From IMG/VR virus record IMGVR_UViG_3300032246_000475, positions 1 through 26,297 of that record: a DNA stretch of 26,297 nt. One strand, written 5' to 3'. This DNA is from a virus. Within the stretch, counting starts at the first letter, position 1, and each line of letters opens with the position of its first letter. The position numbers and the translations under genes were made by a program. The notes under the pieces are model-generated. The model was not told where the DNA came from. It ran no database searches and saw nothing but the letters and a program-made list of their open reading frames with translations. Positions 1-26,297 of the stretch are shown piece after piece.

Positions 1-1
1 A

Positions 2-64
2 ATTGTATTTACAATGCTTACTTGGTCAACAACTTATTGGTTACGCAATCCAAAGGATGATTAG
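2..64 (+). CDS. C-terminal end of an upstream gene (partial)
   Basis: An open frame runs in from the left edge and stops at a TAG (62-64) that shares its last base with the GTG start of the next gene (TAGTG). This coupling is common elsewhere in the window. The visible end is about 20 residues, aromatic-rich and ending NPKDD. A second open frame (start at base 3, stop at 75-77) also looks protein-like, so the frame choice is uncertain. No function can be assigned from so short a tail. Confidence 0.3.
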   Translation: MVFTMLTWSTTYWLRNPKDD

Positions 65-309
65 TGAAGAACATTAATAATATTTTTATGAGGATAGTGG
101 CGGTCTTTGCTGCCTCTGGTCTATCAGTTATTGGTGCTGGAGCAGTTGTTGGTATCAGCACAATCAAAGCAGTAATACTTGCAGGAACTCTCGGTGTAGC
201 AACAGTAGTTGAAAAACTAGCCCGTTCATTCTTAGATGATGGCAAACTAACAGCAACAGAAATCAATGAAGCATTTGCTTCTGTGGACAAACGAGCAAAG
301 AAGGAATAA
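64..309 (+). CDS. Small membrane protein, probable holin
   Basis: This 81-aa protein has a GTG start preceded by AAAGGA at 6-7 nt spacing. Residues about 9-45 form a long hydrophobic, Gly/Ala-rich stretch that could make one or two membrane segments. A charged, lysine-rich C-terminus follows. Holins are short membrane proteins that open the cytoplasmic membrane so the endolysin can reach peptidoglycan. The assignment rests on size, hydrophobicity and position two bases upstream of the endolysin, not on a recognised family motif. It could also be another small structural or membrane protein. Confidence 0.6.
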   Translation: MKNINNIFMRIVAVFAASGLSVIGAGAVVGISTIKAVILAGTLGVATVVEKLARSFLDDGKLTATEINEAFASVDKRAKKE

Positions 310-311
310 CT

Positions 312-815
312 ATGAGCCAAGTAGATAAATTCTTAGAGGTAGCACAAGCCGAAGTAGGCACTGCTGAGGGACCAAAAGAAAATGAAACCAAGTATGGCAA
401 GTTTACTAAGCACGACTTCCAACCTTGGTGTGGTTCATTCGTAATGTGGGTGGCAGCCCAAGTAAAACTTAAACTTCCTAACTGTGTGTATACACCAGCG
501 GGTAAGTCAGGATTCCAAGGCTTAGGCACTTGGAGTAATGCAGAAACTGCTAAACCAAAACCAGGCGACATTGTGTTCTTTGACTTTGCCCCAGGCGGAG
601 CAGCAGTAGAGCACGTTGGCATAGTCCTAAAGGATAACGCTGACGGAACAATCACTACTATTGAGGGCAATACCTCACCTGAGAAAAAGGTAACTGGCTC
701 ACAGGCAAATGGTGGAGAAGTAGCAATTAGGACTCGTGCTTACAAGACGAAGAATAAGCGCAACGCTCCAGTATTTGTGGTAGGTTTCGGAAGACCTGCT
801 TATAAAGCAGACTAA
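312..815 (+). CDS. CHAP-domain endolysin
   Basis: This 167-aa protein looks like a single CHAP domain, the cysteine amidase/endopeptidase fold that cleaves peptidoglycan during phage lysis. The catalytic signature is visible: Cys40 in PWCGSF, His101 in EHVGIV and an acidic/amide pair in IEGN (Glu118, Asn120). The GDIVFFDF segment before the His is typical of CHAP proteins. There is no signal peptide and no obvious separate cell-wall binding domain, so it would depend on a holin for export. It sits between two small hydrophobic proteins, which supports a lysis cassette. A virion-associated hydrolase is the alternative, but the context favours endolysin. Confidence 0.88.
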   Translation: MSQVDKFLEVAQAEVGTAEGPKENETKYGKFTKHDFQPWCGSFVMWVAAQVKLKLPNCVYTPAGKSGFQGLGTWSNAETAKPKPGDIVFFDFAPGGAAVEHVGIVLKDNADGTITTIEGNTSPEKKVTGSQANGGEVAIRTRAYKTKNKRNAPVFVVGFGRPAYKAD

Positions 816-826
816 GGAGAAAAACG

Positions 827-1015
827 ATGAAGGCAAAACTAATCGCAATCGCTAGCACATACTTCCGTGCAGCATTCGCAGCAGTGACAGCACTATATCT
901 AGCAGGAGAGACAAGCCCAAAGGCTTTGGCTTCCGCATTTGTAGCAGCAATCGCTGGTCCAGTCCTCAAGGCGTTGGATACCAATGCAACTGAGTTCGGA
1001 CGAGGCAGTAAGTAG
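827..1015 (+). CDS. Small membrane protein, second holin-like gene
   Basis: This 62-aa protein begins with a strong ribosome site (AAGGAG, then ATG). It is strongly hydrophobic and alanine-rich from residue 3 to about 48, with a charged tail ending RGSK. Two short membrane helices separated near GETSP are plausible. Its place immediately after the endolysin suggests a holin, antiholin or other lysis helper. Paired holin-like genes flanking an endolysin are common in actinophages, but which of the two is the effector cannot be read from the sequence. The gene is the last in its transcription unit, just before a strong terminator. Confidence 0.55.
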   Translation: MKAKLIAIASTYFRAAFAAVTALYLAGETSPKALASAFVAAIAGPVLKALDTNATEFGRGSK

Positions 1016-1034
1016 TCCTAGAACCACGATTAAA

Positions 1035-1106
1035 CGCCTTCTAAGGCGCATTTAAGACCATTAGACCCCTGTTCGTAGGTAATCCCTACGGATGGGGGTC
1101 TTTTGT
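1035..1106 (+). terminator. Rho-independent terminator closing the lysis operon
   Basis: A compound hairpin has outer arms GACCCC (1064-1069) and GGGGTC (1095-1100), and inner arms CGTAGG and CCTACG around a 5-nt loop. A TTTT tract follows directly. A smaller hairpin, CGCCTT/AAGGCG (1035-1048), lies just upstream. The structure ends exactly where the convergent minus-strand gene stops, so it may work for both strands. The T-run favours plus-strand transcripts. Confidence 0.85.
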
Positions 1107-1561
1107 TATTCCTGGATAGTTATTCCTAGTGCATACTCTTGGACAATTTCCCAAGAAATGTCTAACACTAGGTCACGCTCTTGTGTATCTTGTCTTATGT
1201 TCCACCTTGGAACCATACCTGCTAGCACCTTGACTGGGATAATGGCTGTCTCATTGCTAAACCTAAAGCAGATACGATGGTAGACATCATCGCCATCTGT
1301 GAATGGCGGAGCAATCATTAACTTCTGAAGTTTCTCAAACGGAAAAATAGCCCCTTGTTCCCAAGGTGAGCGCAACCACTTGACCTCAAGGTCACCTATA
1401 TAATTTTCTCTGCCATTACCCCAACTGTAGTTGAGATGGAAATCTGAGAAGTAAAACCTGGGAGTAGGATAGAATCTCCACTCAGGATATATCTTGAGTA
1501 GCGCAGATACTGTGGCTCGTTCCTTAGACCCATCATCCGCGACTTGCCGAATAGGTTCCAA
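1106..1561 (-). CDS. Probable PD-(D/E)XK nuclease-like protein
   Basis: A 151-aa protein is read from a TTG at 1561. The only nearby ATG (1566-1568) is in another frame. The SD AGGAG lies 9 nt upstream of the TTG. The core GDLEVKW (residues 56-62) gives an E-x-K pair with nearby acids (Asp40, Asp57), followed by a basic/aromatic helix with FEKLQKL. This arrangement resembles the PD-(D/E)XK nuclease fold. The full motif set cannot be confirmed by eye, so a nuclease role is an inference. It stands alone on the minus strand between the lysis and replication modules, reads towards the lysis terminator and is divergent from the replication operon. Confidence 0.5.
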   Translation of the reverse strand: MEPIRQVADDGSKERATVSALLKIYPEWRFYPTPRFYFSDFHLNYSWGNGRENYIGDLEVKWLRSPWEQGAIFPFEKLQKLMIAPPFTDGDDVYHRICFRFSNETAIIPVKVLAGMVPRWNIRQDTQERDLVLDISWEIVQEYALGITIQE

Positions 1562-1747
1562 AGTTGCATTCTCCTGTCAGTCGTGTATACTTAAATATAT
1601 AATAACATAATATATATAATATAGGCGCGGAGCGCCTTATATAGTATATATAATTATTATATAATAAATATTAGATAGTTCTCTGATGTAGAGTTCTCCT
1701 AGTCCTCCAGAGGGGAACTATCTATACCACTTACGACAGGAGAAATA
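1562..1747. promoter_or_regulatory. Divergent promoter region with hairpins
   Basis: This intergenic segment separates the minus-strand gene from the replication operon. It is nearly pure A/T from 1591 to 1675, apart from a GC hairpin GGCGC-GGA-GCGCC (1624-1636) embedded in TATA-rich flanks. A perfect 10-bp inverted repeat, TAGATAGTTC (1672-1681) with GAACTATCTA (1715-1724), surrounds the leader and contains CCAGAGGGG. Extended ribosome sites (GACAGGAG) lie at both ends. AT-rich -10-like boxes are abundant, but no single -35/-10 pair stands out. Confidence 0.6.
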
Positions 1748-1891
1748 ATGTTTTGGAATAAGAAACAAGAGGATAACTTAGATTTTTTAACTGATTTAAT
1801 TTATCTTGAAGCATCAACACTGCAACGTCAAATATCAGAACTAAGAGAAGAGATAGATTACCTATCTGATTTCGTAGGACTTGATGATTAA
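1748..1891 (+). CDS. Small hypothetical acidic coiled-coil protein
   Basis: A 47-aa protein starts at an ATG preceded by GACAGGAGAAATA, a ribosome site shared with other leaders here. The composition is acidic and heptad-like (about residues 8-45), which suggests a short coiled coil. It is the first gene of the replication operon. Its stop overlaps the start of the next gene by 8 nt (ATGATTAA), which implies coupled translation. No family is recognised. Confidence 0.6.
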   Translation: MFWNKKQEDNLDFLTDLIYLEASTLQRQISELREEIDYLSDFVGLDD

Positions 1892-2072
1892 GTTAGATTC
1901 ATATGAATTACCTGCACATATATCTTACTCAGCATTCACAACTTTTCTAACCTGCGGTTATCAGTATTACCTAGGCAGATTACTTCAAGTCCCAGAAGAA
2001 CCAAGCGTCTGGTCTGCAGGTGGACGTGCATTTCACTCAGCAGCGGAAGCGTGGGATATAGAAAATGGCTAA
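1884..2072 (+). CDS. Cas4/RecB-like Fe-S nuclease, N-terminal part
   Basis: A 62-aa product starts at ATG 1884; an in-frame TTG sits one codon earlier. It reads like the N-terminus of the Cas4/RecB-like exonuclease family: an SYSAF-T-FL segment, a cysteine (Cys24) in LTCGYQYY and GGRAFHSAAEAW. In the family that cysteine is the first of four ligands to a 4Fe-4S cluster. The other three cysteines and the PD-(D/E)XK active site are in the next frame. This ORF therefore cannot be an active nuclease alone. It overlaps its partner by 8 nt (ATGGCTAA, 2065-2072). It is either a true small subunit, the first half of a +1 frameshift product, or one side of an indel. Confidence 0.75.
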   Translation: MIKLDSYELPAHISYSAFTTFLTCGYQYYLGRLLQVPEEPSVWSAGGRAFHSAAEAWDIENG

Positions 2073-2667
2073 CCTCTATTGGGATTTAGCGTGGCTTAAA
2101 GAAACCAAAGACCTTGATTTAAATAAGGCTCGTGTAGCAGGACGTGCTACTAAAGAGAATCCAGATAGAGAAGATGCTGTCTGGTGGGATAAGCAAGGTT
2201 CCGTTTGGGTAGACAACTACATCAAATGGCGCAAGAACAACCCTGATTGGAAAATCTGGACCACCCCTCAAGGTGTAAAGGCTATTGAATTAGAGTTGAA
2301 TCCTATCATTGCTGATGTGCCAGTGAAGATGTTTATTGATAGGATATTTGAGGTTAATGGACAACTTGTGATTGTTGACCTCAAGACATCACGTGCTAGA
2401 CCTCAATCTGATTTACAACTTGGCTTCTATAAAGTAGGAGTTGAGATGATGTTAGAGGTTGAGGTCAACTTAGGAAACTACTGGATGTCCAGAGAATCTG
2501 GGACAGGAGAAATGATTGACCTAAGTAGATATACCAAAGACACTCTAGAGTATTTCGTAGATGGCTTTGATAAAGCCCGCAAGGCTGGTATATTTCTACC
2601 GAACCTACAATCGTGTAATTTCTGTGGACTCACAGAACATTGCCAATTCACAAAAGGAAAAAAATGA
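2065..2667 (+). CDS. Cas4/RecB-like PD-(D/E)XK exonuclease, catalytic part
   Basis: This 200-aa protein carries the nuclease core: Asp92 in FIDRIF, Asp105-Leu-Lys107 in IVDLKTS and the family's Q-x3-Y motif (Gln118, Tyr122). Near the C-terminus Cys184, Cys187 and Cys193 (C-x2-C-x5-C) are the expected last three ligands of a 4Fe-4S cluster. The first ligand is in the preceding ORF. Such enzymes resect DNA ends in recombination and replication in many actinophages. The ATG has only a weak SD, and its overlap with the previous stop implies termination-reinitiation if the split is natural. The sequence continues the preceding ORF without missing residues, which fits a +1 frameshift. The stop overlaps the next ATG (ATGA). 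Confidence 0.85.
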   Translation: MANLYWDLAWLKETKDLDLNKARVAGRATKENPDREDAVWWDKQGSVWVDNYIKWRKNNPDWKIWTTPQGVKAIELELNPIIADVPVKMFIDRIFEVNGQLVIVDLKTSRARPQSDLQLGFYKVGVEMMLEVEVNLGNYWMSRESGTGEMIDLSRYTKDTLEYFVDGFDKARKAGIFLPNLQSCNFCGLTEHCQFTKGKK

Positions 2668-3062
2668 CAGTAGAAAACTGGAAGTTGCAAGTCTCAGTTA
2701 AGTCACCTAATGGTGATTTGATTAACGTCCGCGCTAATACCGCAGATGAACTAAGTGTTTTACTTGAAGGTCTATCAGACTATTCAACACAGATTGCTGC
2801 TACATCAAAGGCGGTATCTGCTGCTTACACAGTGCTCCCTTTATCAACTGGCGGTTCCACACAAGACACCGCGCCAGCGAGTTACTCCGCACCAGCCCAG
2901 GCGCAGCCAGCGTCACCTATGGGCGGACTGTCCAACCCGACTTGCGTGCACGGAGCACGAGTATTTCGTCAGGGAGTAAGCAAGACAACGGGGAAACCTT
3001 ACGCATTCTGGGCGTGCCCAACACCACAGGGGACACCAGACCAGTGCAAGCCCGCGAACTAG
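2664..3062 (+). CDS. Hypothetical protein with C-terminal zinc-binding tail
   Basis: A 132-aa protein starts at ATG 2664, overlapping the nuclease stop by 4 nt behind AAAGGA; a longer frame upstream would lie inside the nuclease gene and is rejected. Residues 1-55 are mixed alpha/beta-like. Residues 60-90 are a Pro/Ala/Ser/Gln linker. The C-terminus has Cys94-x-His96, the conserved-looking SKTTGKPYAFWACP (Cys118) and Cys128, which resembles a small zinc ribbon. Its place beside a nuclease suggests nucleic-acid binding, but no function can be named. The base composition is more GC-rich in the second half than in neighbouring genes. Confidence 0.7.
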   Translation: MTVENWKLQVSVKSPNGDLINVRANTADELSVLLEGLSDYSTQIAATSKAVSAAYTVLPLSTGGSTQDTAPASYSAPAQAQPASPMGGLSNPTCVHGARVFRQGVSKTTGKPYAFWACPTPQGTPDQCKPAN

Positions 3063-3150
3063 TTCAACAAGAACTAGAATAAAGAATTGGCAGAGGGGTA
3101 ATTATTAGGGGAAGGTGATTGCCCCTCTTCCAACTTAAGACAGGAGAAGA
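3059..3150 (+). promoter_or_regulatory. Leader of the methyltransferase gene with two inverted repeats
   Basis: A perfect repeat CTAGTTC-AACAA-GAACTAG (3059-3077) spans the end of the previous gene. A second pair, AGAGGGG (3092-3098) and CCCCTCT (3122-3128), precedes ACTTAAGACAGGAGAA and the ATG. There is no T-run, so these are more likely operator or RNA leader elements than terminators. CAGAGGGG and the ACTTA-GACAGGAG end are shared with the leader at 1708-1747. Confidence 0.5.
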
Positions 3151-3711
3151 ATGGAATTCCCAAATTGGTTTGAAGGACAGAAGTATAATTTTGAAGAACA
3201 TCTTGAAAGATATAAAGGTCTACCTAATCTAAAGTTTTTACAACTTGGTGCATACACAGGTGATGCAAGTGAATGGTTATTAACTAACATACTAACTGAC
3301 CAATCTTCTACTTTACTTGACGTAGATACTTGGGAAGGTAGCGATGAAGCAGAACACAAGTCTATTAATTTTAGTAATGTATATGAGTTCTATAAGAAAC
3401 GAATGGAACCCTACGCAAATATGCGTTCAGTAAGAAATAATACTGAGAACTTTTTGCGTAGCAATAAAACAATTTATGATTTCATTTATGTAGATGCTAA
3501 CCACACAGCCAATGCTGTTGCATCTGATGCTGAGTATTCTTGGGAACTATTAAAGAAGGGTGGCATCCTTGCCTTTGATGATTATATGTGGGGTCAAGAT
3601 ATGAAACCTGAACTCACACCTAGACCAGCCATTGATAACTTCCTTGAGTTCCACGAGGGTGAGTATAATATTTTGACTAAGGAATACCAGGTTTGGATTG
3701 AGAAACTATGA
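3151..3711 (+). CDS. Class I SAM-dependent methyltransferase
   Basis: This 186-aa protein has a Rossmann-type methyltransferase layout. A glycine-containing motif I (LQLGAYTGDASEWL, about residues 30-43) should bind S-adenosylmethionine. An acidic strand end (LLDVDTWEG) follows, then YDFIYVDANH (about 110-119) and KKGGILAFDDY (about 135-145). This resembles the Methyltransf_24-like group often seen in phages and sugar or small-molecule modification loci. The substrate is not evident; there is no DNA-methylase NPPY or DPPY motif, so DNA modification is unlikely on sequence alone. It starts after a strong GACAGGAG site, and its stop overlaps the helicase start (ATGA). Confidence 0.85.
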   Translation: MEFPNWFEGQKYNFEEHLERYKGLPNLKFLQLGAYTGDASEWLLTNILTDQSSTLLDVDTWEGSDEAEHKSINFSNVYEFYKKRMEPYANMRSVRNNTENFLRSNKTIYDFIYVDANHTANAVASDAEYSWELLKKGGILAFDDYMWGQDMKPELTPRPAIDNFLEFHEGEYNILTKEYQVWIEKL

Positions 3712-4493
3712 GAACATTAGTTCGTAGCGTAGGTAGGACTGACATAGGTGGGGAACCGTTGCCCTCTGTCTTTCGTGCATTTGATTCTAACAAAATTATA
3801 TTTCGCAGAGCAGAAGTATCTATGCTTGCTGGTGTGCCAGGTGTCGGCAAGTCCACCTTGGCTTTGGCTTTAGCCCTTAAGATGAGAGTGCCTAGTCTTT
3901 ACATATCTGCTGATACCAATGCACATACTATGTCTATGCGGCTTGCCTCTATGATTTCAGGTAAGAATCAAACAGATGTTGAACACTTAATGGATAGTGA
4001 TGTTGGTTGGACAAAGGCTATCTTGCAAAAGAGTAGTCATATTGTTTGGTCATTTGAATCTAGTCCTACGTTGCAGGATATAGACGAAGAGGTCCAGGCA
4101 TTTGAAGAACTATGGGGCTGTCCGCCCGTAGCAATCTTTGTAGATAATCTAATGGATATAGCCACTGATGGTGGCGAAGAGTTCGCATCAATGCGTGCGA
4201 TAATGAAGGAGTTGAAATACCTTGCTCGTGCCACTAACGCTGCTATTATTATTCTTCACCATACTTCAGAGGCTGTTCTTGGAACTCCTTGTCAACCTCG
4301 CTCGGCTTTGCAGGGTAAAGTTGCCCAACTTCCTGCTCTCATATGCACTCTTGGAGTTGTTGGCACTAGTATGGCTATTGCTCCTGTAAAGAATAGATAT
4401 GGGCGTGCCGATGCCAATGCAAACTTAACTTGTTGGCTATCATTTAACCCTGAGTATATGTATATGGAAGATATACCAGAGAATGGAGGATAA
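3708..4493 (+). CDS. RecA/DnaB-like replicative helicase ATPase
   Basis: This 261-aa protein is a compact RecA-fold ATPase. Walker A is GVPGVGKST (residues 42-50) and Walker B is VAIFVDNL (141-148), followed by a strand ending IIILHHTSEA that resembles motif 3 of DnaB/RadA/KaiC ATPases. It lacks an N-terminal primase-binding or zinc domain, so it corresponds to the helicase half of a primase-helicase pair. The primase lies 630 bp downstream in the same operon. The likely role is unwinding at the phage fork; a recombination ATPase is the alternative. The ATG overlaps the methyltransferase stop by 4 nt. Confidence 0.8.
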   Translation: MRTLVRSVGRTDIGGEPLPSVFRAFDSNKIIFRRAEVSMLAGVPGVGKSTLALALALKMRVPSLYISADTNAHTMSMRLASMISGKNQTDVEHLMDSDVGWTKAILQKSSHIVWSFESSPTLQDIDEEVQAFEELWGCPPVAIFVDNLMDIATDGGEEFASMRAIMKELKYLARATNAAIIILHHTSEAVLGTPCQPRSALQGKVAQLPALICTLGVVGTSMAIAPVKNRYGRADANANLTCWLSFNPEYMYMEDIPENGG

Positions 4494-4496
4494 GAA

Positions 4497-4694
4497 ATGA
4501 TACGTGAAGAAGAAGATGATATGACTCAAGAGATACGCGCTCTTGTAATGTTGGAGACAGCAAAGGAAGTTAAGAAGTTTATTGAAAAAATTGAATCATC
4601 TAAGATAGAAGAGAAAGATGAATGGTCTATTGGTCTTAACCAAGGACTAGATTGGGCTACTCGTATTCTTAATAAGGATAAGAGTGCATCTTGA
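4497..4694 (+). CDS. Hypothetical small acidic helical protein
   Basis: A 65-aa protein starts at ATG 4497 behind GGAGGATAAGAA, a strong ribosome site. It is highly charged (EEEDD near the N-terminus, a Lys/Glu-rich centre) and predicted helical from its periodicity, ending near WATRILNKDKSAS. It lies 3 bp after the helicase stop, so it is co-translated with replication proteins. No family is recognised. Confidence 0.65.
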   Translation: MIREEEDDMTQEIRALVMLETAKEVKKFIEKIESSKIEEKDEWSIGLNQGLDWATRILNKDKSAS

Positions 4695-4777
4695 CACTTT
4701 ATAACATAGTCTGGGGAACAATGACAATAGTATCTATTTGTTTATTCATATGGACAACTATTGAATTATTTAAATGA
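4691..4777 (+). CDS. 28-aa single-pass membrane microprotein
   Basis: A TTG at 4691 overlaps the previous TGA (TTGA), and the frame runs to a TGA that overlaps the next ATG by 4 nt. An internal ATG (4721) with GGGGA upstream would give 18 aa. The product is almost entirely one hydrophobic helix (IVSICLFIW) with a lysine at the end. Coupling at both ends supports a real gene. The function is unknown. Confidence 0.5.
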   Translation: MTLYNIVWGTMTIVSICLFIWTTIELFK

Positions 4778-5139
4778 GTAATCCTAATGGGCGCAAGGGC
4801 GCACAGTTTGAAACAGATGTAATGAAATGGCTCCGCAAAGCGGGTGCTATGGCAGAACGTCTTACTAAGGCTGGCGCAAAAGATGAAGGTGATATGGTTG
4901 TTATCATTGCTGGCAAGTCTTACATCCTTGAGTTAAAGAATCGTGCAACACTCTCACTGCCAGAGTTCTGGCGTGAAGCAGAAGTAGAAGCAATTAACTA
5001 TGCTAAGGCTAGAGATATTGTGGATATTCCATTGCACTATGTTGTAGTTAAAAGAAGAAATGCAGGAATAGAAAATGCTTGGGTCATTCAAGACTTAAGC
5101 CAATGGATGAAAGAGAAGACAGGAGATGCACAAAATTGA
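4774..5139 (+). CDS. Holliday-junction-resolvase-like PD-(D/E)XK nuclease
   Basis: This 121-aa protein has the order expected of archaeal Hjc-type resolvases and related phage nucleases. GRKGAQFE (Glu13) comes in the first helix, KDEGD (Asp37, Asp40) at the start of the core sheet and ILELKNR (Glu53-x-Lys55) as the catalytic E-x-K. Such enzymes resolve branched recombination or replication intermediates before packaging. Resolvase activity is inferred from family and context; a general PD-(D/E)XK endonuclease is the alternative. It starts at an ATG overlapping the microprotein stop and runs 14 nt into the primase start. Confidence 0.75.
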   Translation: MSNPNGRKGAQFETDVMKWLRKAGAMAERLTKAGAKDEGDMVVIIAGKSYILELKNRATLSLPEFWREAEVEAINYAKARDIVDIPLHYVVVKRRNAGIENAWVIQDLSQWMKEKTGDAQN

Positions 5140-5503
5140 CAACGACTTACCTTCACTTAAAAACATCCTCATACATTACGGCGCGACCTTACGTGCGACA
5201 CGTGGGCAAGTTAACCTTAAGTGTCCGTTTCATAGTGATACGCACCAGAGTGGTAGTGCAAATCTTGACAAGAACATTTACATTTGCTTTGCCTGTGGTG
5301 TTCAAGGCAACAGCATTCAACTTGTCCAGTTACAAGAGAGGGTAGATTTTCGTGAAGCAAAGCGCATCGCAGAAGGAATTACTGGGGAAAGCAACAGAGA
5401 AATACGCGGCAAACATCTCTCTGGCTCACGATTACCTAGCAAGCAGGGGAATTCCTCTGGAAGTAGCACGGCTGGCTCAATTAGGCGTAGTCGCGGAGCC
5501 TGA
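5126..5503 (+). CDS. dnaG: DnaG-type primase, CHC2 zinc-finger part
   Basis: The first frame of the primase encodes the zinc-binding domain: Cys33-Pro-Phe-His36 and Cys54-x2-Cys57, the CHC2 pattern that recognises template DNA. Homology-like sequence continues to about residue 87 (GITG, nucleotide 5386). The remaining 38 residues are Ser/Arg-rich and look like out-of-frame translation. A +1 shift at GGG-G (5384-5387) joins it to the TOPRIM frame and would give a primase of about 282 aa. The ATG directly abuts AGGAG with no spacing, so initiation efficiency is doubtful. The gene is either disrupted by one extra G or uses programmed frameshifting. Confidence 0.8.
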   Translation: MHKIDNDLPSLKNILIHYGATLRATRGQVNLKCPFHSDTHQSGSANLDKNIYICFACGVQGNSIQLVQLQERVDFREAKRIAEGITGESNREIRGKHLSGSRLPSKQGNSSGSSTAGSIRRSRGA

Positions 5504-5975
5504 AACTGGACACGAACAATATGTTGGAAGACTTTCTATACCGTATATCACCAAGACTGGTGTTGTTGACTTGCGATTTCGTTCTCTTAATCCTGCTGTT
5601 GAGCCTAAGTATATGGGCTTAACTGGTGCTGAAACTAAGATGTATAACGTTTTAGATATTGATAAGGCTGGAGATTTCATAGGTGTATGTGAAGGTGAAC
5701 TAGATACTATTACTATGTCTAGTTGTATTGGCATACCTTGTGTTGGAGTTCCTGGTGCTAACAGTTGGAAGAAACACTACACACGATTATTAGCAGACTT
5801 TGAAAGAGTCTTTATATTTGCGGATGGTGACCAACCTGGACAAGAGTTTGCACGTAGTCTTGCCAGAGAACTACCAGTTACTATCGTATCCTTACCTGAA
5901 GGGGAAGATGTTAATTCAATGTTCGTGCAATCAGGTTCTGATTATTTCCACCACAAGATGGACTCAATTGGATGA
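5352..5975 (+). CDS. dnaG: DnaG-type primase, TOPRIM catalytic part
   Basis: This frame carries the catalytic TOPRIM domain. The metal-binding Glu is in GVCEGELD (Glu114 of the ORF) and the acidic pair is in FADGDQPGQ (Asp158, Asp160). Residues 1-13 from the GTG at 5352 look like a shadow of the first frame. Primase-like sequence starts at about 5388 (KATEKYAANISLAHDYL). Internal initiation at the GTG has only a weak GAGAGGG ribosome site. The preferred reading is the C-terminal part of one primase joined by a +1 shift; two separate polypeptides are the alternative. It should make RNA primers for the phage fork together with the helicase at 3708. Confidence 0.8.
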   Translation: MKQSASQKELLGKATEKYAANISLAHDYLASRGIPLEVARLAQLGVVAEPETGHEQYVGRLSIPYITKTGVVDLRFRSLNPAVEPKYMGLTGAETKMYNVLDIDKAGDFIGVCEGELDTITMSSCIGIPCVGVPGANSWKKHYTRLLADFERVFIFADGDQPGQEFARSLARELPVTIVSLPEGEDVNSMFVQSGSDYFHHKMDSIG

Positions 5976-6346
5976 AGTTTCAGCCTGATGATAATGATGA
6001 ATATAATTTTTGCAACGAATGTAATAAAAAATTTGAAGATTCATTTGAATTAATAGACCACGTATTAGAAGATGACGAAGAGTTTGACCCTTACTATCTA
6101 TTACCCAATGGATTTAAATTACATTTAGGTTCATTGCTTAGATTCTTTTTTGCTTATGCAGAAGATGCAGAACAAATAAAGATGATGACACAATCAACCT
6201 ACGTTACGCTCTTTGCGGCTGAAAATGGCTATGATTTAATGAATGAATTGGTAGAAGATATGGTAGTTAAATCTGCTATGCAAGACTTAGACCAGAATAT
6301 AGAGAAGTTACTATCAAAGGATACAGATGAAGAAGGCGAGAGATGA
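5972..6346 (+). CDS. Hypothetical protein with N-terminal Cys-x2-Cys-His motif
   Basis: This 124-aa protein starts at an ATG overlapping the primase stop (ATGA). Its N-terminus has FCNECNKKFEDSFELIDH: Cys14-x2-Cys17-x12-His30, as in a C2H2 finger. The second histidine is replaced by an acidic run (EDDEEFD). The rest is acidic and helical. Metal or nucleic-acid binding is possible but degenerate, and no specific function is recognised. Confidence 0.7.
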   Translation: MKFQPDDNDEYNFCNECNKKFEDSFELIDHVLEDDEEFDPYYLLPNGFKLHLGSLLRFFFAYAEDAEQIKMMTQSTYVTLFAAENGYDLMNELVEDMVVKSAMQDLDQNIEKLLSKDTDEEGER

Positions 6347-6352
6347 GGAAGT

Positions 6353-6784
6353 ATGGCAGATTATAGAACATCTAAAGATTCAAGGGCTAAACATAAGCCA
6401 ATACCAGGTGGAAGAGAATATGTTATTAGTAACCTTGAAGATTCCGTTGCTAAGCCTAAGCCACTAGAAGATGAAGCCTATGCCAAGGCTAGGAAAGCCA
6501 ATGCTGACAATAAGTTTATGCAAGATGTTAGTTTAATTTATGTTGAGTTGGAAGAATTACTTCTATCTAAACACAAAGACTATGGTCCCAAGAACATCGC
6601 AGATGCACCTGGAGGTGCGCTTAACGGCTTGCGGGTAAGAATGCACGACAAGTTGGCTCGGATTAATCACTTGATTGATAGCAACCAGGAAGCACGACAC
6701 GAACCACTAGAGGATTCATTCAAAGACCTTGCCAACTATGCTATAATTGCACTGTTAGTATTGCGAGGGAAGTGGGATAAGTAA
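6353..6784 (+). CDS. Nmad1/DUF1599-like nucleotide-modification-associated protein
   Basis: This 143-aa protein carries the motif series of the Nmad1/DUF1599 group: SKHKDYGPKNI (residues 72-82), RVRMHDKLARI (94-104) and a helix with E-D-S-F-K-D-LANYA (120-130). The acidic helices are like those of all-alpha NTP pyrophosphatases (MazG/dUTPase superfamily). These proteins are often encoded with phage nucleotide metabolism or base-modification genes. Whether this one hydrolyses a nucleotide or helps modify bases cannot be told here. The first 50 residues are basic and probably flexible. A GAGG ribosome site precedes the ATG. Confidence 0.75.
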   Translation: MADYRTSKDSRAKHKPIPGGREYVISNLEDSVAKPKPLEDEAYAKARKANADNKFMQDVSLIYVELEELLLSKHKDYGPKNIADAPGGALNGLRVRMHDKLARINHLIDSNQEARHEPLEDSFKDLANYAIIALLVLRGKWDK

Positions 6785-7171
6785 TTGAAGGAACAAGAGT
6801 TGTTTGACTGGCTTAAGTCAGAGCACTACTCAGACCTTGAAAAATCCCCAGAAACATACGATGGTTTTGATTGCACATCACAAGAGCATAAACTATTTAT
6901 AGAATTAAAGTCAAGGCATACTCACTATGACACGTTGCTATTGGAGAAAAAGAAATATGATTTTCTTATTAGCACTTCAGATAGTCTTGACCTTGAGCCT
7001 TGCTATATCAACTCAACCCCCTCTGGTATATGGAAGTTTGTTTTATCTAAACTTTCTAACCTAGTATGGGAAGACAAGTGGCTGCCCGTAACCACAGAGT
7101 TTGCTAACAAATCTAAGATAACTAAACAAGTAACCTTCCTTCATATTGATTCAGGAGAAAAGATTAAGTGA
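6785..7171 (+). CDS. PD-(D/E)XK endonuclease-like protein
   Basis: A 128-aa protein is read from a TTG directly after the previous TAA. The core YDGFDCTSQEHKLFIELKSR (residues 25-44) provides Asp26/Asp29 and Glu40-x-Lys42, the PD-(D/E)XK arrangement, followed by a Lys-rich helix (LLLEKKKYDF). It looks like a small restriction-type or structure-specific endonuclease used in DNA metabolism. There is no methylase partner, so self/non-self restriction is not supported. The 3' end holds the ribosome site (CAGGAG) for the next gene, and the stop overlaps that start. Confidence 0.7.
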   Translation: MKEQELFDWLKSEHYSDLEKSPETYDGFDCTSQEHKLFIELKSRHTHYDTLLLEKKKYDFLISTSDSLDLEPCYINSTPSGIWKFVLSKLSNLVWEDKWLPVTTEFANKSKITKQVTFLHIDSGEKIK

Positions 7172-7809
7172 TGGAATGGAATCGCATTGAGCGATGGGAT
7201 TATGTAGTTGATTCTGTTGCCTCAGAATATCACCGTAAGTTTGAGATAGACCTTAATGATATTAAGCAGAGTTGTTATCAGTGGTTCATTGAACACCCTA
7301 ACAAACTAGATACGTGGGAAGCAATCGGAGATAAGGACGCAAAGAATTTAATCTATCGCTCTCTTCGCAACCAAGCATTAGATTATTGCCAGCGTTGGAA
7401 GGCTAAGTCTGGTGGATATGAAACATCTGACTTGTTTTATTATGAAGCGGATATGGTTGAGGCTTTACTCCCTCCTGTCTTGCGCGGTGAATTTAATGTC
7501 ATTGCAACTTTAGATTTAGGCAGACCAGGCAGACCTTCTGCTCCTGCTGAGGGTGGAAATCTAATGTCTATGATGATAGAAGTAGACGCAGGATTCTGGA
7601 AGTTATCTAAAGATGATAGAACATTATTGTTCTTGCGTTACGCAGAGGCTATGGATTTCCCAGACATCGCAAACGAATTAGGATTAAACAGTGAAGACGC
7701 AGCGCGTATGCGCCACAAGCGTGTCATTAAAAAGTTAATCAATAAGATAGGTGGCTTTAGACCTTATCGTGATGAGGACTTTAACGAACCTCAACCATCT
7801 GTGGAATAG
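7171..7809 (+). CDS. Sigma-70-like transcription factor
   Basis: A 212-aa protein starts at ATG 7171, with an in-frame GTG one codon earlier; AGGAG lies 13 nt before the ATG or 10 before the GTG. The N-terminal third (about residues 25-80) resembles sigma region 2: an acidic helix followed by RSLRNQALDYCQRWKAK. The C-terminal third (about 145-192) resembles region 4: LSKDDRTLLFLRYAEAMDF, then a helix-turn-helix ending MRHKRVIKKLI. A diverged spacer lies between. As last gene of the early operon it could direct RNA polymerase to phage promoters. Sequence divergence leaves a plain helix-turn-helix regulator possible. Its 3' end overlaps the convergent FmdB-like gene by 19 nt. Confidence 0.65.
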   Translation: MEWNRIERWDYVVDSVASEYHRKFEIDLNDIKQSCYQWFIEHPNKLDTWEAIGDKDAKNLIYRSLRNQALDYCQRWKAKSGGYETSDLFYYEADMVEALLPPVLRGEFNVIATLDLGRPGRPSAPAEGGNLMSMMIEVDAGFWKLSKDDRTLLFLRYAEAMDFPDIANELGLNSEDAARMRHKRVIKKLINKIGGFRPYRDEDFNEPQPSVE

Positions 7810-7958
7810 AACCCACCAGTTTTAAAGATGGTTGGTGTTGCTGACCAGATTCTACTCATCGTCTGATGACAGCACACTGGCTCGTGGTCTTCACCAAATC
7901 CTCGTTCATATTCTACTTGACTTCCACATTTGCTACATCTGTATTCATATGTTGGCAT
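7791..7958 (-). CDS. FmdB-like zinc-ribbon protein
   Basis: This 55-aa protein begins MPTYEYRCSKCGSQVEYE, the hallmark of the FmdB/CxxC-SSSS zinc-ribbon family. Cys8-x2-Cys11 forms the first knuckle and Cys29-Cys30 the second, here CC instead of C-x2-C. It ends with the family's TGGFYSTDG signature. FmdB-type proteins are thought to be regulatory, but their mechanism is poorly known. The SD GAGGGG precedes the ATG, which shares one base with the upstream stop (TAATG). It is the last gene of the minus-strand cluster and overlaps the sigma-like gene on the other strand. Confidence 0.85.
   Translation of the reverse strand: MPTYEYRCSKCGSQVEYERGFGEDHEPVCCHQTMSRIWSATPTIFKTGGFYSTDG
7792..7834. repeat. 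8-bp inverted repeat at the convergent gene ends
   Basis: CAACCATC (7792-7799) and GATGGTTG (7827-7834) are perfect inverted arms around a 27-nt loop at the meeting point of two converging operons. No T-run follows on either strand, so terminator function is weakly supported. Confidence 0.4.
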
Positions 7959-8134
7959 TATATCCCCTCATCTATCGGCGTTGGTGCTGTCGTTAGCGTC
8001 CCGCATTCTTTACATTTCTGTTTCAAATCATACCAGCCTATACTTCTATCTTCCCTGTCCCACATTACAGTTATCTCAAACATAAGACAACCACATATAC
8101 AAGCAAAGGTAGGTTCACCTTGCAGGTCAAACAT
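7958..8134 (-). CDS. Cys-rich zinc-ribbon-like microprotein
   Basis: This 58-aa protein contains FACICGCLMF (Cys12, Cys14, Cys16) and KCKECG (Cys41, Cys44), a plausible four-ligand zinc ribbon. Start and stop each share one base with their neighbours (TGATG and TAATG), so it is translationally coupled in a row of small genes. The function is unknown. Confidence 0.75.
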   Translation of the reverse strand: MFDLQGEPTFACICGCLMFEITVMWDREDRSIGWYDLKQKCKECGTLTTAPTPIDEGI

Positions 8135-8550
8135 CAATACCAGTTTTTACGTAGGTGATGATTCAAGGCACGGCAAGGTTCGGTATAACGATGTTCAATA
8201 TATCTATACGCCCTAAGTATCTGTATTGCAGGGTCTTTAGACTTCTCATTTAACACCTGTCCGATACCAAAGGCTGTGCTTTTCGGGTTGTCTGCCAGGT
8301 GGTCAAAGCGACTCTCGGCTGTGAACAATTGGACCACACAATTCTGTTGGTAAGGTGTCCAACCATAACCTATCTTAGCAAAGGCAATAGCCATTTTCTT
8401 ATTGGCTTTCTTCTCTGCCCAAGTAGCCTGTGTCTGCACTACCTTAGGCTTGTGCTTGCTAATAGTAATCTCAACATCAACAGTCTTGTTTAAGGGGAAT
8501 GATACAAAAGCAATTACCAATATACTTATAGCAAATAGTTTGCTGCTCAC
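8134..8550 (-). CDS. Secreted lytic transglycosylase-like protein
   Basis: This 138-aa protein has a GTG start overlapping the WhiB stop (GTGA). Residues 3-20 form a hydrophobic signal or anchor segment. The C-terminal domain reads like a goose-lysozyme/SLT transglycosylase: AESRFDHLADNPKSTAFGIGQ with catalytic Glu79, then a helix AYRYIEHRY and a closing LNHHLRKNWY. It would cleave peptidoglycan glycan strands outside the membrane. It is separate from the lysis cassette at 64-1015 and co-transcribed with regulators, so it may act early or in exclusion rather than final lysis. A host-like cell-wall enzyme acquired by the phage is also possible. Confidence 0.78.
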   Translation of the reverse strand: MSSKLFAISILVIAFVSFPLNKTVDVEITISKHKPKVVQTQATWAEKKANKKMAIAFAKIGYGWTPYQQNCVVQLFTAESRFDHLADNPKSTAFGIGQVLNEKSKDPAIQILRAYRYIEHRYTEPCRALNHHLRKNWY

Positions 8551-8792
8551 GCCGCCTTCTTCCTTCGTAAGATTTGACGTGAACGTTCAGTTAGTCCACC
8601 CCAGATACCGAATCTCTCATCGTTATCTATTGAATATTGCAGACATTCTACCCTAACCTCACACAAATTGCATATACGTTTAGCGTGTTGCGGTCCAATC
8701 GCGTCCCCCTTTTCAGGAAAGAATAGTTCAGGGTCAACCTCTGAACATCTAGCAAACTTTGTCCACTCTGGCGGTCCGAATGCGTCTATCAT
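8547..8792 (-). CDS. whiB: WhiB-family transcriptional regulator
   Basis: This 81-aa protein has the full WhiB signature. Four cysteines (Cys16, Cys41-x2-Cys44-x5-Cys50) bind a 4Fe-4S cluster, FGIWGGL (residues 61-67) forms the turn that contacts the sigma factor, and a basic tail RRKK binds DNA. WhiB proteins are restricted to Actinobacteria and their phages and act by binding the primary sigma factor. Phage WhiB proteins can down-regulate host WhiB genes or redirect transcription. The ribosome site GGAGAGGG lies 7 nt from the ATG. Its 5' end overlaps a small membrane-protein gene by 44 nt. Confidence 0.95.
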   Translation of the reverse strand: MIDAFGPPEWTKFARCSEVDPELFFPEKGDAIGPQHAKRICNLCEVRVECLQYSIDNDERFGIWGGLTERSRQILRRKKAA

Positions 8793-8886
8793 TTTGATAC
8801 CCTCTCCACGATTTCCAATAAGATTTTAGTTTAGAATTGTATCTAATCAATAGTAAAACAATTATAAGTGCTGTTGCTCCACTCAT
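8749..8886 (-). CDS. Small single-pass membrane protein
   Basis: A 45-aa frame starts at an ATG overlapping the upstream stop (ATGA). Residues 4-15 (ATALIIVLLLIR) form a short membrane helix. The rest is basic, with several Arg/Lys and two Trp. It overlaps the WhiB gene by 44 nt, so its last third shares DNA with WhiB in another frame. Coupling supports expression; function is unknown. Confidence 0.5.
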   Translation of the reverse strand: MSGATALIIVLLLIRYNSKLKSYWKSWRGYQNDRRIRTARVDKVC

Positions 8887-9119
8887 ACTGCCCTTAGATG
8901 ACGCACTTCCAATACGTTCTCGGCTTGTGAATAATGAATATCTTCGTAGAAGGTTTCACTCTTAGCCTGGTGAGCATAGAGCCATTCATCCTGGTGTTCA
9001 AGCGTCATCGCTGACCATATTGGTGGTAGTTCTACGCCCTCTGGTAACCAGACATTCACAATCCTCACACCCTCTACCCTATAACTAATCTGTAATTGTT
9101 TTCCTGTTGTGCTACTCAA
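8883..9119 (-). CDS. Hypothetical protein
   Basis: A 78-aa protein is read from a TTG at 9119 that overlaps the upstream TAG, with GGAG 7 nt upstream. A longer in-frame extension to 9299 would duplicate the upstream zinc-protein gene in another frame and is rejected. The sequence contains RVEGVRIVNVWLPEGVELPP and an acidic, aromatic C-terminus. No family is recognised. Confidence 0.6.
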   Translation of the reverse strand: MSSTTGKQLQISYRVEGVRIVNVWLPEGVELPPIWSAMTLEHQDEWLYAHQAKSETFYEDIHYSQAENVLEVRHLRAV

Positions 9120-9321
9120 CTTCAAACTCCGTCTCTGTTGTATGCGCTTCGTTACAGTCAGGACAAGTCCAATCTGCATATACGTAACAGACATCGTGCT
9201 TGTATTCTTTAGAGCAAGGCACTTCATCTGACCAACCACAATCACACTCCACTTCCCATAAATCATTATAAGAATTTGAATAGGCAACGCTATCGCCACC
9301 CAACCACATCGGCTCAGGCAT
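9112..9321 (-). CDS. Cys-rich zinc-binding-like microprotein
   Basis: A 69-aa protein starts at ATG 9321, which overlaps the upstream stop by 8 nt (ATGCCTGA). Six cysteines (26, 28, 36, 45, 53 and 56) and two histidines (42, 60) are arranged as ECDCGW, then a spaced pair, then WTCPDC, typical of one or two zinc knuckles. The C-terminus is acidic. The function is unknown. Confidence 0.72.
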   Translation of the reverse strand: MPEPMWLGGDSVAYSNSYNDLWEVECDCGWSDEVPCSKEYKHDVCYVYADWTCPDCNEAHTTETEFEVE

Positions 9322-9457
9322 TAAACACACCGTCCCAACTGGCAAGAATATCTGCCGCGTCTCTAGTCCGCTTCTCTACTGGTTCAACTTTTATCTCTGC
9401 AATTTTCTTTGCAGTATCTATCACCGCAACCCAACTCACTTCTACATTCTCACTCAT
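9314..9457 (-). CDS. Small hypothetical protein
   Basis: This 47-aa frame has an ATG overlapping the upstream stop (ATGA) and GAGGGG upstream. It is helical and charged, contains AKKIAEIKVEPVEKRTRDAA and has no cysteine. No family is recognised. Confidence 0.6.
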   Translation of the reverse strand: MSENVEVSWVAVIDTAKKIAEIKVEPVEKRTRDAADILASWDGVFNA

Positions 9458-9597
9458 ACTACTATCCCCTCGTCCTTGTTGTGTTGTATAGCCATATCCA
9501 TAAAGCAGTCATCGCATACAGGTTTTGAATTGAACGCATTCTCCCAATCGCCGTTCGGTATTTCCCACCCGCAATACTGACATATTCTTTTAGCCAT
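9454..9597 (-). CDS. Zinc-ribbon microprotein
   Basis: This 47-aa protein has two clean knuckles, Cys6-x2-Cys9 (ICQYCG) and Cys28-x2-Cys31 (VCDDC), 18 residues apart: a minimal zinc ribbon. GGGAG lies 7 nt upstream of the ATG. The start overlaps the upstream stop by 8 nt (ATGGCTAA). Confidence 0.75.
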   Translation of the reverse strand: MAKRICQYCGWEIPNGDWENAFNSKPVCDDCFMDMAIQHNKDEGIVV

Positions 9598-9676
9598 TCT
9601 TAAACTCCCGTCCGTGTTCACATTCATTCATAGGGTATAAGCAATCTCCACATATTGCAACTGTATTCTCACTCAT
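9590..9676 (-). CDS. 28-aa zinc-knuckle microprotein
   Basis: This very short frame contains Cys9-x2-Cys12, Cys19 and His21, enough for one zinc site. Both ends overlap neighbours by 8 nt (ATGAGTGA at the start, ATGGCTAA at the end). Its size makes chance a concern; the coupling and Cys pattern are the support. Confidence 0.55.
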   Translation of the reverse strand: MSENTVAICGDCLYPMNECEHGREFKNG

Positions 9677-9806
9677 AATTGCAATCCCTATCTATGTCTC
9701 CACAATCAGGGCATACAAACATATAGCAACCCTCTTCGTGTCCAGGTATATCGCAGTCAAGCCATATCCTATCGCTTAGGCAATCTTTAACTATAAGTCT
9801 GCTCAC
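9669..9806 (-). CDS. Zinc-ribbon-like microprotein
   Basis: A 45-aa frame has a GTG start overlapping the upstream stop (GTGA), with GGGGG 5 nt before it. Cysteines at 9, 18, 27, 32, 35 and 42, including FVCPDCG, suggest a zinc ribbon. The function is unknown. Confidence 0.65.
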   Translation of the reverse strand: MSRLIVKDCLSDRIWLDCDIPGHEEGCYMFVCPDCGDIDRDCNYE

Positions 9807-9958
9807 TTGTTCCCCCAATAACACTTAGTTAATTCTCCCCAACAATATCCTTCGCCATTACCCACCCACCATAGATGATTAGTGATATAGAATAAGGCTA
9901 CGATTCCAAGCCCCGTAAGAATTCCCAGGACATACCACCCACGATTAGTTAGTTTCAT
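9803..9958 (-). CDS. Small membrane protein with Trp/Cys-rich tail
   Basis: This 51-aa protein has one membrane helix (about residues 8-28, WYVLGILTGLGIVALFYI) and a Trp- and Gly-rich tail with Cys39 and Cys46. GGAG lies 9 nt before the ATG, and the gene overlaps the previous one by 14 nt. Function unknown. Confidence 0.65.
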   Translation of the reverse strand: MKLTNRGWYVLGILTGLGIVALFYITNHLWWVGNGEGYCWGELTKCYWGNK

Positions 9959-10169
9959 TAGCCAACTCTCCTTCGCATTCGTTTAGTAAGTCTCTAATCT
10001 GCTCGTTAATGTCATACTCACTGATACCACCTTCGTCAAAAATCTTGACGGCTTTAGCCCACGTCCCAGCGGGACGCTCTGAATATGAACTGTCCCACCA
10101 TAACGCCATAATCTCATCGTCAGGGTTGTAATCATTCGTGAATATCTGAACTAAATCTTTAGCCTTCAT
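9945..10169 (-). CDS. Hypothetical acidic protein
   Basis: This 74-aa protein starts at an ATG sharing one base with the upstream stop (TAATG). It is acidic and lacks cysteine clusters. Phrases such as DEIMALWWDSS and YDINEQIRDLLNECE suggest a small alpha/beta domain with a terminal helix. No family is recognised. Confidence 0.7.
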   Translation of the reverse strand: MKAKDLVQIFTNDYNPDDEIMALWWDSSYSERPAGTWAKAVKIFDEGGISEYDINEQIRDLLNECEGELANETN

Positions 10170-10471
10170 TACGCATTCACCAACTCACTTGCAACTGCAC
10201 GGCGCACTAGATTCTGGTGCTTGCTAGTGGTAACGCTGAACTTTTGCGCCACTACATACCAACCTTCGGCAGAATGCCACGCAATCGGCGTGCGATAACT
10301 TAACACCACGTAATCTATTGACTCTTTAACCTTCTCATATTGTGCAACTTCTTCACTATCTAACCGCCCATAACTATTCGTGCGTCCGTCTAAGCCTTCT
10401 AGTGCTGACGCTCTAAAGTCTAAACGATTAGTGATGTAATATTCTGCGTCTCTCTGATTTACTTGCTTCAT
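10169..10471 (-). CDS. Hypothetical protein
   Basis: This 100-aa protein is the first gene of the segment served by the promoter module at 10534-10596. A strong AGGAG lies 8 nt before the ATG. It is mixed in composition, contains GWYVVAQKFSVTTSKHQN near the C-terminus and has no membrane segment. No family is recognised. Confidence 0.75.
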   Translation of the reverse strand: MKQVNQRDAEYYITNRLDFRASALEGLDGRTNSYGRLDSEEVAQYEKVKESIDYVVLSYRTPIAWHSAEGWYVVAQKFSVTTSKHQNLVRRAVASELVNA

Positions 10472-10533
10472 TCTTTTATCTCCTAGTTTTATTTATTGCC
10501 GATAATGCGCGGGCTTTCCGCACTCTATCTTGT

Positions 10534-10596
10534 GTCCTAATCGTGTCGCGAACACGCGCCCTCTGTCAAGAGTTTAGGACTATGACTTGCGTCATA
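10534..10596 (-). promoter_or_regulatory. Promoter module A: CRP-like operator, -35/-10, inverted repeats
   Basis: On the minus strand a 16-bp palindrome, TATGACGCAAGTCATA (10596-10581), is followed after 11 bp by TTGACA (10569-10564). A weak -10, CACGAT, lies at 18-bp spacing (10545-10540). The same DNA holds 7-bp outer arms GTCCTAA/TTAGGAC (10534-10540, 10574-10580) and two inner hairpins (CTCT/AGAG and CGTGT/ACACG). The ATG is 69 nt beyond the -10, with a further small hairpin (10507-10523) in the leader. Confidence 0.65.
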
Positions 10597-10597
10597 T

Positions 10598-10729
10598 CTA
10601 ATCAACGTTCGTATCGTAACTAATTCCACACTCCTTACAATTAAATACTGCCATTCTTCCCGCCCCGTAAGGCTCTATCGTTACCTTTATCGGGCTATCA
10701 CAATCTGCACACATCATCGGTTGACCCAT
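10598..10729 (-). CDS. Zinc-ribbon microprotein
   Basis: This 43-aa protein has Cys7-x2-Cys10 (MCADC) and Cys31-x2-Cys34 (NCKECG), a clean minimal zinc ribbon. GGGG precedes the ATG by 6 nt. The stop lies 2 bp from operator A. Confidence 0.75.
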   Translation of the reverse strand: MGQPMMCADCDSPIKVTIEPYGAGRMAVFNCKECGISYDTNVD

Positions 10730-10732
10730 TAT

Positions 10733-10897
10733 TCACCCCACTCTCATCACTTGCGGATGTCCTAGTAATCTTCTCACTTGCGCTAACTGGTCTAGTCTCC
10801 CCTGGTAGTAGTTGCGGTCATTCTCTCCCGTGCTAGTGGTCAATCTATCTAACACCCATTCCGCCTCTACGTTTAGGAATTGCTCTAACTCTTTCAT
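10733..10897 (-). CDS. Small hypothetical helical protein
   Basis: A 54-aa protein starts at an ATG overlapping the upstream stop (ATGA) with AGGGAG just before. It is helical and charged, with no cysteine; LEQFLNVEAEWVLDRL and QLAQVRRLLG suggest two helices. No family is recognised. Confidence 0.65.
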   Translation of the reverse strand: MKELEQFLNVEAEWVLDRLTTSTGENDRNYYQGRLDQLAQVRRLLGHPQVMRVG

Positions 10898-10971
10898 TCT
10901 TCTCCCTCTTTAATGGTCATTAGTTCATTCTCTTCATCGTGTTCATATCCGCATTCATCGCACATATCCAT
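10894..10971 (-). CDS. 25-aa CxxC microprotein
   Basis: This tiny acidic frame carries Cys4-x2-Cys7 and His11 (MCDECGYEH). The start shares one base with the upstream stop (TAATG), and the stop overlaps the next start (ATGA). Coupling at both ends is the main support. Confidence 0.5.
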   Translation of the reverse strand: MDMCDECGYEHDEENELMTIKEGEE

Positions 10972-11081
10972 TATTCCACCTCGCAATCGTGTCCATATGC
11001 CCACTCTTGCGCGTCCATATCATCTAGCAAGTCAAACACTCTAGAGCATTCCACGCACTTAGCCTTAGTCATTATCTTCAT
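10971..11081 (-). CDS. Zinc-knuckle microprotein
   Basis: A 36-aa frame has Cys9-x2-Cys12 (KCVECS) and His31-x-Cys33, a plausible single zinc site. Both ends share one base with neighbouring genes (TAATG). Confidence 0.62.
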   Translation of the reverse strand: MKIMTKAKCVECSRVFDLLDDMDAQEWAYGHDCEVE

Positions 11082-11212
11082 TATCCTATTCTCCATTCCG
11101 TTTTAGAAGTAAAGTCTCTCCCGCAAGTGTCGCATATCTCTTGCCCGTCGTGGTATCGGTGTTCGCATATGAGACACCCATTCTGGCAATCTCCTAAGTG
11201 TAAAGTAGTCAT
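11081..11212 (-). CDS. Zinc-ribbon microprotein
   Basis: A 43-aa protein has Cys9, Cys13 and Cys16 (QNGCLICEH), and Cys27-x2-Cys30 (ICDTCGRDF), a typical ribbon with an extra cysteine. Both ends share one base with neighbours (TAATG). Confidence 0.72.
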   Translation of the reverse strand: MTTLHLGDCQNGCLICEHRYHDGQEICDTCGRDFTSKTEWRIG

Positions 11213-11523
11213 TACGCCACCTCTTCTAACTCTAGTTCCACGTCCTCTATCGCTTGATTGAATAAGTCGGTGTAATAAAGGTAAAGGTCTAGGCTCATTA
11301 AGCCGATAATCGTAACCTCTCCCATATGTCCTAATTCTGCAGACCCTCTATCGTCATATTCTCCTGGCATATCTTGCCATTCCTTGATTATCTGGTTATT
11401 GTAAACTGGTAGGTAACCGTCCACCCATTCGCCAGAATTATCTTTAATCTCTTCTAACTCTAACCCTTTACCTAGTTCGGTTTTAATCTCTTCTATCATC
11501 TGGTTAATCACTGCTTGATTCAT
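11212..11523 (-). CDS. Hypothetical acidic protein
   Basis: A 103-aa protein is the first gene after promoter module B. AGGAG lies 9 nt before the ATG. It is strongly acidic with helical ends; the middle contains GEWVDGYLPVYNNQ and GEVTIIGLMSLDLYLYY. No family is recognised and no catalytic motif is evident. Confidence 0.72.
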   Translation of the reverse strand: MNQAVINQMIEEIKTELGKGLELEEIKDNSGEWVDGYLPVYNNQIIKEWQDMPGEYDDRGSAELGHMGEVTIIGLMSLDLYLYYTDLFNQAIEDVELELEEVA

Positions 11524-11577
11524 ATACCTAGTCTCCTAATCTAGTTACTGCAAGGCGTGGCAATCTGCCCGCCTAGT

Positions 11578-11637
11578 GCCTTAGTGTGCCGTGAACACTC
11601 GCTCTCTTCAAGAGGCTAAGGCGTGAATTACATCACT
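11578..11637 (-). promoter_or_regulatory. Promoter module B: CRP-like operator, -35/-10, inverted repeats
   Basis: The minus-strand order matches module A. The palindrome AGTGATGTAATTCACG (11637-11622) is followed by a 10-bp gap and TTGAAG (11611-11606). After 17 bp comes CACACT (11588-11583). Outer arms GCCTTAG/CTAAGGC (11578-11584, 11616-11622) enclose CTCT/AGAG and AGTGT/ACACT hairpins. The operator lies 2 bp past the stop of the upstream gene. The leader to the ATG is about 60 nt. Confidence 0.65.
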
Positions 11638-11639
11638 AA

Positions 11640-11741
11640 CTATCCCTTGCACTTGTGGTTGAAATAACCGTCATCCGTTTTCCATTCGCGTTTACAATCG
11701 GCGCAATATCCGCCCTGCTTAATCTTGATTCGTCTAGCCAT
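11640..11741 (-). CDS. 33-aa C2HC zinc-knuckle microprotein
   Basis: This basic frame contains Cys13-x2-Cys16 (YCADCKREW), His29 and Cys31. The start shares one base with the upstream stop (TAATG). The basic N-terminus (MARRIKIK) suggests possible nucleic-acid contact. Confidence 0.6.
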   Translation of the reverse strand: MARRIKIKQGGYCADCKREWKTDDGYFNHKCKG

Positions 11742-12004
11742 TACGCCACCACCTTAAAGCCTTTAAAGATAGCGTCCGATTCCCGATAAGGCTCGTGTGG
11801 TAGTCGCCCGTCTCTCTTTATTGTGCGTTCCGCCATAGCGAGAGCGTCCGCCTTGCTTGTGCCGTAGTAGGTAGATTCACTCTCTACGCCGTCTACTAGG
11901 GCATTCACTTGCCACCCCTTGCCATAGCCGTATCGGGCTAGATTAGTCGCGTGTAGTTGCATATCCTTGCCTTTCATTCGTCTTACAAGGTAGACATTCG
12001 CCAC
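11741..12004 (-). CDS. Hypothetical protein
   Basis: An 87-aa protein is read from a GTG at 12004 behind GGGGG (6 nt). The next in-frame ATG is at codon 10. It is basic and contains a beta-rich N-terminus, GWQVNALVDGVE and a helix SKADALAMAERTIKRDG. No family is recognised. Its ribosome site lies inside the 3' arm of a strong GC hairpin. Confidence 0.68.
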   Translation of the reverse strand: MANVYLVRRMKGKDMQLHATNLARYGYGKGWQVNALVDGVESESTYYGTSKADALAMAERTIKRDGRLPHEPYRESDAIFKGFKVVA

Positions 12005-12009
12005 CTAGT

Positions 12010-12051
12010 GCCCCCGTCGGATTATGAACCCGTAGCCCGTAGCGCGGGGGC
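12010..12051 (-). promoter_or_regulatory. GC hairpin covering the ribosome site of the next gene
   Basis: Arms GCCCCCG and CGGGGGC are perfect 7-bp complements (12010-12016, 12045-12051) around 28 nt. In the minus-strand mRNA the 3' arm is the only SD-like sequence for the GTG at 12004. It could gate translation or act as an attenuator. No T-run follows. Confidence 0.5.
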
Positions 12052-12059
12052 GGTGTTAC

Positions 12060-12254
12060 TTAGGCTAGTTTAGCCTCAATCTCTTCTGCCAGTTTAACTG
12101 ACCAGAAGTTAACGCCAGATGACTTCCACCATTCCATAGCATTTTTTAAGAATTCTGCCTGCTCTTGATTCAATTCTAGGGTTGCTACGGTTGCGTTTTT
12201 CTTAGCCTCATATTGGGCGATGAGGCGGTTAGATTCTGCGTGCATTGTGTCCAT
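12060..12254 (-). CDS. Hypothetical helical protein
   Basis: A 64-aa protein starts at ATG 12254, with a second in-frame ATG three codons later; AAAGG lies 8 nt upstream. It is mostly helical, with NQEQAEFLKNAMEWWKSS and a terminal KLAEEIEAKLA. It is the first gene of the minus-strand cluster, 43 nt after a good promoter. No family is recognised. Confidence 0.68.
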   Translation of the reverse strand: MDTMHAESNRLIAQYEAKKNATVATLELNQEQAEFLKNAMEWWKSSGVNFWSVKLAEEIEAKLA

Positions 12255-12296
12255 TCGGTGAGCCTTTCGGTTAGTGTGGTTTAACTTACAATCAGA

Positions 12297-12351
12297 AGAT
12301 TACACGCTCACTTACGCCGTGTCAAGTATATTTTGTGTGATTTACATCACA
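12297..12351 (-). promoter_or_regulatory. Promoter module C: sigma-70 promoter with CRP-like operator
   Basis: TTGACA (12325-12320) and TAATCT (12302-12297) are separated by 17 bp, the best promoter in the window. Ten bp upstream of the -35 is TGTGATGTAAATCACA (12351-12336), a full match to the TGTGA-N6-TCACA CRP consensus. ACACG/CGTGT arms lie in the spacer. It drives the first part of the minus-strand cluster. Confidence 0.75.
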
Positions 12352-12359
12352 TAGTTACC

Positions 12360-12373
12360 CGAACACTTGTTCG
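12360..12373. promoter_or_regulatory. LexA-like SOS box
   Basis: CGAAC-ACTT-GTTCG is a perfect palindrome matching the core of the mycobacterial-type LexA consensus TCGAAC-N4-GTTCGA; only the outermost T and A differ. It lies 8 bp upstream of the CRP-like site of promoter C, so DNA damage could control the minus-strand cluster. Confidence 0.6.
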
Positions 12374-12577
12374 CATATATAGACCGTAACTCTTCCCCGA
12401 TATTCCATATAATTATATTGCATATAACGAATTCAATTATGCGGGGGAAATAACGGGGGGGAGGAAAGTGAAGGGGAGATAGTCGCATAGCATAAGTTTA
12501 ATTAAGTAACACTTATGTTGCGTAATTCGTTTATTATGTTACCTACGGGTAACTTATTATTATATATACCTACACAA

Positions 12578-12639
12578 TAAGGTTAGACATTAGTTAGGTA
12601 AGTGTCTAAGTCTAAAGGTCTACCTTAAGGTTAGACATT
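12578..12639. repeat. TTAGAC/GTCTAA iteron cluster
   Basis: TAAGGTTAGACATT occurs twice as a perfect 14-bp direct repeat (12578-12591, 12626-12639). Between them lie inverted copies of the core: GTCTAA at 12604-12609 and 12610-12615, and GTCTAC at 12618-12623. Such clusters are typical of initiator or repressor binding sites. Confidence 0.6.
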
Positions 12640-12840
12640 CTGACCCAGGGTTGTTAAACTAGGAGCCATACATTACTGTTACTCTTACCCTATAATTTTC
12701 TGTTATATAGCCCCTATATACCTTCTGACCAGGACTTTTGCCCCAGAGGGCAACTATTATAAATTATTTTAAATATAAGTGTTCGGTTTACCCGTTTCCA
12801 ACGGGTTATCTATATATGTAATATAAAATATATTATTATA

Positions 12841-12879
12841 GAGCGAGCATCGCTCTTCGGCTCGCTCGCTTATATAGTA
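12841..12879. repeat. GC hairpin with two competing folds in AT-rich DNA
   Basis: GAGCGAGC (12841-12848) pairs with GCTCGCTC (12860-12867). Alternatively GAGCGA (12841-12846) pairs with TCGCTC (12850-12855), so the two folds exclude each other. CTTATATAGTA follows at 12869, as it does after the hairpin at 1624-1636. Confidence 0.55.
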
Positions 12880-12959
12880 GTTTTATAATTTAATTATATA
12901 TAGCCACAGTTATGCCGTTAGGCAGGAACCGTTTATAGACCGATTATTAGGGACAACTG

Positions 12960-14828
12960 ATGGGTAGAAAACCTGGGATTCAAAACATCCCAAAGGGCGA
13001 AGCCCAAGAGAAAGTTCTGATTCAATTAGGACAAGGTTCTACCATTACTGCCGCTATGGCAGCCGTTGGACGAAATGATGTAACCTTCCGCCAATGGTCA
13101 ATGAATGACCCTGAGTTTAAAGAACGTGCTGACAAAGCCCGCCTTCAAGGCAAAGGGGTCATAGCAGACCTAGGTGATTTAAAGAATATCTCCTATCCTG
13201 ACTTCTCAGAACAGTTCCTAGATACCACGCTCTTTCCACACCAACTAAACTGGTTGGACTTAATTGAGGGCAAAGAGCCAAGATGGCAACCTAGCGGTAT
13301 GACTTATGAGCCAGGTGACCCAAAACGTATTTTGATTAACGTGCCACCTGAGCACGCCAAGTCCACAACTATTACAACCAACTATGTCCTCTATAACATA
13401 GTTACCAATCCTAACTCTAGAGTAATCATTGTCTCTAAGACTCAGGGTATGGCAAGAAAATTCCTTGGTGCGATTAAGACTCGTCTTAGCCACCCAGCCT
13501 ATATCAAACTCCAGACCGCATTTGGTCCTAATGGCGGATACAAGGCTGATGCAACTCAATGGTCAGCCGATATGATTTATCTAGGCACAGGTCGTGATTC
13601 TGGCGAAAAAGACCCAACGGTCCAAGCCCTAGGATTTGGTTCCCAAATCTACGGTGCTCGCGCTGACTTGATTGTTCTAGACGATGTTGTGATGAACTCA
13701 AATGCCCACGAGTGGGAGAAGCAAATTGAATGGCTTCAAAAAGAAGTTATCACGCGCTTAGGGCGACACGGAAAACTGCTTATAGTAGGAACCCGTGTCG
13801 CGCCTATTGACCTTTATAAAATGATTAGGGACGGCGGACAATGGACAGGTGGTAAGACACCTTTCACCTACTGCGCTATGCCAGCGGTTCTAGAATTTGA
13901 TGAGAACCCTGACAACTGGAAAACGCTCTGGTCTAGAACCAACATCCAAGAAAATGATATTGACGAAAAAGGCGAAGATGGCTTATACCCAAAATGGGAT
14001 GGACCCTCACTCTTTAAGAGAAGGTCTGAAGTTGCTCCGTCAGTCTGGGCTATGGTCTACCAACAAGAAGATGTTGTTGAGAACTCAATCTTCTCACCCA
14101 CTTGTATTGCAGGTAGCGTCAACGGAATGCGTAAACGAGGACCTCTCAAACCTGGGGTTCCAGGACATCCAAAAACCGCAGACCAACTCTACACTGTTAT
14201 CGGACTTGACCCTGCTATGGCTGGGGCAACGGGAGCAGTAGTAGTAAGTTATAACAAGTCTGATGGCAAGATATATGTTTTAGATTGTATCAATATGACT
14301 GACCCTTCTCCAGCCAAAATTCAAAATCTTATTGAAGACTGGGTTGAACGTTACAAGCCCCAAGAAATACGAATTGAAATCAATGCTCACCAGAAGGCTT
14401 ATGCCCTAGACGATGAGTTAAGAAACTATTTGGCTTCTCGCGGTTGCCAACTAAACTCACACTTCACTGGTAAAAATAAATGGGATGTTGGTTTTGGTGT
14501 AGCATCTATGGCTGCATTATTTGGTAACACTAGAGATGGTCGTTTCCAAGATAACAACTTAATTGAATTACCTAGTAATGAAGGCTCCGAAGGTCTTAAG
14601 ACACTAGTGCAAGAATTAATTACTTGGAAACCTGATACTAAGAACCCTACAGACTGCGTTATGGCTTTATGGTTTGCCGTCATCAGAGTGCGAGAATTGA
14701 TGCAACAGAGAACCAAAGTTAGTGGATATGCTTCAAACCGTTGGGCGACAAGAGCACAGATGAACCAACGTATGACCGTAAATTTAGATGATGCTTTCGC
14801 CGAACAATGGGCGCAACAATACAGTTAG
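12960..14828 (+). CDS. terL: Terminase large subunit
   Basis: This 622-aa protein is the DNA-packaging motor. The ATPase domain has a variant Walker A, PPEHAKST (residues 129-136), and Walker B LIVLDD (237-242). The C-terminal RNase H-like nuclease has GLDPAMAG (Asp417), a RIEINAHQ strand (Glu473) and NPTDCVMALW (Asp565). The first 65 residues look like a helix-turn-helix (ITAAMAAVGRNDVTFRQW), as in small terminase subunits. No separate small terminase is seen, so that function may be fused here. AGGG lies 7 nt before the ATG. It opens the late operon. Confidence 0.93.
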   Translation: MGRKPGIQNIPKGEAQEKVLIQLGQGSTITAAMAAVGRNDVTFRQWSMNDPEFKERADKARLQGKGVIADLGDLKNISYPDFSEQFLDTTLFPHQLNWLDLIEGKEPRWQPSGMTYEPGDPKRILINVPPEHAKSTTITTNYVLYNIVTNPNSRVIIVSKTQGMARKFLGAIKTRLSHPAYIKLQTAFGPNGGYKADATQWSADMIYLGTGRDSGEKDPTVQALGFGSQIYGARADLIVLDDVVMNSNAHEWEKQIEWLQKEVITRLGRHGKLLIVGTRVAPIDLYKMIRDGGQWTGGKTPFTYCAMPAVLEFDENPDNWKTLWSRTNIQENDIDEKGEDGLYPKWDGPSLFKRRSEVAPSVWAMVYQQEDVVENSIFSPTCIAGSVNGMRKRGPLKPGVPGHPKTADQLYTVIGLDPAMAGATGAVVVSYNKSDGKIYVLDCINMTDPSPAKIQNLIEDWVERYKPQEIRIEINAHQKAYALDDELRNYLASRGCQLNSHFTGKNKWDVGFGVASMAALFGNTRDGRFQDNNLIELPSNEGSEGLKTLVQELITWKPDTKNPTDCVMALWFAVIRVRELMQQRTKVSGYASNRWATRAQMNQRMTVNLDDAFAEQWAQQYS

Positions 14829-14837
14829 GAAACTAAA

Positions 14838-15077
14838 ATGGCAACTCCAAGAACAACCGCAAAAGATACTTCAAAAATGAATCCAGTTTACAAGCCTTCA
14901 GCATCACCAGGACCTGAGCCAACATCATTAAAGCAACTTAAAGATGTAAGAGGCACAATGATGAATATGGGTGAAACAGTAACTGCTGGTTCAAAAGAAG
15001 ACCCAAATACATATAATGGCACTTATAAGGGAAAAGATTATAGTTTCTCAAAAGGAAAAGCCACTCGTAATAAATAA
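14838..15077 (+). CDS. Small hypothetical protein of the packaging module
   Basis: A 79-aa, Thr/Lys/Pro-rich, probably disordered protein between terminase and portal. It ends with a short beta-like segment (NGTYKGKDYSFSKGKA). The AGGAAACTAAA before the ATG is a modest ribosome site. It could be a minor head or packaging accessory protein; nothing specific is recognised. Confidence 0.65.
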   Translation: MATPRTTAKDTSKMNPVYKPSASPGPEPTSLKQLKDVRGTMMNMGETVTAGSKEDPNTYNGTYKGKDYSFSKGKATRNK

Positions 15078-15104
15078 TTTTTCCCTTTAATCGTTAGGAC
15101 AGCA

Positions 15105-16886
15105 ATGGCATTAGGTATTCAAGAGATAGTCGTGAGAGTTCAATCTCTCAGAGGGCGCAATGCCGAGCGCGATAAGCGCAACAAAGATGTCCTAGCCGTC
15201 CGTCAAGGTAAGATTTCTGACGTTTATCCAAACTTCTTTCCAGATGGTATTGATGCAAACGTAGTAGCAAACTTCATTGATATTGTTGCTCGTGACCTTT
15301 CAGAAGTAATGGCTCCACTTCCAGCAATCAACTGTTCAGCGGCTAACTCAGTTAATGACCGCGCTCGCAACTTTGCTGACAAGCGCACCCGAATTGCATC
15401 TAACTACTTCCAGCACTCAGACCTTGCAGTCAATATGTATCAAGGTGCTGACTGGTATATCACATATGGTTTTATCCCATTCATAATTGAATTGGATGAA
15501 GAAGCAAAACTGCCACGTATCCGCATAGAAAATCCTATAGGGGCTTACCCTGAATTTGACCGCTATGGTCGTTGCGTTGCTTTTGTTAAGTCTTACAAGA
15601 TGTCTATAGCAGAACTTATTGCTCAATTTCCAGAATACGAAACACAGTTGCTTGACAGAAATAAATTCTCAACAAGCCTTAATTCTGAACTTGAAGTAAT
15701 TCGCTACTATGACAAAGACCAATCAGTCATCTATGTGCCAACAAGAAACAACTTAATGCTTTCACGCGCTAAGAATCCTCTTGGTAAGATGATGGTTGTA
15801 GTTGCCCGTAAGCCATCTATTGATGATGAACTTCGTGGACAATTTGATGATGTCCTTGGTATCCAACTTCTACGCAACCGCTTTGCATTGCTTGCAATGG
15901 AAGCAGCAGAGAAGTCTGTCCAAGCACCTATCGTCCTTCCTCAAGATGTTCAAGAATTTGAACTTGGTGGAGATGCGGTTATCCGCACAAACAATCCAGC
16001 AGGTGTCCGCCGTGTAGAACTATCAATTTCTCCAGCGGCACTAAATGAATCAACACTACTTAATCAAGAACTACGTGTTGGTGCTCGTTATCCTGAATCT
16101 CGCACAGGTAACGTCAATGCCTCAATCGTCACAGGACAAGGCGTTCAGGCTCTTATGGGTGCATTTGATACCCAAGTTAAATCTGCTCAAGCAATCTTTG
16201 CATCAGCATTGCGTGATGTAATTAATACTTGCTTTGAAGTAGATGAAAAATTATTCCCAGCAGAAAAGACTATTCGTGGCGTTGACTCTGGTTCTCCTTA
16301 CGAGGTAACTTATCTACCTTCTAAAGACATCAAGGGTGATTACTCATCTGATGTTCGTTATGGAATGCTCGCTGGTTTAAATCCAGCCCAGGGTCTTATC
16401 TTTATGTTACAAGCACTTGGTGGAGGTTTAATCTCCAAAGATATGGCAATGCGTGAACTTCCATTTACAGTTAACGTAACCCAAGAACTTGAAAAAATTG
16501 AAACAGAGAAGATGCGTGATTCGCTTCTTAACTCTATAAGTGCATTGACTCAAGCCATTCCAACAATGGCTACACAAGGTCAAGATGTTTCCGACATCGT
16601 TCTAAAGATTGCTGAAGTAATCAAGGCTCGCCAAAAGGGACAAGCATTGGAAGATGCTATCGGAGAAGCCTTTAAACCTAAGCAACAAGTTCCTCCTACT
16701 GGAACTGCTGCACCTATGGTTGAGCAACCGTCCCCTGCTCCCAGCACTGGTCCAGTAGGAGGCGCTCCTTCACCTGAAGGCGCAGCACCTATGGCAGCAC
16801 CACAAACTCCACCAGATATTCAATCAATTTTATCTAGTTTAAGTTCATCTGGAAAAGGCAACGCAAGAGTAGTAACTAAAGGCTAA
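15105..16886 (+). CDS. Portal protein
   Basis: This 593-aa protein has the size, position and feel of a tailed-phage portal. The N-terminal region has NFIDIVARDLSEVM, then a beta-rich stem containing RIENPIGAYPEFDRYGR, then helical wing and crown segments. The C-terminus is a Pro/Ala/Gln-rich tail (about residues 530-575). Portals form the dodecameric ring through which DNA enters and leaves the head. The assignment follows from the terminase upstream and capsid genes downstream as well as the fold-like pattern. AGGACAGC precedes the ATG. Confidence 0.85.
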   Translation: MALGIQEIVVRVQSLRGRNAERDKRNKDVLAVRQGKISDVYPNFFPDGIDANVVANFIDIVARDLSEVMAPLPAINCSAANSVNDRARNFADKRTRIASNYFQHSDLAVNMYQGADWYITYGFIPFIIELDEEAKLPRIRIENPIGAYPEFDRYGRCVAFVKSYKMSIAELIAQFPEYETQLLDRNKFSTSLNSELEVIRYYDKDQSVIYVPTRNNLMLSRAKNPLGKMMVVVARKPSIDDELRGQFDDVLGIQLLRNRFALLAMEAAEKSVQAPIVLPQDVQEFELGGDAVIRTNNPAGVRRVELSISPAALNESTLLNQELRVGARYPESRTGNVNASIVTGQGVQALMGAFDTQVKSAQAIFASALRDVINTCFEVDEKLFPAEKTIRGVDSGSPYEVTYLPSKDIKGDYSSDVRYGMLAGLNPAQGLIFMLQALGGGLISKDMAMRELPFTVNVTQELEKIETEKMRDSLLNSISALTQAIPTMATQGQDVSDIVLKIAEVIKARQKGQALEDAIGEAFKPKQQVPPTGTAAPMVEQPSPAPSTGPVGGAPSPEGAAPMAAPQTPPDIQSILSSLSSSGKGNARVVTKG

Positions 16887-16903
16887 CAACTAAGCAGGGG
16901 ACA

Positions 16904-17446
16904 ATGACAACAATTATAGGTATAGAACATAAAGACGCTGCATTTATTGTTGCCGACAGTCAAGTAACTGATGATAATGGCAAAATATATTCACATCCTA
17001 GTGTTCAAAAGATTACCGAACGTGGTCCATATTTAGTTGCTGGTTCAGGAGAAGTTCTTCCTTGCGATGTAGCACAACATATATGGGAACCACCAATACC
17101 TACCAAGGTTGAAAAAAAAGATTTGTATCATTTTATGATTGCAAAGGCTATGCCCTCGCTTCGTAAATGTTTATCTGAAAATGGTTATAACTTTGATGAA
17201 GATAATAAAGAACTTAGGTTCCAATTTATTATCGCCATTGGGGGCGAAGTATTTGACATAGACCAAGAATGCTCAGTATCTAAAACTGAACACGGAGTCT
17301 ATGCAGCAGGTTCTGGAGCAGCGTATGCACTTGGTGCATTACACGCTGGCGCTGATGCTTATGAAGCAATGGAAATTGCAAGCAAATTAACAGCATTTAC
17401 AGCGGGACCTTATCTATCTAAAACACAACCAAGACATATTAAGTAG
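16904..17446 (+). CDS. HslV/proteasome-beta-like Ntn-hydrolase
   Basis: This 180-aa protein begins MTTIIGIE. Removing Met exposes Thr1, as in HslV and 20S proteasome beta subunits, with no propeptide. Other active-site positions are present: Asp17 (mature numbering) in VADSQVT, Lys35 in SVQKI (equivalent to Lys33 with a two-residue insertion) and GSGAAYALGALHAG near the C-terminal half. Length matches HslV (about 175 aa). These enzymes form ring-shaped threonine peptidases. It sits directly after the portal, where tailed phages usually carry the head-maturation protease. No HslU ATPase is visible. A strong GCAGGGGACA precedes the ATG. Confidence 0.82.
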   Translation: MTTIIGIEHKDAAFIVADSQVTDDNGKIYSHPSVQKITERGPYLVAGSGEVLPCDVAQHIWEPPIPTKVEKKDLYHFMIAKAMPSLRKCLSENGYNFDEDNKELRFQFIIAIGGEVFDIDQECSVSKTEHGVYAAGSGAAYALGALHAGADAYEAMEIASKLTAFTAGPYLSKTQPRHIK

Positions 17447-17454
17447 GAGGAACA

Positions 17455-17886
17455 ATGGCTGAGAATCGTGGGGGCTTTCGCCCAACAGCACCACAGAATA
17501 ACCCAGCAAATGTTTCTGGCACTGGCGGAGCAGGACAATCTGGGACACAACCAGCACGTTATATTTCTGGACTTCCATATGGTGAAGGACAAGCAACAAT
17601 GTCACAACAACAAGGTGCTCCTATGGTTGGACCAAATACACCATCTTCATCTTCAGCAAATCCAATGGCAGCAATGCTTGCTCCAGTAACACCTTTATCT
17701 GCTCCTACAGAACGTCCAAATGAACCAATTACAACAGGTATGGACTTTGGTGCTGGACCTGGAAGTGAAGCCCTTAATTTGCCACGTGAACGCACGTTGT
17801 CTGAAGTTCTTTCATCAATGATTGATATTGACCCGACTGGAGAAGTTCAAGACCTTTATAACTTCGTTGCATCACGAGGTCTTTAA
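17455..17886 (+). CDS. Hypothetical low-complexity head-module protein
   Basis: This 143-aa protein is Gly/Pro/Gln/Ser-rich and likely disordered over residues 1-110. A short ordered C-terminus follows: NLPRERTLSEVLSSMIDIDP and LYNFVASRGL. A strong GGAGGAACA precedes the ATG. It lies between the Ntn-hydrolase and the giant protein. A substrate, scaffold-like or adaptor role is conceivable, but no family is recognised. Confidence 0.65.
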   Translation: MAENRGGFRPTAPQNNPANVSGTGGAGQSGTQPARYISGLPYGEGQATMSQQQGAPMVGPNTPSSSSANPMAAMLAPVTPLSAPTERPNEPITTGMDFGAGPGSEALNLPRERTLSEVLSSMIDIDPTGEVQDLYNFVASRGL

Positions 17887-20800
17887 TGATTGAACCAAAA
17901 AAATATTTAACTGAGATTGCTCAGTCTGCGCCTGGCGTAGCCACAGCAGCAGCACAAAAAGGTTTGCAAAAAAATGAAACTAGTAAGATTGCTGCTCTTG
18001 TAACACTTCGTAATACCCATAACGAACTTACTTCGCTTCCGCAAAATGAAGCCTATAAAAAGTATCAAACAATGGATAAACCAACACGAGATGCTTTGGC
18101 AACTATGTTTAGTCCAAAGTATATTCAACAAGATAGAGGTCTTGTTGGAAATATTTTAAATTCAATTAAAACTTCCGTGTTTTATGGTGGTGGTTCTGTC
18201 ATTGATATGGCAAAACAAATTAATCAACTTAGCGGTCCATTGGGTTTGCCTACAGAAATTGGCAAAGGAATTGTCGGTGGTATTTCAAAAGAAATACAAA
18301 AAAATGAGGCTGTTGGAAAAACTTCAAAAGTTGTTGGTGCAGCAGCAGAACTTTTAGTTCGCCCACAAGACAAACTCATTAAACAACCTTATATTGCTGC
18401 ACGACTTGCCGCTGCCGATGGTGCTAATGGTTTTGAAGCATTTGGTAAATATGCTGCAGAAGGTTTTAAAGAACTTCTCCCTGGTGGAGATGATGCTTTG
18501 CCAACAGATAATTCAACTTCATTTATGAAATATTGGGAACAAGCATCTAACCCTCAAAATGTTTTTGATGAAGAGGCTGTAAGCAAATTTAATAATGAAC
18601 TTACTCCTGCGGCATCATACTTGGGTCGTTTACTTGCATCCAAACAAGATTTAGTTGACAACTTTGATAAGTTCCAAGATAACCCTGGAGTTGTTGACCT
18701 TGTAAATCGTTACATTGCTGGCGATAGCAAGGCTGGAATAGAAGTTGCCAATGCTGTAGCGCGTTTTGAAAAGGCTAAGATTAGTCCTGGACGCGATTAT
18801 GCTCGCACAATTGTTGATTTGTTTCCACACGAAGCCGAAAAAGCAATTATGGGTGACGGCGCAGCCAAAGCATTCTTTACTTTGCTATCGGCTCCAGTTG
18901 ATTTTAGCGTAACCTTTGGCTTAGACCCATTAATTATTGGTGGCAAAGTCCGCAGAGGCTTGATGGTAGCCAAGTATGGTTTCTTTAAAGTTGGCGAAGG
19001 TAGCATTTCTATTGAGAAAGCATTTTCTCGTCCAAAAGTTCGTGCCTATTGGGATGAGGCTGGTAAATTAGTTGAAACTTTCCGTAATGGTGATTTGCCC
19101 ACAAAGGCTCAGGCTCTTAATCGTCTTCAAGACCGATTCCCTGAAATCAATATTAACGTAGTCCAAGATTTAGCCAAGGCAGATGTTCGTAATGCAAATG
19201 ATGCTTTGCAATTCTTTGATAATGGTGAGCGTTTTACAAGTATGTTGTCTGGCAAAGTTGGTTTTGCTGGCAAAGATACCTTGATTCCACGTATGACTTT
19301 TGCTCGTGGTCTTGCTAATGATGCTAGAGATTTAGTATCTAAAACTTTAGGAACAGAACGTTATTCAAATCTTAAAACAATTAAAAATGACAAAGATTTT
19401 ATTGCACAATTTACTGATAGTCCTGAAGTTTGGGCTGGAAAATTAGGTTTTGAAAAAACTGGTTTAATTTATACAGCAAAAGATAAATCTATGATGGCAA
19501 AGATTGATAGAGTTACACGTCAGTTTGCTATTGCCCCTACTGCTGATAGAGTAATCAGTATTGCTGATGGCTCAAGCGCCAATCAAATTTTTAAACTAGC
19601 ACGCACAGTTCTTGACAAAACTTCTGCTGGTTCATTTAGAGCAGTATGGTTATCAGCCGATGAAGGCGAACGCTTACTTATGTTCAAGGGTTTATTAAAG
19701 ACCCTAGGTGTAGGTATGGGATTAAACCTATCTAATGAAGGTCGCTTAGCACTTTCAAAAATTGATGATATGTCCCGTGAAATTTATTCTGTTAGTCAGA
19801 GTTCACTTGATATTGGTGACCTTGCAGATGTTCTCAAAACCGCCAGAGGCGGAATGGCTACAGCACCAAAAGGTGTTCGTGCAAAAACTCAAGAGGCTAT
19901 CTCATCTGTAAATGCAGAAGGCAAGGCTAATAGACTTATCGCTTCTGTCAACGCTAAAGTTGGAGAATACGTTGAACGTTTAAAAGCCCTAAAGTCTGAT
20001 AAAAAAGATGCAATAGCAGCGGGAGATGAATTACGCGCTGGGGCTATTGATGATGAAATTAAAATTGTTGGAGCAAAACTTGGACGTGAATTAAAGTCTA
20101 AGAAAGAACTTAAAGCAACAATGGGTGAAGTTGATGAAGCGAATCTAGAACTTCCTAATGAATTTGATATAAGTCTTGACCGCTTCAATGCTGGTCAGAC
20201 TCTTGATGGAACACCTCGCGCTATTCGTCAATATCAACTAGATGACTATCGTTCTTTGCCAGACTTCTCTCAATGGCGTGAGATTGCCCAACGCGGTGGA
20301 GTAGTTACAGAATTATTTGGTCGTGCTACAAACAACCATTATAGTAAAATGATTACTGATGGTTGGTCATTCATAAACCTATTTCCACGTCTAGGTCTTC
20401 GTTCATCCGTTGAAGAAGTTGGAATGTTTGGAATCATTGGTGGAGCCGAAGGCTTTGGTTACTATCTAAAAGGTCGCTTGGCATCACGTGAACTTCGTGC
20501 AGCACGCCCTGCTGGAATTAAGACAACTGTTTTTGGAAATGAAAAGACAGATAAAAACCTTGGTTTTATCTATGATACCTTATTCAAGGTAACAAAAAAA
20601 CATTACTCTAAAGAACAATTGCTTGCAATGGCTGATAATCCTGAATTATTAGGTCGTGCTGTTGCGGACTCTATGATTAAAAATAAGTTTAAACCACAGT
20701 TTTTGCAAACAAAGGCTGGCGAAGATATTGCAAATTGGTCAGGAGACTTTGCTGAGTTTAATGGCAGAGTTGTTCTTGATGATATAAATGGTTCTTCAGT

Positions 20801-23177
20801 TCGTGCAGAACGTCCAATTACTGAAGCAGAAGAAATTTCTAACTCTTTAAAACAATTTGGTCCGTCTGTAAGACTTAATGTGCAAAACCAAGAGGCTTTA
20901 AAAGGTATGACCTTTAAGCCAGAGTTTACTGAAATTGCTAATACAAATGATAAATTTATTTTTAATTGGTTGCTTGAATTAAATAATACAGTTGGCAAAC
21001 GCAATGGTCAATTTGGCAATATAGTTCTTTGGAACATTGGCAAAAAACCAAAAGATGTTATTTCTAAACTTGTTGAATACATTGAAGGTCCTGGCAATGA
21101 TGTTGCTAAACGATTTGCAATCTATGGAGAACAAGGTGCTGAAGGTTTAGCAAATCATATTTATCTTGATGCTACATATCCACTGCGTGATTATGCTGGT
21201 CGCATTAATATGGACCTTGTAAATGGTATCCGCAATAAAGGTGGTATGGAAAACTTTACTCTTGAAGACCTTACTAAACTAGATAAACCTTATGCTCGCC
21301 CAGAATCTATTCTTGGACGTGAGATTGTTCCTCTTGGAGCACCTACCGCAGAGCAAAGTATTTACCGAGTAATTAACTCAGGATATGGTTGGGTTGGAAA
21401 GCAGATTGCTTTGCTTGACAGAGAACCTATCACTCTTGGAAATTACTTTATGTTCCGCAAGCAACTTAAGGGAACTCAAGAAGCAACTAAGAAAAACTTG
21501 CTTGCTCAAGGTATGTCAGAAGAAGGTGCTGATTCAATCGCCCGCTTCTCTACACACGAAACAGCAATGAATTTAGCACGAAACAGAACTCTTGGTTTTG
21601 TTGATAATGGTGATGTTCGCACAAATTTGGCTTATAGCCTAAGAACACTTGGTCGTTACTACCGTGCAACTGAAGATTTCTATCGCCGTCTTGGTCGTGT
21701 TGGCAAGTATGAAAAACGAGCAATAGTTCGTCTTGCTATCCTTAACCAAACTTTTGAAGACTCTGGATTTATTCATAAAGATGACAGAGGGCAAATGTAT
21801 TTCACTTATCCTAGTGATGATTTATTCACTGGAGTAATTTCAAATACTATGTCAAAAATGGGTTTAACACCTTTAACTCCATTGCCAGTTAACTTTGGTG
21901 GATATGTAAAGATGTTAACACCATCTCTTGACCCAGAATCAAACTTACCACGTTTATCAAACCCATTTGTATCTTTGGCTTTAGATGGTATGACAAATCT
22001 TCCATATATTGGAGAGTATTTAACTGGTGTTGAAAAGACACTTACTGGTGCATATAACACTGATATTCCTGCTTGGGAAAAAGCAGCACCAGTAAACATA
22101 AAAAGAGTTTATAATTTTCTGGCTGGAACTACACAAGGCACAGAGTCAAGATTTTCATCAGCAGTAAAAGCAATTAAACTTCTTGTATCTACTGGAAATG
22201 GTCCAACAAAGTCATCTGACCTTGAATTATTTTATCAGAATGTAGCAACTCAAGCAAGAAACGTAGACCTTATAAAATTAGTTATGGGTCAAGTTTCTAT
22301 TGCTTCACTTCAAACATTTGGAAATAAAGATATTCCAAAAGAATTAAAAAATTCTGGAGTATTTACTTGGGATTCTGAATTTCAAAAGTTTATGAAAAAG
22401 TTTGATGGAGACCCAGAAGCCTATTCAAAGGCTTATGTTCAGTTTGCTAAACTGTATCCATCTAAGGCTATTTATGTAACTAGTGCAACAGACACTACAA
22501 CATATGCAAGTTTTCAAAAAACTATTGAAGCAGAAAATTTTGTTCGCAAGAATCAAAAATTACTTGTTGAGCACTCAGATGCTGGTTCATTCTTTATACC
22601 AGTTTCTGGAAAGACAGATATTAATGCTTATACTTACTTAAAGAAAAAAGGGTTTATTTCAAACAAGCCTCTTGACCCAAAAGTAGCAACAGGAAAAGAA
22701 AACTTTATTCGCCAAGTAGCAACATCCGAGGCACGTCAAACTTACTACGCTTTAAATGACGAATACAATGCCAAGATTGCTGCAGCAGGTGGACCAAAGG
22801 AAAGACAGTATTGGCGTAATGAATTAACTACTCGTAAAAATGGTTTGCTTATTGCTTACCCACTATTGGGTGTTCAAGTAAGCCCTACTGCTGAAAGCAA
22901 TGCTCGTAGAATTGAAGTCATTGATGATATGAAGGCTCTTATTAGGGAAAATAAAGCCCCTAGTAAAGACCTTGCAGATACTTTTGCATCAATGATTAAT
23001 GAATATGAAAAGATGAACTCAAGTTTATCAAGAGTGAAGAGTTCTACTAGGGCAGCAGATGCCTACAAAAAGAATCTCAGGGCTGATACAAAAGATGTTA
23101 TATTTAAACTGTCCCAAAGCAGTCCAAATGCAACAACATTTTTTAATTCAGTTATTGACCCATTGATAGGAGAATAA
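17886..23177 (+). CDS. Giant virion-associated protein (1763 aa), unknown
   Basis: The largest gene of the window starts at an ATG sharing one base with the preceding stop (TAATG). It is soluble, alternating helical and mixed segments, with no strong membrane helix. A charged coiled-coil-like stretch lies at about residues 655-755 (VGEYVERLKALKSDKK and following). No catalytic motif is recognisable by eye. Its place between portal and capsid, and its length, suggest an internal or ejected virion protein. A tape-measure role is possible but is not the usual position. A few segments (GINPRL-like NLFPRLGLRSS) recall polyvalent phage proteins, without proof. Confidence 0.55.
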   Translation: MIEPKKYLTEIAQSAPGVATAAAQKGLQKNETSKIAALVTLRNTHNELTSLPQNEAYKKYQTMDKPTRDALATMFSPKYIQQDRGLVGNILNSIKTSVFYGGGSVIDMAKQINQLSGPLGLPTEIGKGIVGGISKEIQKNEAVGKTSKVVGAAAELLVRPQDKLIKQPYIAARLAAADGANGFEAFGKYAAEGFKELLPGGDDALPTDNSTSFMKYWEQASNPQNVFDEEAVSKFNNELTPAASYLGRLLASKQDLVDNFDKFQDNPGVVDLVNRYIAGDSKAGIEVANAVARFEKAKISPGRDYARTIVDLFPHEAEKAIMGDGAAKAFFTLLSAPVDFSVTFGLDPLIIGGKVRRGLMVAKYGFFKVGEGSISIEKAFSRPKVRAYWDEAGKLVETFRNGDLPTKAQALNRLQDRFPEININVVQDLAKADVRNANDALQFFDNGERFTSMLSGKVGFAGKDTLIPRMTFARGLANDARDLVSKTLGTERYSNLKTIKNDKDFIAQFTDSPEVWAGKLGFEKTGLIYTAKDKSMMAKIDRVTRQFAIAPTADRVISIADGSSANQIFKLARTVLDKTSAGSFRAVWLSADEGERLLMFKGLLKTLGVGMGLNLSNEGRLALSKIDDMSREIYSVSQSSLDIGDLADVLKTARGGMATAPKGVRAKTQEAISSVNAEGKANRLIASVNAKVGEYVERLKALKSDKKDAIAAGDELRAGAIDDEIKIVGAKLGRELKSKKELKATMGEVDEANLELPNEFDISLDRFNAGQTLDGTPRAIRQYQLDDYRSLPDFSQWREIAQRGGVVTELFGRATNNHYSKMITDGWSFINLFPRLGLRSSVEEVGMFGIIGGAEGFGYYLKGRLASRELRAARPAGIKTTVFGNEKTDKNLGFIYDTLFKVTKKHYSKEQLLAMADNPELLGRAVADSMIKNKFKPQFLQTKAGEDIANWSGDFAEFNGRVVLDDINGSSVRAERPITEAEEISNSLKQFGPSVRLNVQNQEALKGMTFKPEFTEIANTNDKFIFNWLLELNNTVGKRNGQFGNIVLWNIGKKPKDVISKLVEYIEGPGNDVAKRFAIYGEQGAEGLANHIYLDATYPLRDYAGRINMDLVNGIRNKGGMENFTLEDLTKLDKPYARPESILGREIVPLGAPTAEQSIYRVINSGYGWVGKQIALLDREPITLGNYFMFRKQLKGTQEATKKNLLAQGMSEEGADSIARFSTHETAMNLARNRTLGFVDNGDVRTNLAYSLRTLGRYYRATEDFYRRLGRVGKYEKRAIVRLAILNQTFEDSGFIHKDDRGQMYFTYPSDDLFTGVISNTMSKMGLTPLTPLPVNFGGYVKMLTPSLDPESNLPRLSNPFVSLALDGMTNLPYIGEYLTGVEKTLTGAYNTDIPAWEKAAPVNIKRVYNFLAGTTQGTESRFSSAVKAIKLLVSTGNGPTKSSDLELFYQNVATQARNVDLIKLVMGQVSIASLQTFGNKDIPKELKNSGVFTWDSEFQKFMKKFDGDPEAYSKAYVQFAKLYPSKAIYVTSATDTTTYASFQKTIEAENFVRKNQKLLVEHSDAGSFFIPVSGKTDINAYTYLKKKGFISNKPLDPKVATGKENFIRQVATSEARQTYYALNDEYNAKIAAAGGPKERQYWRNELTTRKNGLLIAYPLLGVQVSPTAESNARRIEVIDDMKALIRENKAPSKDLADTFASMINEYEKMNSSLSRVKSSTRAADAYKKNLRADTKDVIFKLSQSSPNATTFFNSVIDPLIGE

Positions 23178-23178
23178 A

Positions 23179-24111
23179 GTGGCAGGTAGTTATCAGGATA
23201 AGGATGGCGATGGCAAAGTCGCTTGGTATCCAGACCCAGCAATGCCAAATGAAAAACCTCCACGTGGGCAAGATAAATCTAAAGTTGAAACTTCAGGGTC
23301 AGATACTACACAAACAAATTCTGGTCAACAAGGTGGCACTGTTGGATTTCAAGAAGTCCCTATAAACTTACCTAACTCTTCTTTGTCATCACAAGGAGAA
23401 ACTAAGGCTGAAATAACCGAAGCCTTTTCCTCAATGTTTGGCGATAATGTTCCAAAGGAAATTGCTAGCGCATATTACAAAGAACTTAATGCTTTACAAG
23501 CATCTCGTAATACTAAACCTGTAACTAAAGGTGGAATTGATTACGTAACTCAGGGTGTATCACCACAAGAACGCAAAGATATTCTTAACAAATATCTTAA
23601 TCAATATGCAACAGTAAAAATCACAGCAGCCGCCAATGGCGATGCTAAGGCAATTGCTGGATTGCAGCGTGGGAATTTTGGTGTTGCTTTTACAACGTTA
23701 AAGAACGCATATTCAGATAATGGTATTTCATATAACTTAAAATCAATAGCACAACTTGCTAGTGAATCAGCCATTAATCCTGACAGATTAAAATCAAATA
23801 TTAACTTAATTAATATCCAGGCTAAAACATTATTTCCAGCCCTTTCAGAAAAAATTGATGCTGGATATACAGTTAAACAATTGCTTAATCCTTACATCCA
23901 GGCTCGTGCAAATATTTTGGAAGAAGACCCAGATATGGTTGATGTAAAGACTCTTTCCAGTGTAGCAAAAGACCCTAAGAATTTAATGGGTTTGTATGAT
24001 TATGAAATTTCATTGCGTCAAGACCCTAAGTGGAGGTTTACTAAGAATGCTCAAGACACACTTAGTAATGTCGCTTCGGGTATTGCCAAGACCTTCGGAT
24101 TGTTGGGATAA
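23179..24111 (+). CDS. Hypothetical virion protein with EF-hand-like N-terminus
   Basis: A 310-aa protein is read from a GTG behind AGGAG (6 nt). The N-terminus contains SYQDKDGDGKVAWYPD, a D-x-D-x-D-G loop (Asp7, 9, 11) as in calcium-binding EF-hand or Excalibur motifs. A disordered Ser/Gln/Gly linker to about residue 60 and a helical body follow. Co-transcription with the giant protein suggests a structural or ejection role. No family is recognised. Confidence 0.6.
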   Translation: MAGSYQDKDGDGKVAWYPDPAMPNEKPPRGQDKSKVETSGSDTTQTNSGQQGGTVGFQEVPINLPNSSLSSQGETKAEITEAFSSMFGDNVPKEIASAYYKELNALQASRNTKPVTKGGIDYVTQGVSPQERKDILNKYLNQYATVKITAAANGDAKAIAGLQRGNFGVAFTTLKNAYSDNGISYNLKSIAQLASESAINPDRLKSNINLINIQAKTLFPALSEKIDAGYTVKQLLNPYIQARANILEEDPDMVDVKTLSSVAKDPKNLMGLYDYEISLRQDPKWRFTKNAQDTLSNVASGIAKTFGLLG

Positions 24112-24113
24112 AT

Positions 24114-25286
24114 ATGGCTGCTAAACCAAATACAACTGCCCCTTTAGAGGATATAGGTTTTATAAATGCTGCTAAAGCAGCAAAGGCTCCAACAACAGTT
24201 ACTGGAGTTGGACCATCACAAACACCTGAACTTACACCAGCGGAAGAAAGACTATTCGGTAGATATGTAAATCCTGCTGGAGAAATAGTTCCTGGAACAA
24301 GACCAACTACACCTGCTGCTACTCCTGTTCCTGCAGCAGTGCCTAATGATAGACCTACCACTGATACTCCGATGTCTGGCGCTAAATTAGATTCTATTGC
24401 TGCTATTAAAGCATTAATGTCTTCATATGGTATTGGTGATTTAACAGATGCTATTACTAACTCTGTAATAAAAGGATATTCATCTGACACTATTCAACTT
24501 ATTATGCAAGACCCTAACAGTGCAGACCCATTAGCAGTAGCATTCCAAAAGAGATTTCCAGCAAATAAAGTCCGAGCAGCGGCAGGTAAATCAGTGCTTA
24601 GTGCAGCAGAATACTTAGCAGCAGAGCGTTCATATACTCAAGTGTTGCAATCATATGGTGTTTCATCTATGGCTAGTAAGGAAAAACTTAGTCAATTTAT
24701 CTCTAATGATATTTCAGCAGCAGAAGTTTCAGACCGTGTAGGTCTTGCTGTTAATCGTGTGCAAAATGCAGACCCTGCAACAAAGAAGATGTTGGCTGAA
24801 TACTATCCAATGCTTAATCAAACAGATATTATTGGTGCAGTTTTAGACCCAGCAGAAGGATTACCTGCACTACAACGCAAAATTCAAATTTCAGAAATTG
24901 GCGGAGCAGCACTTGCTCAAAACCTTACAACTGGAATTAAAGCAGCAAGTGACCTAAAGACTGGTTACACTGGATTGACAACTGGTTCAATGGGCGCTGA
25001 AGACCTAGCAAACTTAGGTGTAACTAAAGAACAAGCCCGTGCTGGATACCAGCAAGTGGCAGAACTTGCACCACGTGGAGAATTCCTATCAAGTATTACA
25101 GGTGGAGAAGATTATACTCGTCTTCAGGCTGAACAAGAAGCATTTCAAGGACTTGCATCTGCAAAGAGAGCAAGGGTTAATTTAACTCAATCAGAATTAG
25201 CACGCTTTGGTGGTCAATCAGGAACATCAAAGGGAGCATTCTCTACAGGATACCTAAACCGCCAAGGTAAATCAGGCGCGTTCTAA
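24114..25286 (+). CDS. Hypothetical structural-module protein
   Basis: This 390-aa protein has a Pro/Thr/Ala-rich N-terminus (to about residue 95), then a helical alanine-rich body and a Gly/Ser-rich C-terminal tail (GGQSGTSKGAFSTGYL). GGGATAA is a weak ribosome site 2 bp after the previous stop. It is co-directional with head genes and probably virion-associated. No function is recognised. Confidence 0.6.
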   Translation: MAAKPNTTAPLEDIGFINAAKAAKAPTTVTGVGPSQTPELTPAEERLFGRYVNPAGEIVPGTRPTTPAATPVPAAVPNDRPTTDTPMSGAKLDSIAAIKALMSSYGIGDLTDAITNSVIKGYSSDTIQLIMQDPNSADPLAVAFQKRFPANKVRAAAGKSVLSAAEYLAAERSYTQVLQSYGVSSMASKEKLSQFISNDISAAEVSDRVGLAVNRVQNADPATKKMLAEYYPMLNQTDIIGAVLDPAEGLPALQRKIQISEIGGAALAQNLTTGIKAASDLKTGYTGLTTGSMGAEDLANLGVTKEQARAGYQQVAELAPRGEFLSSITGGEDYTRLQAEQEAFQGLASAKRARVNLTQSELARFGGQSGTSKGAFSTGYLNRQGKSGAF

Positions 25287-25294
25287 ATAGAATC

Positions 25295-25376
25295 CTACGT
25301 GACCCACCAGCCCACGTAGCGTAGAAGACTGGTAGCAAGAGCCAGACCGATTCCCCGATTGGGACCTGTGGCTTGC
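25295..25376 (+). promoter_or_regulatory. Structured leader before the scaffold gene
   Basis: CTACGTG/CACGTAG (25295-25301, 25313-25319) forms a 7-bp hairpin. A second stem, GCAA-GCCA with TGGC-TTGC (25335-25344, 25369-25376), encloses TCCC-GGGA. It ends about 14 nt before the scaffold ribosome site. There is no T-run, so a leader, processing or partial termination role is more likely than a strong terminator. Confidence 0.45.
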
Positions 25377-25405
25377 GATTCAAACGAATAGAAGGGTGGG
25401 TTGCT

Positions 25406-25885
25406 ATGAGCAACAACTACTGGGATGAAGACGAAGACGAACTAGATACCGACACTGATGTGCAAATGGACGGAAGTGACTTACTTAAAAAGTTACGTAA
25501 AGCCAAGCGTGCAGACGAAAAGCGTATCAAGGAACTTACTGAGCAACTTGAGGGACTATCCAAGTCGCAGCGTGAGCGAACAGTCAAAGAAGTCCTAGAA
25601 AAGAAAGGTGTCAATGCAAAGGCGGCACGTTTAATTCTTAAAGATATTGATGATGTTAGCGAAGAATCAGTTAATCACTGGCTTGACGATAACGCTGAAT
25701 TGTTTGGAATTAAAGTAGATACGCCAGAGCAACAAGTAGATGAAACTAACAGAGCAGCCTTGCGTCAGCAAGATGCAGTTACTACAAATGCTTTCACCTT
25801 TGACCGAATGGAAGATATAAATATGAAGATTGACAATGCGGATTCTATGGACGCATTGTTAGACATTCTCCGTTCACAAAATTAA
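25406..25885 (+). CDS. Probable capsid scaffolding protein
   Basis: A 159-aa protein starts at ATG 25406 behind AGGGTGGG; an in-frame TTG upstream would add 11 residues through the ribosome site and is rejected. The N-terminus is very acidic (DEDEDELDTD), then a Lys/Arg/Glu-rich coiled coil (KKLRKAKRADEKRIKELTEQ), then a helical C-terminus ending LLDILRSQN. This layout and position immediately before the major capsid gene fit a scaffolding protein that guides procapsid assembly. It may be a substrate of the Ntn-hydrolase. Confidence 0.75.
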   Translation: MSNNYWDEDEDELDTDTDVQMDGSDLLKKLRKAKRADEKRIKELTEQLEGLSKSQRERTVKEVLEKKGVNAKAARLILKDIDDVSEESVNHWLDDNAELFGIKVDTPEQQVDETNRAALRQQDAVTTNAFTFDRMEDINMKIDNADSMDALLDILRSQN

Positions 25886-25921
25886 TCATAGTTTAACTTA
25901 AATCACCTTGGAGGTGACATA

Positions 25922-26297
25922 ATGGCAAACGCCTATACAACAACAGGCTCTGGCTCCCTAGGAGGCACAGCAGGTGGCGCTGGTCTAGTCCAGAAGGCAT
26001 ACGACCGTCTTCTAGAATTCGCTCTCCGTTCTGAACCACTTATTCGTTCAGTCGCAGACAAGCGTCCAGCAAAGCAAGCAATTCCAGGTTCAACAGTAAT
26101 CCTACAACGTTACCAAGACCTAGCAGCAGCAACTTCTACACTAACAGAATCATCTGACCCAGATGCAGTAGCACTGTCTACACCAACATCTGTAACCATT
26201 ACTCTTGCAGAGTATGGTAACTCAGTCCTTGTTACACGTGCTTTGGAACTATTCAGCCTTGCTGACGTAGACCCAGCAATTGCTAACATTATTGCGT
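25922..26297 (+). CDS. Major capsid protein, N-terminal part (runs off the window)
   Basis: The frame is open from ATG 25922 to the window end (125 codons). It has the strongest ribosome site seen here, GGAGGTGA at 5 nt. The sequence has a Gly/Thr-rich N-arm, a helix (LVQKAYDRLLEFALRSEPLI) and beta-rich text with TLTESSDPDAVALSTP and YGNSVLVTRALELFSL. This resembles the N4-gp56-type HK97-fold capsid proteins. Position after the scaffold gene supports it. Confidence 0.82.
   Translation, partial: MANAYTTTGSGSLGGTAGGAGLVQKAYDRLLEFALRSEPLIRSVADKRPAKQAIPGSTVILQRYQDLAAATSTLTESSDPDAVALSTPTSVTITLAEYGNSVLVTRALELFSLADVDPAIANIIA

Follow-up and report, generated by a model that had tools for sequence, protein, structure and literature searches.

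In the early operon of phage T7, long hairpins between genes are cut by RNase III, and in T4-like phages the repeated stem-loops called PeSL carry promoters and are linked to module exchange. The put element of phage HK022 is ~70 nt long with two stem-loops, is present once in each operon close to the promoter, binds the β′ zinc-binding domain of RNAP, and is effective over 10 kb (PMC9378689). Here, we describe repeated RNA elements in a phage of the acI/Nanopelagicales, a host lineage with members among the most abundant bacteria of fresh waters. Most of the small genes in phages of this lineage have no function and are easily overlooked. The window, meaning the whole stretch of DNA analyzed (IMGVR_UViG_3300032246_000475, 26,297 nt), encodes a TerL 82.5% and 82.2% identical to those of OX376641 and OX376640, two cultured ‘Ca. 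Planktophila’ phages (PMC10202952). By both TerL homology and the presence of WhiB, the phage belongs to the group that includes these two.

The minus strand of the window holds a cassette of tiny genes that we read as a single accessory operon, running leftward, of a Nanopelagicales phage (Table 1). The first-pass annotation had placed a chain of 24 small ORFs here, running from 12254 to 7791; the location stands, though we count 23. That such a chain exceeds chance was borne out. With overlaps of ≤8 nt and gaps of ≤12 nt allowed, the longest run spans 1311 bp and nine ORFs; 100 dinucleotide-shuffled sequences reached ≤641 bp, and the opposite strand 672 bp. Across 33 relatives, the median coverage by the ORF chain is 88% for the cassette strand and 55% for the antisense. 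The description of every junction as an overlap of 1, 4, or 8 nt does not hold, however, as the 22 junctions include three long gaps (55, 116, and 126 nt), one 3-nt gap, and overlaps of 14 and 44 nt. Genes within a block mostly overlap, and their translation is probably by coupling. Genes at the 3′ end are common among relatives and those at the 5′ end mostly private; the gene content is accessory and fast-changing. The dN/dS check proposed in the annotation, run as pN/pS, gave medians of 0.04–0.60, all <1, for 18 of 18 genes with a usable homologue (with a single homologue for three of them and two homologues for a fourth), while g01, g02, g05, g07, and g09 had no homologue long enough. Frames and cysteines, whose loss in relatives was to count against the cassette, are conserved for the genes that have relatives. 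Judged by sequence, the cassette ORFs are real, selected genes.

Table 1. Features of the cassette and its upstream region, in leftward order (R1 and R2, models of the RNA element).
Feature	Position	Strand	Remarks
CRP/GlxR-like palindrome TGTGA-N6-TCACA	12336..12351	.	just upstream of cassette promoter
Predicted sigma70-type promoter TTGACA-17-TAATCT	12297..12325	-	cassette promoter
g01, 64 aa	12060..12254	-	homologue not found
RNA element E1, three-way junction core P1-P2-P3-P1′, class B	12010..12051	-	R2 E=1.5e-4, class absent from R2 training set
g02 as called, 87 aa	11741..12004	-	probable true start ATG 11962, 73 aa
g03, 33 aa Cys microprotein	11640..11741	-	one relative, 92.6% identical
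P0 palindrome of E2, GTGA-N6-TCAC	11623..11636	-	
RNA element E2, three-way junction core	11578..11622	-	R1 E=0.042; R2 E=1.2e-9, but E2 in R2 training set
Shine-Dalgarno AGGAG after E2	11533..11537	-	spacing 9 to ATG 11523
g04, 103 aa, headed by E2	11212..11523	-	5 relatives, pN/pS 0.26
g05, 43 aa, two CxxC	11081..11212	-	
g06, 36 aa, CxEC...YGHDCE microprotein	10971..11081	-	
g07, 25 aa, CxxC	10894..10971	-	
g08, 54 aa	10733..10897	-	2 relatives
g09, 43 aa, two CxxC	10598..10729	-	
P0 hairpin of E3, ATGAC GCAA GTCAT, GNRA loop	10582..10595	-	
RNA element E3, three-way junction core	10534..10580	-	R1 E=2e-7, not in R1 training set
P4 hairpin after E3, approximate ends	10501..10529	-	MFE structure
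Shine-Dalgarno AGGAG after E3	10480..10484	-	spacing 8 to ATG 10471
g10, 100 aa, headed by E3	10169..10471	-	homologues element-headed in several relatives
g11, 74 aa	9945..10169	-	
g12, 51 aa, hydrophobic N-terminus	9803..9958	-	13 relatives
g13, 45 aa, Cys-rich	9669..9806	-	
g14, 28 aa, CGDCLxP...CxH microprotein	9590..9676	-	
g15, 47 aa, two CxxC	9454..9597	-	
g16, 47 aa	9314..9457	-	
g17, 69 aa, Cys-rich	9112..9321	-	
g18, 78 aa, TTG start	8883..9119	-	conserved in 22 loci
g19, 45 aa	8749..8886	-	44-nt overlap with g20
g20, WhiB-like	8547..8792	-	PF02467 E=2.2e-22
g21, transglycosylase-like, 138 aa	8134..8550	-	phrog_12661 E=4e-12
g22, 58 aa, zinc-ribbon-like	7958..8134	-	26 relatives
g23, FmdB-type zinc ribbon	7791..7958	-	PF09723 E=2.1e-9

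All 11 ORFs for which the annotation had named paired cysteine motifs do carry CxxC. Counting WhiB, CxxC occurs in 12 of 23 cassette genes but in just 3 of the 21 genes on the window's plus strand (Fisher p = 0.011), with cysteine making up 3.9% and 0.56% of residues, respectively; in the small ORFs of the 33 relatives, the counts are 124/415 on the cassette strand versus 58/559 antisense. The zinc-type residues C9, C12, H31, and C33 of g06 are kept in 7/7 relatives, C9 and C12 of g14 in 17/17, and C12, C14, and C41 of g22 in 26/26. In line with the annotation, the cassette ends in WhiB, a transglycosylase-like protein, and an FmdB-type zinc ribbon. Both g20 (79.8 bits, cut-off 23.6) and g23 (37.6 bits, cut-off 34.4) exceed their Pfam cut-offs, and g20 shares WhiB cysteines C41, C44, and C50 with 28/28 relatives, C16 being present in the 12 aligned there. 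The transglycosylase assignment of g21 comes from PHROGs, with no Pfam domain above its cut-off, and g10 matches phrog_32689 (E=2e-9, function unknown). Pfam, PHROGs, and PADLOC gave no function for the remaining cassette genes searched; PADLOC found nothing among the 8 of 23 cassette proteins submitted, and the one fold model, of g22 (mean pLDDT 79.9), had no PDB match at E≤0.001.

All three long gaps contain the same RNA fold, which the first-pass annotation passed over. The core is a three-way junction made of a 7-bp stem P1, a hairpin P2, and a hairpin P3 whose loop resembles UUCRMRA. Relatives have, after the core, a variable hairpin P4 and then a strong Shine-Dalgarno. In alignment A6 (64 distinct sequences), 99.2% of cells are paired, 14 of 15 pairs have changes on both sides, and covariation is 0.620, versus 0.173 when shuffled (0/500) and ≤0.090 when slid. 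Where contexts were selected solely by P2 sequence, to avoid bias, P1 is paired at 6–7 of 7 positions in 49/56, compared with a mean of 16.5 and a maximum of 23 for permuted arms (200 permutations). The whole E3 gap has an MFE z of −4.0. P2 is unrelated between element classes, whereas the P3 loop and an A linker are conserved. The RNA family is almost certainly real, and our best reading is of an undescribed family of intercistronic leader RNAs. Rfam 15 gave 0 matches over the whole window and permissive searches nothing close to a gathering score. A host RNA was rejected: of 106 matches to the P2 pattern found across 84,980 genomes of bacteria and archaea, 0 have a full P1 and 3 have 6/7 pairs, as chance would give. 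As the called GTG 12004 of g02 falls within the P4 hairpin of E1, the ATG at 11962, with AAAGG 7 nt upstream, is favored, and comparison with relatives also makes it the more likely start; the first gap would then probably measure 97 nt.

Several sets underlie these figures. MAFFT misaligned the P1 arms where P2 length varied, and the first model was therefore built from seven equal-length elements. Pattern-locus searches covered 52 and 98 loci, with duplicate contigs omitted and, in the 98, chance matches also. The P1-pairing test used 56 distinct contexts from pattern loci, leaving out near-duplicates and contexts within 60 nt of the left or 120 nt of the right contig end; six chance matches (L085, L101, L102, L117, L140, and L144) are counted among the 56 and excluded from the 50-element analysis of G.U pairs and spacing. 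Of the 163 descriptor elements, 150 passed a filter for either AGGAAGG or a Shine-Dalgarno with an ORF, L129 being retained by name; this filtered set underlies the loop and flank, mosaic, P4 and Shine-Dalgarno accessibility, start-spacing, promoter, and T-tract statistics.

The element has a defined strand and position. All 78 matches of the covariance model R2 in 83 loci lie upstream of TerL and on the cassette strand, and all 66 in other contigs are opposite to TerL. A simple three-way-junction descriptor matches 81 times on the cassette strand and 68 times antisense because the fold is near-palindromic; strand claims thus rest on covariance-model matches, G.U polarity, and gene context. 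Among all 163 unfiltered descriptor elements, 140 precede a Shine-Dalgarno with an ORF of at least 20 aa, the median distance from P1′ to the start being 47 nt, and 14 more precede AGGAAGG. In the filtered set, the quartiles of that distance are 44–51 nt, and Shine-Dalgarno to start is 5–9 nt in 130/135. The P4 segment has a median z of −2.88 (below −1 in 119/127), and the median unpaired probability of the Shine-Dalgarno is 0.73. Elements number up to four per cassette, lie 803–2526 nt from TerL, and divide the variable half of the cassette into blocks; the conserved 3′ half has none. The genes behind them are of many kinds and unrelated. The phage group can do without the element, since R2 has no match at 14 of the 43 loci whose upstream sequence extends 2.6 kb or more.

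All of this RNA evidence bears on the annotation's own explanation, a putative early host-takeover cassette of zinc microproteins that might bind host RNA polymerase or ribosome, with gaps as ordinary spacers, which we consider doubtful. Conserved zinc motifs and accessory, fast-changing gene content agree with it, but the gaps are not ordinary, and family and fold searches yielded no function or target. Its host-takeover part is compatible with leader RNAs, whereas its ordinary-spacer part is incompatible.

The core could instead mimic a tRNA, with P1 as the 7-bp acceptor stem, P3 as the T arm, and A73-C74-like bases following, to be cut by RNase P and/or RNase Z as in tRNA-punctuated transcripts. 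When distinct cores whose P3 loop has 7 nt are compared (n = 89), U1 is found in 65, U2 in 71, C3 in 87, and R4 in 89, and a G-C pair closes the loop in 76, but A occupies position 5 in just 34. The 3′ flank begins with A (87/97) followed by C (90/97) and has A as its fourth base in 67/97; its third base is C in just 7/97, so that there is no CCA. A 4-bp P3 stem in 39/50 P2-selected elements gives the 12-nt loop-to-flank spacing of tRNA, while 11/50 have 11 nt. ARAGORN found 0 tRNAs in the window, and tRNA is absent among the listed Rfam matches. We judge such mimicry unlikely.

Mosaicism is seen around the element, with 65 pairs sharing a core and differing downstream and 18 showing the reverse. 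Mosaic breakpoints at the element border, and the restriction of elements to the variable half of the cassette, would suit a site of recombination that works either as a folded DNA single strand, in the manner of an integron attC, or as a plain homology patch, the RNA having no role. However, among imperfect P1 pairs G.U (10 cells from 6 distinct arms) outnumbers A.C (3 cells from 1 arm), the bias that RNA of the cassette strand should show. Spacing around the Shine-Dalgarno is constant, and recombination needs neither P4 nor an accessible Shine-Dalgarno. The attC core sites, RYYYAAC/GTTRRRY, are not evident, and we find this alternative improbable. Similarly improbable is a combined scheme in which a tRNA-like junction, a target of host decay or tRNA-processing enzymes, splits the polycistronic message into separately stable units and also serves as the recombination joint for new small zinc-protein genes.

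Promoters and terminators were considered as element functions and rejected. Class A P2 contains TTGACA, yet a strict promoter lies within −34..+100 of 3/150 elements (shuffled mean 0.3), two of these three belonging to the divergent L058/L062 lineage. At L056, L058, L062, and L066, strong promoters adjoin or overlap three-way junctions, so that the downstream mRNA at these loci may lack the element. As for the predicted cassette promoter, a strict consensus at a similar distance from TerL occurs in some relatives (17 of 56 regions, first 1.4 kb). The GTGA-N6-TCAC motif is found at 43 sites within 1 kb upstream of TerL in relatives, where chance would give ~29 over the full 1.93 Mb, and 49 class A P0s fit it as well; the inner N1/N6 are complementary (one G.U counted) in 45/49 P0s versus 22/43 promoter-proximal sites, which may speak against P0 being a DNA operator alone. 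Just 1/150 elements has a T-tract in the next 60 nt, counting against both a terminator and an antitermination element like the HK022 put or a nut site that modifies RNA polymerase in cis. Folded nascent RNA of put-like size in a leftward phage operon is what antitermination would call for, but a three-way junction in up to four promoter-distal copies, each preceding a Shine-Dalgarno, makes it quite improbable.

The conserved P3 loop and A linker, together with the many small zinc-type proteins encoded in the same operon, raise the alternative of an operator RNA, whose junction would be bound by a zinc microprotein, WhiB, a ribosomal protein, or a ligand controlling translation of each block. 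With P2 unrelated across classes and the Shine-Dalgarno mostly unpaired, there is no common pocket or obvious switch, and the genes headed by elements are of many kinds; we hold operator RNA to be improbable as well.

We give about an even chance to the mechanism in which a leader RNA family splits the accessory operon into exchangeable expression blocks. The cassette promoter, with the adjoining CRP/GlxR-like site, would drive the operon, and each later block of the promoter-proximal, fast-changing half would open with a leader consisting of an optional P0 hairpin, the three-way junction, the variable P4, an accessible AGGAG, and the start codon. If made, this RNA may interrupt the polycistronic message and mark or protect a processed 5′ end, with the strong Shine-Dalgarno restarting translation, so that each block becomes an independent, durable expression unit. 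As the module is generic, unrelated genes would be exchangeable behind the leader, swapped in through recombination at the element. Counting against this mechanism are the strong promoters at L056, L058, L062, and L066 and the loci lacking an R2 match. In addition, the conserved unpaired P3 bases point to a dedicated binding partner more than to a passive block, and the element could belong both to the 3′ end of the gene before it and to the leader of the gene after it.

Under the improbable combined scheme with a tRNA-like junction, the accessory operon would be a plug-in expression system for phage microproteins, built of interchangeable RNA-headed modules. The repeated leader RNA offers a sequence handle for locating hidden small-gene blocks, and how a long string of tiny genes stays expressed and exchangeable is a question testable in the two cultured phages. 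Should the RNA be processed or ribosome-recruiting, it would also be a small, naturally occurring building block with which to express polycistronic messages in actinobacteria.

Like the T7 RNase III sites, the element is a structured RNA that lies between the genes of a single phage operon and would split it into messages; the T7 sites are long hairpins, whereas the element has short stems in a three-way junction. With PeSL it shares the character of a repeated stem-loop boundary element in a fast-changing accessory region, but PeSL carry promoters, whereas a strict promoter is near just 3/150 elements. The acceptor/T-arm half of tRNA resembles it in the 7-bp stem, the T-loop-like UUCR loop, the mostly 12-nt spacing, and the A-C after the stem; the element lacks CCA, D arm, and anticodon arm, and loop position 5 is often C. 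The DUF2693-FD RNA (RF02926) has the same model topology, with a 7-bp P1, two hairpins, and GCGAGA in the P3 loop, though its score against the L017 element is far under the gathering score (14.2 versus 44.5 bits, E=1.1), making it a lead only. Finally, the HK022 put is a folded cis-acting RNA of ~70 nt in an early phage transcript, much as the element is proposed to be, but a single copy of two stem-loops per early operon, whereas the element is a covarying three-way junction repeated before Shine-Dalgarno sequences (PMC9378689).

The record is linear and 26,297 bases long, and its terminase (TerL) is 82.5% identical to that of LanE43AprF5 (OX376641) and 82.2% identical to that of LanE43AprE7 (OX376640), which passages of PMC10202952 describe as cultured phages of 'Ca. 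Planktophila'. The first-pass annotation had described an almost gap-free chain of 24 small ORFs. The chain was found on the minus strand from 12254 to 7791, though it comprises 23 ORFs, with breaks of 55, 116 and 126 nt among its junctions. The view that it does not arise by chance held up, with 1311 bp and nine ORFs chained at an 8-nt overlap limit vs at most 641 bp across 100 shuffles. Elsewhere, the window carries a plus-strand ORF of 1763 aa and a lone minus-strand ORF of 151 aa (see table).

Features of the window outside the ORF chain
Feature	Position	Remark
Predicted promoter, TTGACA-17-TAATCT	12325-12297	sigma70-type, minus strand
TGTGA-N6-TCACA (CRP/GlxR-like)	12336-12351	Adjoins the cassette promoter; conserved in the same region of relatives
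Plus-strand ORF	17886-23177	
Lone minus-strand ORF	1106-1561	Surrounding 816-2065 without a listed plus-strand ORF of at least 80 aa

Among 55 TerL-anchored relatives (E≤1e-3), cassette homologues lay on the same strand in every case. Numbering the genes from 5' to 3', the 3' half was kept widely (g18 in 22 loci, WhiB in 26, the transglycosylase-like gene in 31, g22 in 26, and the FmdB-type gene in 29), and the 5' part was mostly private: at this threshold, g03, g04, g06, and g07 had homologues in 1, 5, 7, and 2 loci, respectively, and g01, g02, g05, g08, and g09 in none. Conservation of frames and cysteines, proposed earlier as a check on the cassette, was observed: median pN/pS was below 1 in 18 of 18 genes with a usable alignment (E≤1e-2), and Cys/His positions were kept in g06 (four positions in 7/7 relatives), g14 (17/17, 17/17, 16/17, and 15/17), and g22 (three positions in 26/26). 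Histidines H25 and H31 of g23 and H39 of g15 were variable. In relatives as well, the cassette is marked by cysteine-rich small ORFs, at 124 of 415 on the cassette strand vs 58 of 559 antisense. Pfam identified WhiB (2.2e-22) and Zn_ribbon_8 (2.1e-9), and PHROGs a transglycosylase (4e-12); searches of Pfam, PHROGs, and PADLOC (the last with 8 of the 23 proteins) returned nothing useful for the other cassette proteins queried, and the predicted model of g22 (mean pLDDT 79.9) had no PDB match at E≤0.001.

Three of the cassette gaps, holding elements E1 to E3, each read as a three-way junction with the same geometry. Single-strand folding gave this junction as the MFE structure in gap 3 (z −4.0) and gap 1, and a different MFE structure in gap 2. 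When the window and 55 relatives were searched with a descriptor, 81 matches were returned; the first 25 loci gave 42, and two shuffles of them 5 and 8. The same descriptor matched the antisense strand 68 times because the fold is near-palindromic, and the descriptor alone therefore cannot assign strand. As an unbiased test, 2.9 million viral contigs were scanned with the sequence of helix P2 only, reaching contigs with TerL identity as low as 40%. The arms of helix P1 paired at 6 or 7 of 7 positions in 49 of 56 distinct contexts selected in this way, vs a mean of 16.5 and a maximum of 23 over 200 permutations of the arms. In bacterial genomes, the P2 pattern matched 106 times, never with P1 at 7/7 and three times at 6/7.

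Covariance models were then considered. The first, R1, was trained on seven elements and yielded 53 matches across 83 loci, every one of them on the cassette strand, including E3 at 2e-7 and E2 at 0.042. The second, R2, built from the R1 matches with E2 and E3 in its training set, gave 78 matches, again all on the cassette strand, and no further match at E≤1 in 883,593 bases. With the window searched alone, R2 recovered E1 at 1.5e-4, a class absent from training. Across 64 distinct sequences, 99.2% of cells were paired, both-side changes occurred at 14 of 15 pairs, and the covariation score was 0.620 vs 0.173 shuffled and ≤0.090 slid; these alignments were structure-fitted, making the P2-only test the cleaner of the two. 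Imperfect P1 pairs were more often G.U (10 cells, 6 arms) than A.C (3 cells, 1 arm), an excess that, in this small sample, favors an RNA rather than a DNA function.

The core anatomy was drawn from 97 distinct cores. P1 has 7 bp and is joined by C or A (J12) to P2, which falls into several unrelated classes (CCCTTGACAGAGGG, CCGATATAGTCGG, GCTACGGGC, and CGCCTAGGGCG). J23 is mostly CGC, CGA, or TA, and P3 mostly has 3-4 bp with a 7-nt loop, a G-C closing pair (76/89), C at loop position 3 (87/89), and a purine at position 4 (89/89). J31 is A in 83/97, and the 3' flank reads A (87/97), then C (90/97). The most specific sub-hypothesis is tRNA mimicry: the loop of P3 is similar to that of a T arm and the 3' flank to a discriminator, and 39 of 50 P2-selected elements have the 12-nt spacing, but there is no CCA and C is frequent at loop position 5. 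A P0 hairpin (5 bp, GNRA loop) precedes 45 of 147 elements. The P4 hairpin varies in sequence, but the stretch reaching to the Shine-Dalgarno is well folded (n=127, median z −2.88). Of 163 descriptor elements, 140 are followed by a Shine-Dalgarno plus an ORF of at least 20 aa, and 14 of the other 23 have AGGAAGG ahead of ATG; those with neither are mostly chance or divergent descriptor matches. The genes behind the elements are of many unrelated kinds, cysteine microproteins included. The second cassette gene was probably mis-started, as its called GTG at 12004 falls within the P4 hairpin of E1, and the ATG at 11962 with AAAGG matches the pattern in relatives.

R2 matched in 29 of the 43 loci that extend 2.6 kb or more upstream of TerL and found no match in the other 14, among them L056, which nevertheless has a descriptor match. 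In the whole-record search, 21 of 29 records matched at E≤0.001, with multiple matches in one record clustering together. BLAST with one element against 50,697 phage records matched only the two cultured phages. Among 33 loci, 20 of the 23 with the element had 17-24 called genes (L058, L062, and L066 had 12-14), and all 10 without it had 11-14, an association that may reflect phylogeny instead of cause. Mosaicism was assessed by comparing core and downstream stretch in 11,175 element pairs: 65 had cores at least 95% identical with downstream stretches below 60%, and 18 showed the reverse, with core identity below 70% and downstream identity of at least 85% (e.g., L042 4128 vs L046 4390). Such mismatches indicate that the core of the junction moves separately from the unit of P4, leader and gene, and the breakpoints fall at the element.

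Upstream of TerL, GTGA-N6-TCAC occurred at 43 sites within 1 kb across relatives vs ~29 expected by chance in all 1.93 Mb. TGTGA-N6-TCACA corresponds to the actinobacterial CRP/GlxR consensus, so the cassette may be driven by a regulator of the host itself; the motif suggests control by a host global regulator or by a phage protein of the same specificity. Only 17 of 56 regions had a strict promoter within their first 1.4 kb. L056 and L058 carry, at 450-1700 nt upstream of TerL, a row of strong promoters (TTGACA-17-TANNNT) that alternate with folded RNA, the initial ones being ~80-100 nt apart. Here, an element lies directly ahead of a promoter or overlaps it, as one three-way junction does, and this arrangement is an exception that every model has to explain.

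Overall, a generic repeated leader, unrelated genes, an open Shine-Dalgarno, and the lack of terminator and, in the main group, promoter argue that the element is a module for expression and not a switch specific to one gene. The favored mechanism is one in which the message would be processed or protected at the leader and translation would restart after it. An antitermination role as in HK022 put is less likely, since copy number, topology, and position disagree with put as presented in passages of PMC9378689.

No Rfam family matched the element, and searches of an open-access library listed no description of anything like it; the terms "non-coding" and "intergenic" are absent from the text of the paper on the cultured phages (PMC10202952). 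One element, L017 1040-1087, showed a weak likeness to the Rfam DUF2693-FD RNA (14.2 bits, E 1.1). This RNA shares the three-way topology and has a GCGAGA loop, and the two are possibly convergent or distantly related.

Follow-up and report, generated by a model that had tools for sequence, protein, structure and literature searches.

The window analysed here, a stretch of 26,297 nucleotides from the virus record IMGVR_UViG_3300032246_000475, comes from a freshwater actinophage, one of the Planktophila-phage type. In our best reading, a small three-way junction RNA between its genes would act as intercistronic punctuation, and some copies of this junction would double as CRP-activated promoters. 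On the strength of sequence comparison, we assign a probability of about 0.68 to CRP-type activation and a functional intercistronic RNA taken jointly.

A first-pass annotation had reported three palindromes resembling TGTGA-N6-TCACA, one of them a full consensus match, each 10-11 bp from a minus-strand TTGAxx -35 element. All of this was recovered: the palindromes lie where they had been placed, box C matches the consensus at 10/10 positions and is the sole perfect box in the window, and the -35 elements that follow boxes C, B and A are TTGACA, TTGAAG and TTGACA, at a gap of 10 or 11 bp. The boxes are:

12336-12351, no strand: CRP box C, TGTGATTTACATCACA, perfect consensus, with positional homologues in relatives
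11622-11637, no strand: CRP box B, CGTGAATTACATCACT, 8/10 consensus, GTGA/TCAC core intact
10581-10596, no strand: CRP box A, TATGACTTGCGTCATA, 8/10 consensus with a symmetric change (diverged)

Taken alone, the window is weak ground for these sites. It contains six boxes with at most two mismatches where shuffles predict 13.7. Neither box A nor box B is thus significant on its own, and a chance origin of palindromes in an AT-rich region would suit this count. The relatives decide the matter. Within 6 kb upstream of the terminase, 276.8 kb of related sequence contains 56 distinct perfect boxes against 0.31 expected, and elsewhere in the relatives there are none in 735.5 kb; copies homologous to A and B in position and structure bear perfect or 9/10 boxes. 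The conservation on which the earlier reading depended is thus present. Together with the helical phasing and the flush fusion to the junction described below, these counts refute chance for the family, leaving it next to no probability, and we accept the palindromes as real regulatory sites. Of 44 loci whose upstream sequence spans 2.5 kb or more, 14 have no perfect box and 13 have no junction.

At 22 promoters outside junctions, the gap from box to TTGACA is 0, 10-11, 20-21 or 30-32 bp. All 22 gaps fall near multiples of 10.5 bp, that is, on one face of the helix, with a p value that is only nominal because the promoters are homologous and the relatives are not independent. The earlier doubt, that operators centred near -53 are unusual for classical activation, falls away, since in relatives the same box sits at helical-turn steps from the -35, a signature of one-face activation. 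Activation is accordingly the mode that we favour over repression. That CRP might instead shut these promoters off, say by keeping the small-gene operon low as long as host cAMP stays high, has a precedent in coliphage T1, whose pir, dam and recE promoters are repressed by cAMP-CRP according to an excerpt of PMC6737242; a repressor could also sit upstream of the -35, though the boxes never overlap the -10 or the start. The one-turn steps reaching up to 32 bp from the -35 and the poor -10 hexamers (NANNNT, the first T usually absent) both suit an activator, and we regard repression as quite improbable.

The regulator would be of the CRP/GlxR type and most simply the host's own. A profile search with the cNMP-binding domain PF00027, the only profile used, gave no match in the window or in any of 36 phage relatives; this agrees with the first-pass observation that no CRP gene is visible in the window, and a phage-encoded CRP was set aside. 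Among named phages, the nearest infect 'Ca. Planktophila', as does the nearest isolate, F5, whose host is LanE-43 and which has both boxes and a boxed junction. In one streamlined freshwater actinobacterial genus, a PF00027 protein is present in 23 of 23 genomes, and the recognition helix of its Crp is identical to that of M. tuberculosis Crp. We infer that host CRP would both bind the boxes and activate from them. The same architecture might be read by a different regulator, either an unrecognised phage protein or another TGTGA-specific host factor. The restriction of the phage search to PF00027 leaves room for this, and the host regulon was not seen: in three Crp-bearing actinobacterial MAGs, not established as Planktophila, perfect boxes numbered 1, 0 and 0, without enrichment, and core sites in the same MAGs numbered 8, 17 and 20 against 15, 39 and 35 for the reversed pattern, again without enrichment. 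Against a different regulator stand the Crp of that genus, present in 23 of 23 genomes and with the identical recognition helix, and the boxes' consensus and central TA, which suit Crp/GlxR when compared with the GlxR consensus. We therefore hold this alternative to be unlikely.

Boxes A and B adjoin a three-way junction of 47-49 nt, built of P1 (7 bp), P2 (about 4 bp) and P3 (3-5 bp, with a GTTCRNGAC-like loop) and followed by a conserved AC. Past the junction come a second hairpin, P4, and then a ribosome-binding site that is mostly free in folds. Bases on both sides of P1 are conserved, as is the P3 loop. The covariation of the junction is 0.602 against 0.186 when shuffled, a result repeated in a second set, and at each of P1 pairs 4-7 both partners are changed in 13-33 of the 53 distinct rows. 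With a loose stem descriptor, chance folds turned up by the hundred on either strand, and a stricter one still included unrelated folds; covariance models were used instead. Model R1 was made from 8 copies (alignment A2) with a structure supplied by the analyst, which biases its alignments towards that structure; model R2 was made from alignment A4. A first MAFFT alignment (A1, 29 copies) misaligned P1 and was left unused. With R2, 70 of 70 junction matches (82 sources) were on the minus strand; one plus-strand R1 match at E 3.3 was removed by a tighter limit. G.U pairs exceed A.C mismatches on the minus strand when the doubtful outermost P3 pair is excluded; with it included, A.C mismatches climb to 23 and 29 against 42 and 31 G.U pairs. 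Comparison of the copies establishes the structure by covariation, the strand and the placement, which is fixed between a stop codon and a ribosome-binding site. A junction search in bacterial genomes (0 of 296), with stricter filters and without a positive control, shows little, and a terminase scan of genome contigs gave no match. From box C leftward, the features are:

12297-12325, minus: promoter C, read from the sequence; -35 TTGACA (12320-12325), 17-bp spacer, -10 TAATCT (12297-12302)
12060-12254, minus: 64-aa ORF, the first small gene past promoter C
12008-12051, minus: box-less three-way junction (P1 to conserved AC), 8 nt past the stop of the 64-aa ORF; folds as predicted; R1 19.4 bits, E 0.57; R2 38.6 bits, E 4.2e-5
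11985-12009, minus: P4 hairpin of the box-less junction, from a fold; a longer stretch folds differently here
11741-11963, minus: small gene past the box-less junction, ATG at 11963; a longer GTG reading starts at 12004
11640-11741, minus: 33-aa zinc-ribbon-like mini-ORF, ending just ahead of box B
11576-11622, minus: boxed three-way junction B; R2 52.4 bits, E 4.2e-8
11606-11611 and 11583-11588, minus: putative junction B promoter, TTGAAG in P2 and weak -10 CACACT in P3/P1
11576-11577, minus: conserved AC of junction B, predicted transcription start
11547-11577, minus: P4 hairpin of junction B, from a fold
11212-11523, minus: 103-aa ORF, the first gene past module B
10598-10729, minus: 43-aa zinc-ribbon-like mini-ORF, ending just ahead of box A
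10532-10580, minus: boxed three-way junction A; R1 70 bits, as a member of R1's own seed; R2 62.5 bits, E 2.5e-10
10564-10569 and 10540-10545, minus: putative junction A promoter, TTGACA in P2 and CACGAT as -10
10532-10533, minus: conserved AC of junction A, predicted transcription start
10501-10529, minus: P4 hairpin of junction A, from folds
10169-10471, minus: 100-aa ORF, the first gene past module A

The region had been described as three repeated promoter modules. Promoters they appear to be, but modules A and B overlap a conserved RNA structure that is also found without box or -35 and so are not plain promoters; the region really comprises one plain promoter, two composites of promoter and RNA, and a further copy of the RNA alone. 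The fusion of A and B to the junction had been missed, as had the third, box-less copy at 12008-12051. The earlier proposal that host cAMP-CRP coordinates the three segments retains its CRP-type regulator, given conserved and phased boxes and no cNMP domain found in the phages, but not its view of A and B. Transcription starts near 12290, 11576 and 10533, as then predicted, are consistent with the -35/-10 anatomy.

The box lies flush with the junction in 43 of 124 distinct copies. A TTGACA-like -35 occurs in P2 of 37/43 boxed against 7/81 box-less copies. Where both a box and a good -35 are present, 35 of 37 copies have a NANNNT -10 ending 5-8 nt ahead of the conserved AC, compared with 5/81 box-less copies; the latter mostly (66/81) lie 5-9 nt past a stop codon. 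We propose that a CRP/GlxR-type activator, in the simplest case the host's own, would turn on the leftward small-gene operon from a main promoter at box C and internal promoters at boxes B and A. In read-through RNA the junction would be a punctuation mark, most likely a processing or recognition site, and processing would yield an mRNA for the next gene beginning at P4. In boxed copies the -35 would be written into P2 and the -10 into P3, with the predicted start at the AC that ends the junction; promoter-born and, if cleaved, read-through-born mRNAs would then have the same 5' end.

We infer that the junction functions as RNA; that it is processed is a tentative reading. It might equally be bound by a protein of phage or host origin, or protect the mRNA as a roadblock to a 5' exonuclease, with no cleavage at its base. 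The conserved P3 loop and the conserved bases on both sides of P1 would suit such a role, as would the stable hairpins that folds place at the predicted mRNA 5' end; no candidate protein was found, however, and end formation explains better why the predicted promoter start falls at the end of the junction, and we rate this alternative as possible but short of even odds. Were the junction instead to act as DNA, either as a folded single-strand recombination site or as a block of homology through which small-gene cassettes are exchanged, and play no part as RNA, one would understand why it is often the sole conserved stretch between related phages whose adjoining genes differ, and why some alignment breaks coincide with its ends. 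Yet shared intergenic sequence alone yields cassette exchange via homologous recombination, and every match has the orientation of the genes, with fixed placement between stop codon and ribosome-binding site, a P4, a free ribosome-binding site and tolerance of G.U pairs. Integron attC sites have an invariant RYYYAAC/GTTRRRY core at the stem base; this core is missing from the junction, whose inner P1 pairs vary freely. A role as DNA thus seems rather unlikely. P4 as a translational switch is not favoured either, since the ribosome-binding site is mostly free.

The most far-reaching form of the RNA reading is doubtful: a new phage RNA class, made up of a three-way junction of 47-49 nt and a hairpin, would punctuate the polycistronic mRNA of freshwater actinophages, and some copies would have evolved a CRP-activated promoter in their own stems, with initiation and processing giving the same 5' end and host cAMP state choosing. 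In front of its small genes, this virus of a common lake bacterium seems to carry sites for the nutrient-sensing switch of its host, and promoters wired to host cAMP-CRP would, if true, couple infection to the host's energy state. F5 has these elements too, which makes the LanE-43/F5 pair suited to a direct test. Where promoter and covarying RNA overlap, two codes clearly share the same 49 nt: P2 and P3 co-vary, keeping their pairing while the -35 and -10 are held.

The junction RNA family is previously unlabelled and without a name. Rfam had no family for it at its cut-off; a search of window positions 9500-13000 gave one unrelated sub-threshold match only. In six loci, RF02926 and Mu-gpT-DE matched but stayed below cut-off; the other matches were a single sub-threshold flavivirus stem-loop and, elsewhere, a single tRNA. 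Mu-gpT-DE, matching scarcely more than the ribosome-binding site, was dropped. The RF02926 model (DUF2693-FD, reportedly defined by Weinberg in 2017) scored 17.6-27.3 bits against a gathering cut-off of 44.5, with 0 of 14 records above it; at E<=1 it matched 4 of 14 records, always on the junction, and aligned full length (1-49) to one copy with the same three helices. The reverse search, R2 against 41 RF02926-like contigs, found none. DUF2693-FD RNA appears to resemble the junction in its 49 nt, 7-bp closing stem and two inner hairpins; its AGCGAGA P3 loop is common to a subset of junction copies, whereas the loop of most is GTTCRNGAC-like. This weak likeness is a hint that small junction RNAs of this intercistronic kind could be more widespread among phages.

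Polycistronic RNA is also punctuated by tRNAs, which the junction resembles in its 7-bp stem, 7-nt T-arm-like loop one base off, short D-arm-like hairpin and position between genes. It differs in having no anticodon arm, no CCA and an extra A between P3 and P1. ARAGORN found 0 tRNA genes in the window, and in the six loci the Rfam tRNA model matched only the unrelated place; identity with tRNA or a known Rfam family was rejected. Phage T7 has RNase III processing sites between its early genes, likewise structured RNA within a polycistron that possibly defines mRNA ends, but their shape and sequence differ, some junction copies contain a promoter, and cleavage of the junction is only proposed.

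Among open-licence papers judged by title and start of abstract, we recognised no report of CRP boxes in Planktophila-type phages or of the junction RNA. The consensus TGTGA-N6-TCACA is that of CRP/GlxR-type regulators of Actinobacteria, as quoted in an excerpt of PMC4117774. The phage boxes share this consensus and an upstream position with promoters of M. tuberculosis Crp (Rv3676) and C. glutamicum GlxR, and the freshwater actinobacterial genus has a Crp of the same type; unlike those promoters, the sites are in a phage, unusually near-perfect and several per operon, and two of the three in the window adjoin an RNA structure containing the promoter. In coliphage T1, as the excerpt of PMC6737242 describes it, host CRP likewise acts on phage promoters and couples phage development to host metabolism; there the promoters are repressed and the matter is a lysis decision, whereas here the phasing suggests activation of a small-gene operon.

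All three palindromes that the first-pass annotation had placed in this phage are present. Each precedes a -35 on the minus strand by 10-11 bp, and the copy it had called a full consensus match is indeed a perfect TGTGA-N6-TCACA. The main features of the locus are:

10581-10596, candidate CRP site A, two mismatches to the consensus; stop codon at 10598 ahead of it
11622-11637, candidate CRP site B, two mismatches; stop codon at 11640 ahead of it
12008-12051, minus strand, third copy of the three-way junction described below (second covariance model, E 4.2e-5), starting from 12051 after a stop codon at 12060
12336-12351, candidate CRP site C, perfect

The window alone yields fewer boxes with at most two mismatches than its shuffles (6 versus 13.7, below chance), and the case therefore depends on relatives. 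A GAACAAGTGTTC palindrome at 12360-12371 directly neighbours box C, on the flank opposite its -35, and TAAGGTTAGACATT occurs twice unchanged, 48 bp apart, at 12578-12639 in the non-coding stretch before the terminase. A run of very small minus-strand ORFs (25-60 aa) spans 9400-11250, several being zinc-ribbon-like mini-proteins with paired CxxC motifs.

The 26.3-kb IMG/VR virus record encodes a terminase, portal, DnaB-like helicase, primase, sigma factor and WhiB. Its terminase is 82% identical to those of the isolates OX376640 and OX376641, both entered under the name Caudovirales sp. ct2KA10; the next nearest are from Streptomyces phages (44-46%). OX376641 is LanE43-AprF5, which Kavagutti et al. 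(PMC10202952) give as Planktophila phage F5. We surveyed 80 relatives among the terminase matches listed, plus F5 and the window. With expectations computed from a flat 45% G+C, 56 distinct perfect boxes lay within 6 kb upstream of the terminase, against 0.31 expected, and the remaining 735.5 kb held none (0.82 expected). A TTGACA-like hexamer (at least 5/6) occurred within 45 nt of 33 of these boxes and was missing from 23. Where a box with at most one mismatch was accompanied by an exact TTGACA, the gap was 11 bp in 10/10 cases inside junctions and 0, 10-11, 20-21 or 30-32 bp outside them (n=22). The Rayleigh p for this helical phasing, 2e-9, is nominal because the loci are homologous. Indels that keep the box on one face of the helix are nonetheless difficult to account for unless protein-protein contact is involved.

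Several other box arrangements were observed. AAATGGT, possibly another -35-like element, follows 7 of the 23 perfect boxes lacking TTGACA by a few nucleotides (records L017, L019, L028, L033 and L081; -1535, -705, -637, -1474, -616, -702 and -745 from the terminase). One subgroup (L048, L051, L052, L064, L067, L071, L072, L077, L079) carries a perfect box near -241 from the terminase, beside an AGTACT-type hairpin, and its members with at least 2.5 kb upstream contain no junction. The more distant Streptomyces phage Immanuel3 (L082) has two CRP-like boxes, at 304-319 and 359-374, one perfect (TGTGACCTGCATCACA) and the other with a single mismatch; they stand upstream of the annotated terminase gene and without a three-way junction.

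A search of the window and of 36 relatives, among them F5, detected no cNMP-binding domain. Such a domain is present in 5/9 actinobacterial MAGs reached through WhiB and, in the genus to which one of these MAGs (G001) belongs, in 23/23 genomes. The closest PDB match to the MAG protein is M. tuberculosis Crp, whose VGASRETVNKALADFA helix it shares unchanged; the adjoining ORF is presumably endonuclease-III-like. CRP boxes were not enriched in three MAGs bearing the protein, which counts against a host CRP-type regulator; these MAGs may be neither Planktophila nor the host of F5. PMC4117774 quotes the TGTGAN6TCACA consensus and links upstream CRP binding to activation in M. tuberculosis; phage CRP control is known from coliphage T1, where it represses (PMC6737242).

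Next to box A, box B and their homologues, the downstream stretch is closed by a 7-bp stem (P1) with co-varying halves, enclosing two hairpins (P2, P3). A covariance model built from eight copies of this 47-49-nt junction gave 62 exclusively minus-strand matches at E<=1 (82 sources) and 69 matches at E<=10 (81 sources), including a single plus-strand one; a second model, built from the 62, gave 70 at E<=0.1, again all minus. Every one of the 70 falls 0.9-2.6 kb upstream of the terminase. With at least 2.5 kb upstream available, 31/44 loci have the junction and 13 do not; loci having any carry 1-4 copies. Among 53 distinct copies, in alignments that are model-fitted and so biased toward the structure, standard pairs fill 93.7% of pair cells (71.2% shuffled), 13/15 pairs vary on both sides, and covariation scores 0.602 (0.186 shuffled, at most 0.166 slid). 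A pattern spanning P3 and half of P1 retrieved 40 more contigs, which gave 73 matches and a covariation of 0.500 versus 0.140; in 28 distinct copies of this set without the fetching pattern, 385/400 cells are paired. The outermost P3 pair is not formed in about half of copies and is hence doubtful. Without it, the two sets contain 42 and 31 G.U against 3 and 5 A.C (23 and 29 A.C once it is counted), and this G.U excess on the transcribed strand argues for RNA.

Of 143 matches, 19 were dropped, which left 124 distinct copies flanked by 60 nt on either side. A box of at least 8/10 accompanies 43, flush with the junction in 42 and off by a single base in one (background, 47 in 25,600 random positions). 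TTGACA (at least 5/6) lies within P2 in 37/43 boxed versus 7/81 box-less copies. NANNNT follows 16-19 bp downstream in 35 of the 37 (17 or 18 bp in almost every case), and 17-18 bp from the equivalent place in 5/81 box-less copies. The conserved AC after P1 falls 5-8 nt beyond this -10, at the expected start position. In 66/81 box-less copies a stop codon closing a reading frame that is open for 40 codons or more lies 5-9 nt upstream of the junction. Promoter and RNA are therefore separable layers. The AC is followed by a further hairpin (mean z of -3.07; below -1.5 in 91% of the 124), then by a ribosome-binding site predicted to be mostly unpaired (mean 0.855; 108 copies scored) and by a small gene. 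Between related phages (11 pairs examined), the junction and its flanks are often the sole conserved stretch while genes differ; it therefore marks cassette boundaries too. Records L041 (1063-1775 nt from the terminase) and L045 (1078-1427) differ by a block including a junction; one of the alignment breaks falls on the 3' end of that junction, which would fit loss or gain of a cassette at this point.

We propose that box C would mediate CRP-type activation of the leftward operon and boxes A and B that of internal sub-operons, the junction acting as an intercistronic RNA signal within read-through transcripts. Since the predicted start coincides with the junction end, initiation at boxed copies may give the same 5' end that box-less copies would obtain by cleavage, a step we hold tentatively, at somewhat worse than even odds. 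The junction is about equally likely to serve for binding or protection while not being cleaved. The earlier interpretation, that host cAMP-CRP or a phage relative controls the three segments coordinately, was largely right on CRP; it overlooked the RNA element to which two of the three sites are fused, and this is the more unusual part of the finding.

The junction matched no tRNA model. The Rfam model RF02926 (DUF2693-FD RNA) scored 17.6-27.3 bits in 4/14 records, always on a junction, and reached its 44.5-bit gathering cut-off in none. Our second model matched none of 41 contigs with an RF02926-like P3, more than half of which can form a 7-bp P1; we did not assign the junction to this family. 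A shared TTGATTRGTTCTTTGA motif follows many RF02926-like junctions in prophage-like contigs (L212, L215, L218, L220-L223, L225, L228-L231 and others). The two elements are nonetheless alike in their equal size and 7-bp P1, and some junction copies have the AGCGAGA loop in common with DUF2693-FD.

Follow-up and report, generated by a model that had tools for sequence, protein, structure and literature searches.

A proteasome-family peptidase or an unrelated small protein occupies a fixed portal-adjacent slot in a group of phages

The virus record analysed in this work (26,297 bases, hereafter the window, whose end falls within the capsid gene) encodes a proteasome-family peptidase directly downstream of its portal gene. 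In related phages, this portal-adjacent slot holds either the peptidase or an unrelated protein of 72-79 residues, named here s75, and never both. The reading that we favour, with a probability of about 60%, is that of an accessory peptidase of late infection or assembly that is catalytically competent, probably independent of an unfoldase, replaced in its slot by s75 in related phages, and not an obligate maturation protease. Proteasome homologues of phages have been known since 2021, when Fuchs, Alva and Lupas described the Group I proteasome homologues PPH, AAH and CPH in phages, in a survey that reported neither a genomic context nor a partner indicating their function and that found AAH in no actinobacteria-specific phage (PMC8665760). 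The fixed slot beside the portal gene and its either/or occupancy are new.

Results

The portal-adjacent gene encodes a peptidase of the BPH/HslV kind

The open reading frame lies on the plus strand at 16904-17446, exactly where the original prediction had placed it, and encodes from an ATG start a protein of 180 residues with the N-terminus MTTIIGIEHKDAAFIVADSQVT. The product passes the curated cut-off of the Pfam proteasome family PF00227 (23.3 versus 22.4 bits) and matches phrog_1040, annotated as 'peptidase HslV family', over residues 1-169 (7e-29). When a profile of 53 relatives was searched against the PDB, the beta-proteobacterial proteasome homologue BPH came first (1.1e-10), before HslV (3e-8) and the 20S beta subunits with weaker E-values. 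An AlphaFold (AF2) model built from the alignment of the relatives reached a mean pLDDT of 91 with strands and helices in the expected order, and a Foldseek search with it ranked BPH (5ovs, 3.8e-11) ahead of HslV and 20S beta, with a probability of 1.00 to all three; the best viral structure match was a phage protein named HslV. The modelled monomer contains helices H1 to H4, residues 51-60 and 70-92 being helical and the H3 motif being conserved. The initial reading as a proteasome/HslV-like enzyme, for which a comparison of the predicted structure with HslV and 20S beta had been proposed, is thus borne out by an alpha-beta-beta-alpha Ntn-hydrolase fold that lies closest to BPH.

The gene product is therefore a threonine peptidase of the BPH/HslV kind, although it falls short of each better-known subfamily. 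It shares its length, its fold, the Thr1/Asp17/Lys33 residues and a GSG motif with HslV (ClpQ) of the HslVU system, but scores only 23-24 bits against the NCBIfam equivalogs of HslV proper (TIGR03692 and NF003964, cut-offs 137-158), and the phage has no HslU. Similarly, it misses the cut-off of the archaeal-type 20S beta subunit (TIGR03634, 24.5 versus 224 bits), and neither Pfam nor PHROG profiles match it to the known prohead protease classes S14, S49, S78/U35 or U9. PPH, with about 140 residues and without helix H2, differs from the window peptidase, in which H2 is present. BPH (5ovs, 5ovu), the closest solved relative, forms a double ring that apparently works without an unfoldase (PMC8665760); it is a bacterial protein encoded outside any phage head operon and is 21-23% identical to the window protein in structural alignment, for which a ring is a prediction. 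Two scans of genome contigs returned no cellular relative of the peptidase. Since connectase, a protein ligase, belongs to the same superfamily (PMC8665760), the enzyme might in practice act as a ligase or amidase, yet the model lacks the S3/S4 insertion and resembles BPH and HslV most overall, which makes such an activity very improbable.

The active site is conserved under purifying selection

The putative nucleophile Thr1 of the mature enzyme is residue 2 of the open reading frame (codon 16907-16909), directly after Met1, while the equivalents of Asp17 and Lys33 are residues 18 (16955-16957) and 36 (17009-17011), the latter being residue 35 of the mature protein. The motif GSGAAYALGALHAG (residues 136-149, 17309-17350), at the start of helix H3, contains the invariant positions G136, G138, G144 and A145. 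The three catalytic residues and the motif had been read correctly from the window alone. Loss of the catalytic residues in homologues, which would have spoken against the first reading, was looked for, and Met1, Thr2, Asp18, Lys36 and Gly49 (the oxyanion residue equivalent to Gly47) were found in 54 of 54 diverse representatives with identities down to 28%. Across comparable pairs, the median dN/dS of the peptidase is 0.147, against 0.116 for the portal protein and 0.635 for the downstream protein p143, which indicates strong purifying selection on the enzyme. Invariant catalytic residues together with a low dN/dS make an inactive relic unlikely, and the peptidase is apparently catalytically competent, as judged from its sequence.

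The peptidase gene is locked between the portal gene and p143

In the window, all the late genes described here lie on the plus strand. The large terminase subunit (12960-14828, Pfam and PHROG) is followed by a portal protein of 593 residues (15105-16886; phrog_104, 7.1e-28, with SPP1_portal just below its cut-off), the peptidase, the fast-evolving 143-residue protein p143 (17455-17886, phrog_8200), a giant protein of 1763 residues (17886-23177), two more proteins, a scaffold-like protein with weak DUF4355/Gp46 similarity that is encoded separately ahead of the capsid gene (25373-25885) and the start of the major capsid gene (25922-26297), which the window truncates and whose complete homologues belong to phrog_1357/PF13252. 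An IMG/VR search with the window peptidase returned 359 relatives. The survey of related contigs for portal-adjacent copies that the original prediction had called for gave a uniform answer: among the fetched loci of this phage group that leave room for the neighbour, the portal gene lies directly upstream of the peptidase in 160 of 160, typically 15-16 bases away, and p143 lies downstream in 155 of 157, usually at a distance of 9 bases. Moreover, the Shine-Dalgarno sequence of p143 overlaps the stop codon of the peptidase (AAGTAGGAGGAACAATG). These fixed neighbours and the overlap suggest that the genes from portal to capsid, including the peptidase, would be expressed together late in infection. 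A general accessory gene would not usually sit at a site so strictly fixed within a structural operon, which suggests a link with assembly.

From the slot up to the scaffold gene, the stretch with p143, the giant protein and others behaves as a cassette of about 9 kb that can be exchanged while the portal and capsid genes on its two sides are conserved (17455-25286 in the window; 4477-13964 in contig L283, compared with G009).

The position beside the portal gene sets the window apart from other phages that carry the family. Phages of PHROG 1040, such as S114, PBECO4, Geobacillus E3, VpV262 and DSL-LC01, encode a protein with the same profile and catalytic residues, but place its gene outside the structural modules, in nucleotide-metabolism, early or other regions. 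In 12 annotated phage records (the T5-like AAS21 and S114, VpV262, the jumbo phage PBECO4, Geobacillus E3, Microbacterium Pumpernickel, Arthrobacter Hum25, Moorella MTATph1, Psychrobacter D'Alembert, Aeromonas 2L372X, Vibrio 3.058 and DSL-LC01) the surroundings of the gene contain thymidylate synthase, DHFR, RNase H, PhoH, WhiB or genes without an assigned function, and in none is it adjacent to the portal gene. The same slot is used in two cultured 'Ca. Planktophila' phages, LanE43-AprE7 and LanE43-AprF5 (E7 and F5; OX376640 and OX376641; PMC10202952), which differ from the window by a divergent allele (class 2, about 40% identical) followed by an open reading frame of 84 codons.

Four peptidase classes and s75 exchange in the same slot

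Four allele classes of the peptidase were found in the slot, with 122 loci of class 1, to which the window belongs, 70 of class 2, 28 of class 3 and 3 of class 4. Classes 2 to 4 are roughly 28-43% identical to the window peptidase, and the portals of diverse peptidase-bearing loci are 72-78% identical to that of the window. Putative alleles 5 to 7 were discarded as truncated open reading frames. We also considered a separate recruitment of classes 3 and 4 from a phage like DSL-LC01, with which they group in the tree (support 87/89), and did not adopt it because a single clade of all slot classes was not rejected (AU p 0.068). An 84-residue protein with an acidic tail and no clear kinship to s75 lies between many class 2, and some class 1, peptidases and p143 (plus strand; L082:8033-8287, L083:20534-20788 and L283:5010-5264).

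A second set of loci was chosen by portal rather than by peptidase. Among its 78 loci with room for the slot, 73 carry a peptidase, five lack it and none is empty, all five peptidase-free loci holding s75, here of 73-79 residues. Copies of s75 lie, for instance, at L238:7786-8013 and L212:7787-8008 (both plus strand) and in L295-L374. The s75 protein has a basic N-terminus and an acidic C-terminus, is helical in a low-confidence model (pLDDT 71) and returned no family match. Searching IMG/VR with s75 gave 287 relatives, and in the 80 loci fetched from them s75 always follows the portal gene and the peptidase is always absent. Likewise, no peptidase was found on 11 long s75 contigs (36-42 kb) and no s75 on 24 long contigs with the peptidase, these absences being called on metagenomic contigs that may be incomplete. 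They are informative since the same peptidase model detects diverged classes in other contigs; as a positive control of the s75 search, three s75 contigs gave the expected matches. In a quickly built portal phylogeny with 92 representatives, the slot occupant (enzyme classes and s75) changes at least 16 times, and presence or absence of the peptidase switches at least four times.

Such frequent exchange would suit a protease of host takeover or counter-defence that degrades specific host proteins and sits in the late operon by historical accident, as would the early or nucleotide-metabolism location of the family in other phages. In the same vein, the publication that describes the cultured phages E7 and F5 mentions genes for host-protein degradation (PMC10202952), by which the peptidase gene is presumably meant. 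Against this stand the lack of any PADLOC match, a portal-adjacent position that is fixed in all relatives and a late operon that is an odd site for early takeover; we consider this explanation improbable.

Closely related head modules do without the peptidase

The original prediction had the enzyme mature the head, or process the scaffold or the giant protein. As a prohead protease that cleaves the scaffold or the major capsid protein, it would fit its place next to the portal gene in the head operon. It would also fill a gap, as a near-complete relative of 40.4 kb contains no other recognised head protease, in agreement with the earlier observation that no conventional one is visible in the window, which itself stops inside the capsid gene. 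Nevertheless, the 37.5-kb phage G009, which holds s75, is 92.2% identical in its portal, 96.4% in its scaffold and 97.5% in its capsid protein to G022/L283, which has a class 2 peptidase, the cassette between them having been exchanged. No protease was recognised in G009 by Pfam, nor by PHROGs among its head-region proteins. The Beephvirinae, cultured podoviruses of Streptomyces with a 44% identical portal, have the head module and some of the replication module in common with these phages and carry no peptidase in the slot, which contains only small open reading frames without similarity to s75. Furthermore, the capsid N-termini align end to end between phages with and without the peptidase, and no N-terminal propeptide is evident in either kind. 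In well-studied podoviruses, a separate scaffold gene combined with a capsid protein without propeptide requires no protease.

The other proposed substrates fare no better. In L241, an s75 phage, the giant protein is 65% identical over 1248 residues, and p143 about 75-76%, to the homologues of peptidase-bearing phages. Near-identical shells, and a giant protein and p143 retained without the peptidase, argue against the idea that these proteins strictly need the enzyme to mature. Judged from these comparisons, the enzyme is dispensable for the shell (G009) and for the giant protein and p143 (L241), and an obligate role in the maturation of capsid, scaffold or giant protein is not supported. We thus abandoned head maturation as the main reading, in view of G009 versus G022/L283 and of the Beephvirinae, together with obligate processing of the giant protein, in view of L241. 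A head maturation protease now seems unlikely, while a facultative role in maturation may exist.

In Mantel tests, which gave weak and sampling-sensitive correlations, peptidase divergence tracks that of scaffold and capsid after control for the portal with a partial r of about 0.33, a slight point in favour of head maturation, and likewise that of p390, p310 and the giant protein. A special co-divergence with the scaffold, first seen with a partial r of 0.51 (n=29), was given up when a wider sample brought it down to 0.33, where the other neighbours lie too.

The capsid protein occurs in size classes of about 317 and 388-402 residues within one phage group, which only partly track the peptidase class (G001 and L277 compared with L082, L274 and L293).

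No unfoldase partner is encoded nearby

The absence of an HslU or proteasomal ATPase, already noted for the window, holds for the window and the near-complete relative alike, in which the sole AAA-type match is a DnaB/RecA-like replication ATPase. The peptidase probably acts without an unfoldase.

Discussion

Taken together, our comparisons argue for an accessory peptidase that is used late. In the mechanism that we propose, a host methionine aminopeptidase would remove Met1 to expose Thr1, and the subunits would assemble into a small ring able to take unfolded or short substrates without a phage-encoded unfoldase. Expressed late within the portal-to-capsid operon, the enzyme would most likely degrade or trim host or mis-assembled proteins.

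A more specific role can be envisaged, in which the peptidase processes another late protein during assembly, such as the portal tail, p143, an ejection protein or an s75-like factor, the s75 phages managing this step without proteolysis. The strict conservation of the locus, the strict either/or use of the slot, the translational overlap with p143 and the partial correlations with p390, p310 and the giant protein are all consistent with it, but phages with the enzyme and phages lacking it have giant proteins and p143 proteins that are 65-75% identical. In addition, enzyme class and type of giant protein are uncoupled: E7 carries a class 2 enzyme (about 40% identical to class 1), yet its p143 and giant protein reach 73% and 50% identity with their window counterparts; G001, conversely, has an enzyme 83% identical to that of the window and a giant protein without BLAST match to its counterpart. 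We therefore regard dedicated processing as a minority possibility. Since the slot is never empty, s75 could nonetheless stand in for the enzyme at an assembly step. By extension, the slot might serve to control assembly in the phages of dominant freshwater actinobacteria, where peptidase and s75 accomplish the same late step by proteolytic and non-proteolytic solutions that were swapped several times, an idea that we put forward tentatively and think rather doubtful.

As to the phages themselves, relatives of about 40 kb encode a PF13252/phrog_1357 capsid protein and an SU10-type adaptor, pointing to a podovirus-like plan. The window phage very probably infects a freshwater actinobacterium, given the WhiB gene present in the window and its relatives and given that the cultured relatives E7 and F5 infect 'Ca. 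Planktophila'. The modules shared with the Beephvirinae suggest that these and the freshwater phages belong to a common higher group. Within the Beephvirinae, the cultured Streptomyces phages FlowerPower and WRightOn (L257 and L258) have the order of terminase, portal, giant protein and scaffold/capsid as well as primase, helicase and WhiB in common with the group of the window. Two further genes were also noted. A glutamine-amidotransferase-like protein is encoded beside a putative amidoligase near WhiB in G001 (L086:12609-14791, minus strand), and occurs also in G014, possibly forming a peptide-modifying pair. Besides, a methyltransferase-domain protein is inserted in the replication region of the window (3151-3711, plus strand) and, with homologues elsewhere in G009 and G014, looks mobile in the group.

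To conclude, hundreds of contigs from phages of very abundant freshwater bacteria have a proteasome-family peptidase locked in place between the portal gene and the late gene that follows. A protease next to a portal gene need not be a head maturation protease, and caution is warranted when such genes are annotated by position. As the cultured phages E7 and F5 carry the peptidase, its role is directly testable.
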